Below are positions 1 to 64,000 of a DNA stretch of 64,000 nt, piece after piece (position 1 is the first letter of the stretch; each line of letters starts with the position of its first letter). Origin of the DNA: Alteromonas macleodii ATCC 27126 (GTDB lineage: Bacteria; Pseudomonadota; Gammaproteobacteria; Enterobacterales; Alteromonadaceae); assembly GCF_000172635.2 (NCBI RefSeq), contig NC_018632.1, forward strand, positions 2,790,001 to 2,854,000, in the 5' to 3' direction. The notes beneath the pieces are model-generated. The model ran no database searches. It was not told where the DNA came from and saw only the letters and a list, made by a program, of their open reading frames with translations. A program made the position numbers and the translations under genes.

Positions 1-65
1 ACCGGAACTACACAGTATAAAGATGCGCAAAAATGCGTGCTTTGTTGTAAAAGGAACAGGAACTC

Positions 66-1640
66 ATGCAAACCTCAATGATCGCGGCGATCTATAAGAA
101 TTTCCTGGGACATGCGCCCGACTGGTATAAAAAAACCATTATTGCCTTTCTCATTGTTAATCCCTTTATCTTTATGGTGGACCCATATGTAGCGGGCTGG
201 ACGCTTGTAATCCAATTCATCTTTACCTTAGCGATGGCATTGAAATGTTACCCGCTTCAACCAGGCGGCCTGCTGCTCATCGAAGCGATGTTTATAGGCA
301 TGACATCGCCTGGCCATATGATGCATGAGATTGAAGTTAACTTAGAAGTGCTATTGCTACTGGTATTCATGGTAGCGGGCATTTACTTCATGAAAGACCT
401 GCTTATGTACTTGTTCACCAAATTAGTGATTAAGGTTCGCAACAAGTTAATTTTATCCCTATCGTTTATTTTTGCATCTGCATTTCTATCGGCGTTTCTC
501 GATGCATTAACGGTAGTTGCTGTAATTATCAGCGTTGGTCTGGGCTTTTACTCTATCTATCACAAAGTAGCGTCGGGCAAGGAGTTTCATTCTGATCACG
601 ACCACACAAGCGACGACGAGCTGGGAAGCCACGACTTAGAAGACTTCAGAGCTTTCCTACGCAACCTTATGATGCACTCAGCGGTAGGTACTGCCCTTGG
701 TGGTGTTATGACCATGGTAGGTGAACCACAAAACCTGATTATTGCAGACAAGGCTGGCTGGGACTTCGTTGAATTTTTCATCCGTATGGCACCTGTTACT
801 ATCCCAGTATTCGTATTTGGACTACTTACCACCGTAATTCTGGAAAAAACCGGTATGTTTTCATACGGCGCAAAATTACCTGCAGCGGTAAGACAGATCT
901 TGGTCGACTATAACGACCATATGGACAAGGGCCGCAGTAAGCGTGAAACCGCTAAGCTGGTAGTACAAGCACTAATAGGTGTTTGGTTAATCATTGGTCT
1001 TGCTACGCACATGGCGTCAGTGGGTCTTATTGGTCTGTCAGTTATTGTACTTGCTACTTCTATGAGCGGTGTTATCGAAGAACACGCACTTGGAAAAGCG
1101 TTCGAGGAAGCACTGCCATTTACCGCATTACTTTGCGTATTCTTTGGTGTAGTAGCCGTTATCATTGACCAAGGCCTTTTCCAGCCGGTAATCCATTGGG
1201 TACTGTCGTTTGAAGGCGAAACGCAAATGGTTATGTTCTATCTTGCTAACGGTGTGCTTTCGATGGTGAGTGACAACGTGTTTGTGGGCTCTGTTTATAT
1301 CACTGAAGTAACAGCTGCTCTACAGGCCGGTCAAATCACACGTGACCAGTACGATATGCTTGCTGTAGCAATCAATACGGGAACCAACTTACCTAGTGTG
1401 GCGACACCAAACGGTCAAGCTGCTTTCCTATTCTTGCTAACCTCAGCCATCGCGCCACTGCTTCGTTTGTCGTACGGCCGTATGGTTATGATGGCATTGC
1501 CATATACCATAGTACTGACCATCGTTGGTTTGTTAGCAACTTACATTGGACTTGCTGATGCTACTCAGGTGCTTTACGACATGCACCTCATTGAACACCA
1601 CACCGCTGCTGAAGCGGGTGCTCAAGCGGTAGGTCACTAG
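66..1640 (+). CDS. nhaB: Na+/H+ antiporter NhaB
   Basis: Inner-membrane sodium/proton antiporter that expels Na+ in exchange for H+. The 524-residue length fits the NhaB family (a little over 500). The protein is a chain of hydrophobic segments with the conserved [14 protein letters not shown] stretch near residue 220 and the [14 protein letters not shown] loop near residues 437-450, both typical of NhaB. The ATG lies 6 bases after AGGAAC. It is the first gene of a tight + strand operon: dsbB starts 3 bases after its stop. A sodium antiporter suits a marine organism. I see no sign of damage. Confidence 0.95.
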
Positions 1641-1643
1641 TCT

Positions 1644-2171
1644 ATGCGTGGAATCATTCACAGCGTTAGCCAATGGGCAGAGCACAAGTCTTCATGGCTT
1701 GTGCTTTTCGCCACGTCATTGGCATTAGAAATTGCTGCGCTTTACTTTCAGTATGGCATGGGTTTAAAGCCGTGCATTATGTGCATTTATCAACGAACCG
1801 CCATGTACGGTATTGTGTTGTCAGCACTTATTGTCGTTATTAAAAACAATGGCTTTACACGCATGCTTGGTTTCGCTGGTTGGGCTGTATCTGCAGGATG
1901 GGGCTTCTTAATTGCCAAAGAACACGTTGGCATTCTCAATGCTGCGAACCCATTTTTTGCCAGCTGCGAAATTGTGCCAAACTTCCCTTCGTGGTTACAA
2001 CTTCACGAGTGGCTACCCGCTGTATTTGCTGCTGAAGGTGACTGTTTAGAAGATTCATGGCAGTTTTTGTCTATGGGAATGGCTGAGTGGATGCAGATTA
2101 TTTTTGCTGCCTACTTTGCTGTATTCGCTATTGTGTTTGCATGTCGATTATTGGATAAGAAACCCTTTTGA
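1644..2171 (+). CDS. dsbB: Disulfide bond formation protein DsbB
   Basis: Inner-membrane quinone reductase that reoxidises DsbA and so drives disulfide formation in the periplasm. At 175 residues it is the usual size, with four hydrophobic segments. The two redox pairs are visible: C44-I-M-C47 in the first periplasmic loop and C108/C134 in the second. It follows nhaB by 3 bases, a neighbourhood common in gammaproteobacteria. Its TGA stop overlaps the TTG start of the next gene, suggesting translational coupling. Confidence 0.95.
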   Translation: MRGIIHSVSQWAEHKSSWLVLFATSLALEIAALYFQYGMGLKPCIMCIYQRTAMYGIVLSALIVVIKNNGFTRMLGFAGWAVSAGWGFLIAKEHVGILNAANPFFASCEIVPNFPSWLQLHEWLPAVFAAEGDCLEDSWQFLSMGMAEWMQIIFAAYFAVFAIVFACRLLDKKPF

Positions 2172-2722
2172 TCGACTTATCCATTCTACCGTCACGCCTA
2201 CCTCCAATACATACGGAGCAAGGCCCCATTTCCATTCAGCGCATTGCGGAGAAACACTGCTATGCGCTTTGTGAGGCTGGGCAACAGTCTATCCATCACG
2301 TAAAACCTTGGTTTGGTTCAGCGGTTTGCCCTGTTACGCCTGCACTCTCCAAGCAGTGCATCGCCAACATGGAAAAGGCCCGAGATACAGGCTATGGACT
2401 TACCTACTTGCTAATGCACGACGAAAAGTGCTTAGGTATGGGCATTATCAATCATATTCACCACACGCACCTTACCGCTAATCTTGGCTACTGGCTCAGA
2501 CCAGACGCATGCGGGAAAGGTTTAGCTACCGCGATTTGTGAAGCCTTGAAGAAGCTTGCGTTCTCTCAAATGAATTTGCATCGATTAGAATGCTTTATAG
2601 AGCCTAACAACAAGGCAAGCATACGTGTAGCAGAGCGAATTGGTGGTACAAAAGAAGGGCTTTGTCGCAAACGTGTATTCGGGCGCGATGCGCTGCTTTA
2701 TGCTATTGTTAATGGCGATTAA
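2168..2722 (+). CDS. GNAT family N-acetyltransferase (RimJ/RimL-like)
   Basis: Predicted acetyl-CoA-dependent N-acetyltransferase of the RimJ/RimL group, which acetylate protein N-termini or small amines; the substrate here is unknown. The 184-residue protein has the acetyl-CoA loop around residues 113-123 (R-P-D-A-C-G-K-G-L-A-T) and the NLHRLECFIEPNN / S-I-R-V-A-E-R-I-G-G segment near residues 138-161, typical of this group. The start is TTG, overlapping the dsbB stop in a TTGA arrangement with no good independent ribosome site, so translation probably depends on dsbB. Its stop codon lies in a hairpin shared with the convergent gene. Confidence 0.85.
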   Translation: MIDLSILPSRLPPIHTEQGPISIQRIAEKHCYALCEAGQQSIHHVKPWFGSAVCPVTPALSKQCIANMEKARDTGYGLTYLLMHDEKCLGMGIINHIHHTHLTANLGYWLRPDACGKGLATAICEALKKLAFSQMNLHRLECFIEPNNKASIRVAERIGGTKEGLCRKRVFGRDALLYAIVNGD

Positions 2723-2741
2723 CGCGCGTTCTGCGCGTTAA
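2719..2741. terminator. Bidirectional terminator-like hairpin between convergent genes
   Basis: Perfect 9-bp arms TTAACGCGC / GCGCGTTAA around a 5-base loop. The arms contain the TAA stops of both the acetyltransferase (+) and the YcgN gene (-). A short T-rich stretch follows only on the minus side, so the hairpin is clear but terminator strength is uncertain. Confidence 0.6.
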
Positions 2742-3232
2742 TCTAAGTCTTCTAAAGGCCAAATGGCTATATAGTCTTCAAAATTATTTAAATCCACATC
2801 GGTTTCAAAAACAGTCTTATTGCGTACCGACATGCCCTTTGCGTGCATCACGTGCTTCTTCCCTTTGTTTAACAATGGATGCCACGATGGTATGCCCCTT
2901 CCCTCATAAAGGCGACGATAGGTACAGCTATTAGGCATAAAAAAGATATCCTTCAGATTTTCTTTTGTCAGCTTCACGCAATCAGGCACCAGCTCTGTGC
3001 GCCTTTCATATTGGGTACATTCACATTTTTTTGTGTTCAAATACGTACACACAATATTGGTATAGTGAATCTTCTCATTATCGTTAATATGGTCGGTCAC
3101 TTCGTATTCTTCTACCGCGTCATCATCGATAAATTTTTGCAGACAACATTTACCACATCCATCACAAAGTGATTCCCATTCCTTTTGGGTCATCTCCTCT
3201 AAAGATTTGGTTTCCCAAAACGCTGCCGTCAT
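2738..3232 (-). CDS. ycgN: YcgN family cysteine-cluster protein (UPF0260)
   Basis: Conserved protein of unknown biochemical role in the zinc/iron-chelating cysteine-cluster (UPF0260) family. The 164-residue protein has many cysteines: C-D-G-C-G-K-C-C near residues 23-30, then further cysteines around residues 62-85 (CTYLNTKKCECTQYERR and VPDC), consistent with a bound metal or Fe-S cluster. It is last in the ycgL-mltB-ycgM-ycgN operon; its ATG overlaps the ycgM stop by 4 bases (ATGA). ycgL, ycgM and ycgN are also neighbours in E. coli. Confidence 0.88.
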   Translation of the reverse strand: MTAAFWETKSLEEMTQKEWESLCDGCGKCCLQKFIDDDAVEEYEVTDHINDNEKIHYTNIVCTYLNTKKCECTQYERRTELVPDCVKLTKENLKDIFFMPNSCTYRRLYEGRGIPSWHPLLNKGKKHVMHAKGMSVRNKTVFETDVDLNNFEDYIAIWPLEDLD

Positions 3233-3897
3233 TCTGCTATTACCTCAGTTTCCACGGTTAAATGATTGTCTAGCGTTGCAACAATCGTATCTTGCGAACA
3301 AAGCTTACCTACCCCTTTGGGCGTGCCTGTAAGAATCACGTCACCACTGTCTAACGTAAATATAGATGACATATGGGCGATAAGTGGGATGATTTTGTGC
3401 AGCATCAGTTCGGTATGTCCCTGCTGTCTAATCACCCCATTTATGGTTAAGGTAAAACGCAGGTCTTCCAAGTTTTCTATTTCACTTAACGGCACAAAAC
3501 CTGACAGCGGTGCACTGTTGTCAAAAGACTTCGCTCTTTCCCAAGGCTGGCCTTGCTTCTTAAGCTCGGCTTGAACCTCGCGAAGGGTTAAATCGAGACC
3601 AAGTCCAATACCCCATACCGCGGCTTTTACGTCATCTACACTCGCATTCTTCAATGATGATTTTAGCAGCACAGCGACTTCAAGCTCGTTGTGACACTCG
3701 CCTTTGTCGGTAGGAATGGCAATAGGCTTCTGCATATAACATAAGGCAGCCTTTGGCTTCATAAACAGCAAGGGTGCTTCAGATACGGTAGAATTCATTT
3801 CTTGAATGTGGTCGAGGTAATTTCTACCTATACACACTACTTTACTAACGGGTAGTGATATTTCATTGCCTTGAGAATCGATGTGACGATAATCCAC
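3229..3897 (-). CDS. ycgM: Fumarylacetoacetate hydrolase family protein (YcgM-like)
   Basis: Probable cytoplasmic metal-dependent hydrolase or decarboxylase acting on acylpyruvate-type substrates (FAH superfamily). Starting at GTG 3897 gives 222 residues, the family length, with VVCIGRNYLDH near the N-terminus, NELEVAVLL in the middle, and TGTPKGVG near the C-terminus. An upstream in-frame ATG at 3966 exists but would add 23 unrelated residues inside mltB. The GTG is preferred because CGAGG lies just ahead of it and it shares one base with the mltB stop (TAGTG). The exact substrate cannot be read from the sequence. Confidence 0.88.
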   Translation of the reverse strand: MDYRHIDSQGNEISLPVSKVVCIGRNYLDHIQEMNSTVSEAPLLFMKPKAALCYMQKPIAIPTDKGECHNELEVAVLLKSSLKNASVDDVKAAVWGIGLGLDLTLREVQAELKKQGQPWERAKSFDNSAPLSGFVPLSEIENLEDLRFTLTINGVIRQQGHTELMLHKIIPLIAHMSSIFTLDSGDVILTGTPKGVGKLCSQDTIVATLDNHLTVETEVIAE

Positions 3898-4979
3898 TAG
3901 TAACCTCGTTTTATCCGCTCTGATAAATACCCAACCGAAACGCCAAAGTAAGACGAGCGGTTCCACTTCATCAGTATGTGAAAATTGTTATACACCAAGT
4001 AAATTCGGCCTTGCTCACCATCTGGCATAATAAGCGATGCACTGATTTCTGCATTGGGGAGTTCATTTCCGTTGTAGCGCTTGACGCCATTCTGCTGCCA
4101 AAAGGCCAACGGCTTCATGTTAGACTTCGCTAACCCTGAAAAAGGTACTGGTTTGGTTAGTATTACTTGGCGTCCCCACGTCCCTTCACTATCCCAACCT
4201 TCAGATGATAGATAGTTGGCGATTGACGCAAATACGTCTGCCTTGGTCCCCCAAATATCCTTTCTGCCGTCGCCGTCGTAGTCCACTGCGTAATTTAGAA
4301 AGGATATGGGCATAAACTGTGTTTGTCCCATCGCACCGGCCCAAGAGCCTTTAAGCGCCTCTACAGAGATATGCCCTTCATCTAGAATCTGAAGTGCCGC
4401 AAAAAAATTATCTTTAAACAGCTTTTCTCTTCGCCCTTCATACGCCAAAGATGCCAGTGCAGACAGCACACTAAAGTTGCCCTGAATTTTACCAAAGTTA
4501 GACTCATTACCCCACAGCGCAACAATAAAGCGGGCCTGAACCCCATATTTTTGAGCAATTTCGTCAAGCAGTACTTTGTGTTCATTGTACTGCTCAACCG
4601 CCTGCTTCACTTTCCAGTCGGGTACTCGCGTTGCTAGATAATCATCTAACGTAATTTTTTTCTCTGGCTGGCTTTTGTCAGACTTGACCACCGTGGGCCT
4701 GAAAGTAATGTCAGCAAACGCTAAATCTAATTTAGTCTTATCTATGCCCTTTTCGGCCGCTTCTTTTTTCAGTTGAGCAACGTAGCTTTTGAAGCCCGTC
4801 TCACTAAGCCCACTGTCATTACTTGGCTGATTTTCGGCATGAACTGTCAGTGAAAAGCTTAAGGTTATACTCGATAAAACTAGGGCAATATTGCGCGGTT
4901 GAGGAAATAAGCTACGGTTTTTACGCTTAGCTATAAAGGTAATTCGGTTAACTAAGCGGTTTAGAGTCTTTAATAACAT
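3897..4979 (-). CDS. mltB: Lytic murein transglycosylase, MltB family
   Basis: Periplasmic enzyme that cleaves the MurNAc-GlcNAc bond of peptidoglycan, forming 1,6-anhydro ends. The 360-residue protein has an N-terminal hydrophobic segment (about 30-48, ending V-H-A) that looks like a signal peptide with an unusually long basic lead. The catalytic region follows, with ALWGNESNFGKIQGNF (probable catalytic Glu159) and AGAMGQTQFMP, both diagnostic of the MltB (SLT_2) fold. There is no lipobox cysteine, so it is probably soluble or loosely anchored rather than a lipoprotein. It starts 6 bases after ycgL and overlaps ycgM by one base. Confidence 0.9.
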   Translation of the reverse strand: MLLKTLNRLVNRITFIAKRKNRSLFPQPRNIALVLSSITLSFSLTVHAENQPSNDSGLSETGFKSYVAQLKKEAAEKGIDKTKLDLAFADITFRPTVVKSDKSQPEKKITLDDYLATRVPDWKVKQAVEQYNEHKVLLDEIAQKYGVQARFIVALWGNESNFGKIQGNFSVLSALASLAYEGRREKLFKDNFFAALQILDEGHISVEALKGSWAGAMGQTQFMPISFLNYAVDYDGDGRKDIWGTKADVFASIANYLSSEGWDSEGTWGRQVILTKPVPFSGLAKSNMKPLAFWQQNGVKRYNGNELPNAEISASLIMPDGEQGRIYLVYNNFHILMKWNRSSYFGVSVGYLSERIKRGY

Positions 4980-4985
4980 GGAAAT

Positions 4986-5282
4986 TTAAAACTTCTTATC
5001 GGGCGTTTTTGACAGCCCAAGAGATTCACGGTGTTGCTCTAGCAAGTTATCTTCTTTTGGCGGCATTTGAAGGTAAAAGCCTTTTTCATTAAGCTCGTCG
5101 ATAAGTTTTTGCTTATCAACCAGGCCAAGTTTCTCACGCTTTTCTAGGGCGATGATAGTCACTAGCTCTGGGCGACCAAACTTCGCCATAAGCGGCTCCG
5201 GCACGTCTTCAAAATGGTCTTTCTTTGGCACGTACAAATACATGCCGTCTTTCTTTCGCGTTTTATAAACTGCGCATAACAT
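4986..5282 (-). CDS. ycgL: YcgL domain-containing protein
   Basis: Small conserved gammaproteobacterial protein (98 residues) of unknown function. The N-terminal half, with [18 protein letters not shown] and [11 protein letters not shown], matches the YcgL domain, a compact alpha/beta fold. The C-terminal part contains GFYLQMPPK, also a family signature. It lies downstream of rnd on the same strand with a 120-bp gap and 6 bases ahead of mltB, so it probably heads the ycgL-mltB-ycgM-ycgN operon. Confidence 0.9.
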
Positions 5283-5402
5283 AGAATTTTTACTCTTTCT
5301 TAATTCGTTTGTTTAGTTCTTTTGGGGTCACTATGCAGATTGAATTGGCCAGAGAGCATACACCTCTCGCCAATACTGCTCACCCATTTTGCTTTTAAAG
5401 CA

Positions 5403-6560
5403 CTATTGGGCCGGAGCGTCGCCAAGTAAGCGGGTTACGTGAGAGCGAAACAATGGCTCTCTCCACGTCGACAGTACATCGGGCATTAGTCCCTGCACGC
5501 GGGTCTCATCAACCGAAAACCAGTACCATTTTAACAGTTGATTCAGCTGTTTTTTAGAGGCAATAACGTCACTATTTACAGCATTGTCTTTCGCTATCTG
5601 GTCGCTGATAACTTTAAGCTCGGCCAACGTTTTTTTGTACTTGGCGATATCAATTAACCGCAGCACAACCGGAAGTCTGAGCTTTTCTGGCGTTTGCGCG
5701 TACTTTGCTCTTGCCTCTTCAATTAGCGTGATGATGGTGTCGCCGTAGCGGCGTACCGATTGATGATTCACGCCGTTAATTCGAGAAAGGCCAGATTTAC
5801 TATCGATAAGACGCTGCGCCGCTTCAAACAAATGCCCTTCTTTGAACACAAAGTTTAGAGCCAGATCTTTTTTTCGTGCGGTATTCAAACGCCATGCCGC
5901 TAGTGCCTGTAATACAGTGAGCTGCTCGCTGTTCAATCGCCAGTTATTCTTAATGCTTAAGTACGCAAAATCTTCAGGCATTTGAGCGCGCTTCTTATCA
6001 ACTAGCAAAGCGATCTCTTGGTAAATCCAGTGCACTTTCCCCGCCTCTTGTACTTTACTGGCTAACTGTTGGTAGCAAGGCAGTAAATACAGCACATCAT
6101 TCGCTGCGTAGCTAAGCTGCGCTTCACGTAGAGGTCTGGCTAACCAATCGGTTCGCGACTCCCCTTTGTCCAAACTGATATCACACAGCAACTCTACAAG
6201 CTTTGCATAGCCAAGTGACGGTCCCATGTCCAAAATACTTCCCGCAAGCTGCGTGTCGAACACAGGCGTTGGTACGGTATCAAAGGCGGTAAGGAACGCC
6301 TCAATGTCTTCAGAACACGAGTGCAGTACTTTTACGACTTCGGTATTCTCCATGAGATCGATAAATGGCTGCATATTGTCTATGGCGAGCGGATCAATGA
6401 GTACCAGCTGATGGCCATCATAGAGCTGGATAAGGCCTAAATGAGGAGTGAGGGTTTTCGTTCTTACGAATTCGGTGTCTAAGGCTACCGCCTCTTGACG
6501 CTGTGCGGCAGTGCACACTTTTTCGAGTTGTTCAGATGTTGTAATTAATTGATATTGCAT
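5403..6560 (-). CDS. rnd: Ribonuclease D
   Basis: 3'-5' exoribonuclease involved in 3' maturation of tRNA and other stable RNAs. The 385-residue protein shows the DEDD-Y exonuclease residues: D28 and E30 in ALDTEFVR, D85 in HSCSEDIEAF, and Y151/D155 in SYAANDVLYLL. Two HRDC-like helical regions follow (about 205-290 and 300-370). It lies downstream of fadD, as in E. coli, separated by a strong fadD terminator, so it probably has its own promoter. Confidence 0.95.
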   Translation of the reverse strand: MQYQLITTSEQLEKVCTAAQRQEAVALDTEFVRTKTLTPHLGLIQLYDGHQLVLIDPLAIDNMQPFIDLMENTEVVKVLHSCSEDIEAFLTAFDTVPTPVFDTQLAGSILDMGPSLGYAKLVELLCDISLDKGESRTDWLARPLREAQLSYAANDVLYLLPCYQQLASKVQEAGKVHWIYQEIALLVDKKRAQMPEDFAYLSIKNNWRLNSEQLTVLQALAAWRLNTARKKDLALNFVFKEGHLFEAAQRLIDSKSGLSRINGVNHQSVRRYGDTIITLIEEARAKYAQTPEKLRLPVVLRLIDIAKYKKTLAELKVISDQIAKDNAVNSDVIASKKQLNQLLKWYWFSVDETRVQGLMPDVLSTWREPLFRSHVTRLLGDAPAQ

Positions 6561-6576
6561 ATTTTTGCACAGTAAT

Positions 6577-6602
6577 AAAAAAGCCGGCTTACGCCGGCTT
6601 TC
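6577..6602 (-). terminator. Rho-independent terminator of fadD
   Basis: On the minus strand AAAGCCGGC-gtaa-GCCGGCTTT is followed by TTTATT. Perfect 9-bp stem directly after the fadD stop and before the rnd start. Confidence 0.88.
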
Positions 6603-6622
6603 ACAAAACTATTTCAACGAAA

Positions 6623-8275
6623 TTAGTCTCGAAGCTCCCGACGCAGTATTTTACCTACATTGGTTTTTGGTAAGTCGTCTTTGAAAACAACTTGCTTAGG
6701 CACTTTGTAACCCGTTAAGTGATTACGGCAATGCGCGATAACGTCTTTTTCAGTAAGTGAGTCGCTATTTCGAACTACGAATAATTTCACAACTTCACCA
6801 CTGACTTCATGAGGAACCCCAACCGCAGCTGCTTCAACAATGTTTTCATGCATTGCAGCCACTTCTTCAATCTCGTTAGGAAACACGTTAAAGCCTGAAA
6901 CTAGGATCATATCCTTTTTACGGTCAACAATATAGAAGTAACCTTCATCATCTACCGTTGCGATGTCACCTGTGGCTAACCAACCGTCTTTTAGAATTTC
7001 TTCTGTCGCTTCTGGTCGGTTCAAATATCCTTTCATTACCTGAGGGCCTTTCACCCACATTTCACCAGGCTCACCTTTTTCAACAGGATTACCGTCGTCA
7101 TCAAGAAGCTTAATGTCTGTAGAAGGAACAGGCATACCGATTGCGCCTTTATAAGCTTCAATCTGTGGTGGGTTAACCGCTACCACAGGCGAACACTCTG
7201 TTAGCCCGTATCCTTCAAGAAGCACTGTACCGGTGACCTTTTCCCACTTTTCTGCTACGGGACGTTGAACAGCCATACCGCCGCCTAAACCAAACTTAAA
7301 CTTGCTGAAATCAAGTTCGCTGAATCCAGGCGTATTTAACAGGCCATTAAACAAGGTATTTACACCAGGTAAAATGGTGAACGGATATTTGCTAAGTTCG
7401 TTTACAAAAGCCGGCATGTCACGCGGGTTGGTGATAAGCAAGTTACGGCACCCGTATTTAACGAACATCAAGCAGTTCGCCAGTAGTGCAAAGATATGGT
7501 AGAGCGGAAGCGCGGTAACAACAAAGTCTTCGCCTTCTTCAATCACTGTTTCTAAAATTCCCGAGACCTGCTCAAGATTAGCCACCATATTGCGATGAGT
7601 AAGCATGGCACCTTTAGAAACTCCAGTCGTGCCACCTGTGTATTGAAGAAACGCTAAATCGCCGCTATCGATATCTGGGCGTTTATATTCAAGAGATTGC
7701 CCTTTTTTAACCGCCGACATAAACGATGTCGTTTCAGGAAGATTAAACGAAGGCACCATCTTTTTAACGTACTTCACTACTGCGTTCACGATCCAGCGCT
7801 TAGGTGCCGGAAGCATATCGCCTAAAGCGGTCAGAAAGACTTCTTGTAGATTTGTATCTGCGATGACTTCTTCTAGAGTACACGCGAAGTTTTCAACAAT
7901 AACGATGGCTTTCGCATTAGCATCATTTAGTTGGTGCTTTAACTCACGAGCTGTATAGAGAGGATTTACGTTAACCACAACCATCCCTGCGCGCAAAATA
8001 CCAAACATGGCAACAGGATATTGAAGAAGGTTGGGCATCATAATTGCCACAGCATCACCGCGTTTTAGTCCGCTTGCCTGCAAATAAGCAGCAAATTGAG
8101 CTGATAAGGTATCTAACTCTTCAAACGTGATTGAATGCCCCATATTTATGAAGGCTTCTTTATTTTTGAACTTCTTTACCGACTGCTCGAAAATGTCTAC
8201 TACAGATGCGTAACGATCGGCATCAATTTCTGCGGAAACGCGAGGGTCGTAATGCTTAAGCCAGGTTTTTTCCAC
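6623..8275 (-). CDS. fadD: Long-chain-fatty-acid--CoA ligase FadD
   Basis: Activates long-chain fatty acids to acyl-CoA (ATP to AMP + PPi) at the inner membrane, feeding beta-oxidation and lipid synthesis. The protein of about 550 residues has the AMP-binding signature [14 protein letters not shown] near residue 213, [10 protein letters not shown] near residue 360, and the C-terminal [21 protein letters not shown] and [10 protein letters not shown] motifs. I chose GTG at 8275, 5 bases after AGGAGG; a TTG one codon upstream sits too close to that site. Position next to rnd is conserved with E. coli. Upstream FadR sites were not recognised by eye. Confidence 0.95.
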
Positions 8276-8396
8276 CAAAACCTCCTCTACTTTATTCTTA
8301 TACTATTTTATAAGCGCATGGGGAGCTGCACTTATATAACTGGTCTGATAACTTGCGAATAGTATAGGATGTGTAAAAAAAAATAAACGGCACAAT

Positions 8397-9236
8397 TTAC
8401 AATTGCTCAACAAAATGACGAATTAATACCCCTACATCGTCAGTATTTTCCATGTGAATATGGTGACCGCCTACTAATTGTTCGTATTGCGCATTTAAAA
8501 ACCACCCCTTGCGATTGGGGAAAACAGTCTCAAGGTTTTTAAAACTGTTAGATGCACCAATAAAAAGAATTGGGCATACAATAGCACGCATTAGCGATTC
8601 TGCCTGCTTTTCTGTAAGTCTTAGTGTAGATTTTGTACGAAGCTTCGGGTCGCTCGACCAGAAGCAATGTCCCCCTGCATCTTGGGTCAAATTTCTCGAT
8701 AAAATAGAACGCGCGTGTTCGGCAGGAATATCGGATACCTTGCACCTGGCTTTAACTGCGTCGTCTAAATCAACGATTCGCAGTTTATTTCGCGACTTCG
8801 CGTGACGACTCATTATTGCGTCACGCATTTGTGCTGCGGTTGTTTCTTCAGTTTCGGTAAGCGGCCCACAAGCATCAATACTTATTACAGCAGTGACTTT
8901 TTCCGGAAAAAGTGCAGCGAAAAGGCTCGCTAGTATTCCGCCGAGAGAATGTCCTAATAAAATGACTTCTTCCCACGCTTGAGATTCTATTAGCGCATAA
9001 AGGTCTTGCAGGTAATCAGCTTGATTGTAATGAGCGCCTAGTGCACGGTGACCAGAACGACCATGACCAGCTAGGTCTAGCGCAATAAAGCGGTGAGTTT
9101 GTAGGTAGGGTGCTAACAGCCGTAAGCTCTCTGCGTTATCCAAGTAGCCGTGTAAACCAAGTACGACTTTGCCGACACCTTGATTATCTAACGCAGCTAA
9201 ATGTAATGCCCCAATGTTAAATTCTGTTTCAATCAT
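8397..9236 (-). CDS. Alpha/beta hydrolase
   Basis: Predicted cytoplasmic serine hydrolase of the alpha/beta fold, substrate unknown. The 279-residue protein has an oxyanion-region HGYLDNAES near residue 30, the nucleophile elbow LLGHSLGG (about residues 95-102), and a likely catalytic histidine in GGHHIHME near the C-terminus. No signal peptide is visible. It sits between fadD and the slp gene on the same strand, 119 bp upstream of fadD, so it may be co-expressed with fadD, although there is no close coupling. This hydrolase is absent from the equivalent E. coli gene order. Confidence 0.8.
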   Translation of the reverse strand: MIETEFNIGALHLAALDNQGVGKVVLGLHGYLDNAESLRLLAPYLQTHRFIALDLAGHGRSGHRALGAHYNQADYLQDLYALIESQAWEEVILLGHSLGGILASLFAALFPEKVTAVISIDACGPLTETEETTAAQMRDAIMSRHAKSRNKLRIVDLDDAVKARCKVSDIPAEHARSILSRNLTQDAGGHCFWSSDPKLRTKSTLRLTEKQAESLMRAIVCPILFIGASNSFKNLETVFPNRKGWFLNAQYEQLVGGHHIHMENTDDVGVLIRHFVEQL

Positions 9237-9288
9237 CTTTCATCCTTTACGGCAATAAATCGCCGCGCGCTTTCCATGACCGTCCTAA

Positions 9289-9320
9289 AAATAAAAAAAA
9301 GGCGGCAATATTTTGCCGCC
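9289..9320 (-). terminator. Rho-independent terminator after slp
   Basis: Minus strand GGCGGCAAAATATTGCCGCC followed by a run of eight T. Perfect 10-bp palindromic stem just downstream of the slp stop and before the alpha/beta hydrolase. Confidence 0.88.
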
Positions 9321-9335
9321 TCCATGATGAGATTT

Positions 9336-9989
9336 TTACTTCGCTTTATCCTGCCTTGCGGGCTGTATCGTTGCTTTTGTCTTGCTTCGTGTAGACTTAG
9401 ATTTAGAAGGAAGCGTGGCCTTGCTCGGCGCATTTTCGTAACGAATTACGCGCGTTCGATTAAAATGCGGATACATCCAAGGGCCATTGAAGCGATAAAA
9501 GGGTGAATACCAACCTGTGTGGTAATTGAAGAAGTAAGTATTTACATCATAAACCTCTTGCTTCCTCCACATGTGGTAGTCATCGGCAATGATCGTGGGA
9601 TAAATGTAGGGCTGCTCACCCACCATGCCCGCAGTTGGAGCGGTAACTGTACCTAGAAACGTTGCCGCACGCCCTTCTTCAAAAACAATTGGGTCGACGA
9701 AGCCATCAATTTGTACTTTGAATCGACCCGACGTCTCTCCATTTGTTGAAGGCTTGCCATAATGATTTAGCGGAAAATGAGCGAGTTCAATGAACGTTTT
9801 GTTGGGCTTATTTTCAACACCAACAATCATTCCTCCCCATCTGGCCTTTTGGCCTTGCGCGTTCGCCCCCGACGTAACCGCTTTCGAATAGCTAACTAGC
9901 TGCGTTCCTTCAGGCACTTCTATGCTATCTGGGACTATTGTGCAGCCCGCAAATAAAAAGACTGTAAGTAAAACTAAATACCGAGACAT
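9336..9989 (-). CDS. Slp family outer-membrane lipoprotein (YeaY-like)
   Basis: Outer-membrane lipoprotein of the Slp/YeaY family; the role is unclear, with relatives linked to stationary phase and carbon starvation. The 217-residue protein has a short lipoprotein signal with lipobox L-F-A-G-C (Cys15), then the Slp domain including ARWGGMIVGVENKPNKT and GEQPYIYPTIIADDYH. The C-terminal tail (about residues 185-217) is rich in Lys, Ser and Thr and looks disordered. The order rnd-fadD-slp-tsaB-yoaA matches the E. coli rnd-fadD-yeaY-tsaB-yoaA neighbourhood. Confidence 0.88.
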   Translation of the reverse strand: MSRYLVLLTVFLFAGCTIVPDSIEVPEGTQLVSYSKAVTSGANAQGQKARWGGMIVGVENKPNKTFIELAHFPLNHYGKPSTNGETSGRFKVQIDGFVDPIVFEEGRAATFLGTVTAPTAGMVGEQPYIYPTIIADDYHMWRKQEVYDVNTYFFNYHTGWYSPFYRFNGPWMYPHFNRTRVIRYENAPSKATLPSKSKSTRSKTKATIQPARQDKAK

Positions 9990-10332
9990 CGACGAGCTCC
10001 TATAAATCCTAGAAAATGCTGCGTTTGAATAAAAGTCAGTCTACAAGCACTGGGTTGTTTAAAAAATACAGTGAAATTTCGATTACAACCCGCCTCTACT
10101 TTCATGTATCTCTTTATGAGAAAAAGAAAAACCGAATACCAACAACCAAACATTAGCATTTATACGAATGGACAACCACTGCCGTTCAAACACTATGTCG
10201 CTTAAATGAGATAGATCATCCCAACCAACAATTTGTAGAGTATGTACGGTAGGCTTTTGTTCAAAATAAACAGCGGGTTTTAACAATTTGTTAAATTTAT
10301 CTACGGTGTGAATTATGGTGCTTGGAATTGAA
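9990..10332. other. Gap with no supported gene
   Basis: About 340 bases between slp and the small unknown gene at 10333. A minus-strand open frame (10083..10394) overlaps the neighbouring gene in another frame and has no recognisable domain; I do not support it. The segment is AT-rich and may hold the slp promoter. No RNA gene or strong hairpin was seen. Confidence 0.4.
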
Positions 10333-10626
10333 CTACGCGTAGATGTCCACGCCGAACATAGATTGAATAGACTCGCGTTGCTGCTGCTTTTCAAAGCTTG
10401 TGTATGACGCTATGGCATTTTGAGAATACGTGTTGCCATCTTCACGAATGAATTGTTGGTACGCTTTGGCGTTATCCGTTCCCTGTTCGTCGGGCGCAAC
10501 AACAATCGCCCTAGCAGACGATTCGCTTTGCCCTTTACTTTGCTGTTCAGGGTCTTTGTTAATTTTAGCGACACGGCCTTGCGAAGGTTCGGAAGACGGT
10601 ACGGCGAAATTATTATTGATAATCAT
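10333..10626 (-). CDS. Small conserved-looking protein of unknown function
   Basis: A 97-residue hydrophilic protein I do not recognise. The first 60 residues are rich in Gln, Ser, Asn and Glu and look disordered. The C-terminal part (AYQQFIREDGNTYSQNAIASY, about residues 55-75, then a Q/E/R-rich stretch ending MFGVDIYA) is more ordered, probably helical. It has no signal peptide, membrane segment or cysteine. It lies downstream of tsaB on the same strand after a 128-bp gap. Codon use is like its neighbours, and the frame is a plausible gene rather than a shadow. Confidence 0.6.
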   Translation of the reverse strand: MIINNNFAVPSSEPSQGRVAKINKDPEQQSKGQSESSARAIVVAPDEQGTDNAKAYQQFIREDGNTYSQNAIASYTSFEKQQQRESIQSMFGVDIYA

Positions 10627-10754
10627 ACAGAGTTAACTGAGGCAAGAATCATACCATTGGGAAGCGAGCTTTAACCTTAAGACTCGCTCCTCTTTTCCCG
10701 TTGCTCGATTTATTTATTGTTAGTAATGGGCGCCCAATATTTGGCAGCGTGTCG

Positions 10755-11471
10755 TTACTCTCTGCCTGGTAATTTTTTCCACGTAACTTTATCGCGCAGA
10801 TATACAGGTTCTACATTCACAGCATCAGATACTTCGCCTTTACTATGTGCATCTGTTGCAAGTTTAAGCATGTATTGCGCGTTTGGAAGTGTGATGTCAG
10901 ACGCTACCTCACCACATACTTCAGACTTCCAGTTATCAAGCTCCTGATAGGCAGACCAGCCGGTGCCAGCTGCAATCACAGCCGCGCCGTTTTCTTCTCT
11001 AAGTACTTTTAGCTGTTCAATAGCCATTTCGGGCGGACAAACTTGCTCTTCAACGCAAAGTACAAGCCCATTTTGCGACTGAGAGTAAACCGCGAAGTAC
11101 ACTTCCCCCATACGCGCATCAGACGCGACGGCAATCAATGCATCTTTGTGCTGAGTTTTAGACGCTACTTCAAACGCCATAGCTTCAAGCGTACTCACGC
11201 CAGCTACTTTTAAGCCTGTCCCTAACGCTAAACCTTGAATCATTCCCGTCGCTATGCGAACACCGGTAAAGCTGCCTGGGCCTCGACCAAAGGCCAGTAA
11301 ATCTAGGTCGCCCAGCGAAACCTTTGCTTCTTTTAACACCTCATCGACCATAGGAAGAAGTCGCTGACTATGCTGCTGAGGGCATATCTCGAAACGCGTT
11401 ATGACGGTGTCTTTGAATTGAAGCGCAAACGAACAAGCTTCGGTTGCGGTATCTATAGCTAAAATGTTCAT
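10755..11471 (-). CDS. tsaB: tRNA threonylcarbamoyladenosine biosynthesis protein TsaB
   Basis: Component of the TsaB-TsaD-TsaE complex that transfers threonylcarbamoyl to A37 of ANN-decoding tRNAs. TsaB is the non-catalytic ASKHA-fold partner that binds TsaD. The 238-residue protein begins with NILAIDTATEACSFAL and has the family-typical AFGRGPGSFTGVRIATG near residues 60-76. It follows yoaA on the same strand after 80 bp, as in E. coli. Confidence 0.95.
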   Translation of the reverse strand: MNILAIDTATEACSFALQFKDTVITRFEICPQQHSQRLLPMVDEVLKEAKVSLGDLDLLAFGRGPGSFTGVRIATGMIQGLALGTGLKVAGVSTLEAMAFEVASKTQHKDALIAVASDARMGEVYFAVYSQSQNGLVLCVEEQVCPPEMAIEQLKVLREENGAAVIAAGTGWSAYQELDNWKSEVCGEVASDITLPNAQYMLKLATDAHSKGEVSDAVNVEPVYLRDKVTWKKLPGRE

Positions 11472-11549
11472 GTTTATCTCTTATTTCATATAAGCTGAAA
11501 ACGGGGCTAATGGCGTAATACACGCTTACCGCTTTTTCAGTGCTTTAAC

Positions 11550-13469
11550 TTAGGCTTCATCAATGCCGGCTAAAAATTTTTCCACTTCGTCCAAGCTTCT
11601 TGTTCTTTTCATATCTGGCAAGCTTCCGACGAAGGTTTTGGCGTAAGGCTTCGTCACTAATCGATTGTCACATATAACCAGCACGCCTTTATCTGAAGGA
11701 TCTCGGATGAGTCTTCCCGCGCCCTGCTTTAACGTAATAACAGCTTGGGGAATTTGAATAACACCAAACGGGTTTGCTCCACGTTTTTTTACATCTTCCA
11801 TACGGGCTTGAAGCAGCGGGTCATCAGGTGACGCAAAGGGCAGCTTATCAATCATCACGCAAACCAAGTCGTTGCCGCGCACGTCTACTCCTTCCCAAAA
11901 CGCGCCTGTGCCCATTAATACTGCTTTTTCATCTGCAAGGTACGCATCCAGCAATGCTTGCTTGGTGGTAGTCCCTTGCACCAGTAGCGGATTATCTATC
12001 TCATCTTCTAGCTTCTGCGCAATTTCTCGAAGCATAGCGTGACTAGTAAACAACAAGAAACATCTCCCGCGACTTGCTTTGATTAGCCGTTTGGCTGTTT
12101 CTAGCAAAGTTTCGCGCATAGCGTAGCTGTTTGGTTCTGGTAAATATCGGGGCACGCAAAGCATGGCCTGTTCGGGGTAATTAAACGGGCTATCTAATCC
12201 TAACGTTTCTGCGTCTTCTAAGCCCATGCGGCGCTGAAAGTGATCAAAACCGCCGTTTACCATTAAGGTTGCCGAGGTAAAAATCCACCCGCGCGGCGGC
12301 GATGATACGAAACGTCTGAATTTAGCGGCAATTGATAAGGGCGTTAAATGCATAATGAGGTGGCGCTGAGTAGTTTCATACCACAAACTTACATTTTCTT
12401 GCTTATTGTCGCTTAACGCATCTAACTGCTCTCTTGCAGCCACAACACGTTCATACATGTTGTCTAAATCTTTATCGCGGCCAATATGTAGCTTACACAC
12501 TTCATGCAGTACACCCAGCGCTTCGGCCAGCTTGCCCACCTGCATGCGTACGTCGTCACGGTCTAACGCCTCAGCCCAGTTGCCGCGTTCAGCCGTATCT
12601 GGGAATAATAACCGTAAGTCAGAGGCAATCATCCTGCATTTGTCAGCCGCTTTATCTAGCTGACCAGCATCTTTTAGCACTGTTCTGAACAACAGCGTGA
12701 TATCTTTCGCAATATCGTGAATTTGTCTTGTCGAAAGTGACTCGCCAAAGTAATCGCTGGCAATATCGGGAATTTGATGAGCCTCATCAAAAATAATCGC
12801 ATCAGCTTCTGGAATAAGTTCGCCAAACCCTGTGTCTTTCAGTGCCATATCAGCAAAGAAAAGGTGGTGGTTTACCACAATAATATCAGCATCCAGCGCC
12901 TTTCTGCGCGCTTTTACCAAGTAGCAATCTTCATAATCTGGGCAATCGCGGCCCAAGCAATTATCCACTGTAGAGGTAACCAGCGGTAAAACACGGGCAT
13001 CTTCGGGAAGGGTTTTAAGCTCCCCCATATCACCTGTTTTCGTAGTACTAGACCAACGTTTCACTTCTGAAAGCTGACCCAATACCTCTTTTTCAACGAG
13101 CGTAGAGTTGCCGCTGTGCTGCGCTACACGGTGTAGACAAAGATAGTTTGAACGGCCTTTTAACAGTGCAGTTTTTCGCTTGCTGCCTAAGGCCTTTTTT
13201 ACCAGCGGTAAGTCGCGGTGAAATAGCTGTTCTTGTAAGTTTTTAGTCCCTGTAGAAACAATGGCTTTTCCGTCGCTCAACAATGCCGGAGCGAGATAAG
13301 CGAAAGTCTTTCCCGTTCCTGTACCGGCCTCTACTATTAAACTACCAGTGGTATCAATAGCGCGCTTAACCGCCTTTGCCATTTCAGTTTGAGCTTCGCG
13401 AGGTACAAACCCCTTGATAGCACCTGCAAGGAGGCCATCTGAAGAGAATACGTTATTAATTGTGGGCAT
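11550..13469 (-). CDS. yoaA: ATP-dependent DNA helicase YoaA (DinG/XPD family)
   Basis: Iron-sulfur superfamily 2 DNA helicase related to XPD and DinG, thought to act in DNA repair. The 639-residue protein has Walker A AGTGTGKT near residues 48-55, the Fe-S cysteines (one in SNYLCLHR, three in NCLGRDCPDYEDC), the DEAH box in IIFDEAHQIPD, and C-terminal helicase motifs including MGTGAFWEGVDVRG and QGAGRLIRD. Its length fits YoaA rather than the slightly longer DinG. It is the first gene of a minus-strand group followed by tsaB. Confidence 0.93.
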   Translation of the reverse strand: MPTINNVFSSDGLLAGAIKGFVPREAQTEMAKAVKRAIDTTGSLIVEAGTGTGKTFAYLAPALLSDGKAIVSTGTKNLQEQLFHRDLPLVKKALGSKRKTALLKGRSNYLCLHRVAQHSGNSTLVEKEVLGQLSEVKRWSSTTKTGDMGELKTLPEDARVLPLVTSTVDNCLGRDCPDYEDCYLVKARRKALDADIIVVNHHLFFADMALKDTGFGELIPEADAIIFDEAHQIPDIASDYFGESLSTRQIHDIAKDITLLFRTVLKDAGQLDKAADKCRMIASDLRLLFPDTAERGNWAEALDRDDVRMQVGKLAEALGVLHEVCKLHIGRDKDLDNMYERVVAAREQLDALSDNKQENVSLWYETTQRHLIMHLTPLSIAAKFRRFVSSPPRGWIFTSATLMVNGGFDHFQRRMGLEDAETLGLDSPFNYPEQAMLCVPRYLPEPNSYAMRETLLETAKRLIKASRGRCFLLFTSHAMLREIAQKLEDEIDNPLLVQGTTTKQALLDAYLADEKAVLMGTGAFWEGVDVRGNDLVCVMIDKLPFASPDDPLLQARMEDVKKRGANPFGVIQIPQAVITLKQGAGRLIRDPSDKGVLVICDNRLVTKPYAKTFVGSLPDMKRTRSLDEVEKFLAGIDEA

Positions 13470-13721
13470 GGTTTAAGCGCTGTCATTACTTTTCTACTTT
13501 AGGCCGCGCATTATGCCAAAAAGCCTATGGAATGCCCATTAAAGGTTTGCATTTTAGCGTCAGTATTTGCTACATGACGCCTTTTAGAGTCAAAGCAATT
13601 GTTAAATTTTTGATGAAAAGAATTTGTCTTCTAGAACAAAAAAATTAGCTTTTTAATCTTAACACTTAGGCGCAATATCCAGCTTGTAAATGTTTATACT
13701 CAACTATTAAACGAGGTAATT

Positions 13722-13961
13722 ATGAAAGATTTACGCTTTATAGGTTTAGGCTTAGTAGGTTTAAGCGCAATGGCGTTCTCTGTAATTGCAGCTGCGTCAG
13801 AAGAAGCACCTGCAGAGCTGGTAGCGGAATTAACCCAGTTCTGCAAAGAAATCGCTGAAGAAGAAGGTACAAAAGGCAAATCGGAAGACGTATTTGTATT
13901 AGAGTGCGTAAATGATGAGCTAGAAGCTGAAGGTTACCAGAAACTGAAATCTTTAAACTGA
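13722..13961 (+). CDS. Small exported protein of unknown function
   Basis: A 79-residue protein with a clear Sec-type signal peptide (about residues 1-26: short basic start, hydrophobic core, A-A-A-S). The mature part of about 53 residues is strongly acidic and has two cysteines (in TQFCKEIAEE and VLECVND) that could form a disulfide in the periplasm. The ATG is preceded by ACGAGG with 6 bases of spacing, and a strong terminator follows, so it is a monocistronic gene. I do not recognise a family. Confidence 0.75.
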   Translation: MKDLRFIGLGLVGLSAMAFSVIAAASEEAPAELVAELTQFCKEIAEEEGTKGKSEDVFVLECVNDELEAEGYQKLKSLN

Positions 13962-14001
13962 TCTATTAAGGTGAGTTACTGATTCACTTTAACTGAATGA
14001 T

Positions 14002-14032
14002 AAAGCCTCGCCAGAAATGGCGGGGCTTTTTT
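14002..14032 (+). terminator. Rho-independent terminator
   Basis: AAAGCCTCGCC-agaaat-GGCGGGGCTTT (one G-T wobble) followed by TTT, about 40 bases after the small exported protein gene. Confidence 0.88.
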
Positions 14033-14113
14033 GTGCCCTGCTTTTGAGATGCCTTTTCGAGTTCCCTAGCATTGTATATAGCAATGCATGCGAAGGTGCT
14101 TTAGTTAAACGCA

Positions 14114-14449
14114 TCAGCGTTCAAAAAATGCATCAACCAAATCGGCGAGTGACTCCTCTAGCTCTTCTTCGAAAGCATCGATATCAATACCAAAGCTATC
14201 CATATATTTAGCCGCATTGTCACGGGAAAGTACGGCATTTTTTATCTGGAACTCAAGCTCTGGCAGTGTCTTGTCGTAGCGGGGCTTAATGGTCCATCGC
14301 AAACAATGACCATGGTTGTCTTTTAGCCTTTTTTTGGCAAATACACAAAACTCCTCGACGTAGTCAGCACCTTGCGGCCCAAGACATCCCGGTTCTATGC
14401 GGTACATTACCAGCAGCTTTTTATATAGCGGAAGTCGCGTTTCCATCAC
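14114..14449 (-). CDS. Hypothetical protein
   Basis: A protein of about 110 residues of unknown function. It has a central segment YRIEPGCLGPQGADYVEEFC followed by a basic stretch, and an acidic C-terminus (FEEELEESLADLVDAFF). The start is uncertain: GTG at 14449 and ATG at 14446 are adjacent with only a weak GAAG ahead. The frame stays open upstream to about 14530 with protein-like content (LSDNQLFKLIEDV) but no ATG, GTG or TTG, so the N-terminus may be longer than called. It lies 100 bp downstream of the CDF gene on the same strand. Confidence 0.65.
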   Translation of the reverse strand: MMETRLPLYKKLLVMYRIEPGCLGPQGADYVEEFCVFAKKRLKDNHGHCLRWTIKPRYDKTLPELEFQIKNAVLSRDNAAKYMDSFGIDIDAFEEELEESLADLVDAFFER

Positions 14450-14512
14450 ATCTTCAATTAGCTTAAAGAGTTGATTATCGGAAAGTTTGGAGGATTTTGC
14501 CAGCCAAGTAAG

Positions 14513-14540
14513 GGGAGAATGCGAGAAATTTCACACTCCC
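14513..14540 (-). terminator. Possible hairpin after the CDF transporter gene
   Basis: Arms GGGGAG and CTCCCC separated by 16 bases directly after the CDF stop. There is no clear T-run, so this is weak and may not terminate. Confidence 0.3.
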
Positions 14541-14548
14541 CCGTATCA

Positions 14549-15469
14549 TTACTCTGCAAGTTCAGGATCTTTTATGAACAAGATATCCATGATGATTGCA
14601 GGATCCCACTCGCGCATTTCTGCTTCGCATTTCAGTCGAATTTCGTCTAACTCACTGATCGTTGCAATCGAGAATGCGTCATCCACGATAATATGGACTA
14701 ACAGATAGACATCCCTACCCCGCTTACTAATTCTCACTTCCACATGTTCGTATGGGACGTCAGCCAACGTTTTTTTGAATTTTTTCTCGATTACCGCCGA
14801 GATAGCTTCAGGCGGCGCTTTGTTAATTACTTCATTAAGGCTTTCACGCAAAATCTTAAAAGGCACCGGCAACATTGCCGAACCAAGAATAATCAATAAA
14901 ACAGGATCAACGTACGGCGACAGTGTTCTATATTCCGTCAACTCTAACGCGTAGGCCAAAATAAAAGCGAACAAGATGGATGCACTTAGCACGCCGTCTA
15001 TCATCCAAGTGTGAGAATCCACTTTTACTAAATCAGACAGTAAATGCTTACCTTTTACTCGCATGTACAGAGAGATACTAAAACAGCCAACCGTTGCCAC
15101 AACACCGTAGACCATACCAATACCATACTCAGCTGCGTGCCCACCTGCTAATAAACTCTGAACAGAGCTCGCGACGGCATACACACACGTGGCAATGATA
15201 ATAAGCGACTTAAACATGTTTAGCGTAGGTTCAATTGCCGTGTAACCAAAGTGAAACCGGTCATCGTCAGGGCGTTGAACCAAATTGGCCACTTTAAGCG
15301 TTAGCATTGACATAACAAAAGCGATTAACGAGTACGCGGCATCAAATAAAATAGCGCCTGAGCTCGTTAAAATGGCAAAACCAAGCGCAATAATGACAAA
15401 TGCGCCGGCAATATAAAAAGAAAGCGTTAATAGACGCTTCTCTTCAAGGTGATGGAAGCCAATGTCCAT
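14549..15469 (-). CDS. Cation diffusion facilitator (CDF) family transporter
   Basis: Inner-membrane antiporter of the CDF family, which usually exports divalent metals such as Zn2+, Fe2+, Co2+ or Mn2+ in exchange for protons. About 306 residues with six hydrophobic segments followed by a cytoplasmic C-terminal domain (from about residue 210). Family-like positions include FDAAYSLIAF in the second helix and HFGYTAIEP in the following loop. The second metal-site region reads KVDSHTWMIDGVLSASI. The usual D-x-x-x-D metal pair is altered, so metal specificity is unclear. ATG 15469 has a GAAGTG site; a GTG at 15478 is the alternative start. Confidence 0.85.
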   Translation of the reverse strand: MDIGFHHLEEKRLLTLSFYIAGAFVIIALGFAILTSSGAILFDAAYSLIAFVMSMLTLKVANLVQRPDDDRFHFGYTAIEPTLNMFKSLIIIATCVYAVASSVQSLLAGGHAAEYGIGMVYGVVATVGCFSISLYMRVKGKHLLSDLVKVDSHTWMIDGVLSASILFAFILAYALELTEYRTLSPYVDPVLLIILGSAMLPVPFKILRESLNEVINKAPPEAISAVIEKKFKKTLADVPYEHVEVRISKRGRDVYLLVHIIVDDAFSIATISELDEIRLKCEAEMREWDPAIIMDILFIKDPELAE

Positions 15470-15630
15470 GAAAATCACTTCGAAATTAAGGTGCGCGGAT
15501 TCTACTCCTATATTTTAAAAAAAATAGTGCTTTAAATAAAATATTGCTATTTTTTTAAGCAATTCAGTGATACATAGCGCCTATATTATTTCGACTCAAC
15601 GCACTGCGTTTTTAGCACCCGTTTTAAACT

Positions 15631-16686
15631 ATGAAAATCGTTACCCATCCTTCTATAAAAAGTTACTTTGATGCAGATGAAAGCCGGCAGGAAGTCGAGC
15701 AGGCATTCTCTCGAGGGCTTGCTTATGCGGGCCATTCCCTAATGGTGCCAGAGAAGTTTAGCTATCAAGTACTGCCTCACTTTAACGACCGTTATGCGTT
15801 GTTTAATCAAGGTGAGAATTATGAACTTATATCCAATGTTTGCTTACATCGACAAGCTCAACTTCTTGAAGGGCAAGGCCGGGCACGCAGCATAGTTTGT
15901 AAACTCCACTGCTGGGGCTATGACAATACAGGCCAGCTTAAAGGTGCGCCCCACTTTAAGGATGCCCCTAGCGGTCAGTTGAAAAAGGAATCACTGTCAG
16001 TGTGGAACGGTCTTCTATTTCGAGGGCGATCTCCTAATATGGACTTATCTGCCCTTGGGCTTGAGGACTATCTCGACTTTACCGATTACTTTTACGCCGG
16101 ATCTGAAACCACGGAATATCAATTTAACTGGAAGACATTCATCGAAATCTATCTAGAGAACTATCACGTGTACTCCATGCACCCTGGGCTTCGCCAGTTT
16201 GTTAAACCCGATGATTTAGAATGGTCGTTTGGCGATGATTTTTCAGTTCAAAAAGTTGGGCTAGGCGACCAGCTTACCAAGCGCACAACACCGCGTTACA
16301 GAGAGTTCCAAGACGCATTATTGGCACGATTTGGGCAAACACTTCCTCGCTTTGGCGCAATATGGTGCTTTTTGTACCCTAATATTATGATTGAGTGGTA
16401 CCCAGATATTATTGTCGTCAGCACGATTTACCCCAAGGGCGCCGGCGCATGTGTAAACCACGTTGAATTTTATTATCCCGAAGCACTTTATAAAGATATG
16501 CCAGACTACTTTGCAGCGGAAAAAGCGGCCTATATGGAAACAGCGGTAGAAGATGAAGAAGCCTGCCTATTGCTAGAAAAAGGTCGACGTGCACTTTATT
16601 TATCAGGCGAAGAAGAACACGGTCCTATAGAACCGTTTTTAGAAGCGGGCGTGGCGCACTTTTACGATTGGCTTGCTAAACAGTAG
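15631..16686 (+). CDS. Rieske 2Fe-2S aromatic ring-hydroxylating-type oxygenase, alpha subunit
   Basis: Predicted non-heme iron oxygenase of the Rieske (ring-hydroxylating/choline-monooxygenase-like) superfamily, substrate unknown. The 351-residue protein has the Rieske cluster ligands C71-x-H73 and C90-x-x-H93 (CLHRQAQ...CKLHCWGY). The mononuclear iron site is ENYHVYSMHPG (H179, H184), with a probable acidic third ligand in the EDEEACLLLEKGRR region near residue 312. No reductase or ferredoxin gene lies beside it, so its electron donor must be encoded elsewhere. The next gene (GFA) starts 47 bases downstream on the same strand. Confidence 0.87.
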   Translation: MKIVTHPSIKSYFDADESRQEVEQAFSRGLAYAGHSLMVPEKFSYQVLPHFNDRYALFNQGENYELISNVCLHRQAQLLEGQGRARSIVCKLHCWGYDNTGQLKGAPHFKDAPSGQLKKESLSVWNGLLFRGRSPNMDLSALGLEDYLDFTDYFYAGSETTEYQFNWKTFIEIYLENYHVYSMHPGLRQFVKPDDLEWSFGDDFSVQKVGLGDQLTKRTTPRYREFQDALLARFGQTLPRFGAIWCFLYPNIMIEWYPDIIVVSTIYPKGAGACVNHVEFYYPEALYKDMPDYFAAEKAAYMETAVEDEEACLLLEKGRRALYLSGEEEHGPIEPFLEAGVAHFYDWLAKQ

Positions 16687-16733
16687 CAGTCTTAGTGCTC
16701 TAAATAGTGGTATTTCACAAAAAAGGAGTTTTG

Positions 16734-17132
16734 ATGAACAATTACAAAGGGTCTTGTTTGTGCGGGTCGGTAACTTTTAAAATTGAGGGTGATTTTGACA
16801 GTTTTTATCTGTGCCACTGTAAACACTGTCAAAAGGATACAGGTTCGGCCTTCGCAGCCAACCTGTTTTCAAGTTCGGCTATGTTAACTTGGGCATCGGG
16901 TGTTGACGCTGTAGTCAACTTCACGCTAGAGAACACGCGTCATAGCAAAAGTTTCTGTAAAATTTGCGGTTCAGCCCTTCCTTGTACTCAACTCGGTGAC
17001 ATTCTAGCCGTACCCGCTGGATGTCTGGATACAAAACTACTGATTAAACCTACTGCACATATCTTCGGCGTAAGCAAAGCTGCGTGGGAAGAAAACTTAG
17101 AAACCATCACAAAATTTGAACGTTTACCGTAA
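16734..17132 (+). CDS. GFA family (CENP-V/glutathione-dependent formaldehyde-activating-like) protein
   Basis: Small zinc-binding protein of the GFA/CENP-V fold; most members have no proven activity despite the family name. About 132 residues from ATG 16734, which has AAGGAG 5 bases upstream; an earlier in-frame start at 16707 lacks such a site. The zinc-binding cysteines are visible: CLCGSV near the N-terminus, CHCKHCQKDTGS near residues 30-41, and CKICGSALPC near residues 73-82. It probably forms a transcription unit with the preceding Rieske oxygenase. Confidence 0.87.
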   Translation: MNNYKGSCLCGSVTFKIEGDFDSFYLCHCKHCQKDTGSAFAANLFSSSAMLTWASGVDAVVNFTLENTRHSKSFCKICGSALPCTQLGDILAVPAGCLDTKLLIKPTAHIFGVSKAAWEENLETITKFERLP

Positions 17133-17452
17133 CAAACATTGAATACTCATTCGAAACCTAATGGCTTTATACTAAACAAAATTCGCTGCTTGAATAACGG
17201 CAGGTCGATTGTTGCTCGCATTCACAACATTCTCCGCTTAACGTGTTCCGTTTTTGTCAAAAATAGCGAGTAACTTTTTCAGAAAATTCTATAGATCTCA
17301 CAATTCCGCCTGTCGTCCCCCAACCTTTCAAAAAACATAAACCAATGATCTAAAAACACTTTATTGAAATGGCATATGCTGTGAATAACTCCATGTGAAT
17401 ACTCTCCTCCGTTTTTAAGCAGTATGGAGGCCGAAAAACCAAGGAGTTAGAT
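17133..17452. other. Intergenic region upstream of the EF-hand gene
   Basis: About 320 bases with no supported gene. Near its end lie CTCCTCCG and TATGGAGGCC, which could pair in the leader of the EF-hand gene, and AAGGAG at 17441 that serves as its ribosome site. I recognise no RNA gene or terminator here. Confidence 0.4.
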
Positions 17453-18148
17453 ATGAAAAAATTAACAATTGCTACACTAATCAGCGCCGCACTTTCGACT
17501 GCCGCGTTTGCCGGCAATGGTATCGAAAAAATAGACACCACATTTGCCGATTTGGATAACGATGACAACGGCTATATTTCACGAGAAGAAGCTGACGACG
17601 ATGAGATTTATGCGCACTTTTCCAAAATTGATACCAATTCAGACATGCAGCTTTCAATTAAAGAGTTCAATGCTCATGTAACGAAGCACCCTCAACATTT
17701 CGATGACGACGTGCTTGCAACGGCAAAATCGATGAAAGAGAGTATGGGTACAGAAGGTACAATGGAAACGGAAGTTAAAGTTGATACTGATGTCGATGAA
17801 GTGGTTGCCGCGACGAAAGACAAAAGGCTGACTCACGAGCTAAGAGCTAAGACTGAGTTGAAGGCTAACGGAAACTTAGAAAAGACAAACGTTGACAAAG
17901 TCGCTGAAGATACTGTTGTTCACGATAATACGGTTATCGCAGATGAAGCGGTCATTGCGCGCAGTAAATTTGAGATGATGGACGCTAACAGCGACGGTAA
18001 GCTTACTAAAGCTGAAGCCTCGCGAAGTGGTGTAACACGTGATTTTGATAATATTGACGCAAATGACGATGAATTAATTACGCGTACGGAATTTAAGCGT
18101 TATCAGAGTAAGTCTGAAAATAACTCAAGTGATAGTTCTGAAGAGTAA
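17453..18148 (+). CDS. Exported four-EF-hand calcium-binding-type protein
   Basis: A 231-residue protein with a Sec signal peptide (residues 1-20, ending A-A-F-A) and four EF-hand loops: about residues 33-44 (DLDNDDNGYISR), 60-71 (D-T-N-S-D-M-Q-L-S-I-K-E), 177-188 (D-A-N-S-D-G-K-L-T-K-A-E) and 202-213 (D-A-N-D-D-E-L-I-T-R-T-E). A linker of about 100 residues rich in Asp, Glu, Lys and Val separates the two pairs, and the tail is Ser/Asp/Glu-rich. It probably binds Ca2+ in the periplasm or outside; a specific role is not evident. The fourth loop lacks the usual glycine at position 6. Confidence 0.85.
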   Translation: MKKLTIATLISAALSTAAFAGNGIEKIDTTFADLDNDDNGYISREEADDDEIYAHFSKIDTNSDMQLSIKEFNAHVTKHPQHFDDDVLATAKSMKESMGTEGTMETEVKVDTDVDEVVAATKDKRLTHELRAKTELKANGNLEKTNVDKVAEDTVVHDNTVIADEAVIARSKFEMMDANSDGKLTKAEASRSGVTRDFDNIDANDDELITRTEFKRYQSKSENNSSDSSEE

Positions 18149-18161
18149 TGACTAAGTTGTA

Positions 18162-18186
18162 CTAGCTCAGATTAAATCTGAGCTAG
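18162..18186. terminator. Perfect palindrome between convergent genes
   Basis: CTAGCTCAGATT and AATCTGAGCTAG flank one central base: 12-bp perfect arms. It sits between the EF-hand gene (+) and the small gene at 18199 (-) with short T-rich flanks, so it may act as a bidirectional terminator. Confidence 0.6.
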
Positions 18187-18198
18187 ATTCTTTAGCAT

Positions 18199-18417
18199 CT
18201 AACTTTCGGGTGTGGACTTAATCACTTCCTCGATTTCACTGTTACCACACAAGCGTGCGAGATCGATAAGATAACCTTTTTCTAGCTTATCCAAAGTGTG
18301 TCCTTCAAGTCGCGCTTTTACCTCTTCAACATCACCATTGGCAATAGAAGTTTTAAGCGCTGCATGATTATTTAACGATCGGTCTTCTGTTTTTTCAGCT
18401 GATTCATTCGCAGTCAT
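18199..18417 (-). CDS. Small ankyrin-like hypothetical protein
   Basis: A 72-residue cytoplasmic protein. After a polar start, the segment HAALKTSIANGDVEEVKARLEG followed by G-Y-L-I-D-L-A-R-L-C-G-N-S-E-I-E-E-V-I resembles one to two ankyrin-type helix-turn-helix repeats, which usually mediate protein contacts. It stands alone, convergent with the EF-hand gene, 85 bp downstream of the GH13 gene on the same strand. Start ATG 18417 has AAGGATG upstream. Function unknown. Confidence 0.6.
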   Translation of the reverse strand: MTANESAEKTEDRSLNNHAALKTSIANGDVEEVKARLEGHTLDKLEKGYLIDLARLCGNSEIEEVIKSTPES

Positions 18418-18502
18418 CGTTCATCCTTAATTTTCACTTAGTAAAAAAACATTAGTGCTTTTTACCTTTTGTAGTTAAAGATGACACTAAACGATCACAC
18501 CG

Positions 18503-19807
18503 TTATGCCACCCATATCTCGAACTGCCAAGGCGTGAGTTTATACACTGAATCAGCTCCGAAGATTTTCTTTTCGTCGCGCTCCCAGTGCGCATACTCAC
18601 CTTCAAACAATGGTTCTTCAAACGTTACATCAAGCTGCTCATTTGAAAAATTAATCACAACGAACACTTTTTCATTTTCATTACAACGTACAAAACTAAA
18701 AACCTTATCCATCTTAGAGTTTGGCACCTGTATCATTCTTGCCCCGTACTCTCCGTTCCCTAGCACGGCTTTGGACTTTTTAAGAGCAATTAGCTTGCGG
18801 TACAAGTTGCCTATTTCATGTTCTTGCCAGTGTATAGGATCGTGCTCAAAGAACGCTAAACGCTTGGTTTCCCCGGCTTCTTGCCCGTTGTGAATGAGCG
18901 GCATACCTTCACCTACCACTGACAACGCAATGCAGGCTTCAAGCGCATCACCAAATTGTTCGCGCTGAGTGCCATCCCAGGCATTTTTGTCATGATTACT
19001 AACGAAGGTCATTCTGTAAGCGGAGTGAGGCCAGCTGCGTTCGTTCCACGAATAATACTTGCGCAACCTATCCAGCGAACATTGTCCGTGTGCGAGTTCG
19101 TGTAGCGTCTCGTTCCAACTCCATGCGTATGTCATATTGAACGCATTTTCGTGAAGATCTCGATTCTCCCATTCAGCCAACATGAAGACTGGTCTGATTG
19201 CGCTTAGCGTATGCACTGCTTGCTGCCAAAAATCGTTGGGGACATACCCCGCTACATCACAGCGAAACCCATCAATGTCGAACTTTTCAACCCAATAACA
19301 CAACGCGTTAATCATGTATTTGCGAAGGCCAACGTGTTCATAATCAAACTCTATGATATCGCTCCAATCCCACCACGGAGATGGACGAAAATCTCCTTTG
19401 TAGTCTTTGGCGTACCACTCGGGGTGCTGTTCAACCAAAGGATTATCCCACGCACTGTGATTTGGCACCCAGTCTATGATGACTTTTAGCGAAAGCTTGT
19501 GCGCTTCATCCACCAGCGCTTTGAAATCTTCTTCGCTACCAAATTCTGAGTTTATGGCCAGATAGTCTTTTACCGCATAGGGGCTACCAAGCTCCCCTTT
19601 CCTGTTTTTTTCCCCAATAGGATGTACAGGCATTAGCCAAACAATATCAGCGCCAAGTGATTTAATATGAGCTAACCCTTTTCTCACTCCTTCAAAATTA
19701 CCTTGCTCTGAAAACTGTCGAGTGTTGACCTGATAAATAACTGCGTGAGATGACCATTCTGGCTGAAGCACGTTATATCGTTTCTTAGGAACAGGATTGA
19801 TATCCAT
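18503..19807 (-). CDS. Alpha-amylase family glycoside hydrolase (GH13)
   Basis: Cytoplasmic GH13 enzyme acting on alpha-glucans or maltodextrins; the exact specificity is unclear. The 434-residue protein has no signal peptide. Conserved regions are visible in order: IIDWVPNHS (region I), GFRCDVAG with the nucleophile Asp, FMLAEWEN with the acid/base Glu, and FVSNHDKNAW with the transition-state Asp. A short C-terminal beta domain follows (about residues 350-434). It lacks obvious starch-binding modules. The gene stands alone with no other sugar-utilisation genes adjacent, on the same strand as the TauE gene 113 bp upstream. Confidence 0.9.
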   Translation of the reverse strand: MDINPVPKKRYNVLQPEWSSHAVIYQVNTRQFSEQGNFEGVRKGLAHIKSLGADIVWLMPVHPIGEKNRKGELGSPYAVKDYLAINSEFGSEEDFKALVDEAHKLSLKVIIDWVPNHSAWDNPLVEQHPEWYAKDYKGDFRPSPWWDWSDIIEFDYEHVGLRKYMINALCYWVEKFDIDGFRCDVAGYVPNDFWQQAVHTLSAIRPVFMLAEWENRDLHENAFNMTYAWSWNETLHELAHGQCSLDRLRKYYSWNERSWPHSAYRMTFVSNHDKNAWDGTQREQFGDALEACIALSVVGEGMPLIHNGQEAGETKRLAFFEHDPIHWQEHEIGNLYRKLIALKKSKAVLGNGEYGARMIQVPNSKMDKVFSFVRCNENEKVFVVINFSNEQLDVTFEEPLFEGEYAHWERDEKKIFGADSVYKLTPWQFEIWVA

Positions 19808-19920
19808 ATTATCTTTCCTTATCGAGATTAGCGTTTAGAAAAAGAATCTGGTTCTGCGTCGCGTTACTTTAGGCTTCAAATTGCAGCGAGCTGGGCTTTT
19901 AACTGCCGCAAGCTCGTGGC

Positions 19921-20829
19921 TTAAAGAATAGGTAAACTTGTAACACCTAAAATTAGTACCCAAATACCGAAAAAAAGTTTTAGACGCTGAACCGAAAATG
20001 CTAAAACAACAAACTTTGCAATCGTTCCACCGACTATTGCACCTGCCCCAGCAAACAAAACAACCTGCCATACCACAGACTCGCTTATAAAAGCGTGATA
20101 CGGCAATGCAGACCACACAGTAAAAGCCGACAAGATAACCGCGCTGGCAATAGACAAAGTTACATTAAACCCTCGAATTATGAGGTAAACAGCGACTAAC
20201 TCTCCTACTCCTACCGAAAGCCACGCGGTGATAATGCCGCCTAAAAAACCAATGAAAGGTAAAAGCAAAAGATCTTTCGTATGTAAGTCTTTTTTGAAAT
20301 GGGTACGCTTCATTAGCGGAATAGAAGCAAATATTGCGATTGCTAATAGAATAGAAAAACTACCAAAAGCGATGTGAAGGTTATTGGCCCCACCCCACAA
20401 ATGCTCTAGAAGCCTTGTACTTTGAGATGAATACTGAGCGAATCCTATGCCGCATATTGACGAGGGAACCGTTAACATCAGTACACTGGGTAATGCTTTC
20501 CAATACTGATCATACTTGTGTTGGTGTTTATAATACGCGGCCCAAGTTAGTGCCCCCGCGGTCATACCACAGCATTGGATGGCGAAACTCGTTGCCACAA
20601 CGCTTTGCGCAGAAAATGACAGGTAGTTAAAAAACGGAACGAAAACCACGCCACCGCCAGCTCCAGTGGCATTCGCAAATATAGCACCAATAACGCCAAG
20701 AACGCTGAAAAGCCCGAAGTCTTTAACAAGCTCAATAGGGGCTGGTTGCGCTAGCAAACTGCCGATCCATAAAAATAAAAGTACTATCAACGCTGTTTTA
20801 CCAGCGTTTTGCTTGATGAGAGAAATCAC
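19921..20829 (-). CDS. Sulfite exporter TauE/SafE family permease
   Basis: Polytopic inner-membrane protein of the TauE/SafE (DUF81) family, whose members export sulfite, sulfoacetate or other organic anions. The 302-residue protein has about eight hydrophobic segments in two halves. GAIFANATGAGGGVVFVPFFNY near residues 49-70 is the family's conserved N-terminal repeat motif, and GFLGGIITAWLSVGVGELVAVYL (about 194-216) is its counterpart. No sulfur-metabolism genes lie nearby, so the substrate cannot be inferred. Confidence 0.85.
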   Translation of the reverse strand: MISLIKQNAGKTALIVLLFLWIGSLLAQPAPIELVKDFGLFSVLGVIGAIFANATGAGGGVVFVPFFNYLSFSAQSVVATSFAIQCCGMTAGALTWAAYYKHQHKYDQYWKALPSVLMLTVPSSICGIGFAQYSSQSTRLLEHLWGGANNLHIAFGSFSILLAIAIFASIPLMKRTHFKKDLHTKDLLLLPFIGFLGGIITAWLSVGVGELVAVYLIIRGFNVTLSIASAVILSAFTVWSALPYHAFISESVVWQVVLFAGAGAIVGGTIAKFVVLAFSVQRLKLFFGIWVLILGVTSLPIL

Positions 20830-20982
20830 ATACGTCCTTAAGGCAGAAAATACGGCAAGTTACACGGCATGACTTTTCTAAGTACGCAGCCAACTAGCAT
20901 CTGTACAATTTTCAAACTATTGTTATCCCACTACGTATAAGGTTTTACTTACACAGATATCATATACAGCATTTTAAAAAAC

Positions 20983-21465
20983 ATGGTTGAAGTATCTACA
21001 TTTGAGCACCAGGTGCAACTGCATCTTTCGCCAAACCGCTCAGCAACATGGCAACAGACAAAGCACCTTATTGCAGCTTTTGCCCTTTTTATCAGCTCGA
21101 TAGCTATTGCTTGGTCACTGGCCGGTGCGTGGGTCATATTACCTTTTGCAGGATTGGAGGTCGGGTTACTTGCACTGATTATGTATTTGGTTTCTAAAGC
21201 AACATACCGCTGGGAGACGCTCTTAATTTCATCAAACAGCATTCAAGTCACTAGCTCGAACGGTATCAGCATAGAATTCTTCCGCCCTGATACGTCCTTG
21301 TACTATAAAAAAGACTTGAGCTTAAAATGTGCGCCACAGCTTGTGCTACAAGCCCCTCTGCAGCAATTTGAAGTGGGATCATTTTTAAATTTAGAAGACA
21401 AAGAGCGTGTTCATGAATGTATGCAAAAGGCGGGGATCGCAGTATGTTCGAATAAGTGGTGGTAA
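20983..21465 (+). CDS. DUF2244 domain-containing membrane protein
   Basis: A 160-residue protein with an N-terminal cytoplasmic stretch beginning HQVQLHLSPNRSATW, two adjacent transmembrane helices (about residues 27-62), then a soluble domain of about 95 residues. This layout and the SPNRSATW motif are typical of DUF2244, a proteobacterial family often near respiratory genes but without a defined role. It is divergent from the TauE gene with a 153-bp shared promoter region. Confidence 0.8.
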   Translation: MVEVSTFEHQVQLHLSPNRSATWQQTKHLIAAFALFISSIAIAWSLAGAWVILPFAGLEVGLLALIMYLVSKATYRWETLLISSNSIQVTSSNGISIEFFRPDTSLYYKKDLSLKCAPQLVLQAPLQQFEVGSFLNLEDKERVHECMQKAGIAVCSNKWW

Positions 21466-21619
21466 ATCGTGTTGCTTTGAAATGCAACTTTTGAAATGCG
21501 ACTAATGCGCAAGGCTCCTTATCGTGCATGACACAAAATTAATGATCATTGTGGCTATTTTCGACTAATTAGATATAAGACGCAGCTAAAACGAGTTGCG
21601 ACCTAATGAGGGTTACACC

Positions 21620-21865
21620 ATGAACTTATACATCGAGTCACTAGAAGGCGGCAATTACCTCGCATCAACCGGTATGGGCGCCTCACGCACCTTGGTTCGC
21701 GACAACAAGTCACAACCTAAAACGTTTCACTGTTTGAACGAGATTAGGGAGCATTTTGACTCTCAAGCCTTTGAGAAAGTTTGGCTCCTTCAAAGCACAC
21801 CGTATGAAGAAATGGTTGGTCAAACCGATCATCCCGGTGCGTTAGAGCTTGAAATTGAGTGGTAG
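21620..21865 (+). CDS. DUF6482-like small protein
   Basis: An 81-residue cytoplasmic protein. The N-terminal NLYIESLEGGNYLAS and the C-terminal STPYEEMVGQ resemble the small DUF6482 family found in marine gammaproteobacteria; function unknown. I chose ATG 21620, which has GAGGG about 6 bases upstream; an in-frame alternative start at 21596 is less likely. It appears to be a single-gene unit. Confidence 0.7.
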   Translation: MNLYIESLEGGNYLASTGMGASRTLVRDNKSQPKTFHCLNEIREHFDSQAFEKVWLLQSTPYEEMVGQTDHPGALELEIEW

Positions 21866-22045
21866 CGACTTGCAGGTGTACTAGCAAGTAAGACCAATAG
21901 TTTTCAATGTTCCATGCACCACTTAGCACGTTTTTTGCGTACAACTAATGTGACGTAAATTAAAACGGTATTTTATTGAATTAGAAACAGTAAGAATGGT
22001 CTTCTTCTGTAGTTAATAAAATACCTACATGCTAAGGAGAATTGC

Positions 22046-22618
22046 ATGAAAATAAGTAAGTTAGCTATTAAATCTGTGTTTGTGGCTGCCGTGTTAGCCT
22101 TGACGGCGTGCGCTTCGATGGGCGACGGAACTGTTGCTGAAAAGCGACAAGCTATTTTAGATATGCAAGATAACGCGCTTGCCCGCCTTTATTCTGAAAA
22201 GCCCGATACGCGCTCTCAGGTAAAAGACGCTGCCGGCTACGCCGTATTTACCAATGCTAACATCAACGTATTCTTTGTGGCGGCGGGCACAGGCTACGGT
22301 GTTGTAAACAATAATGTAACCGGCGCAAAAACATATATGAATATGGCCGAAGGTGGCGTAGGCCTTGGCTTAGGCGCAAAAGATTACCGAATTGTTATGG
22401 TTTTCCACACACAAAAAGCGATGAATCACTTTATTGAAAATGGATGGACTGTAGGTGGTAACGCGGATGTAGCAGCGAAAGCCGGTAACAAAGGCGCATC
22501 TGCAGAAGGCGAAGGCTACTTGGGTAACGTCACAGTGTATACTATGACTGAAAGCGGCCTTACATTACAGGCCACTGTTAAAGGCACGAAATTTTGGGTA
22601 GATAAAGAACTAAACTAA
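22046..22618 (+). CDS. SYLF/YSC84 domain lipoprotein
   Basis: Exported lipoprotein of 190 residues with lipobox L-T-A-C (Cys22) after a typical signal. The rest is a SYLF (YSC84-like) lipid-binding domain; AGYAVFTNANINVFFVAAGTG and EGGVGLGLGAKDYRIVMVFH are characteristic. Bacterial SYLF proteins are thought to bind phospholipid; the role here is unknown. The ATG has AAGGAG 7 bases upstream. A strong terminator follows, so the gene is monocistronic. Confidence 0.85.
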   Translation: MKISKLAIKSVFVAAVLALTACASMGDGTVAEKRQAILDMQDNALARLYSEKPDTRSQVKDAAGYAVFTNANINVFFVAAGTGYGVVNNNVTGAKTYMNMAEGGVGLGLGAKDYRIVMVFHTQKAMNHFIENGWTVGGNADVAAKAGNKGASAEGEGYLGNVTVYTMTESGLTLQATVKGTKFWVDKELN

Positions 22619-22921
22619 TTCTGCCCTAACTATTCCTAACCATATTAGCGATTAGCGCTCCAACACACCGAAGGCCTCTTGAATGCAAGAGGCCTTTTTA
22701 TTTTTTCTGCACAACTGCCCGCTACCGCTCTAAATCTTTAGGCTGTCTGAATCACAGTAATAAGCAGTGTCGTGTTCCCATAGCTTCTCTTACCACCGCC
22801 GTGTATACGAAAGTCTAAATTTAGGGGGAAACCCTCATAACTGAATTGAACACTGGTGACTACGCTTTACTTGTAAAAGGCTCGCTTAGCAGCACGCTAA
22901 GCCATAAACGAGGGTTTCATC
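22619..22921. other. Intergenic region after the SYLF gene
   Basis: About 300 bases holding the SYLF terminator (22671-22698) and, after it, the presumed promoter of the sorted surface protein at 22922. CACGCTAAGCC and ACGAGGG near 22905 precede that gene. No RNA gene recognised. Confidence 0.4.
22671..22698 (+). terminator. Rho-independent terminator of the SYLF lipoprotein gene
   Basis: AAGGCCTCTT-gaatgc-AAGAGGCCTT followed by TTTATTTTTT. Perfect 10-bp stem. Confidence 0.9.
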
Positions 22922-23911
22922 ATGCAACCACAAAACAACAAAGTGATAAGAGCAGTAGTAAGAACAATATTAACGAGCGCATTGTTCGCTTCGGCGACGG
23001 TAGGCTTTTCAACTAACGCGGCAATAATAGGCAGCAGTTATGGGAATGCAGTCCATGTCGATCTTTCCATTACAAGTAATGTAGGAGGTATGGTCTCTGC
23101 AATCGCTAACTCAACTATCAACTTAGCTCATACCAGCGGTAGTGCTCCTGAAAATTATTCTCAGATTGACACTATCATTGGCGCAAGCTCAGATGCTTCG
23201 GGTACGTTGGGCAGCCCCATCGACGTTACAGAGTTTGATGGCGCGCTATCCACCGCCATTATTGAAGGTGAATCTCAATCGTCTTTAACGAGTTTTGTTC
23301 CGGCAAGCTTTTTTACGTCAGGCCGCGGAACCATAAACGACCTTAATCTTGACTTATTTTCAGACTTACTTGGAATAAGTGGCTTTTTAACGCTAAGTGC
23401 TGATGTACTTTCCACAATCTCGCAAATTGACGGAAACGCCACGACCGGCTCAAATGTGAATCTATCTACAGCAGGTTCATCAGACATCGTGGATGTGGAA
23501 GTGAATCTTTGGGGAAATACCGTAACGGCTACTGCACTTGAAAATCAGTCTCTCTTTGCAGGTTTGAATATCGCTGACTTTGGCTTGGGAATATTTGTTA
23601 ATGAAGTCGAAAAGTCGTGTTCCAACACCTCTTGCACAGAATCACGCAACGCGGTTAGAGTATCTTTCGATGATTTCTCACTAAATGCATTTTACGATGC
23701 ACTATTCCCTGCTGGCGGGCCGTTAACAGGGCCTGTGTTTAACTTGACCAACAACCCGATTGTCAACGGCGAGATCATTTTAGCTAGCTCGTTTGCTACA
23801 ACCTCTTCTTCAACTGAGGTAAGTGCACCCTCTACATTTGCAATTTTTATTTTCGCAGTAAGTTTATTGAGTGCAAGAAGATTTAATAAACACAAAATGC
23901 TACAGAAATAA
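22922..23911 (+). CDS. Exported protein with PEP-CTERM-like C-terminal sorting tail
   Basis: A 329-residue protein of unknown function. It has a signal peptide (about residues 1-33, ending N-A-A) and a low-complexity Ser/Thr/Asn/Ala-rich body predicted to be beta-rich. It ends with a tripartite tail: EVSAPSTF motif, hydrophobic helix (AIFIFAVSLLS) and basic cluster (ARRFNKHK). That is the layout of PEP-CTERM-type exosortase sorting signals, with V-S-A-P replacing V-P-E-P. Two cysteines occur together near residue 240 (SCSNTSC). A second protein in the window, at 34023, ends the same way. ACGAGGG precedes the ATG. Confidence 0.7.
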   Translation: MQPQNNKVIRAVVRTILTSALFASATVGFSTNAAIIGSSYGNAVHVDLSITSNVGGMVSAIANSTINLAHTSGSAPENYSQIDTIIGASSDASGTLGSPIDVTEFDGALSTAIIEGESQSSLTSFVPASFFTSGRGTINDLNLDLFSDLLGISGFLTLSADVLSTISQIDGNATTGSNVNLSTAGSSDIVDVEVNLWGNTVTATALENQSLFAGLNIADFGLGIFVNEVEKSCSNTSCTESRNAVRVSFDDFSLNAFYDALFPAGGPLTGPVFNLTNNPIVNGEIILASSFATTSSSTEVSAPSTFAIFIFAVSLLSARRFNKHKMLQK

Positions 23912-23921
23912 CGTTTGAAAA

Positions 23922-23972
23922 TCTCAAGGCAGAAGGAGCAAGTCTACGGTTTCTCTCTTTCTTGCCTTGAGA
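23922..23972. terminator. Possible hairpin between convergent genes
   Basis: TCTCAAGGCA and TGCCTTGAGA, perfect 10-bp arms with a 31-base loop. It lies between the sorted protein gene (+) and the beta-lactamase-fold gene (-). No strong T-run. Confidence 0.45.
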
Positions 23973-23989
23973 ATCATATCGCTCACATT

Positions 23990-25030
23990 TTACTGAGCAC
24001 GGTTTTCCTCAATCTGCATCCACTGTGCTCTTGTACAATTCTCGAGAAGCTCAAATGCTTCAACAACCACATCTTCTCCTTGTATAAATGGATGTGCCTG
24101 ATTATCTTTCCTATCCGTTAACGCCTTAAGCTTATCTCTTGTTCCGTCTCTTCCAGGGTGATTTGACAAAAATACATCAATATTTTGTTCTTTCACCAGC
24201 GCTTTCATTGCATTGGCCGAGTTTGTATAAGACTTTATTCTTGCGACATCCGGACCATAATTGAGCCCTGTGCCGCCCCATAATACAGCGCGATGCCGTT
24301 CATCTCCATCGATCACAGGGAGAACGATAGTAAGCGTACCCGGTGTATGTCCAGGCGTTACATAAAACGCTAACTCAGTGCCATTCACGTTGAGTACATC
24401 CCCATCTTCAATCAGTAAATCTTTTTCAGGTTTTGTTCCCCAGCGATAGCTTGCAAACGCGTCGTTTTCTAACACGTGCCACTCAATTTCACTCATCACA
24501 ATACGTGGACTATAAACTGATTTAATCAGCCCAAAACCACCGTAATGATCGCCGTGTCCATGAGATATGATTAGATGGGAAACAGGCTTATCTCCAAAAC
24601 CCAGTGCCGAAAGTCCATTAAGAATATACTGTTGAGCTTGTTGGTTATTATTTAGCGCGTCTACTAAAACTATACTTTCGCCTGTATCTATTGCCCAACT
24701 CGCCACGTTTCCAGCGCCGACATAATAAAGGTTATCGAAGACCTGTTGAGGTGGAATTTGACGACGGACTTTAGCATTTCCTTTTACTTCGCTATCACCA
24801 TTACTGCGCTTGGATCTCTCGCGCCGATTTTCGTTAATAACGAACATATCCCGCGGCTCTTGACTAATATCGCAAAGACTCGCCAATCCAGAAAAATGCT
24901 TAGCACTTTTCAATCCTTTATCCGCGTAATATTGCGCAGTGTATACATCGGCTGAGTAAGTATTATTGGACATCCAAACCGCCAGAAGCATTATTGCAAG
25001 CCGCCATACAGACTTTTTTATATTAACCAT
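23990..25030 (-). CDS. Exported metallo-beta-lactamase-fold hydrolase (B3-like)
   Basis: Secreted or periplasmic metallohydrolase of about 346 residues. The signal peptide covers about residues 1-27. Metal ligands are visible in ISHGHGDHYGG (H-x-H-x-D-H), TPGHTPGT and FLSNHPGRDG, an arrangement closest to subclass B3 beta-lactamases and related hydrolases. Whether it cleaves beta-lactams cannot be told; many such proteins have other substrates. I chose ATG 25030 because GGAAAG precedes it; an ATG four codons upstream lacks a site. An N-terminal region of about 80 residues precedes the catalytic fold and is longer than in typical B3 enzymes. Confidence 0.82.
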   Translation of the reverse strand: MVNIKKSVWRLAIMLLAVWMSNNTYSADVYTAQYYADKGLKSAKHFSGLASLCDISQEPRDMFVINENRRERSKRSNGDSEVKGNAKVRRQIPPQQVFDNLYYVGAGNVASWAIDTGESIVLVDALNNNQQAQQYILNGLSALGFGDKPVSHLIISHGHGDHYGGFGLIKSVYSPRIVMSEIEWHVLENDAFASYRWGTKPEKDLLIEDGDVLNVNGTELAFYVTPGHTPGTLTIVLPVIDGDERHRAVLWGGTGLNYGPDVARIKSYTNSANAMKALVKEQNIDVFLSNHPGRDGTRDKLKALTDRKDNQAHPFIQGEDVVVEAFELLENCTRAQWMQIEENRAQ

Positions 25031-25192
25031 AACGCTTTCCATTCTAGGTGTATAAAACCACGTTGTTTTGCGGTGTTGATTTTTTCACTGTTTGGGACAA
25101 CTGTATTCAGTTTGCATTAAACCACAAACAATATTTTGCATAAGGACTTTTAATTGGGCATATTTTAAACACAACTGACAAAGGGATTTCTT

Positions 25193-25966
25193 ATGATAAT
25201 CGTGGTGTTTAATCAAAAAGGTGGCGTAGGCAAATCGACCATTAGCACCAATTTAGCTGCGCAAAGCGCTAAGCTGGGTCATAAGACCTTATTGGTAGAC
25301 TTAGACGCTCAGGGAAATAGTACTCACTACGTGGGATTTAACGCCAGTGAACAAAGCCTTACCGTGGCCGATATGTTCAAACAAGTAGTTGGCATTTTCA
25401 GAACAGCCAAGAAGCCTAACGCGTTCGTGCATGCAACGCCTTATGAAAACCTCTTCGTTATGCCTTCTTCTTCTGCGTTGGCAGAAGTCGAGCGAGAGCT
25501 CGAGTCACGATACAAAATTTTTAAACTTAAAGACGCGTTAAAGGAGTTAAAAGACGAATTCGACAACATTTTTATCGACACGCCTCCTAATTTTAATTTT
25601 TATTCTAAAGCGGCACTTATTGCTGCTGATGGCTTTTGCGTCCCCTTTGATTGCGACGACTTCTCGGCACAGGCGATTGAGCGTTTACTTGAAAATGTAA
25701 TGGAACTAAAAGAAGACCACAACCCTGAACTGCGTTTGTTGGGTATTGTTGTTAATCAATTCAATAGCCAAGCAAAGCTTCCAAGAGAGTTAATTGAGAC
25801 ACTTAAGCAGCAAGATTTGCCAGTGTTAGAAAGTTATATAAGTGCCACGGTAAAAGTGAAAGAGTCTCACTCTAAGCGAATGCCGCTGCCTTTCTACTTA
25901 CCTAAGCACAAAGTGACGAATCAAATTGCGGCTTTATTTGAAGAACTCAATGCGAGCAAAACCTAA
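25193..25966 (+). CDS. Orphan ParA family ATPase
   Basis: Cytoplasmic ParA/Soj-like ATPase of 257 residues. The deviant Walker A motif KGGVGKST is at residues 9-16, followed by VDLDAQGNSTHY and the Walker B-like IFIDTPPN. ParA proteins position DNA, plasmids or other cargo. No parB gene or parS-like palindromes are visible nearby, so it is not a standard partition locus. Its only same-region neighbour is the small acidic/basic protein on the opposite strand. Start ATG 25193 with AAGGGA ahead. Confidence 0.87.
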   Translation: MIIVVFNQKGGVGKSTISTNLAAQSAKLGHKTLLVDLDAQGNSTHYVGFNASEQSLTVADMFKQVVGIFRTAKKPNAFVHATPYENLFVMPSSSALAEVERELESRYKIFKLKDALKELKDEFDNIFIDTPPNFNFYSKAALIAADGFCVPFDCDDFSAQAIERLLENVMELKEDHNPELRLLGIVVNQFNSQAKLPRELIETLKQQDLPVLESYISATVKVKESHSKRMPLPFYLPKHKVTNQIAALFEELNASKT

Positions 25967-25981
25967 CGCTAACAAGTTTCG

Positions 25982-26221
25982 CTAAACATCAATATCAATA
26001 TGCTTAAGTCCACCCTCGCTGTTACCTCGCTCTTTATCTTTCGAGTTTTCAGCTGATTTTTCGATAATCTCAGTTCGCTTCACATCTTGAAACTGATCGC
26101 GCTCTTCTTCACTGAAATGCTCGGACTTTTTGGTCTTTTGCACTTTCTTCACGCGGTCGTCCGTCTCAATCGGCACTTTTGTGTTGCGAGGCAAAATGGG
26201 AAACAGTAGATCGTTGCTCAT
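25982..26221 (-). CDS. Small charged protein of unknown function
   Basis: A 79-residue highly charged protein (Lys, Glu, Asp and Arg dominate after residue 25), probably disordered or coiled. It begins with a short conserved-looking segment SNDLLFPILPRNTKVPIE. ATG 26221 has GGAGGG 4 bases upstream, a good ribosome site that favours this start over one 7 codons upstream. It is convergent with the ParA gene, 15 bases away. No recognised family. Confidence 0.6.
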   Translation of the reverse strand: MSNDLLFPILPRNTKVPIETDDRVKKVQKTKKSEHFSEEERDQFQDVKRTEIIEKSAENSKDKERGNSEGGLKHIDIDV

Positions 26222-26431
26222 ACGCCCTCCAGAAGTTTGCATTTGTCTCTATAACTTATCGGCAACGAGTTGCCTAAAATTACGGTTCAAAACTAATTCA
26301 TAACGAATTGTTTTATTATATACACATTAAATTAGAGTTAATGTGCCAAAAGAGTTCACTTTAACCTTGCAAATCCTAATTCAAAACGCTAATGTTTCAG
26401 CCGTTCGAAATTAGGAATTAAAATTTTCAAA

Positions 26432-26476
26432 ATGATTAACTGCGCGACGAAACATCACCATCACCACAAAGCATAA
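26432..26476 (+). CDS. hisL: his operon leader peptide
   Basis: A 14-codon open frame encoding MINCATKHHHHHKA, with five consecutive histidine codons at 26453-26467, 190 bp upstream of hisG. Such a peptide upstream of a his operon attenuator is the standard leader used to sense charged tRNA-His. Five histidines in 14 codons are very unlikely by chance. Ribosome stalling at these codons would control the alternative RNA folds that follow. Confidence 0.9.
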   Translation: MINCATKHHHHHKA

Positions 26477-26570
26477 CCTTTCAGGTTCGTGCTGGAAGGT
26501 CTATGTATCCTTCCAGTGGCGCAGATAAAACAAATTCTCGACCCTCGGAAGGAAACTTCCGGGGGTTTTT
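26477..26570 (+). promoter_or_regulatory. Histidine operon attenuator with alternative folds
   Basis: Five complementary segments can be read. 1: 26477-26485 pairs with 2: 26492-26500 (one G-T). 2 also pairs with 3: 26509-26516 (CTGGAAGG/CCTTCCAG). 3 can pair with part of 4 (CCTTCC with GGAAGG 26547-26552). 4 and 5 form the terminator: 10-bp stem 26542-26551/26556-26565, GAAA loop, then TTTTT. A ribosome at the leader stop would cover segment 1, giving 2:3 and the terminator. A ribosome stalled at the His codons leaves 1:2, freeing 3 to block the terminator. The pairing is seen directly; the mechanism is inferred from known his attenuators. Confidence 0.85.
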
Positions 26571-26620
26571 CGTTTTAGGCGCAATCAAAAGTTAAAACAC
26601 AACGTGTAAGGAACGTTTCA

Positions 26621-27523
26621 ATGAGTAACAGCAAAAGACTTCGAATTGCCGTACAGAAATCAGGTCGATTGAGCGATGACAGCATTGCCCTACTGAAAGC
26701 TATAGGCATTAAACTCAATATTCGTGATCGCCTGCTGATTGCGCATTCTACGAACCAGCCTATTGATTTGCTTCGCGTGCGTGACGACGATATTCCAGGT
26801 CTTGTTATGGATGGTGTAGTAGATCTAGGCTTTATTGGCGAAAATGAGCTAGAAGAGAAAATGCTAGAGCGTAAAGCTGCGGGCAAGCCATTCGAGTATG
26901 AAGTATTGCGTCGTCTAGACTACGGCGGCTGCCGCCTGTCTATAGCGGTACCTAATGAGATGGATTATCAAGGAATCCAGTCGCTAGAAGGCAAAAAAGT
27001 AGCAACAACTTACCCCTACCTACTTGAGCGCTACTTCAAAGAACAGGGCATAAATGCAAAGGCTGTAATGCTACAAGGTTCTGTGGAAGTGGCCCCACGA
27101 GCAGGTGTAGCTGACGCTATCTGTGACCTTGTATCTACCGGTGCAACCCTTGAAGCTAACGGTCTTGTTGAAAAAGACGTTATTTTCCGCAGTAAAGCGG
27201 TACTTATTAAGCGCGCTGATGGCGAGCTTAGCGACGAGAAAGAAACACTGGTTAACCGACTAATGCCACGTGTTGATGGCGTATTACTAGCAAAAGAAAG
27301 CAAGTACATCATGCTACACGCACCAAAAGCGTATTTAGAGCAGGTGAAAAGCCTACTTCCAGGTGCTGAAAATCCTACGGTTCTACCACTTGCTGGAAAT
27401 GAAGAACAAGTTGCTATCCACGTTGTTTCTACAGAGACCTTGTTCTGGGAAACCATGGAGAAACTTAAAGCCCTTGGTTGTAGCTCTATTCTTGTAATGC
27501 CAATCGAAAAAATGATGGGCTAA
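26621..27523 (+). CDS. hisG: ATP phosphoribosyltransferase HisG (long form)
   Basis: First enzyme of histidine synthesis: condenses ATP and PRPP to phosphoribosyl-ATP; feedback-inhibited by histidine. At 300 residues it is the long form carrying a C-terminal ACT-like regulatory domain (about residues 225-300), so no HisZ partner is needed. The N-terminus [16 protein letters not shown] is typical, and the PRPP-binding region is near [25 protein letters not shown]. It heads the hisGDCBHAFI operon directly after the attenuator. Confidence 0.97.
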
Positions 27524-27536
27524 AAGGCAGGCAATT

Positions 27537-28841
27537 ATGATTACTTGGTCATCTCTTTCGGTAAATGAGAAAAAACAGGCGCTAGCCCGCCCGGCTATGG
27601 CCAATAGCCAACAGTTAAAGCAGACCGTGGGCGACATTATCGCCCGCGTTGAAAAAGAAGGCGATGAGGCAGTACTTGATTACACACGTAAATTTGACTG
27701 CCCAGACTTAACTAGCCTTGTACTTTCACAAGAAAACATTGATGCTCTTGCTGCGAAGGTAACGCCAGAGGTAGCAAGTGCTATCGATACTGCGTTCAAC
27801 AACATAAAAATGTTTCACGAAGCGCAAATGCCTAGTGATATCGCGCTAACCACAACGCCTGGTGTTAAATGCGAGCTGCGCTTCACTGCCCTTGATGCAG
27901 TGGGTCTTTATATTCCAGGCGGCAGCGCGCCGCTTCCTTCTACCGTATTGATGCTAGGCGTACCTGCATTGGTGGCGGGCTGCGAAAATAAGCTACTTTG
28001 TACTCCACCAAACAAAGAACAGCTTATCGCGCCTGAAATTGCGTATGCGGCCAGAAAATGCGGCATCGACAAGATCTTCTTGTGTGGTGGTGCCCAAGCA
28101 ATCGCCGCTATGGCCTTGGGAACAGACAGCGTTCCTCAAGTAGATAAGATTTTTGGCCCGGGTAACAGCTTTGTGACTGAAGCTAAACAGCAAGTAAGCC
28201 AACGTGCTGATGGTGCAGCTATTGATATGCCGGCCGGCCCATCAGAAGTGTTGGTACTTGCTGATGAGTTCGCAAACCCTGAGTTTGTAGCGGCCGACCT
28301 GCTTTCCCAAGCCGAGCACGGTCCAGACTCGCAGGCTATTTTGGTGTCTAACAGCGCTACACTTATTGAAGAAGCAAAAGCCGCGGTTGAACGTCAATTA
28401 GCAACCCTATCTCGCGCTGAGATTGCCCGCCCTGCTATGGAAAATGCGCGTTATATTTTGGCTGATTCCATTGAGCAAGCCATTGAAGCAAGTAACGCCT
28501 ACGCTGCTGAGCACTTAATTGTACAAATAGAGAATGCCCGTGATTATTTGCCAAAAATTAAATACGCAGGCTCTATATTCCTAGGCCCGTGGTCACCAGA
28601 ATCTGCAGGTGATTACGCGTCGGGCACTAACCACGTACTGCCAACCTATGGCTATGCTAAGAATTACTCTAGCCTTGGATTATTAGACTTTATGCGTCGC
28701 TACACTATTCAAGAACTAAGCGCAGACGGCATGCGTAATTTAGGCCCTGCGATTATGGCACTTGCAGCTGCCGAGGGCTTGGATGCACACGAACAGGCCG
28801 TTGCACTTCGCATGCAGGCACTTAAGCAAGGAGACGCCTAA
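27537..28841 (+). CDS. hisD: Histidinol dehydrogenase HisD
   Basis: Zinc enzyme for the last two oxidations from L-histidinol to L-histidine with NAD+. The 434-residue length is standard. Family signatures are visible: VGLYIPGGSAPLPSTVLM near residues 122-139, KIFGPGNSFVTEAK, and IDMPAGPSEVLVLAD near residues 229-243, plus SAGDYASGTNHVLPT. It starts 13 bases after hisG and shares one base with hisC (TAATG). Confidence 0.97.
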   Translation: MITWSSLSVNEKKQALARPAMANSQQLKQTVGDIIARVEKEGDEAVLDYTRKFDCPDLTSLVLSQENIDALAAKVTPEVASAIDTAFNNIKMFHEAQMPSDIALTTTPGVKCELRFTALDAVGLYIPGGSAPLPSTVLMLGVPALVAGCENKLLCTPPNKEQLIAPEIAYAARKCGIDKIFLCGGAQAIAAMALGTDSVPQVDKIFGPGNSFVTEAKQQVSQRADGAAIDMPAGPSEVLVLADEFANPEFVAADLLSQAEHGPDSQAILVSNSATLIEEAKAAVERQLATLSRAEIARPAMENARYILADSIEQAIEASNAYAAEHLIVQIENARDYLPKIKYAGSIFLGPWSPESAGDYASGTNHVLPTYGYAKNYSSLGLLDFMRRYTIQELSADGMRNLGPAIMALAAAEGLDAHEQAVALRMQALKQGDA

Positions 28842-29920
28842 TGTCGGCACTTATCGATAACCTAATTAACGAAAATTTAGTGCCGCTAAAGCCGTATGAA
28901 TCGGCTCGTCGCTTATTTTCAGGTGGTCAAGACTGGCTTAATGCCAACGAGTCACCTTATGCCAACGAATACAGCGTAGATAGCAGTAACTTTAACCGCT
29001 ATCCGTCATGTCAGCCCGAAGCGGTAGTCAGTGGTTACGCTAACTACGCCGGGCTAGACAAATCGCAGCTTATAGTTACCCGCGGCGCAGATGAAGGCAT
29101 TGAGTTGCTTATTCGCACCTTCTGCACGCCGGGTAAAGACAGCATTCTGATATGCCCGCCTACCTACGGTATGTATGCAATCAGTGCTGAAACCTGTGAT
29201 GTGGGCATTAAGAAAGTGCCGCTTAACGACGACTTTAGCCTTAACGTGAATGCTGTATGCGCTGAAGATGACGTTAACGTGATTTTCATCTGTGCGCCAA
29301 ATAATCCAACCGGTACGCCAGTTGCTCGTGAAGACATTAAAACCGTGCTCAATCACTTTGCCGATAAAGCACTGGTTGTTGTAGATGAAGCGTATATTGA
29401 GTTCGATGCCGACAATACGTGGGCAAATGAGATTAACAACTATCCAAACTTGGTGGTACTTCGTACGCTGTCTAAAGCGTTTGCTCTTGCCGGTCTTCGC
29501 TGTGGTTTTACACTTGCTCAGGCACCCGTCATCCAAGCACTACTTAAAGTGATAGCGCCCTATCCCATTCCAGAGCCAGTAGCGCAGATTGCTGCACAAG
29601 CATTGTCGGCTGAATCGCTAACGTTACTTGAGCTTCAGGTGGCTACCATTAACCGGGAAAAAGAGGCACTAGCCGAAGCGCTGGAATCTATCGAAGGCTT
29701 TGAATTAGTGGGTGATAGACGAGCAAACTTTATCTTATTCCGCTACGCAAAAGCGCAAGCCCTAATGCAGTACTTGGTAAACCAAGGCATGCTTATTCGC
29801 GATCAATCAAAACAGCTTAACTTACAAAACTGTTTACGCGTAAGCATAGGCACTGAAGAGCAAAACCAGCGTTTAATGCAGCTAATTAACGAATTTAAAA
29901 ATAATGAGGACGCGGCATGA
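28841..29920 (+). CDS. hisC: Histidinol-phosphate aminotransferase HisC
   Basis: PLP-dependent aminotransferase converting imidazole acetol-phosphate to histidinol-phosphate with glutamate as amino donor. The 359-residue protein has [12 protein letters not shown] near the start, the [11 protein letters not shown] loop, VVDEAYIEF, and the PLP-binding Lys212 in [11 protein letters not shown]. It overlaps hisD by one base and hisB by four. Confidence 0.96.
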
Positions 29921-30986
29921 GTCAGCAAGCCATTTTATTTATTGACCGCGACGGTACACTCGTAGAAGAGCCGCCAGTAGATAAGCAATTAGATAGTTTA
30001 GAGAAGCTTGTTTTCGAGCCAAATGTTATTCCTGTGCTACTTAAACTAAAGGCAGCTGGGTTTAAACTCGTGATGGTAAGTAACCAAGACGGCTTGGGTA
30101 CAGACAGTTTCCCGCAAGAAGACTTCGACAAGCCACACAATGCCATGATGGCCATTTTCGAAAGCCAGGGTGTAGTGTTTGACGATGTGCTTATTTGCCC
30201 GCACTTCGATGCTGATAACTGCACATGCCGCAAACCAAAGCTTGGCTTAGTACAAGAATACCTACAGCAAGGCAAAGTGGACTTCACTCGTTCGTTTGTT
30301 ATTGGTGACAGAATTACCGATGTACAGCTTGCTGAAAACATGGGTATTCGCAGCTTTCAGTACAACCGTGAAAGCTTAAACTGGAACGATATTCAGAAAA
30401 GCTTGTTAGCGTCTTCACGTATTGCAGAGGTGGTACGTACCACCTCTGAAACCGACATTCGCGTGCGTGTAGATCTTGATTCGCAGGCGAAGTCGACAAT
30501 TCAAACCGGCATGGGCTTTTTTGACCACATGCTTGACCAAATTGCGACCCACGGTGGCTTCGAGCTAAACCTGACTACCGATGGCGATTTGCATATTGAC
30601 GATCACCACAGTGTAGAAGACACCGCGCTTGCCCTTGGTGAAGCGCTTAAAAAGGCACTAGGCGACAAACGCGGTATTGGTCGCTTTGGTTTCGCGTTGC
30701 CAATGGATGAATGTCGTGCGGAATGCATTATGGACATATCAAACCGTCCACACCTTAAGTTTGACGCTGAATTTAGCCGCGACCAGGTAGGTGAAATGGC
30801 CACCGAAATGGTTCCGCACTTCTTCTATTCGCTTGCACAAAGCATGGGGCTATCGCTGCACCTTTCCACCAGCGAAGGTAATGCTCACCACCAAGTAGAA
30901 AGCCTGTTTAAAGTATTTGGCCGTGCGCTACGTCAAGCCATTACGCGCCAAGGCGACGCGCTACCAAGTAGTAAAGGAGCCCTGTA

Positions 30987-30987
<1 letters not shown>
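29917..30987 (+). CDS. hisB: Bifunctional histidinol-phosphatase/imidazoleglycerol-phosphate dehydratase HisB
   Basis: Fusion enzyme of 356 residues, as in other enterobacteria and relatives. The N-terminal HAD phosphatase (about residues 1-165) has the catalytic D10-x-D12 in [10 protein letters not shown] and a zinc loop with [11 protein letters not shown]. The C-terminal dehydratase (about 170-356) has the metal motifs [14 protein letters not shown] and [11 protein letters not shown]. The start overlaps hisC (ATGA) and the stop overlaps hisH (TAATG). Confidence 0.97.
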
Positions 30988-33143
<2,156 letters not shown>

Positions 33144-33147
<4 letters not shown>

Positions 33148-33761
33148 TCATTACTAACGAAAACAGCAATAAATTAGCTTGGGACAAAATGGACAACCTA
33201 CTACCCGCCATTGTGCAAGACGCACTGTCTGGTAAGGTATTAATGCAGGGCTACATGGACCAAGACGCATTGGCGAAAACCCTTGAAACGGGCAAAGTGA
33301 CATTCTTCAGCCGTTCAAAACAGCGTCTGTGGACCAAGGGTGAAACATCTGGTAACACGCTAGATTTAGTGAGCGTTGCTTGTGACTGCGATCAAGATTC
33401 ACTGTTGGTACTTGCCAACCCTAACGGCCCGACATGCCACACTGGTGTTGAAAGCTGTTGGTTCGACGGCAACACACCAGCCTTTACGTTTCTTGCAGAT
33501 TTAGAGCGTGTATTGGCTTCCCGTAAAGACGCGGATCCTAAAAGCAGCTATACCGCTAGCCTTTACAACAAAGGCATTAAGCGAATAGCACAGAAGGTGG
33601 GCGAAGAAGGTGTAGAAACCGCATTGGCTGCGACTGTACACGACAAAGAAGAGCTAAAGAATGAAGCCGCTGACTTGTTGTACCACTTAACGGTACTGCT
33701 TCAGGCGAGCGATATGTCCCTTAACGATGCACTTGATGTGTTGCGTGAGCGCCATAAATAG
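33144..33761 (+). CDS. hisI: Bifunctional phosphoribosyl-AMP cyclohydrolase/phosphoribosyl-ATP pyrophosphatase HisIE
   Basis: Fusion of HisI and HisE, 205 residues, catalysing the second and third steps. The HisI part (1-110) carries [10 protein letters not shown] and [13 protein letters not shown], the zinc and magnesium ligands; the HisE part (about 115-205) has [13 protein letters not shown] and the helical [13 protein letters not shown] motif. It starts with GTG overlapping the hisF stop (GTGA). Last gene of the operon. Confidence 0.96.
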
Positions 33762-33796
33762 TAATAGCGACAGCGATCTACGCAGAAGTTAAACTC

Positions 33797-33830
33797 AAGG
33801 CCTCTAAACGTTCACGTATTAGAGGCCTTT
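33797..33830 (+). terminator. Rho-independent terminator of the his operon
   Basis: AAGGCCTCTAA and TTAGAGGCCTT, perfect 11-bp arms with an 11-base loop, 36 bases after the hisI stop. The T-run is short. Confidence 0.8.
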
Positions 33831-34022
33831 GAACTCCTAAATATATCTCCCAACGCTCCTCAAAAAGCTAAACATCGCTCTAAAATTGTCCACTTTTTTT
33901 ACAATGAGTTCGTATTCGCAGAAAAAATCTCATACTTTCAATGTGATTACCTGAAGGCATGGATAATGCTTACACTGTGATTGTTTAATTAACAATGTTC
34001 ACTAACCACATAAGGATATGTA

Positions 34023-34850
34023 ATGAAAAAAGTACTTTCATGCTTTTTGCTTTTAGGAAGCTTCTCGTCTTTTGCAACAGTCATTCAGTACAATGATTTC
34101 TCCGACACTACGGGGCTTACGCTAAACGGCAACACGCAGGTAGTAAATAACAACCTGCAGCTAACGAATAATATTGCGTGGCAAGGCGGTTCAGTTTTTA
34201 CCACAAATGCAATCTCTCTCATCAACGACTCTTCATTTGCGACAAGCTTTTCTTTCAAAATAGACAATAACAGTTTAGGCGGTGATACTGACGGCTTAGG
34301 AGCAGACGGTCTTGCTTTTGTAATACAGACACAAAATGCAAACGTGGGCGGTGCTGGTGGTGGTTTAGGATATCAGGGTATAAATAATTCAGTTGCGGTT
34401 GAGTTTGATACCTTTAATAACACCAGTTGGGATAATAATAACGGCAACCACGTTGGCATAGGTATTAACGGCAACGTTAATACCTCTAATAACGTCAATG
34501 AACCATTCCGATTCAATGAAGGAGATGTTTGGAATGTTCTGATAACTTTCGACGGAATTAGCAAGCTTTTCGATGTTTCTTGGTCCATGGAAACCGATTC
34601 AACGAAAGGAGGTAGCATTTCACGAATTTTAGATGTGGCCTCTATTTTAGGTTCAACCGATGCATTCTTGGGATTCACATCCGGAACAGGCTCCTATGCA
34701 AGTACTCATGAAATACTTTCGGCCACGTTCACAAATACATCCTCAATACCAACAAACACTCCTGTAAACGCTCCAGCAACCTTTAGCTTAATGATGAGTG
34801 CTTTAGCTTTTTTGGTTTTTCGAAGAAAAAAGCAAATTTTGAGGTCTTAA
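34023..34850 (+). CDS. L-type lectin-like exported protein with PEP-CTERM-like tail
   Basis: A 275-residue exported protein. After a signal peptide (about 1-18) comes a legume-lectin-like beta domain with DGLGADGLAFVIQT, GGGLGYQGINNSVAVEFDTF and N-G-N-H-V-G-I-G, the usual L-type lectin signatures. It probably binds carbohydrate outside the cell. The C-terminus has the V-N-A-P-A-T-F motif, a hydrophobic helix (LMMSALAFLVF) and a basic end (RRKKQILRS), i.e. an exosortase-type sorting signal variant shared with the protein at 22922. Single-gene unit with its own terminator. Confidence 0.8.
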   Translation: MKKVLSCFLLLGSFSSFATVIQYNDFSDTTGLTLNGNTQVVNNNLQLTNNIAWQGGSVFTTNAISLINDSSFATSFSFKIDNNSLGGDTDGLGADGLAFVIQTQNANVGGAGGGLGYQGINNSVAVEFDTFNNTSWDNNNGNHVGIGINGNVNTSNNVNEPFRFNEGDVWNVLITFDGISKLFDVSWSMETDSTKGGSISRILDVASILGSTDAFLGFTSGTGSYASTHEILSATFTNTSSIPTNTPVNAPATFSLMMSALAFLVFRRKKQILRS

Positions 34851-34937
34851 CTCTCAAAGTGCAGTAATGTTTCTACTTTCAACAACTCGGTAACTAGCGT
34901 ACTGATTAAGGCGTTGATTTAAATTACATTCTTATAT

Positions 34938-34976
34938 AAAAATGCCCTTCTCGTTTTCTACACGAAGGGCATTTTT
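34938..34976 (+). terminator. Rho-independent terminator of the lectin gene
   Basis: AAAAATGCCCTTC and GAAGGGCATTTTT, 13-bp arms ending in a T-run, with a 13-base loop. The symmetrical A and T runs could make it work in both directions. Confidence 0.87.
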
Positions 34977-35068
34977 GTATCGCAGAGCTTTGCACTTTAT
35001 TGAAATTAATACTGCTTAGCCTGTCTAACAATCGAACAAAAAGTGAGCCCTCGGTTAAAGAAACGCGA

Positions 35069-35929
35069 CTAGCGCGGCGTTCCCAATATCCAATCTATTC
35101 CATGGATAGCAACGGTGGGAAATACGGTCGCATGCGACGCGCCGCCGATAACATGCAATTGTAGTGTTATGTTTTGATCTGCCTTAGCGTTGATTTTACT
35201 TGCCAATGCTTTGCTCCCCGCAACCATATCTTGACCCTCGCCAAACTCAGGCGTTTCAAAGCTTCCCACACCAATGTAAACACGCTTGGGCGATTGAGTT
35301 TCAGCCATTTCTAAGGTTAGCAAGTAATCGTCATTAAACCACACTGAAGGGCTAACAAGCACATAATTAGAAAAGGTTTCAGGAGATTGCATGAGCACGT
35401 AGCCGCCAAATAGCCCGCCTAATGAATGCCCAATAAAAGTCCGTCGATTGGCGTCTACTCGATATGTAGACTCAATAAATGTTAATACATCTCGTCTAAT
35501 AAATGACAGATACTCCGCAGCAAGACCGGTTTCCAGTTTCCAACTATTGGCTATGGCAGGAGTGTAGTCCCTTACTCTACTCTCTACGCCTTTTGATTCT
35601 AGGGAATAAGACAACCCCACTATGACCGCTTCTTCCATTTGGCCTACGTTTACTGGCATTCGCATAGAGCTTACGATAATAGGAAAACTGTAAGGCGCGT
35701 CTGTTGTGTATATTACGGGGTAATCCTTGGAAGGAGATGCGTTATAGCTTTTTGGCAACTGTACAAATAACGTATATTTACGTGCAGTTTCCGTATCTTC
35801 TATTGTCACCATTTTGCTTCTAGGTAACGAAACAGACGCTTCAGAAATGATAGGTTTAATGATTGATTCAGCAAAAGCACATGAAAATGCACTTCCGACA
35901 AGAATTATTGCTGTTAGAAAGCGAAGCAC
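35069..35929 (-). CDS. Exported alpha/beta hydrolase (putative esterase, COG2819-like)
   Basis: Secreted or periplasmic esterase-type protein of 286 residues. The signal peptide covers about residues 1-20 (S-C-A-F-A-E). The nucleophile elbow is TFIGHSLGGLFGGY (about 164-177) and a probable catalytic histidine is in IGGASHATVFP near residue 264. The domain resembles the Fes/IroE/S-formylglutathione-hydrolase-like esterases; no siderophore genes are adjacent, so the substrate is open. Monocistronic on the minus strand. Confidence 0.8.
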   Translation of the reverse strand: MLRFLTAIILVGSAFSCAFAESIIKPIISEASVSLPRSKMVTIEDTETARKYTLFVQLPKSYNASPSKDYPVIYTTDAPYSFPIIVSSMRMPVNVGQMEEAVIVGLSYSLESKGVESRVRDYTPAIANSWKLETGLAAEYLSFIRRDVLTFIESTYRVDANRRTFIGHSLGGLFGGYVLMQSPETFSNYVLVSPSVWFNDDYLLTLEMAETQSPKRVYIGVGSFETPEFGEGQDMVAGSKALASKINAKADQNITLQLHVIGGASHATVFPTVAIHGIDWILGTPR

Positions 35930-36020
35930 CGTAACCTCTTAGTGGTTTAAACGGCATGTTATAACGCAGCTAATTTCAATTAACCACTGTTTGCACACCT
36001 AGGGTCACCTTTTGACTTCT

Positions 36021-36866
36021 CTATTTCTCGATTTCCCTTACCACTTGGCCATAAGCCAGCAGCGCGAACAGCCCCGTTCCGCCCACAATATTTCCTAATA
36101 ATGTTGCACCAATGAGTGAGAGTGTTTCAAGAACGCTTATTTTATTTTGCAGTGCTAACAAGAAAAGTTCTGTTGAACCGGCTATCACGTGCGTAAAATT
36201 TCCTATAGCAATTAAATAAGTAAAAATAACTATCATCAATATTTGAGAATGCTTAACCGAAGGCTTCATCCATACAATAGCGGCAATGATAAACCCGGAC
36301 GTAATGCCGTATGAGAAAGCGTCTGATGGTGATAGCTTGGCATAATGTTCAGAAATAGCGGTCATCCCTTCAACCAGCTCTGGTGGAACAGATTGCAGCG
36401 AAAAGCTGAAAAACGCAGCCAAAAAGGTGCCGAACATATTGGCGGTGAAAACGATGAACCACAGGCGCGCAATGCAAAAGCCCATATTGAACGAAGGTTT
36501 ACTCAACAAGGGTAGAATGACCGAAAGCGTATTTTCGGTGAACAATTGAAGTCGACCAACAATCACCAGCACGAAACCAACCGTATAGCCCAGGTTTTCG
36601 ATAACAAACTGATTGGGAGAATTTGCAAAGAGGTGATGCAAAATTCCTTCAGCAAGAATTGAAATCGAGATGCCAATGCCTGCCGCCACACCAGACCACC
36701 ACAATGACATCATAGGACGCTGAAGTTCTTCTAACCCTTCCCTGTGGACAATGGCGTACAAAGAAACAGAATTTAAGCTCTGATTATCTCGTACATCTTT
36801 TTCTTCAGTATGACTAAGGGCAACGTCTTGCTCTTGGCGCCCAGACTCCTTTATTTTTTCCGTCAC
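36021..36866 (-). CDS. Formate/nitrite transporter (FNT) family channel
   Basis: Inner-membrane pentameric-type channel of the FNT family, which passes formate, nitrite, hydrosulfide or similar small anions. The 281-residue protein has a hydrophilic N-terminal region of about 45 residues followed by six hydrophobic segments. The half-helix region with GNFTHVIAGSTELF (about residues 217-230) and the N-terminal LFTENTLSVILPLL (about 120-133) fit the FNT fold. The polar N-terminal extension recalls the YfdC subgroup. Start is GTG with GGAG 6 bases upstream. Confidence 0.8.
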   Translation of the reverse strand: MTEKIKESGRQEQDVALSHTEEKDVRDNQSLNSVSLYAIVHREGLEELQRPMMSLWWSGVAAGIGISISILAEGILHHLFANSPNQFVIENLGYTVGFVLVIVGRLQLFTENTLSVILPLLSKPSFNMGFCIARLWFIVFTANMFGTFLAAFFSFSLQSVPPELVEGMTAISEHYAKLSPSDAFSYGITSGFIIAAIVWMKPSVKHSQILMIVIFTYLIAIGNFTHVIAGSTELFLLALQNKISVLETLSLIGATLLGNIVGGTGLFALLAYGQVVREIEK

Positions 36867-37041
36867 TCATGTCTCCTGCAACTCTTTGCTTAACTAGGAC
36901 GTTTGCCTCAATTACATAGTATTTGGTCTACCACACAGTTATTTAACAGGCACTAACAGACCACCCTATTCGGTTACGTTGATTAAGTACGTTTTTGGTC
37001 ACAATAATTTTGCCTATTTCAGATATAGCACTCATTTTAAT

Positions 37042-37075
37042 AAAAAAGCCCGCGTGAACGCTGTTCACACGGGCT
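37042..37075 (-). terminator. Rho-independent terminator of the M16 peptidase gene
   Basis: On the minus strand AAAGCCCGTGTGAAC-agc-GTTCACGCGGGCTTT followed by TTTA. A 15-bp stem with one G-T pair, 50 bases past the stop. Confidence 0.9.
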
Positions 37076-37124
37076 TTGATCTTATTAACGGCCGTTATAA
37101 TGCTCGCAAAACGTAAAACATGAA

Positions 37125-40040
37125 CTAAGGGTTCAACAAGGTTGGTTGCCCTAACCCAAGCGCTTGTAAACGCTCAAACTGGGTATCTTTGTCCCCTACT
37201 ATCAAATAAATCATTCTATCAGGATGTACATATTTACCGTAAAGGCGCTTTATCTCACCAACGGTTAACGCTTTTACCTCAGCTTCTTGCTGTAAAACGT
37301 AATCATTGGGCAAGCCAAAGTCGCTAATTTCGCTAACCATATTCAATTTAGCGCCTAACGTTTCAAACGCCCTAGCGCCAGATTTAAGTGTAAACCCTTT
37401 CGTAACGTCTAAATCTTCATCTGAATAGTTTGTGCCAAACGCTGCTAATATATCCATGATAGCTTGCGTTGCTTCTAAGGTAACGTTCGACCTTACGGCG
37501 CTTCGTATGGTGAATTCACCCGTATATTGATCGCTAGAAAACGATGAACGAATGCCATAGGTGTAGCCTTTGTTTTCACGTAGTTCCTGCATAAGCTGTG
37601 AGGCGAAACCGCCCCCGCCTAAACGATAATTCATCACACTGACTTTATAAGCATCATCATGAGTAACATTCGGGGCGGAATGGCCGAAATAAAGCACTGA
37701 CTGTTTAGCCCCAGGAACGTCATAGAAAAAGAGTTGGGCGCTTTCTGGCAGCTTGGGCTCTGGTACCTTCGCAAAAGTAACATCTTTTGGTAACCATCGC
37801 GCATTAAGTGGCGCTAGGCTTTTTACAACGTCCTGTTGTTTGATGTCTCCCACAACATGGAACTTTGCCAATGACGGTGTGAAGTATTTCTCGTAATATT
37901 TCTTAACATCTTCGAGCGTTGTGTCATCTACAGTTTGCTTATCACCAAGAACCGTTTGAGCAAACGGATGCGCCTTTCCGTAAAGCAGTGTTTTAAACTC
38001 AACCGATGCAATGGCATTAGGGTTCGCTTTTATTTGTTCAATCTGGTTGATCGTATCGTCTTTAGCTAATTCAAACTCTTGTTCATCAAAGCGAGGAGAA
38101 AGTATCACTTCAGTGACGAGCTGCATTAAGTCACTGTAGTGCTTAGACAATACCGTTCCGCTAATAGTAATGTCAGTTTCAGAAGCACTGGCCTCCAGAG
38201 AAGCGCCTAAAAGCTCAATTTCCTGTTCCAGCTGCTCGGGTGTTTTTTCCGCCGTACCTTTAAGCAAGGTTGCGGCAAGTAAATTGGCGGTTCCTGTTTT
38301 ACCTTCTGAGTCTAGAAGCATGCCACCATCTAGCTTTAACTCAAACGCGACCAATAGCACTTCGTCATTAGCAATACCCGTTATTTTGATGCCAGACGAC
38401 AGTGTATTTTGCCAAACCTTAGGTGGTGTAATTTCTATTGATTCACCATAAGCAGGCTCTTTCGTGCGATCAAACGATGACGGAGTACGTTCGTATTCAG
38501 CCGCAACTGACGCATCAAAGCTCTCTTCCGCCCCCGCGACAATTTGCTCCTCCACTACATTAGCTTCAGTAGAGCCGCTTAACACCAACTCTTGCTGTCC
38601 CTTAGGTACAAAGCTAGAGGCGACAAACGGTTTATCCTTGATATAGGTGCTATAAACACGCATTACATCTTGTTGTGAAACGCCCAGAATTTTCTGAACA
38701 TCTTGGCTGATAAATTCAGCCCCGCCCGCAAAGATTTCGTATTGCGCCAATTGAAAACCTTTACCTAAGACGCTTGAAAGTCCTTGATAAAATTCTGTTT
38801 CTTGACCTGCTTTTATGCGCGCCAAATCCTTGGAAGAAATCCCGTCTTTCTCAAAGCGGGCGAACGCTTCGTTAACTCCATCTGCAACAGTGTTTAAGTT
38901 CACGCCATTAAATGCCATAACCTGCAGCTGTAGCTGTCCAGCGATCTCAGCATCATAGCCATAAAGATAAACATCACTGGTGAGCTCCTTCTCGTCAACA
39001 AGCACCTTGTTCAGCGGAGCATTTTTGCCTTGGCTTAAGTACTGAGAAAGTACTTGAAGTGGATAATAGTCATCGTGATATTCAGGTACGGTTGGCCACA
39101 CCATAGTTAAAAGTGGCGCTTGTGCAAAATTATCTATATGGAATCGTTTTTTAGTCTCATTGAGCTTCGCAGGTTGAGGCGGTAATTTATTGATTTGCTC
39201 TCCCGCAGGAATTTCATCGAAATACTTTTTAACCCACGCTTTAGTTTGATTTACGTCAATATCACCCGCGATGGTAAGCACCACATTATTAGGTACATAC
39301 CATTTTTTGAAAAACTCTTTCACGTCAGCAAGCGTTGCGTTTTGCAGATCATCTAACGACCCAATCACTTGCCAACTATAAGGATGCCCTTCAGGGTAAA
39401 GGTTTTTATCAATCACATATTGATTGTGACCATAAGGACGATTATCCACACTCTGGCGCTTTTCGTTTTTCACCACCTGCTTTTCTTTGGCGAGCACAGG
39501 GTCTGTTACGGTATTAATGAAAAATCCCAACTTATCGGCTTCAGCCCAGATCATTTTTTCTAAAGCATCAATGGGTACAGTTTGGAAGTAATTGGTACTA
39601 TCACGACTCGTCGAGCCATTTGCACCTGAGCCGCCAATTTTCGCACTGAGTTTATCAAGACCGCCTTTTCCCAAGTTCTCTGATTCGAGAAAAAGTAAGT
39701 GTTCAAACAAGTGCGCAAAGCCTGTTCGCCCTTCTTTTTCTCTGGCTGAACCCACATGCGCAGTGAGGGCGACTGCAGCAACGGGATCAGACCTGTCAAC
39801 GTGCAGTACAACGGTAAGCCCGTTATCCAGAGTAAAACGCTCGTAGTCCACGTTGAACAGTGACGTATTTAGGGAAGCAGTACTATTATCTGCATTAGCG
39901 GTTGTTTCGCTGGTTATATCGGAAGCAGTTCGTACATTTTGTGGATCATTGGTGTTATGCGTACACCCTGTCGAAACTGCACTTAGTGTTATTACAGCAA
40001 TTGCAGTGTACATTCTTGTTCGTTTGAATGTTTCAAGCAT
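37125..40040 (-). CDS. M16 family zinc metallopeptidase, two-domain, lipoprotein-like
   Basis: Exported insulinase/pitrilysin-family protease of about 971 residues containing two M16 repeats. The first repeat carries the inverted zinc motif H110-L-F-E-H114 in GFAHLFEHLLF, with a downstream acidic ligand. The second repeat (from about residue 530) lacks H-x-x-E-H and is probably structural. I chose ATG 40040: the resulting N-terminus has a signal ending S-T-G-C (Cys26), fitting a lipoprotein, whereas the longer frame to 40151 adds a cysteine-rich non-signal stretch. Monocistronic, strong terminator. Confidence 0.88.
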   Translation of the reverse strand: MLETFKRTRMYTAIAVITLSAVSTGCTHNTNDPQNVRTASDITSETTANADNSTASLNTSLFNVDYERFTLDNGLTVVLHVDRSDPVAAVALTAHVGSAREKEGRTGFAHLFEHLLFLESENLGKGGLDKLSAKIGGSGANGSTSRDSTNYFQTVPIDALEKMIWAEADKLGFFINTVTDPVLAKEKQVVKNEKRQSVDNRPYGHNQYVIDKNLYPEGHPYSWQVIGSLDDLQNATLADVKEFFKKWYVPNNVVLTIAGDIDVNQTKAWVKKYFDEIPAGEQINKLPPQPAKLNETKKRFHIDNFAQAPLLTMVWPTVPEYHDDYYPLQVLSQYLSQGKNAPLNKVLVDEKELTSDVYLYGYDAEIAGQLQLQVMAFNGVNLNTVADGVNEAFARFEKDGISSKDLARIKAGQETEFYQGLSSVLGKGFQLAQYEIFAGGAEFISQDVQKILGVSQQDVMRVYSTYIKDKPFVASSFVPKGQQELVLSGSTEANVVEEQIVAGAEESFDASVAAEYERTPSSFDRTKEPAYGESIEITPPKVWQNTLSSGIKITGIANDEVLLVAFELKLDGGMLLDSEGKTGTANLLAATLLKGTAEKTPEQLEQEIELLGASLEASASETDITISGTVLSKHYSDLMQLVTEVILSPRFDEQEFELAKDDTINQIEQIKANPNAIASVEFKTLLYGKAHPFAQTVLGDKQTVDDTTLEDVKKYYEKYFTPSLAKFHVVGDIKQQDVVKSLAPLNARWLPKDVTFAKVPEPKLPESAQLFFYDVPGAKQSVLYFGHSAPNVTHDDAYKVSVMNYRLGGGGFASQLMQELRENKGYTYGIRSSFSSDQYTGEFTIRSAVRSNVTLEATQAIMDILAAFGTNYSDEDLDVTKGFTLKSGARAFETLGAKLNMVSEISDFGLPNDYVLQQEAEVKALTVGEIKRLYGKYVHPDRMIYLIVGDKDTQFERLQALGLGQPTLLNP

Positions 40041-40370
40041 TATATATGTTCTTTGCCAGTCAAAAATGTAACAAGTACCACAAGTGCACCACCAGTGCCA
40101 TGACATTCCTTTTTCAGACATTTTTAGCATGCCTAAACGGGCGGCGTTCATCTTTTACAGAGTGCAATATAAACATATGATTGATATGAGTTTTATTGCT
40201 TTTTTTCAACGCTCAATACCCTGAAGCTAGAGCAACCTTAATTAGCTACCGACATAGTTCGTTACATTTTCCACACCTCAATTTTGAACAAATTAGGTAA
40301 TTTACAATCTACATCTATTACACAAGCCATGTCGTGATAAAACTTTGATCTAACGAGCAATGTACGAAAA

Positions 40371-41024
40371 GTGAGAACCGAAGCCGTGTTAAATCTAAAA
40401 CAGAGCGTAAAGAACAACCTGCCTTTCATTTTATTTATGGTTTTGCTTTTCTCGTTTCGAAGCAGTGTTGCTGATTGGTATCATGTCCCTACAGGCTCTA
40501 TGGAGCCCACCATTCAAGTAGGCGACCGCGTAGTGGTTGATAAATCAGCCTACACGCTAGAATTACCGTTCACAGACGTTGTTGTCGCGAAAACTGGTAA
40601 CATCAATCGCGGTGACATTGTAATTATTGACAGTAATGCAGCTGATACCAGACTCATTAAACGTGTGGTTGCCATTGAAGGTGATAAGGTCAAATTAGAA
40701 AACAACGTTCTTTTTATCAATGGTGAAAAAGCAACGTTAAGCGTCAAAGGTCACAATCTTTATTCCGAGCAGATTTTAGGGCAAACACGAACCATAGCGC
40801 TTAACCCATTACCTAGCCCTGCGAAAAACTTTAACTTGATCACTGTGCCCAGAGATCACGTGCTGGCAATGGGGGATAATAGGAACAACAGCGTTGATTC
40901 TCGTTATTATGGCTTCATTCCAATTGAAGAAATTCAGGGCAAAGCCAACTCAGTTGCATTTTCACTAGATCCGGACGATATGTATTTACCGCGAAAAGAC
41001 AGGCTTTTCACATCACTTCAGTAG
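40371..41024 (+). CDS. lepB: Signal peptidase I
   Basis: Membrane serine protease that removes signal peptides from exported proteins. About 217 residues with one N-terminal transmembrane segment, the nucleophile serine in VPTGSMEPT (near residue 43), the general-base lysine in RLIKRVVAIEGD, and the C-terminal MGDNRNNSVDSRYYGFIP box. It is shorter than E. coli LepB (324 residues) and has a single membrane segment. It is not next to lepA or rnc, so it may be a second paralogue. Start is GTG at 40371 or GTG at 40386; neither has a strong ribosome site. Confidence 0.88.
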   Translation: MRTEAVLNLKQSVKNNLPFILFMVLLFSFRSSVADWYHVPTGSMEPTIQVGDRVVVDKSAYTLELPFTDVVVAKTGNINRGDIVIIDSNAADTRLIKRVVAIEGDKVKLENNVLFINGEKATLSVKGHNLYSEQILGQTRTIALNPLPSPAKNFNLITVPRDHVLAMGDNRNNSVDSRYYGFIPIEEIQGKANSVAFSLDPDDMYLPRKDRLFTSLQ

Positions 41025-41125
41025 GGCTGAACAATACCCTTACTTGCAAAAAGGCCAAGCTAGACCTTTACTTGCGTTCAATTTTTCGGCAAAAAAAATC
41101 TGGTCAGATCTGATAAAGCGGTGAT

Positions 41126-41173
41126 ATTTACGTATATAAAGAAAAATGTAGGGGCAATTGCATATACGTAAAT
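41126..41173. repeat. Perfect 12-bp inverted repeat, 24-base spacer
   Basis: ATTTACGTATAT (41126-41137) and ATATACGTAAAT (41162-41173) are exact reverse complements. They lie 300 bp upstream of the TonB-dependent receptor. Could be two operator half-sites or a hairpin; function unknown. Confidence 0.7.
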
Positions 41174-41410
41174 TCTTACTAATGAATTACAAATAGCGGT
41201 CTTGTTCCTTATCAAATTCCCATTTCCTCAACACCAATTAACTAAGCCGCAACCCTTTATTTTTACGCTGTTTTTAGTTTAACTTCACGGCCGCTTCATC
41301 CCGCTTCACATTTAAAAAAGTAATACATGGTTTACACACTTTGTAACCAAGTGTCACATCTTTCGTGTTTTCCCCTATTGCAACTTAAGTATTAGGAGTG
41401 CTATTCATAA

Positions 41411-41436
41411 TTTTGCAACATCATCGTGTTGCAAAA
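41411..41436. promoter_or_regulatory. Perfect 10-bp inverted repeat, operator-like
   Basis: TTTTGCAACA-tcatcg-TGTTGCAAAA, 37 bases upstream of the receptor ATG. The size and symmetry fit a repressor operator or a leader hairpin that could affect translation. The binding protein is not identifiable from this window. Confidence 0.55.
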
Positions 41437-41472
41437 ACACACAACAAGTAAAATGGAAATAAGGAAATAACA

Positions 41473-44067
41473 ATGAAACAAGGTCGTAAAGTAAGTGCAA
41501 TTGCAGTGGGATTAGCACTTTCAGGATTAACCTCTCTATCTCCTGCGTATGCACAGCAAGCTGACGAAGAAGCAGCCAACCTTGAACGAATTGCAGTCAC
41601 CGGTTCTCGTATCAAACGTACAGATATGGAAGGCCCTTCACCTATTCAATCAATAGATGCAACAATGATTGAAGGCATGGGCTATGAAAACCTTCAACAA
41701 TTACTCGAGCGTATGCCGGCCACAGGTGCGGGTACCTTCTCGACACGTAATAACAGCCAAGATTCAACAGCCAATGGCGCGGCAGCGGTATCCCTCAGAG
41801 GTATGGGACCAGATGCAACGCTTGTTCTAATAAACGGACGTCGCGTGGCAATAAGTGCCTTTGCTGAAAGTATCACTAACTCATTTGTTGATATTAACTC
41901 TATTCCTGTATCCGCCATCGAACGAATCGATATATTAAAAGATGGCGCTTCTGCGATTTACGGCTCAGACGCTGTTGCTGGTGTAGTAAACGTAGTACTG
42001 AAGAAAGACTACGAAGGTCTAGAGATTAATGCAGGTTATGGTGGTACAACAGGCCCAAGCTATGATGAGACCACCGCCAGTATTCTATGGGGCTCTCAAA
42101 GCGATAAAAGCAGTGCTACAGTTATCATCGACTATTTCAACAACAGCACGCTTGGCGCTGACGAAATGGGTCGATTCGGAACAGCTAACCAATCACCTTA
42201 TGGTGGTATGGACTTCCGTTCTTCACGAGGTTACCCAGGTTACTTCTATGTGGATGGTGTAAAAACTATCGACCCTGATTGTCCAGAAGATAGCGCAACG
42301 GCGTCTGGCAGCTGTCTGTTCGATTATGGCCCATTTGGTTTAACCATACCGGCTTCTGAGCGCGTAGGCTTTATTGGTCAGTTCGACTATAAAATTGGCG
42401 ACGAAACCACAGCATTTATGGAAGTTGCAATGCAGCACAATACGTCTGAAGCAGGCGGTGCAGCAACACCTCTTGATGAAGATGCTGGTTTAACCGTTCC
42501 GGGTACTCATCCTGATAACCCGTTTGGACAAGACATTGAAATTGGTCGCTACCGCCCTGTTGACGCAGGTGCCCGTCGCTGGGATATCGAATCTGACACC
42601 CTTCGTTTAGTCGCTGGCCTTCGTGGCACGTTCAATGATTACGATTGGGAAGCATCTGTACAAAAAGGCCGCAGCCGTTCAGAACAAAGTGGTGATCAGT
42701 CACAAGGTTGGGTTCGCGTTGATTGGCTTCAGGAACAAATTAACCTTGGTAATTACAACCCGTTTGGTGGCGTTACTAACCCACAAAGTGTAATTGATGA
42801 TATTACTACTAGCCTTGTGCGCCGTGGTGAATCTCGAATGACCAGCGTTGACGCTCACATTACCGGTGAAGCATTCAGCTTCGGCGACGATGTTGTCATG
42901 ATGGCAGCAGGTGTTGAATATCGCGAAGAGCAAGTATCTGACGTTCCTGATGTTCAGTTCCAGCGCGGATTAATCTTCGGTACAGAATCGGTTTCTGCCT
43001 CTGCTGAACGCGACCAGTATGCTGCATACTTAGAGCTATCTATACCTTTAGCTGAACAGCTTGAGCTTCAACTAGCTGGCCGCTACGACCACTACAGTGA
43101 CTTTGGTAGTACAACTAACCCTAAAATAGCATTACGTTGGGCGCCAAGTGATGAAGTAACCGTGCGCGGTTCATGGGCTCAGGGCTTTAGAGCACCGTCT
43201 CTTGCACAAGTTGGCCTTGGCCCATCACAGAAAAGTGTTTTCTTCGTAGACAAATATCGCTGTGATGCAACAGGTCAAGATTGTGAATCGTTGGATTACA
43301 ATATCGAGTTTGCGGGTAACCCTAACTTGGATGCAGAAGAGTCAGAATCTTGGAACGTAGGTGTTATCTACGCACCTATTCAAGAATTAGGCCTGAGCAT
43401 TGATGTATGGAGTATTACGCAGGATAACAAAATTGATGAGCAGCAATTCGGTTTAGTTTACGACGCGGAATGTAATAACCAAGACAGCACAATCTGTGTT
43501 CGCTTAGATCCGCAGCCAGGCGAGTCATTAGGTGTAATTCAAAAGATTTTCAACACCTACCAAAACGTATCATCTCAAGAAGCGTCTGGTGTTGATTTCA
43601 GCGCTAACTACCGCATGGAGTTGCAAGAGTTCGGTAACGTACGCTTTAACCTTGATTGGTCTTACATGAACGAGTTCGAAAAAGACGGTCTTGAGTACAC
43701 TGGCGAATATGGCTATCCAGAACACCGTTGGTTATTCGGCACAACTTGGTCTAAAGGTGCGTTCGATGCCAACTTGAACATTAGCTTTGTTGGTGAGTTT
43801 GAAGACACGCCTGACATTGATTTCGACGGTGTGTTGGACTTTGAAGAAAATACCTCGAGAACGGTTGATTCTCAAATGTTGGTGGACTTGCAGTTTGGTT
43901 ACAACTACAGCGATAACCTTCGCCTTGTAATTGGTTCAAACAACTTGCTTGACGAAGAGCCTCCGTTTGCTATTGGTGATGGTGATGGCGACTTATACGG
44001 CTATGTAGGCGGCGTGCACAACCCGCGTGGCCGCTTCGTATACTCTAAACTAACTTACCGCTTCTAA
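41473..44067 (+). CDS. TonB-dependent outer-membrane receptor
   Basis: Outer-membrane beta-barrel receptor of 864 residues that imports a nutrient using TonB energy. It has a signal peptide (about 1-27), a TonB-box-like start (L-E-R-I-A-V-T-G-S-R-I) at about residues 37-47, a plug domain (about 55-175) with LRGMGPDATLVLINGRR and a conserved GASAIYGSDAVAGVVN, and a 22-strand barrel ending in an aromatic residue (S-K-L-T-Y-R-F). The plug resembles the large Alteromonadales/Caulobacterales group often used for carbohydrates or peptides rather than siderophores. No degradation genes are adjacent. Regulated leader likely. Confidence 0.92.
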   Translation: MKQGRKVSAIAVGLALSGLTSLSPAYAQQADEEAANLERIAVTGSRIKRTDMEGPSPIQSIDATMIEGMGYENLQQLLERMPATGAGTFSTRNNSQDSTANGAAAVSLRGMGPDATLVLINGRRVAISAFAESITNSFVDINSIPVSAIERIDILKDGASAIYGSDAVAGVVNVVLKKDYEGLEINAGYGGTTGPSYDETTASILWGSQSDKSSATVIIDYFNNSTLGADEMGRFGTANQSPYGGMDFRSSRGYPGYFYVDGVKTIDPDCPEDSATASGSCLFDYGPFGLTIPASERVGFIGQFDYKIGDETTAFMEVAMQHNTSEAGGAATPLDEDAGLTVPGTHPDNPFGQDIEIGRYRPVDAGARRWDIESDTLRLVAGLRGTFNDYDWEASVQKGRSRSEQSGDQSQGWVRVDWLQEQINLGNYNPFGGVTNPQSVIDDITTSLVRRGESRMTSVDAHITGEAFSFGDDVVMMAAGVEYREEQVSDVPDVQFQRGLIFGTESVSASAERDQYAAYLELSIPLAEQLELQLAGRYDHYSDFGSTTNPKIALRWAPSDEVTVRGSWAQGFRAPSLAQVGLGPSQKSVFFVDKYRCDATGQDCESLDYNIEFAGNPNLDAEESESWNVGVIYAPIQELGLSIDVWSITQDNKIDEQQFGLVYDAECNNQDSTICVRLDPQPGESLGVIQKIFNTYQNVSSQEASGVDFSANYRMELQEFGNVRFNLDWSYMNEFEKDGLEYTGEYGYPEHRWLFGTTWSKGAFDANLNISFVGEFEDTPDIDFDGVLDFEENTSRTVDSQMLVDLQFGYNYSDNLRLVIGSNNLLDEEPPFAIGDGDGDLYGYVGGVHNPRGRFVYSKLTYRF

Positions 44068-44081
44068 AAGCCTATAAGACG

Positions 44082-44134
44082 AAAAGCGCTCAACGGCATT
44101 GCTTAACAATGGCATGCCTTGAGCGCTTTTTTTT
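44082..44134 (+). terminator. Rho-independent terminator of the TonB-dependent receptor gene
   Basis: AAAAGCGCTCAA and TTGAGCGCTTTT flank a small inner hairpin (GGCATTG/CAATGGC-like), followed by TTTT. Confidence 0.85.
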
Positions 44135-44155
44135 CATTCATGTATTAACGTGTGT

Positions 44156-44350
44156 TTAGAAAAAAAGATATTCAAAGAGTACCGTAGTGAGCCATGCGAG
44201 AATCACAGGCAATACAATCATCACATAAACCATTACCTCAGACCCCACCTTTTCGGCGCGCCATGCCTCCATCATCTTCACTTTAAACCTACGCTTCAGC
44301 AAGTAGGTGTAAAAAACTAGAAATACCAAAATTATAAGAATCTTTAGCAT
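44156..44350 (-). CDS. Small two-helix membrane protein
   Basis: A 64-residue protein with two hydrophobic segments (about residues 3-19 and 40-60) separated by a basic loop (KRRFKVKMMEAWRAEK). It ends E-Y-L-F-F. No family recognised; a small inner-membrane protein seems likely. ATG 44350 begins MLKILIILVF. It is convergent with the receptor gene and separated from it by the terminator. Confidence 0.55.
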   Translation of the reverse strand: MLKILIILVFLVFYTYLLKRRFKVKMMEAWRAEKVGSEVMVYVMIVLPVILAWLTTVLFEYLFF

Positions 44351-44529
44351 TTAGACTCCAACCGAATTGGTTAAACGGCCAAACAGGACAAACTCTTAGG
44401 TGGCAAAAGTTCCGTCTAGTCGCTTCGATGCGGTTATTCCTCTGTTGCAGGGACTATACCTTCGCAGCACACACAGCGAACCTGTCCTCAATATCTGAAT
44501 TAGCTCAACCTGATTGGAAATGAGGTAAA

Positions 44530-44557
44530 AAAAATGCCAGCTAAGCTGGCATTTTTC
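44530..44557 (-). terminator. Rho-independent terminator of the MAPEG gene
   Basis: On the minus strand AAATGCCAGC-tta-GCTGGCATTT followed by TTTTT, 28 bases after the MAPEG stop. Confidence 0.88.
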
Positions 44558-44584
44558 TGTATGTATTCACTTCTTTTGCAACAC

Positions 44585-44980
44585 TTACAATCCGAAATGA
44601 ATGAGCACCAAATTACCTATTGCTGCACATAGCATAGCAAGGAAAGTCAGGATCATGCCCGCGAAGCGCTGCCAGCTAACGCCTGAGTGACGACCTAAGC
44701 CATAGGCATGTAATACACGGCCAAATAACAGTGCGCTCCCCAATGCGTGAACAGCCCACACTTGGCCAGTATTGGCTTCAAAACACGCTATCATAATAAG
44801 GGTGATGGGTACGTACTCGCTAAAGTTGCCATGTGCTCTTGTCAAACGACCCAGGTCTTCGTGACCACCATCGCCAATTCCCACTTGGTGGCGACGTCTG
44901 GCGCCAATGACTAAAAACGACAAATACAGGTAGCAAATACCCAGTAAGCTGGCGTAAAACGCCGTGATTGGCAAAACCAT
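44585..44980 (-). CDS. MAPEG family membrane protein
   Basis: Four-helix inner-membrane protein of 131 residues in the MAPEG family (membrane-associated eicosanoid/glutathione metabolism). The family motif region RAHGNFSEYVPITLIMI (about residues 48-64) and a following ALLFGRVLHAYGL are visible. Bacterial members may have glutathione transferase activity, but the role is unproven. Monocistronic, between the small membrane protein and adk. Confidence 0.85.
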   Translation of the reverse strand: MVLPITAFYASLLGICYLYLSFLVIGARRRHQVGIGDGGHEDLGRLTRAHGNFSEYVPITLIMIACFEANTGQVWAVHALGSALLFGRVLHAYGLGRHSGVSWQRFAGMILTFLAMLCAAIGNLVLIHFGL

Positions 44981-45083
44981 GGTCTACTCCACATGTTCTA
45001 GTTATATCGCGCTGTATTAATCAGCGCTTAATTCAACATTCATGGTTGTCATTAAACGTTATCCGCTAATAAGTTACAAGCAA

Positions 45084-45110
45084 CAAAAAAGGCCGCCTAA
45101 GCGACCTTTT
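45084..45110 (-). terminator. Rho-independent terminator of adk
   Basis: On the minus strand AAAGGTCGC-tta-GGCGGCCTTTTTT (one G-T pair), 20 bases after the adk stop. Confidence 0.82.
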
Positions 45111-45127
45111 GTTGACGTTGTTGGCAA

Positions 45128-46110
<983 letters not shown>

Positions 46111-48033
46111 TTATTTAGCTAACTTCATTAGCAGTGTGTTCAAGTTCTGTACAAAACTAGATGGGTCTTTCAAGCTCCCCTGTTCTGACAGTGCAGCTTG
46201 ATCAAACAATACGCCTACCCACTGATTAAACAGCTCTTCATCTTGGGTATCCGCCAGCAGCTTCACCAAGCTATGCTCAGGGTTAAGTTCAAAGTGATAC
46301 TTCACGTCTGGCACGGTCTGCCCTGCTGCCTGCATAAGCTTCATCATTTGCGTAGTCATGCCATTGTCATCTGCTACGATGACCGCAGGTGAATCTGTTA
46401 AGCGATGGGTAAATTTAACGTCTACAACCTTATCGCCAAGTGCAGTTTTAGCTCGCTCAAGAACACCTTCAACTTGCTTTTCTGCTTCTTCTTGCGCCTT
46501 CTTAGACTCTTCGTCTTCTAAGTCGCCTAAATCTAAGTTTCCTTTCGCAATTGAGACAAACTGCTTCTCGTTAAACTCAGTAAGGTGAGACATTAACCAT
46601 TCGTCAATGCGCTCGCCCATCAATAGCACTTCAATTCCTTTCTTGCGGAAAATCTCAAGGTGAGGACTAGACTTGGCAGCTTGCAAGCTATCTGCTGTCA
46701 CATAGTAAATCTTATCCTGGCCTTCTTTCATTCGCTCAATATAGTCAGCTAATGATACGGTTTGTGCATCAGACTCACCGTGTGTAGAAGAGAAGCGTAG
46801 CAAGCCAGCAATTTTCTCGCGGTTACTGAAATCTTCAGCCGGCCCTTCTTTTAACACGTTGCCGAATTCATTCCAGAACGACTGATATTTTTCATTGTCG
46901 TTCTTCGCCATTTTTTCAAGCATCTGTAATACGCGCTTAGTACAACCTTGGCGTAGCGCTTGCGTTATCTTATTGTCCTGTAGAATTTCACGAGACACGT
47001 TAAGCGGAAGATCATTGCTGTCTAGCAAACCTTTAACAAAACGTAGATAAGTAGGCATGAACTGTTCGGCGTCGTCCATAATGAAAACGCGTTGAACGTA
47101 AAGCTTAAGACCATGACTTTGGTCGCGATTCCACATATCAAACGGCGCTTTAGAAGGGATATACAATAAACTTGTATATTCTGTTTTACCCTCTACTTTG
47201 TTATGCGCCCATGCAAGAGGATCAGCAAAGTCATGAGAGATATGCTTGTAGAATTCGTTATACTCGTCATCAGTAATCTCAGACTTTTCACGAGTCCAAA
47301 GAGCGGTGGCTTTGTTTACAACTTCCCATTCACCAGGCTGGCCTTCAATTTTTTCGCCATCAGGGCCTTCACTTTCAGGCACTTCATCTTTCCACATCTG
47401 CACAGGAATACTGATGTGATCAGAATACTTACTTACGATAGAGCGTAAACGCCATGCATCAGCAAATTCTTTTTCGTCTTCGCGTAGGTGAAGCGTAATC
47501 TCGGTGCCGCGTGTAGGCTTGTTGATTTCGGCAATAGTGAATTCACCTTCACCGTCTGAAATCCACTCAACACCTTGCGATGCATCTGCACCAGCAGCAC
47601 GAGTTCGCACCGTTACTTTGTCAGCTACGATGAACGCAGAGTAAAAGCCAACACCGAACTGGCCAATGAGTTGTGAGTCTTTAGCGCTATCGCCAGAAAG
47701 TTTGCTAAAGAAGTCTTTAGTACCTGACTTAGCAATTGTACCCAAGTTCGCAATGACTTCATCGCGAGTCATACCAATACCGTTATCGGTAATGGTGACG
47801 GTATTTGCTTCTTTATCGACGCTAAGCTTTACGTTTAACTCGCCATCGTTTTCGTAAAGACTGTCATTTTCTAGCGCACGAAAGCGTAACTTATCCGCAG
47901 CATCTGCCGCGTTTGACACTAACTCACGTAGAAAAATTTCTTTGTTTGAATACAAAGAGTGAATCATCAGATGAAGAAGCTGTTTTACTTCTGTTTGAAA
48001 ACCGTGGGTTTCTTTGTGGGCTGCTTCAGCCAT
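46111..48033 (-). CDS. htpG: Chaperone protein HtpG (Hsp90)
   Basis: ATP-dependent Hsp90 chaperone. Starting at ATG 48033 (AGGAGATATT ahead) gives 640 residues, the family size; the longer frame to 48105 adds 24 unrelated residues. The ATPase motifs [26 protein letters not shown] and [10 protein letters not shown] are visible in the N-terminal domain. It is downstream of recR. A sigma-32-like promoter candidate lies 45-72 bases upstream. Confidence 0.97.
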
Positions 48034-48077
48034 AATCCAATATCTCCTCGTTGAATGGATCACGTTTGATGTTAAAC

Positions 48078-48105
48078 AGGTAAGGTCGCTCAACGCACTT
48101 TTCAA
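48078..48105 (-). promoter_or_regulatory. Candidate sigma-32 heat-shock promoter of htpG
   Basis: On the minus strand TTGAAA (48105-48100), 14-base spacer, then CCTTACCT (48085-48078). Compared with the sigma-32 pattern (TTGAAA, 13-15 bases, CCCCATnT), the -35 is exact and the -10 is partial. htpG is heat-shock regulated in related bacteria. Confidence 0.45.
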
Positions 48106-48273
48106 CGTTTAGAACGAAAATTTATTTTTTATAAGGAGATTTATCTTCAATAAAGTCTGGTGTTGAATATTTTGTGGGCGAACGATAAGAGAGAACGTGA
48201 CGTAGGCCCGCCAGATGCGGTCCCACGTTGAGTGTTTTAATTACTAAGAATGGGTATACCCCAATTTACAGTA

Positions 48274-48873
48274 CTATAGTTTGCGGCGACCCGAAAATGC
48301 GTGGGTGAGAGTATTACCATCAATATACTCGAGCTCTCCCCCAACCGGCACGCCGTGGGCAATTCGAGACGCATCAACGTTATGGCTTGCACAAAGTTGA
48401 GCGATATAATGTGCCGTGGCCTCCCCCTCTACAGTCGGGTTTGTGGCGAGGATAACTTCATTTATCCCACCTGCGGCAAGACGAGCCTCAAGCTCAGTAA
48501 GACCAATTTCTTCTGGCCCAACGCCGTCAATAGGAGACAAATGACCCATAAGCACAAAATACTGCCCCTTGTAACTTAAGGTTTGTTCGATTGCTAGTAC
48601 GTCTTGTGGGCTTTCAACAATACATAACAAGCCACTTGCTTCTCTTTCAGGGTGACGACAAATGTCACATAGCTCGTCTTCAGTAAATGTTCTGCAGCGC
48701 TTACAATGATGAATATGCTCCATGGCATTGTGTAATACGTTGCTTAAATCAATTGCCCCAGTGCGATTACGCTCTAATAGGTGGAATGCCATACGCTGAG
48801 CGCTCTTGTTGCCAACGCCGGGAAGACACGTTAGTGCCTGAATTAACTCTGAGAGTAGCGGACTGAACTTCAT
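48274..48873 (-). CDS. recR: Recombination protein RecR
   Basis: Acts with RecF and RecO in loading RecA at gaps. The 199-residue protein has the helix-hairpin-helix [17 protein letters not shown], the four-cysteine zinc finger [16 protein letters not shown], and a Toprim domain beginning [14 protein letters not shown]. In E. coli recR directly follows ybaB; here about 3 kb separates them. It is 5 bases downstream of the gene at 48879 and probably shares its transcript. Confidence 0.96.
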
Positions 48874-48878
48874 AGTAT

Positions 48879-49826
48879 TTACTGCTTTGGTGCTTTTTCT
48901 TTTTGATTCGAGCTTTCGCGGTATTTAATCACGTTCCGCTTTGCTTGGTCGAGCTTAACTTCATAAATGTTGCCCCCAAATAACCCCTTGTACTCTTCAT
49001 CGGTGAAAACCAGCGTGTTGTCGTCATAAAACGTCACTGCCTCTTTTTGTGTGACTACGCCTAAATCAATACGCGACACATCGCCACTGAAGAAGTTATC
49101 GCCTTCAAAATTTTCAAATAACCACAGGCTTGTTGAATCTAACAGCACCAGTTTAGTCCTATCAGGGCTTATTGCAGCCGATGTGATCCAGCATAACTTT
49201 TCAAGGGTGGTACAGGTTTTAAATTCGCCGATGAGCTGTGCGTCAAAGTTAGCGGCATGATCCCCCACCTTATACAACTTGGTGATGCCATCGAAGGGTT
49301 TTGTTCTATTTTTTGTAAACAGGTAGAGGTTACGCTTGTACTCTACAAACGCTTCCAAATCGTAGTTCTTGTCTTTCGGTTTTACTTTTCCTTTTCCCAT
49401 TTCCGGGTAAGTAAACTTAATGATTTCTGCTTCTGTGGTATCGGTTTTTATGTCAATGGGGTTTTCAATTTTATAAATCGTTAACCAGCGTCGCTTGTTG
49501 TCATTGTTGCCGAAGTCTCCCAAAAAGAAATGACCGAAACTGTTTTGTGTCATGTCTTCCCAGTCGACGTTTTTGGCATTTGTAACTGTAACTTCCCTCT
49601 CAATAGTTCCATCTTTATTGAGCATATAAAGGATGGGTCCATCGCCACTGTCGTTAATGGCCCAAAGCCTTTTGTATTTATCGTATTCTATACCTGAAAT
49701 TTCCTTAAGCTTCGGGTCGACCGTTACTGTTTTCATTTTAAACAGGTCGTGAATACTCATAAAAAACAACACAGTTGCGATGGGTAGTAAAATAACCGTG
49801 GTGATAACTAAGCCTTTCCTTAGCAC
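48879..49826 (-). CDS. Membrane-anchored beta-propeller-like protein, function unknown
   Basis: A 315-residue protein with an N-terminal hydrophobic anchor (about 4-26) and an exported body. The segments [20 protein letters not shown] and [12 protein letters not shown], followed by [13 protein letters not shown], resemble the SdiA-regulated/YjiK-like beta-propeller proteins, but the match is only by eye. Two cysteines (CTTLEKLC) could form a disulfide. It lies 5 bases upstream of recR, in the block separating ybaB from recR. Confidence 0.6.
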
Positions 49827-50067
49827 TACTAAAACCTCTATTTTAACGAGTTAACTTTCGCGATTAGCGGTTAACTGAACACGTTGAGTTTTCTGAAAGA
49901 TAAAAAACGCAATGATACAACGATCATTCAACTATTTGGGACACTTTTTCTACGGAACAACGGTTAAATGAGATTTTACAGTTAATGTCGATGAGTTGGG
50001 CATGCGCTCAATATTTGTAAGCTGTGTATCAGCCCATAATTATCAACGTATCATGCTGAAAACAAAC

Positions 50068-50760
50068 CTAACCTTTATCAGTAAGTAGACGTTGACGTCC
50101 ATCTTTATTGAATACGGTTTCATCGTGCTTTATGAATTTTTCAATGATTGACTGCTCATGGTCAGTAAATGCAGTTTCAAAATTTTGGTGACCAACGCTC
50201 ACTGTAGCTTTTTGCCCATTTGCTAACTTTTCGTTAGCCAGCGCTAACTGACTAATGAAATCATTTAACGATATCCGATTGTATGTAAAGATCCCGGGCT
50301 TACTCAATGATGCAGGTGTGAGTAAGTCATCATGTTCAAGCATAAAGGCGTGTTTGAAAATTGCTTGAGACTTTGTGAAGCAGGCAGTAGGGCTGCGCAG
50401 AGTAGCAGCTTCTGGAAGCGCTTTAATACGGACGCTCTGACCATTGTCTGCGGTTTGCCAAGTTACACCACACACACTAACACTAAATGCATCCACCTGA
50501 TTAGCAGTTTCCTTTCGCGCTAGCGTTGAGACGGTATCCAATGCTTGAAGCTCAGCAAGAACTTGAGGTAAAGACGTCATTGAGAGCTTTTCAATTGTTA
50601 TCTTTCCCGTGTTGGACTGATAAGTAAGCTTCAGCGTGTTCTCTAGATAGTAGACTTGGCCTGTGTCCTTCCAAAGGGATACAGCGGTATTATTGATAGA
50701 CGGGTTTTCGACGGCACAATCACGTTGGGCCTGAAAGCGTTTTAACATTTTTGCTAACAC
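50068..50760 (-). CDS. Hypothetical protein in the ybaB-recR insertion
   Basis: A protein of about 230 residues that I do not recognise. It has no signal peptide or membrane helix, mixed alpha/beta character, and three scattered cysteines. GTG 50760 is the likely start because GGGAGG lies 5 bases upstream; an ATG ten codons further upstream has no site. It is divergent from the ferredoxin-NADP reductase gene, with a Fur-box-like site in between (189 bases upstream of this GTG). Confidence 0.6.
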   Translation of the reverse strand: MLAKMLKRFQAQRDCAVENPSINNTAVSLWKDTGQVYYLENTLKLTYQSNTGKITIEKLSMTSLPQVLAELQALDTVSTLARKETANQVDAFSVSVCGVTWQTADNGQSVRIKALPEAATLRSPTACFTKSQAIFKHAFMLEHDDLLTPASLSKPGIFTYNRISLNDFISQLALANEKLANGQKATVSVGHQNFETAFTDHEQSIIEKFIKHDETVFNKDGRQRLLTDKG

Positions 50761-50948
50761 AGCGTCCTCCCTCATTTCGAACTGCCACATTCTATTATTT
50801 GTGTTCCTTTGCTATGCGCAAGCTAAATGACTGAATGTGACAGTGTTTTAATGTTACGGAAGAAAGGCCTGGTTGAACTATTGCTAAAAATACTTATTTA
50901 AAACTGATAGCACGTTAGATTTTACGTGCGTATACCGACACCACAAAC

Positions 50949-50967
50949 GTTAATGATAACTATTATC
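50949..50967. promoter_or_regulatory. Fur-box-like site
   Basis: The 19 bases GTTAATGATAACTATTATC match 16 of 19 positions of the Fur consensus GATAATGATAATCATTATC, by direct alignment. It lies 61 bases upstream of the fpr start, a typical operator position, in the divergent promoter region. Iron-Fur repression of fpr is an inference. Confidence 0.65.
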
Positions 50968-51027
50968 ATATTGTAAAGTGTGCGAGAATGGCAGCATGGC
51001 TTGATGACTAAGTAAGTAGGAAAACGA

Positions 51028-51816
51028 ATGCGAAATCTTATAAACGCAACCGTAACCCAAGTTCACCATTGGAATGACACTCTGTTTAGTTTCAAAACAA
51101 CGAGAGAATCATCTTTTCGTTTTGAAAGTGGTCAATTCGTTATGATTGGTCTTGAAGTAGATGGTAGGCCACTGATGAGGGCCTACAGCATCGCAAGCCC
51201 AAATTATGATGAGGAATTGGAATTTTTTAGTATTAAGGTGCCAGATGGTGCGCTTACTTCTCGCCTTCAAAATATAGAACCTGGTGACCAGGTAATGATT
51301 AATGTTAGGCCTACAGGTACGCTCGTGCCTGGTTTCTTGTTACCCGGAAAACATCTTTATTTGCTCAGCACTGGTACAGGTCTAGCACCATTTATGAGTA
51401 TTATCAGAGATCCTTTCATTTATGAAAGCTTTGAAAAAATTATATTAGTTCACGGAACGCGGTGGCGCTCTGAACTTGCCTATCAAAACGAAATTGAGCA
51501 CCAACTTCCTAACAACCCTTATTTCGGTGACGAAGTGCGTGAGAAACTCATTTACTATCCTACTGTTACGAGAGAAAGTTATGAGAAAAACGGTATCGCT
51601 CACGAAGGACGGATAACGAAGCTAATTGAAAGCGGAAAGTTGCTGGATGATATAGGTATGCCTGAATTAGACACTGAAAATGACAGATTCATGCTATGTG
51701 GCAACGACAATATGCTACAAGACCTTATGTCTATGCTAGACGACAAGGGCTTCTCGAAAGCTAACTCGCGCCGTCAGGGGCATTATGTAATTGAACAAGC
51801 ATTTATAGAAAAGTAA
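51028..51816 (+). CDS. fpr: Ferredoxin--NADP+ reductase
   Basis: FAD enzyme moving electrons between NADPH and ferredoxin or flavodoxin, used in Fe-S assembly, oxidative stress and iron release. The 262-residue protein has the FAD motif R51-A-Y-S54 (MRAYSIASPNYD), the NADP loop STGTGLAPF at about 114-122, and the C-terminal HYVIEQAFIEK of bacterial Fpr. It is the only + strand gene in the apt-adk segment and is probably controlled by the Fur-like site upstream. Confidence 0.92.
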   Translation: MRNLINATVTQVHHWNDTLFSFKTTRESSFRFESGQFVMIGLEVDGRPLMRAYSIASPNYDEELEFFSIKVPDGALTSRLQNIEPGDQVMINVRPTGTLVPGFLLPGKHLYLLSTGTGLAPFMSIIRDPFIYESFEKIILVHGTRWRSELAYQNEIEHQLPNNPYFGDEVREKLIYYPTVTRESYEKNGIAHEGRITKLIESGKLLDDIGMPELDTENDRFMLCGNDNMLQDLMSMLDDKGFSKANSRRQGHYVIEQAFIEK

Positions 51817-51864
51817 TGCGCAACGCATTGGCCTGACTATCGGCAACATTTTAAATTCTCAATA

Positions 51865-51893
51865 AAAATCGCCGGCGTGTTGCCGGCGATTTT
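51865..51893. terminator. Bidirectional terminator between fpr and ybaB
   Basis: AAAATCGCCGGC-gtgtt-GCCGGCGATTTT, perfect 12-bp stem with A and T runs on both sides, between convergent genes. Confidence 0.9.
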
Positions 51894-51952
51894 CTATGAT
51901 TTCACTCGCAAAATACTTGCAAGCTGTATCGCTTCTAGCTTTACATAATTAT

Positions 51953-52279
51953 TTAAAACGGCATTTTGAAGCCAGGAGGTAATGGCATTCCGCCAGTTAC
52001 ATCACCCATCTTCTCTTTGCTAGTTTCTTGAACTCGACGTACCGCGTCGTTAAATGCTGCAGCAACCAAATCTTCAACCATATCTTTGTCGTCGTCCATC
52101 AATGACTCATCAATGTCTACACGACGTACGTTGTGGTTGCACGTCATGGTTACTTTAACCATGCCTGCACCCGCTTCACCTGTTACTTCAATTTTGGCTA
52201 GGTCGTCTTGTGCTTTTTGCATGCGCTCTTGCATTTGCTGCGCCTGCTTCATGATATTGCCCATTCCACCTTTAAACAT
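51953..52279 (-). CDS. ybaB: YbaB/EbfC family nucleoid-associated protein
   Basis: Small DNA-binding dimer often encoded with dnaX and recR. The 108-residue protein has the family core around [20 protein letters not shown] and [17 protein letters not shown]. It follows dnaX on the same strand by 38 bases. In E. coli recR comes next; here that order is broken by the inserted block. Confidence 0.95.
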
Positions 52280-52317
52280 AATTTTTGTCTCGCTTCGTTT
52301 TGGTGTTAATAATTCTG

Positions 52318-55300
52318 CTATCGCGCTTTAACCGAATCGGTTAGCACTGACGCATCGAAAGTCGATAGCAATGCTTGAATTGTATCGTCGGTTTTAATCA
52401 CCGAGTGTGCATGCGCATGGCGCATGGCATGAATCTCTTGTTGTAACGCAAAAGGTGTAGATGCTGGTTCACCTAACGTGATATTTACTTCAACGTTTTC
52501 ACCCAACCCATGATGAATTGCATCAACCAATTGCTTTCTCGCACTATCATTTAATAAATGCGTCTGACTGTGGTCAATTTCAAGGGACACTTGATTGCCC
52601 GCTCGAGAAAATGATGCGTGCAGCACCAACTGTTTGAGTAGACCAGCAACTGGCATTTGCTCAACTAGATTGCTCCATTCGTCAATTTGGCTAGCGTGAG
52701 TTAATTTGCTTCCGTCATTTAAGTACGCTTTTAACTGCCCGTTATAGGTACTGCTCAGCGGCGTATCAAAATTTAGAGCATCCCGCGCAAAAGACCGATC
52801 TCCCGCACTTTCCATCTGCTCAGGGGCACTGTCGTAATTCGAACTGCTATCTGAGGGCGCTTCAACATAATCAGCACCTTCAACGTGTTGAGGTGGTTGA
52901 TTATCGTAATCAGTAGCCCAAGGTGGCATATCCTCAACCGGTGTTTCCGAGTTTGATTGCGCCTCAGATTCGTCATTTGAAAAAGGCATATCCTCTTCAA
53001 ATTCATCAAGCAAGAAATCGCTCGTGTTGTTTGAGCTAGAATGACTCTTTTCTGACTCGCTAGTATGCATAGTGTTAGAAGAATGCGCGTGAGTATTACC
53101 TAAAGACGAGCCTGAATTTGTACTTTCCAGTTGAGGAGTGTCAACGCGCGCAACACTATTGTCTTTATGTTCTGAGCCGCTATCTATGTTCTCTCTAAGC
53201 TCTGGGCTATTATTTAGAGGCTTAGGGCTACTATTTAGAGGCTCAGAGCTATGGTCTTGCAGCTCACGGCTGTCTTCATGCCCAATGGGGTTTAAATCAC
53301 CACTCTTGATTTCGTTACCAGCGTTAGCCTGCCCTGCACTATTATCGCTACCCTTGTTAACTCCATGTGCAGTTTGTGCAGTACTCAAAGCCTCGGCTTT
53401 ACTTCTGGTAAAGCGCGCTTGAATATCACTTGCACTTTCGGTCTTAGCATTTGCTGCGCTGGTACTTTTTGACTCTGCGTCTTGTGCTTTTCTTTGCTTT
53501 AACTTTTGACGAAGTGCCAACATATCAGCCGTAGAGGTAAGCTGCTCTTCGGCGGTTAATGAGGACGGTTCGTTCTCGTGTGCCAACGACTCGCTGTTTT
53601 TATCAGAGCCTTTAGCGTTACGAGAGCCCTCAGCGTCATGAGAGCCTTCAACGTTATGAAAACCTTCAGCGTCATAAGAGCCTTCAGCGCTTTGAAAACC
53701 TTCAAAACCTAAGGAACCATCATCTTCTGACGGAGGTGGCATATCGTCCATGTAAGCATCTAACGGAGGTCCATCGAAATATTGCGCTGCTTCGTTATGG
53801 GGCGCACTGACTTCACTTGGCGTTGGTTCAAGCTCTGCAACAACGCTCTCTGTTTGTACCGCTTGTACCGCGGTGTTTTCTACGGGTTGCTCTTCAAAAG
53901 ACGAAGTTGGAGCTGGCTTTACGGATTCATCATCATGTGAAGCATCACGCTCAAGTGCCGTTGTTTGAGTCGTCGTTGCACCTGACTCTGCATGAGGTAG
54001 CGCCGACAGAGTATCACTTCCACTCAACTCGCTTTCATCAGCGGCTGCGTGTTTCTGCTCTTGCTGTGATTCAAATGGAGACGTCGATTGTTCTTGCTGC
54101 TCTTTTTCACTTATTGATGTAGCAAGTGAATCAGGGGTAGATGGCGCACTTTCTAACGACTGAGCAGAGGTAGATTCAACCGATAGATGTGAAGGCCTCT
54201 CCTCCTGCACATTGGTTGCAGAAGTTTCGCTTAACGGCGCTTCCTCCTGCTTACCGACGTTTCCCGGGCCACCACTGGAAGAAGCATGATCTACAGGTAA
54301 ACTATGCTCACTCCTCCCGTTTTCAATCTCGCTTGCGGTGTCGTTGATGGGGGTATTTGGAGCAAACGACATCATTCGCATCAATGTCATTTCAAACGCA
54401 CTTTTTCCATCCGCAGAAAACGGTAAGTCTTTTCTTCCTTGCAGTGCAATCTGATAAAGCAGCTGCACTTGCTCAGCTGGAATAGTTTTCGCTAATTGAA
54501 ATATCGCTTTAGCCGATGTAGTTTCTAGCTTACATGCTTCAGGCACCCATTGCGTTAATGCTATTTGGTGCAGCAGGCTAGCCAATTCGCTGTGTACGTT
54601 GTCATAATCGGGGGCTTGCTCTGCGATGTCATTGACCAACTGCAATACATCAGCAGGACTTTTACTTACCACAGCATGAACCACTTTAAGCAACTGGTTC
54701 TTGTCCATCAGCCCCAGCATATCGGTTACCACCGATGCCAACACTTGATTTCCACCCTGTGCAATCGCTTGGTCAGTTAAACTCAGCGCATCACGCATAC
54801 TGCCCTGGGCGGCTCTTGCCAAAAGCGCTAGCGCTTGTGGCTCAAAAGGCAGCTGTTCATGCTCTAAAATATGCTGCAGCTGTCCAACAATCTGCTCCCG
54901 AGACATGGCTTTCAAGTTAAACTGCAAGCAACGGGATAAGATGGTTATCGGAAGCTTTTGAGGATCGGTGGTAGCCAGTAAGAACTTAACGTGTGGAGGT
55001 GGCTCTTCCAGCGTTTTTAACAGCGCATTAAAGCTGTGTTTTGAAAGCATGTGTACCTCATCGATAAGGTACACTTTGTAACGCCCGCGAGTGGGTTTGT
55101 ATTGCACGTTATCAAGAAGCTCGCGAGTATCCTCAACTTTGGTTCTTGATGCAGCGTCAATCTCTAACAAATCAACGTAGTTCCCCTGCTCTATATCTTT
55201 ACAGGTGTTACATTGACCGCAAGGGTTTGCCCCTTGTCCTTCTTCGCAGTTAAGGCTTTTCGAAAAAATACGTGCAATGGTAGTTTTACCTACGCCTCGC

Positions 55301-55437
55301 GTACCTGTAAACAGATAAGCGTGGTGTAGACGATCGTTATCCAAAGCATTTGAAATGGCAGAGACAACATGTTCCTGACCCACAAGTTCACTGAACTTGC
55401 CCGGTCGCCACTTCCTTGCTAGTACCTGATAACTCAT
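52318..55437 (-). CDS. dnaX: DNA polymerase III subunits gamma/tau
   Basis: Clamp-loader ATPase and replisome organiser. Domains I-III (about residues 1-365) have Walker [10 protein letters not shown], the zinc module with four cysteines near residues 64-79, LIDEVHMLS and the SRC motif in ILSRCLQF. A very long Ser/Glu/Asn-rich linker (about 370-890) follows, then the tau C-terminal domain (about 900-1039). The 1039 residues greatly exceed E. coli (643), entirely through the linker. A tandem 18-bp repeat lies in it (53604-53711). I did not see the A-AAA-AAG slippage heptamer by eye, so gamma may not be made by frameshift here. Confidence 0.93.
53604..53711 (-). repeat. 18-bp tandem repeat inside dnaX
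   Basis: About six imperfect copies of an 18-base unit (for example gagagccttcaacgttat) encode a six-residue repeat of the form E-G-[FS]-x-[ND]-[AV] in the linker of DnaX. The unit length keeps the frame, so copy number can vary without breaking the gene. Confidence 0.85.
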
Positions 55438-55478
55438 TATTACGTATTTCGCCTTTTGCTAGTTATGCTTTATAGCGA

Positions 55479-56015
55479 TTATTCGCCTTCAAACTCACAA
55501 ATAGAGTAGCTTTCTATATCAAGCGTACTCAATTTCTTCTCGCCACCTAAGTCCGGTAAGTTAATAACAAAACCTGCATGGTTTACTTCACCGCCTAGTG
55601 AACGAATTAGTTTCGCAGAAGCGGCTATCGTTCCACCAGTTGCAAGTAAATCGTCAATAAGAAGGACTTTATCACCTGGCTCAATGGCATCTTTATGGAT
55701 TTCCAATGTATCCATGCCATATTCAAGCTCGTAGCTCTCGCTAACTACTTCACGAGGAAGTTTGTTGGGTTTTCTCACTGGAACAAAACCAATGCCCATT
55801 TCGATGGCCAATGGCGCACCAAAAAGGAACCCGCGTGCTTCAGTACCTGCTATCTTGGTAAATCCCATACCTTGATACTTTTCTACAAGTAACGAGATAC
55901 AGCTACTAAATGCTTTGTGATCTTCTAAAACGCTGGTCACATCTCTAAATAAAATACCTGGCTTTGGATAGTCAGGTACGGTTTTCACTACTGATTTAAT
56001 ATATTCTGCAGTCAC
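55479..56015 (-). CDS. apt: Adenine phosphoribosyltransferase
   Basis: Purine salvage enzyme: adenine + PRPP to AMP. The 178-residue protein has the PRPP motif [13 protein letters not shown] at about residues 118-130 and [14 protein letters not shown] near residues 58-71. It is the gene ahead of dnaX, as in E. coli. A 40-codon membrane-protein gene ends 22 bases upstream. Confidence 0.96.
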
Positions 56016-56037
56016 AATTATGCCTTGAATGTCTGCG

Positions 56038-56160
56038 TTATAACCAGAAGGTGAACCAGCCGGCGATGATATGCATCAACGGGAACGCGATTAGAGTTAC
56101 TAGCGATGCTAGAAAGTACCACTTGTTATAGACTTCTTTGAAATCTGAATTGTCAGCCAT
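56038..56160 (-). CDS. Very small single-helix membrane protein upstream of apt
   Basis: A 40-codon frame starting ATG 56160 and ending TAA 56038. It begins [16 protein letters not shown] and has one hydrophobic helix of about 20 residues (from about 15 to 36) with an aromatic C-terminal end. AGGT lies 7 bases upstream of the ATG. The composition (polar, charged N-terminus then a clean membrane segment) suggests a real small protein; it would be co-transcribed with apt 22 bases downstream. Family unknown. Confidence 0.6.
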
Positions 56161-56313
56161 TTGCACTACCTAAACAATTTTGTGAACAAAAAAATGGTGC
56201 TAAATGTTAATCGAAAGCAAGCCCGATTGACAGCGCTAATATGATCGATCGCTCACTTTCAGACCAGATCCTGGCGAAAGTTTAATATAAAGCAGGTAAA
56301 TAGTAATGGTTAC

Positions 56314-57078
56314 TTAGGATACTGGAAGGAGTATTCCTTTTTGTAGCATGTCAGTGAGGGTCTGGTTCATACCATTTATAAGCACGTTTGAAGGAATTTG
56401 GGGAAGTTGCTGGCACAACGACTCAGCTAATTGTTCTATTTCCATTCCCACTTCGTGCTGTTCCAGCGTATTGACTAAAATAGCCGTCACTGGATTAACA
56501 TGAGTAAATTGAACATCAAACTCACGGTCTCTGTAAACAACGTAGAACTGCTGTTCTTGAGCAGGTTGCTCTGGGATATAATCCTCACCAATTAAATGGA
56601 CTTCAAATCGGTACGCTGCCAAAGAGGCGTAAGGGGACACCCTTATTGCTGTAACGTTGTTTCCTTGTTGGTAGAATTCAACGTTGTCTTCGTTCTTTCT
56701 GATACTGATGTCAAGCTCTAGCCACTCATAGTGAGCAAGTTCCGCAGTAAAATCTGGAAGAGTAATATCGAAGGTTGGCTGTGTTGATAGGTATTCAACG
56801 AACTCTTTACTTATTTCTGCAAAATAGGGGGAACGACACTCGTGCTCAATAAAAAATTGACGCACAATACTCTCCCATCCTTTTTCACCATACTGTTTTA
56901 CCACAATAGATTTTAAAACTGGAAAACCGGTACTGACGAAATTATCGATGTTGTTAAAAAACAGGGATTGATAGATTTGCATCCGACGAATGTTTTCAGC
57001 GTCGGTATCACAAAATGTCTGAGGGTCTTTGATCGCATCAACGAACGTTTTTTGAGTGGTTTGAAATGACTGAGTCAC
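56314..57078 (-). CDS. hvfC: HvfC-like DUF2063 protein (RiPP-modification partner)
   Basis: Partner of the DUF692 enzyme in Hvf/bufferin systems; it carries a DUF2063 domain thought to recognise the precursor peptide. The 254-residue protein has the DUF2063 region at the N-terminus (about 8-100, with I-R-R-M-Q-I-Y-Q-S-L-F-F-N-N-I near residues 29-43 and GFPVLKSIV) and a second domain behind it (about 130-254). Its start overlaps the hvfB stop by 4 bases (ATGA). No DoxX-type gene follows. Confidence 0.87.
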   Translation of the reverse strand: MTQSFQTTQKTFVDAIKDPQTFCDTDAENIRRMQIYQSLFFNNIDNFVSTGFPVLKSIVVKQYGEKGWESIVRQFFIEHECRSPYFAEISKEFVEYLSTQPTFDITLPDFTAELAHYEWLELDISIRKNEDNVEFYQQGNNVTAIRVSPYASLAAYRFEVHLIGEDYIPEQPAQEQQFYVVYRDREFDVQFTHVNPVTAILVNTLEQHEVGMEIEQLAESLCQQLPQIPSNVLINGMNQTLTDMLQKGILLPVS

Positions 57079-57926
57079 GCGACACTTCCTTTAACGTTTG
57101 ATACTCGAACAGCTTCGCATTTTGCTTGAATTTGCTTAATTTTCTTCACTTCTGCCAGTAATTCGCTTAACGGGGGAATATTAAAATCACGCTCTAGTAA
57201 CGTTGGAAATACGCCGTGAGTGAGGTAAGCGTGCTCCAACAAATCCCAAACTGGCTCAATGACATCAGCCCCGTGAGTATCAACTTTCAAATCCTCAGCT
57301 TCATCATAATGACCAGCAATATGGCCATACACAATTTTGTCTGAGGGTAAGCCGTTAATAAACGCTTTCGCATCGTATTTATGGTTGATACTGTTCACGT
57401 AAACATTGTTTACGTCGAGAAGCATTTTGCACCCCGATTCTTTTAGTATGCTCTTAGTAAATTCAAGCTCATCCATCTCTTGGCCTGGCGCAATGTAATA
57501 AGAGACATTTTCTAAGACCAGCGGTCGTTCGATGATATCTTGAACTTGAACAATTCGAGATACTACGTGCTTAATCGCGTCTTCAGTAAAAGGAATTGGC
57601 ATCAGATCGTACATATGCCCGTTGCCAGAACAAAAGCTTAAGTGCTCGCTATACAATGCAATATTGTTTGCATCTAAAAATCGCTTAACGGTTTTTACAA
57701 ACTCGACATCTAGTTTGTCGCTACTTCCGATAGACAAAGATAAACCATGAGTTGTAAAGGGAGCTTGCGAAGACGCTTGCTGAAATTGTTCTTGGTACTT
57801 CCCACCAAGTGGGATCCAATTTTCAGGGGCTACTTCCCAAAAATCGACTTCAGATGGCAATGTAGGTAAAAGCGCTTTTAGCATTTCCCGACGAAACCCA
57901 AGACCTGCGCCACAGATGTTTTTCAT
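57075..57926 (-). CDS. hvfB: HvfB-like DUF692 multinuclear iron enzyme
   Basis: DUF692 TIM-barrel protein related to MbnB, HvfB and BufB, iron enzymes that oxidise cysteines in a precursor peptide. 283 residues from ATG 57926 (AAGGGGAAG ahead); a longer frame to 57980 is less likely. Expected iron-ligand positions are seen: H60 (TTHGLSLS), E94-H95 (YSEHLSF), E139-N140 (VLENVSYY), D171 and N173 (LLDVNNVYVN), H202 and H206 (GHIAGHYDE), D217-H219 (DTHG), and E245 (LLERDFNIPP). It lies between the precursor gene and hvfC. Confidence 0.9.
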   Translation of the reverse strand: MKNICGAGLGFRREMLKALLPTLPSEVDFWEVAPENWIPLGGKYQEQFQQASSQAPFTTHGLSLSIGSSDKLDVEFVKTVKRFLDANNIALYSEHLSFCSGNGHMYDLMPIPFTEDAIKHVVSRIVQVQDIIERPLVLENVSYYIAPGQEMDELEFTKSILKESGCKMLLDVNNVYVNSINHKYDAKAFINGLPSDKIVYGHIAGHYDEAEDLKVDTHGADVIEPVWDLLEHAYLTHGVFPTLLERDFNIPPLSELLAEVKKIKQIQAKCEAVRVSNVKGSVA

Positions 57927-58022
57927 ATCTTCCCCTTTACCGCATGGGATTGCACAATAGTAACGTACGTTACTAGACAAAAAAGGCCATCATTCGACAG
58001 CCACTTTTTGCTAAGCGTAACT

Positions 58023-58057
58023 CGTGTAGCCTTCATCATTCTTTTTCAAGCTACACG
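58023..58057. repeat. Inverted repeat between hvfA and hvfB
   Basis: CGTGTAGC (58023-58030) and GCTACACG (58050-58057) are exact reverse complements with a 19-base loop, in the 149-bp hvfA-hvfB gap. The T-run follows on the + strand only (58061-58066). On the minus transcript it could still fold and set hvfA above hvfB. Confidence 0.6.
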
Positions 58058-58075
58058 ATGTTTTTTGAATGGCGG

Positions 58076-58405
58076 TTACATGCTACCGCATTTACCTTCG
58101 CCGCACTTGCCTTCTTTACCAGCTTTCTTATCGCCACCACATTTACCTTCGCCGCACTTGCCTTCTTTGTCAGCTTTCTTGTCGCCGCCGCACTTACCTT
58201 CTCCGCACTTGCCTTCTTTCTCTGCTTTGTCGCCGCCACATTTTCCTTCGCCACACTTGCCTTCCGCAGCGAATTGGCTATAACCAGATTCTAATGCTTG
58301 CATACCAAATGGATTTACATCAGCTACTGCAACCGTTGACGCCAAAGAGCCAATTACAACTGCACCCAACGCTGTCGCTACTGATGATTTTTTGATTTGT
58401 TTCAT
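58076..58405 (-). CDS. hvfA: HvfA-like copper-binding RiPP precursor with eight EGKCG motifs
   Basis: Exported precursor peptide of 109 residues. The signal peptide covers residues 1-28 (ends A-V-A). The mature part starts DVNPF, has a short leader-like segment (about 29-47), then eight EGKCG motifs in four pairs (Cys 51, 56, 67, 72, 84, 89, 101 and 106) separated by G-G-D-K plus three or four residues. In related systems the HvfB/HvfC complex modifies EGKCG cysteines to copper-binding groups. ATG 58405 has GAGGG 7 bases upstream. It is first in the operon, ahead of hvfB and hvfC. Confidence 0.88.
   Translation of the reverse strand: MKQIKKSSVATALGAVVIGSLASTVAVADVNPFGMQALESGYSQFAAEGKCGEGKCGGDKAEKEGKCGEGKCGGDKKADKEGKCGEGKCGGDKKAGKEGKCGEGKCGSM
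58085..58264 (-). repeat. Coding repeat of paired EGKCG units
   Basis: Four tandem units of 48-51 bases, each coding for EGKCGEGKCG plus a G-D-K-rich spacer. The copies are nearly identical at DNA level, pointing to recent duplication. Core of the HvfA-like precursor. Confidence 0.9.
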
Positions 58406-58493
58406 TGATGTACCCTCAATAATATTAGTCATGTTTGACGCACAGTAAGCACGTGTACTTTAAAAGACCCTGTGGGCTTAAAGGATATTTCAC

Positions 58494-58522
58494 AAAAATT
58501 AATTTTTTTACAATTAATTTTT
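58494..58522. promoter_or_regulatory. AT-rich double repeat in the hvfA/regulator promoter region
   Basis: AAAAATTAATT (58494-58504) and AATTAATTTTT (58512-58522) are perfect inverted repeats. The same DNA also reads as a direct repeat of AATTAATTTTT 15 bases apart (58497 and 58512). Winged-helix regulators often use direct repeats, but the AT richness makes chance possible. Confidence 0.4.
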
Positions 58523-58635
58523 ATGACATTGATATTAAAAGGTTTTATATTAACAAAAGTGCATCTGCATACTTTTACAATAAGTTAACAGAAAAAGTTA
58601 AGTACAGTACCTACAAAAAGTACAGGGTAAACGCG

Positions 58636-61600
58636 GTGAAGCAACAATTTTATCTAGGTCAATGGCAAGTCGATGTAACCAGCAATACTCTATCTCTCGG
58701 CAAGCTTAAGAGGACTATAGAGCCGAAAACCATGGATGTTCTGCTGCTGTTGTGTCAGCAAAAAGGAGAAGTAGTATCCTCTGACGAGATCGTTGCTCAG
58801 TGCTGGCCTAGATCTGTGGTTGGAGACAACCCTGTACACAAAGCTATTACCAATTTGCGACGTGCATTAGGAGATAAAGCTTCAGCACCTGAATATATTG
58901 AAACTATCAGGAAACGAGGATACCGGATTGTTGCTGAGGTTCATTTTATAGGTGATGAGCAGGCACGAGCTTCTGAAACTAAATGGCGAGATGCTTCGCC
59001 GTATGTTGGACTGAATGCATTTTCTGCCAACGAAAGCCAAGTCTACTTTGGCAGAGATGCACTAATCCGTGATTTAGTTTCTCGCAGTTCAGAACTTTTC
59101 AATCGTAAACGACCTCTTTTGATGGTGCTTGGCCCAAGTGGTTCTGGCAAAAGTTCGCTGATCCATGCCGGATTTTTACCTAGGTTACTCGAAAAACAAG
59201 GAGTAAATGGGTTGCATGCACATGATTACTTGAGCGTTGACCTTGCCGATATAAACCCTAACGGCAATCCATTTGCAATCATAGATGAGATAGCGGCTCA
59301 CATGTTGGATTGGGGAAATGACGAAAAAGCGGTTTTTGAAGGTTATAGTGCATCGCTTCTTGCCGACAAACTGCTTACTTCTCCGCAATCAATTGTTGAT
59401 ATTGTTGAGCGTTATTGCGAAGAGCACGAGCATCATACAAAAAGCTCCTACTCTTTTTACGCAATCATTTTAGACCGATTAGAAGTTTTCCTCGCCGACA
59501 CGAAAATAGAGCACAAAGACAAGCAGGCTGTATTCACACTTTTAGAGACACTAAGTCAAAGCAACCTTTTTCTTGTCGTTTTAATTAGCAGAAACGACTT
59601 CTACCCGCTTATTTCTAATTTCGAAGTATTGATGAAAAATAAGTCTCGGGGAGCGCATGTAGATATAGCGCCACCTTCGTTAAGTGAGCTTGGTCAAATA
59701 ATCAAGCTTCCCGCTCTGGCAGCAGAATTGCAATGGGAGCGCGACGGGACAACAAACGCCACTCTCGACGATGTTATTCTTTCTGATGCAAGCCTAGAGC
59801 CCAATTGCCTTCCACTTCTTCAGTACACGCTCCAAGAGCTTTACTTACAACGCGACGGTAACTTACTTAAACGGAATACCTACTACGCGCTAGGAAAAAT
59901 CGATGGAGCCATCGGCCACAAAGCCGAATCAACCTACTCCCAAATGCCTGCATCAGTGCAAAATGCGTTAAACACAGTACTTCCTCTTATTGTTAACTTG
60001 CCTGGAATGGGCAATACGATGACAAGTAAAACAGCCAGTTGGGATGAGCTAAAAGGCGATGATGAGCGTCGGTTCGTCGAGCTCATGGTAGAACAGCGCC
60101 TTTTCGTTTCATTTTTAAATCAAGGGCAAGCCAGCTTCAAAGTTGCTCACGAGGCAGTGTTAAGAAAATGGGAGCGGGTTCAGCAATGGATAGCACAGCA
60201 CCAAAATACACTTTCAATTAAGGCAGCCCTTTATGAACAGGCAAAAACATGGGCAGAGAATGACAAAGATGACGCGTATCTTCTTCAATCAGGAAAGCCG
60301 CTTCTAGATGCCTCGACACTTCTTGATGCAAAATACATCCGACTATCGAATGAAGAGCGGGAGCTTATTCATCAAAGTCAGCGTAAATTCAGAAGGAAAA
60401 GCCTCTTTAAAGCGTTTACTGCCGCACTGTTGGCCGCACTATCTGTTATTTCCTTTGCGGCTATGCTGCACAGTAACCATTCTCAAGCTTTAGCTGAACG
60501 AAAGCGATTGGAAGCCGAAAATCTGATGGGGTTTATGATTGGCGATTTTGCCGATAAGCTTCGAAGCGTAAAACGAATGGATTTGCTAGAAGGTATTAGT
60601 GAACAGGCGCTTAAATACGTCACCCAAGCCCAAGAAATTCAAACGGGATGGATTGGATCGTCAACGCCGAAGCCTAGTTTTGAACTTCGCTTCCAACATG
60701 CTCTGTCTTTGCAAGCAATGGCTGAAGTGCGATTTTATCGCGATGATGCCGATACTGCCCAGCAATTGTATAAAGAAGCCGATAAGCGATTGGGCGCATT
60801 ACTTGAGGAGCAGCCCGACAACTTCAAACTATTATTAGCGGCAGGCGCTAATGCATTCTGGTTGGGAGACATTGAATTAAGAAACTACAATTTTGCGCTG
60901 GCAGATGAGCAGTTTAATCGTTATTTGCGCTTTAGCGAGGAGATGCTGAAGGTATCCCCCAACAATTCGGATGCTTTGCTAGAGCTGAGTTATGCAACTA
61001 ACTCGATTGGTAGTGTCGCGTTTCGTCGACAAGATTTTGACAAAGCTCTTTCGTTCTTCGAATCATCTCTGGCTTATAAGCAAAAACTTTTTGAAAAATC
61101 AGAGTCACCTATTATTACCGCAACCGCAGTTGCAGATACTTATTCTTGGATCGCGTCTACACACATTCACAAGGGCCGTATTAACGAAGCACAATTAACC
61201 TTTGCGAAAGCAGAAGCTATTTTAGAGAAAAGTCTATCTACCTACTCAGGGAATGCAGAGATAATCGAAACACTTAGTTTGATTAAAATGAATGCCGCAA
61301 AGAGTAGCCAATTTACTGAAGACCTTAATACTTCCATTGAACTTTTAAATGATGCTAAAAAATTGTTGATTCAATTACTTGAGCAGGACCCTGCAAACAG
61401 TTCATGGCAGTCGTACTATAAACATGCCAGGGCGTTACTGGACTACCACAGATCACTAAACCCAATCTCTGCATTACACAATCAAAATGTAAAACAAGAT
61501 ATCACTATTGATGAACTGTTAAGAGATGGAGCACGCCTCTCTTCGAAGATTTACGCAGTCCTCTCTTACCAATATCGTCAGGAATGGCAAATCAGTAGAA

Positions 61601-61986
61601 ATTTGCTAGCTCAAATAAATATAGAGCACGCCATTGAAGAGAATTTAAATAAGAATATTAAGGCAGAATTCATAAATGTTAGGGAATTAGAAAACTATGT
61701 CCTATACCAAATCGCGAGTATTCGCCAAACGCTCAACGATGAGGGAAAAAATATAGATATAGTTCAAAAGGAATGTGAAACACTGTTTTCTCTTACAAAC
61801 TCGGTAGTCAACACAAGTAAACACCCTTTATTCTTACAAGCCCATGTATTCGCGGGATACTGTTTAAATAAACAAACAGTAGTAGCCAAAGTACGAAGGC
61901 AACTCGCTCTTATGAAAGTACCGATGCCACTTTATTTTACCAACATCAATAAGGATTTGAACAATGACAACACCACCGAACTATAA
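58636..61986 (+). CDS. Winged-helix/nSTAND NTPase/TPR membrane regulator (CadC-like)
   Basis: Large predicted membrane-bound transcription regulator of 1116 residues. Domains in order: OmpR/CadC-type winged helix (about 1-105, with EPKTMDVLLLLCQQKGEVV and IETIRKRGYRIV), nSTAND P-loop NTPase (about 120-480: Walker A GPSGSGKSS near 166, Walker B AIILDRLEVFL near 276), a transmembrane helix (about 592-611), and a periplasmic TPR-rich region (about 640-1090). GTG 58636 follows AGGG; the frame is open 67 codons upstream but that part is AT-rich and not protein-like. It is divergent from hvfA and overlaps the next gene by 23 bases. Confidence 0.83.
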   Translation: MKQQFYLGQWQVDVTSNTLSLGKLKRTIEPKTMDVLLLLCQQKGEVVSSDEIVAQCWPRSVVGDNPVHKAITNLRRALGDKASAPEYIETIRKRGYRIVAEVHFIGDEQARASETKWRDASPYVGLNAFSANESQVYFGRDALIRDLVSRSSELFNRKRPLLMVLGPSGSGKSSLIHAGFLPRLLEKQGVNGLHAHDYLSVDLADINPNGNPFAIIDEIAAHMLDWGNDEKAVFEGYSASLLADKLLTSPQSIVDIVERYCEEHEHHTKSSYSFYAIILDRLEVFLADTKIEHKDKQAVFTLLETLSQSNLFLVVLISRNDFYPLISNFEVLMKNKSRGAHVDIAPPSLSELGQIIKLPALAAELQWERDGTTNATLDDVILSDASLEPNCLPLLQYTLQELYLQRDGNLLKRNTYYALGKIDGAIGHKAESTYSQMPASVQNALNTVLPLIVNLPGMGNTMTSKTASWDELKGDDERRFVELMVEQRLFVSFLNQGQASFKVAHEAVLRKWERVQQWIAQHQNTLSIKAALYEQAKTWAENDKDDAYLLQSGKPLLDASTLLDAKYIRLSNEERELIHQSQRKFRRKSLFKAFTAALLAALSVISFAAMLHSNHSQALAERKRLEAENLMGFMIGDFADKLRSVKRMDLLEGISEQALKYVTQAQEIQTGWIGSSTPKPSFELRFQHALSLQAMAEVRFYRDDADTAQQLYKEADKRLGALLEEQPDNFKLLLAAGANAFWLGDIELRNYNFALADEQFNRYLRFSEEMLKVSPNNSDALLELSYATNSIGSVAFRRQDFDKALSFFESSLAYKQKLFEKSESPIITATAVADTYSWIASTHIHKGRINEAQLTFAKAEAILEKSLSTYSGNAEIIETLSLIKMNAAKSSQFTEDLNTSIELLNDAKKLLIQLLEQDPANSSWQSYYKHARALLDYHRSLNPISALHNQNVKQDITIDELLRDGARLSSKIYAVLSYQYRQEWQISRNLLAQINIEHAIEENLNKNIKAEFINVRELENYVLYQIASIRQTLNDEGKNIDIVQKECETLFSLTNSVVNTSKHPLFLQAHVFAGYCLNKQTVVAKVRRQLALMKVPMPLYFTNINKDLNNDNTTEL

Positions 61987-62302
61987 CTACAGCGTTTCCG
62001 TTGACGCAGAAGGAGTTTTTACCATTATACCGGAGGGCGGTGCTCCAGAGTCGCCCATTACCGTTACTGTGCCGAATACAACTATAACTTATACTCTTAC
62101 CTCAGATACCCCAGCTGCCATGGTGTTTTTAGCCCCCGAAATAACGAATGATCCTGAAGGGGATTTAACTTGGGAAATTAAGGATTCGGGTAGGTGCATT
62201 GTTATTACTGATTCAGACGCTGACGAAGAAAACGCGATTTGCGTAAAACTAGTTACCGGATTTATTAGCCCAGACCCTCAAGTAAAAAACGAGCCTGTTT
62301 AA
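61964..62302 (+). CDS. DP-EP family-like small protein
   Basis: A 112-residue acidic, beta-rich protein without signal peptide. It begins TTPPNYNYSVSVDAEGVFTI, has VTVPNTTITYTL, and ends SPDPQVKNEPV, the pattern that suggests the DP-EP (DUF1888) family of marine gammaproteobacteria; function unknown. It starts 23 bases inside the regulator gene in another frame, implying translational coupling and a linked role. Confidence 0.65.
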   Translation: MTTPPNYNYSVSVDAEGVFTIIPEGGAPESPITVTVPNTTITYTLTSDTPAAMVFLAPEITNDPEGDLTWEIKDSGRCIVITDSDADEENAICVKLVTGFISPDPQVKNEPV

Positions 62303-62947
62303 ATAGGTAGATTCTGGGGTACCTATCAAAGTGATTTTTACTCCACAAGATATGACGTCTAGGTATTTTTTTCGGCGCGCTTATCTTTATCTGAAAAAGC
62401 ACGTAGCAAGTACATTTTCACGAACAGCTCGTGCTTGCTACTATCGTTCAGACTCTCCCTCTCACGCACTAACTAAACGCTCAACATCAACTTCATGCCT
62501 AAAAATGAGTGTTTTTTCTGATAGGCTTTTAGTCCTGAATACTTGCGACATGTAATAACTTAGCTGCATTCATATTTAAGCTTTGAGCACACCATCCGCA
62601 TCAAAAAACCATTGGCTTTACCTATCGCGCTTGAGCTTGATAGCCGTTTGATTCAGAGCTGAAATAGACAAATTCAAACCTTAAAGCTATGAGAAGCCTC
62701 TAACAACCAGTGGCAACGCAACAAGTCCAAATGATTTTAAATTCGTGAGTATCTTAGTTTAATCGATGCTAACTGAGGCTGGAATACTGCGTTATGCATC
62801 ATGGGCTCGGCATTGAACTATTAATAATCAACACTCACGTTTTTATGCAATTTGTGTTTTAACAGTCGATTGTAAATATCCTAGCTCACCAGCCTCTGCC
62901 TAGAGCAACGCGTTTTTTATATTAGTAACTAGCACCATCACTTAAAT
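62303..62947. other. Gene-poor region after the regulator cluster
   Basis: About 645 bases with no supported gene. A nested hairpin occurs at 62403-62441 (listed). A 74-codon + frame (62331..62555) has no protein-like features. The rest is AT-rich, without tRNA-like or recombination-site structures that I can recognise. Confidence 0.5.
62403..62441. repeat. Nested inverted repeat
   Basis: GTAGCAAG (62403-62410) pairs with CTTGCTAC (62434-62441). Inside, CACGA pairs with TCGTG around ACAGC. It could be a terminator of the regulator/DP-EP transcript, but no T-run follows. Confidence 0.5.
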
Positions 62948-63916
62948 CTAGAGGAAGCATATTTGGTCCCTTCCACGAGATTTGGCTTGATACAAAAGCG
63001 TATCGGCCGCCTGCAATAGCGATGTTATGTTCTCATAGCGTTGATTTTCATTCGTTGCCACCCCCATACTAACAGTGAGCTTTTTATTCGATGCCAGTAC
63101 GAAGTGCCTGGCGCTCAGCTGGGCAAGGTGACGCTTTATTCGTATAGCCAATAATTGGGCGGTTTGTGAAGCGCAATTGGGTAAAATAATCGCAAACTCT
63201 TCTCCACCATAACGTGCCGCCAGGGTGTCACGGTTAGGCATACTTAAACTCAGAAGTTCACCAATACGTTTCAAACAACGATCTCCAGCTATATGACCAT
63301 ACTCGTCATTAAAAGCTTTAAAGTGGTCTATGTCGATTAAAATGACACTTAACGGTGACCCCTCGCTACTGCATTTAGTCCATTGGCTACTTAAGTAGTC
63401 CGAGAATTTGTGACGATTCGCCAATCCTGTTAAAAAGTCAGTTTCTGCCTTTCTTTTCAATGCAGCGTACTCGGCTTTATGGAGCGTCAGGTCACGTAGA
63501 ATGCAGAAGAATAACGAGTTACTAGACGATAGCTCTTCTGGCAACGATGAAACTGAGATTTCTACACTAATATCTCGGTGCGACTGACTTCTTTGCGTAA
63601 GAGAAACTTCGAAGGGTGGCGTTTCTAGAGCATTCTGCGCAGCGTTATCTAAACACTGAATGACATGGCTTTGTATTTGACCCGTTTCATCATTTATGAA
63701 ATTAAGTAAATTTTCACTTAAAAGTTCATCACGAGACAAGCCCAAGAGTGAAGAGGCATTGGTATTAACCATTTCCATTGTGCCATTGCTATCTACAACG
63801 ACTATTGCCTCATTGATAAAATTTATCATTCTTGCAAGAGAACTGTCTTTGTAGAAATTGAACAGTTCAAGGTGGGATGTTGTCGATTTGTTTTTACTTA
63901 ACATTGATGTACGCAT
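62948..63916 (-). CDS. PAS-GGDEF diguanylate cyclase
   Basis: Probable cytoplasmic enzyme making cyclic di-GMP. The 322-residue protein has a PAS-type sensor (about residues 25-140: VVVDSNGTMEMVNTNASSLLG) and a GGDEF domain (about 155-322) with DFLTGLANRHKF, LIDIDHFKAFND and the active GGEEF in ARYGGEEFAII. The inhibitory RxxD site before GGEEF is not present in usual form (P-N-R-D-T). No membrane segment is visible, so it probably senses a cytoplasmic signal. Confidence 0.9.
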   Translation of the reverse strand: MRTSMLSKNKSTTSHLELFNFYKDSSLARMINFINEAIVVVDSNGTMEMVNTNASSLLGLSRDELLSENLLNFINDETGQIQSHVIQCLDNAAQNALETPPFEVSLTQRSQSHRDISVEISVSSLPEELSSSNSLFFCILRDLTLHKAEYAALKRKAETDFLTGLANRHKFSDYLSSQWTKCSSEGSPLSVILIDIDHFKAFNDEYGHIAGDRCLKRIGELLSLSMPNRDTLAARYGGEEFAIILPNCASQTAQLLAIRIKRHLAQLSARHFVLASNKKLTVSMGVATNENQRYENITSLLQAADTLLYQAKSRGRDQICFL

Positions 63917-64000
63917 TCCAATATTCCGCTCTATAGGCCCTGAATTGCATACAAGATTACGTTGATATTATTAAACGTACCTTCCGAACACCTTCCTCTT

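Follow-up and report, generated by a model that had tools for sequence, protein, structure and literature searches.

What is an operon encoding a peptide full of EGKCG motifs doing in a marine bacterium, and what switches it on? The question is raised by hvfABC in the window, by which we mean the whole 64,000-nucleotide stretch of Alteromonas macleodii ATCC 27126 that was analyzed (NC_018632.1, positions 2,790,001 to 2,854,000). A preliminary description of this locus read it as a Hvf/bufferin-type operon for an exported copper buffer. What it observed was confirmed, and its interpretation was supported in part: the Hvf type stood, while the bufferin type and the claim of a high motif number did not. 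We propose, with a probability of about 0.77, that hvfABC is a thiooxazole peptide operon within an envelope-stress regulon, governed by an unlinked ECF sigma factor that activates its own gene and is paired with a DUF3379 protein. New here is DNA evidence suggesting that hvfABC and msrP are switched on by a distant stress sigma factor.

The operon and its predicted product

The three genes lie on the minus strand in the order precursor, DUF692, DUF2063, as first described, and the profile search proposed at that stage passed the KCGExKCG-domain, HvfB, and HvfC models. hvfA (58076-58405) encodes a precursor peptide of 109 aa, matching NCBIfam NF050137 (KCGExKCG twice) with 87.1 bits (cut-off 19.5, E = 4.2e-25). 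hvfB (57075-57926), taken from its ATG rather than from the TTG at 57980 to which the mechanical open reading frame extends, encodes an MNIO/DUF692 maturase of 283 aa that scored 430.9 bits under the HvfB model NF003818 (cut-off 360, E = 1.9e-129) and 341.9 bits under Pfam PF05114. hvfC (56314-57078, GTG start) overlaps hvfB by the four bases already noted (57075-57078) and encodes the DUF2063 + NGO1945_C partner protein of 254 aa, with 261.3 bits under the HvfC model NF050145 (cut-off 142, E = 9.4e-78) and scores above cut-off for PF09836 and PF22106 of Pfam. Under the HvfA equivalog model NF050188 the precursor reached 56.3 bits, below the cut-off of 95, and it is therefore not filed as an equivalog; its sequence places it as the HvfA kind. 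The label Hvf fits and the label bufferin does not, because HvfB passed the HvfB model and failed the bufferin maturase (BufB) model NF050167 (261.9 bits vs 310). A Pfam search of the precursor returned no match at E <= 1, hence no DUF2282. These matches assign the operon to an established type, oxazolin/captophorin (Hvf). It is an unremarkable copy, from a marine bacterium, of a three-gene set already described, whose product is predicted to be exported and to bind copper. The marine host assumed at the outset is very likely a marine Alteromonas; among the matches listed, the nearest named HvfB is that of A. portus, at 99% identity, and the named genomes that come closest are all Alteromonas.

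Read by eye, HvfA begins with a Sec-like signal peptide (MKQIKK...STVAVA|D, 58322-58405, minus strand) composed of KK, a hydrophobic stretch, and an AVA site, and this leader is conserved in the genus alignment. The core (58079-58264, minus strand) carries at the HvfA end four EGKCGEGKCG pairs, the eight motifs counted originally. In the mechanism that we propose, HvfA would be made with its Sec signal, the iron enzyme HvfB would act with HvfC on every EGKCG, turning its Cys into a 5-thiooxazole that binds copper, and export of the modified peptide would follow, as published relatives suggest. In captophorins the EGKCG repeats lose 4 H each, form 5-thiooxazole, and bind Cu, and such pathways are induced by copper, gold, and oxidative stress (PMC13097082).

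The metal site of HvfB is consistent with such chemistry. Its MNIO motifs are HGLSLS, SEHLSF, LENVSYY, LDVNN, HIAGH, VDTHG, and LLERD, and for the most part they recur in PDB 3bww, which is closest in sequence among MNIOs of solved structure. Absence of the DUF692 ligand residues from an alignment had been named as a refuting result; the alignment instead showed the metal-site motifs to be present and H60, H95, E139, D171, N174, H202, D216, H218, and E245 each to be invariant in 51/51 rows, read out of 52 genus loci. Among these residues are the expected iron ligands of MNIO enzymes. A published account reports N175, D242, and H244 of HvfB as essential and 3bww as 72.4% identical to HvfB (PMC13419390); counterparts of the three residues should lie in LDVNN and VDTHG, matched by motif only.

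HvfB is present in 53/59 genomes of the genus, and hvf loci were collected from 51 of the other 52 HvfB-positive genomes, leaving out G057, whose locus is split at contig ends. Across the 50 countable loci, the window included and two with masked bases left out (L040 and L067), precursors hold 4-16 EGKCG with a median of 11.5, and 37 of them have more than eight, so the eight motifs are not a high number as had been supposed. The units of HvfA are 16-17 residues long; published precursors are described with a unit of 17 residues and as many as 58 Cys (PMC12452194). Units appear to be gained and lost quickly, since locus L060 has 12 motifs vs eight in the window despite a 99% identical HvfB. 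A second, distant MNIO (28-31% identity) occurs in ten genus genomes, including those of L056-L059, and in the 4 of 10 loci scanned, no frame near it held more than one EGKCG-like motif.

No DoxX-type gene, a common though not essential neighbor in oxazolin/Hvf clusters, adjoins the operon, as first noted: hvfC is followed by a 40-aa open reading frame and apt, and hvfA stands beside a divergent regulator. The genome has only two DoxX loci, both distant from the operon; they were rejected as unlinked members since neither contains the promoter box described below. apt, dnaX, and ybaB lie downstream in 51/51 loci of the other genomes, and the 40-aa frame (56038-56160, minus strand), which has one hydrophobic segment and no Pfam match, recurs in 52/52 genus loci. 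On the plus strand, the divergent gene (58636-61986) encodes an OmpR-type winged helix, an nSTAND1 NTPase, and TPR repeats, and is followed by a gene for a small DP-EP family protein (61964-62302). It adjoins hvfA in 13 of the 26 loci whose upstream sequence reaches 4 kb or more, and it is present as well in L084, a short locus outside this set. Further upstream, 9/51 collected loci (L034, L038, L050, L054, L055, L064, L071, L086, and L088) have the end of a 23S rRNA at 1.3-6.4 kb from the hvfA frame, and many draft contigs stop near this 23S rRNA region.

A weak terminator-like hairpin with a T-run lies between hvfA and hvfB (57985-58002, minus strand) and is possibly a partial terminator. 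Sites of this type numbered 2 in the scanned window region vs 2.2 in shuffles, and they were found in 13/43 of the hvfA-hvfB gaps compared (43 of 52) vs 0.8 expected from shuffles. Such a hairpin may hold the precursor above the enzyme levels.

A conserved promoter box upstream of hvfA

Alignment of 23 of the 52 upstream stretches revealed a single almost invariant block, and a pattern scan of all 52 recovered it as GAAA[T/G]-N17-GGTCT, with mixed spacer bases, in 51/52 genus loci; the exception, L062, has GTAAT in place of GAAAT. In the window the box reads GAAAT-N17-GGTCT (58465-58491, minus strand), and across the genus it stands 68 to 104 bases before the hvfA start codon as taken. A GAAA-type -35 and a short -10 at fixed spacing are typical of ECF sigma promoters. 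On both strands of the window, the copy before hvfA is the sole strict one. Over 1.41 million strand-bases of genus loci, the strict box has 52 copies, of which 51 stand at hvfA and the remaining one lies elsewhere in L071, vs a single copy of the reversed pattern. The box was absent upstream of hvfB (0/51), of hvfC, apt, dnaX, and ybaB (0/52 each), and of the divergent regulator (0/13). A sigma-70 promoter was rejected for hvfA, none lying before it on the minus strand; promoter-like sites of that class between 55950 and 58700 numbered 4 vs 5.7 in shuffles.

The box extends beyond the genus. When one genome was sampled from each of 30 other genera in the family, 24 were evaluable, the remainder being cut by contig ends (G101, G108) or having no precursor in the stretch (G133, G239, G065, G206). 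A strict box at hvfA was found in 19/30, that is 19/24 evaluable genera, and a box with a 16-base spacer in two more; it was absent in three of the 24 (G074, G157, G190). Among named relatives, we took the best 80 of 242 and excluded 4 contig-cut and 5 precursor-less loci, leaving 71 evaluable, of which 63 have the strict hvfA box, 65 have it when GGTC is accepted, and one more has it with a 16-base spacer. Boxed named genera include Pseudoalteromonas, Shewanella, Bowmanella, Paraglaciecola, and Algicola. The five named loci without a box are L341, L352, L373, L385, and L386, the last two being metagenome bins outside the boxed genera named. These counts are not independent, because all the species are related and the sets overlap, the named loci partly repeating genus genomes.

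A candidate sigma factor and its possible other targets

The genome holds 21 matches to sigma region 4. When 20 of them were scanned with 1.5 kb flanks, the exact N17 box appeared at one, directly before that sigma's own start codon. This is an ECF sigma gene (L113, G000:C1:1343981-1344490) unlinked to hvfABC. The gene after it, overlapping its end, encodes a DUF3379 membrane protein (E = 2.7e-74) that, from its position and shape, is probably an anti-sigma factor. The ECF gene is present in 59/59 genus genomes, and the strict box precedes it in 58 of them, 35 bases (once 36) before the ATG; in L225 the spacer is one base shorter. Six genomes without an HvfB match retain the boxed ECF sigma gene. 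Self-activation is usual among ECF genes, and the tie between the hvfA box and this sigma factor runs solely through the sigma's own promoter.

The box before the ECF gene also overlaps a possible in-frame upstream ATG. A promoter is preferred over coding constraint as its cause, because in rows with T before GAAA (e.g., L240) a TGA closes the upstream frame and the box is nevertheless kept. The GGTCT ends only 8 bases before the ATG, so the sigma mRNA may be leaderless.

Across the 30 sampled genera, DUF3379 scores above cut-off in 27 and below it in G157, G190, and G239. None of these three, two of them evaluable, has a box at hvfA; G074 has DUF3379 yet no hvfA box. The sigma gene itself carries the strict box in 16/28 genera and GAAA[T/G]-N17-GGTC in 9 more, and neither form in G258, G267, and G157. 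Even relaxed patterns gave no box before the sigma gene of G258 or G267, although hvfA is boxed in both, strictly in G258 and with a 16-base spacer in G267.

Exact intergenic boxes in the genome include those before msrP and gor. MsrP repairs oxidized methionine in the periplasm. The box precedes msrP in 27/30 of the closest and 19/20 of the more distant genomes (46/50, tested in 50 of 57 genomes), and by this conservation msrP is a stable partner of the box set. gor, tested in 50 of 59 genomes, was rejected as a core member because its box is found in 19/30 of the closest but 0/20 of the more distant genomes (19/50); by this pattern it has joined in one part of the genus only. Control stretches on the opposite strand and downstream gave 0/270 boxes, and another 40 upstream stretches, read on the opposite strand, gave none. 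A ChrR-like cupin gene, boxed in this genome, was rejected since 6/30 relatives share its box. Other intergenic N17 boxes precede moaA, an MBL-fold protein gene, a chemotaxis-like gene, and a response regulator gene (L098, L107, L108, and L090), the last two products being named from sequence by eye; moaA would fit the set because MsrP needs the molybdenum cofactor. Genome-wide, TGAAAK-N16-18-GGTCT matched 21 times vs 13 for the reversed pattern, with 13 of the 21 inside open reading frames of at least 100 aa, and the non-T form matched 7 times vs 11 reversed. The genome-wide counts show no clear enrichment, and the regulon case rests on conservation.

Readings of the operon and known systems

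Taken together, we propose that in Alteromonas and its relatives, transcription of hvfABC would be started by the unlinked ECF sigma factor encoded with the DUF3379 protein. This sigma factor would drive hvfABC, msrP, and the gene that encodes it, joined in some species by gor, in one envelope oxidant (perhaps oxidant-plus-copper) response. The peptide would handle copper that this response releases or makes dangerous. The gene identities, the conserved residues, and the shared box with its specificity are observed; that this sigma factor reads the box, what induces it, how the peptide is modified, and that it binds copper are inferences. A role as copper buffer, as originally suggested, is plausible from published relatives, but the promoter evidence weighs no less in favor of envelope oxidative stress.

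Of the competing accounts, the one that survives best makes the peptide mainly a sacrificial antioxidant, whose sulfur groups react with HOCl/HOBr and for which copper binding is secondary. The box common to hvfA and msrP and the induction of the homologous Haemophilus cluster by HOCl (PMC7907618) would suit this account, yet published captophorins bind copper (PMC13097082) and a mere scavenger would hardly call for enzymatic thiooxazole synthesis; we consider it doubtful, if worth keeping in mind. We hold it improbable that the product is a plain copper buffer under copper-specific control (e.g., CueR, CusR, or the divergent neighbor), with no link to an oxidant sigma. Published EGKCG peptides do bind copper, such clusters respond to excess copper among other inducers (PMC13097082), and a divergent winged-helix/nSTAND1/TPR regulator adjoins hvfA. 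However, that regulator is adjacent in 13/26 loci, whereas the box stands in 51/52, and the box is shared with a methionine-sulfoxide repair gene; the regulator, box-free upstream, was rejected as dedicated to hvfA. Slightly less probable again is that another sigma factor or activator reads the box and the DUF3379-linked ECF gene is just another target: the 21 region-4 matches, the putative nature of the ECF-box link, and the box-free sigma genes of G258 and G267 would allow it, but the exact box occurs at one of 20 sigma loci, before that sigma's own start, as usual for self-activating ECF genes, and the two evaluable genera without DUF3379 also have no hvfA box.

Under control by the ECF/DUF3379 pair, hypobromous or hypochlorous acid would be a reasonable inducer in an alga-associated marine bacterium. 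We lean towards a wider form of this proposal, in which the EGKCG peptide, with MsrP, is a core output of the ECF sigma factor in Alteromonadaceae, Pseudoalteromonas, and Shewanella, and what DUF3379 senses is either copper-thiol stress or an oxidant in the envelope, perhaps HOBr/HOCl of algal origin. If true, EGKCG metallophores would be envelope redox-stress effectors first. What these peptides do for the cell is described as unsettled (PMC13097082). A constant box that would link hvfABC with a single sigma factor and with MsrP, in marine bacteria that can be cultured, offers a direct route to the question whether they defend against oxidants, against copper, or against both. Among the papers listed by our literature search, which had most subscription journals outside it, none was seen to link an hvf operon to an ECF/DUF3379 sigma factor, and DUF3379 was named in no paper within it; the proposal would give DUF3379 a first role.

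Among known systems, the bufferin Buf1 clusters with sigma/NrsF genes share the MNIO and the DUF2063 partner, and have a role in copper stress that may be common to both (PMC12452194); ECF control is reported there for Caulobacter sigma-F (PMC3511200). Unlike Buf1, the operon studied here has no DUF2282 match in its precursor, scores below the BufB cut-off, and has an unlinked sigma gene. From the Buf_EGKCG/oxazolin type 1 precursors, of which HvfA is one of about 2,000 (PMC12452194), it shows no structural difference. Fontiphorin and the other captophorins share the EGKCG repeats and the MNIO with its DUF2063 partner; theirs carry 5-thiooxazole, FonA has seven sites, and the available text names no specific sigma factor for captophorins (PMC13097082). 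mmrABC, from a different genus, the marine Microbulbifer, likewise has three genes and EGKCG pairs as cassettes, with 5 to 8 Cys, and DoxX goes unmentioned in the available part of that account (PMC12538549). Oxazolin (hvf) of Haemophilus influenzae shares the EGKCG precursor, the HvfB-type MNIO, and the DUF2063 partner, and has six modified groups (PMC13419390) vs the eight motifs here. A DoxX/COG3767/DUF692/DUF2063 cluster of H. influenzae, which we take from its gene content to be hvf, has four genes, and HOCl induces every one of them in a manner dependent on the ECF factor RpoE2 (PMC7907618). Unlike that cluster, the window operon has no adjacent DoxX gene, and here ECF control is suggested by the box; control of hvfABC by the ECF/DUF3379 pair would be the counterpart of RpoE2 control. 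The sigma partners are set apart by description, a DUF3379 membrane protein here and the 67-aa HrsE in Haemophilus. If the proposal is true, a kind of operon wired to RpoE2/SigE in Haemophilus and Neisseria would be wired here to another sigma pair.
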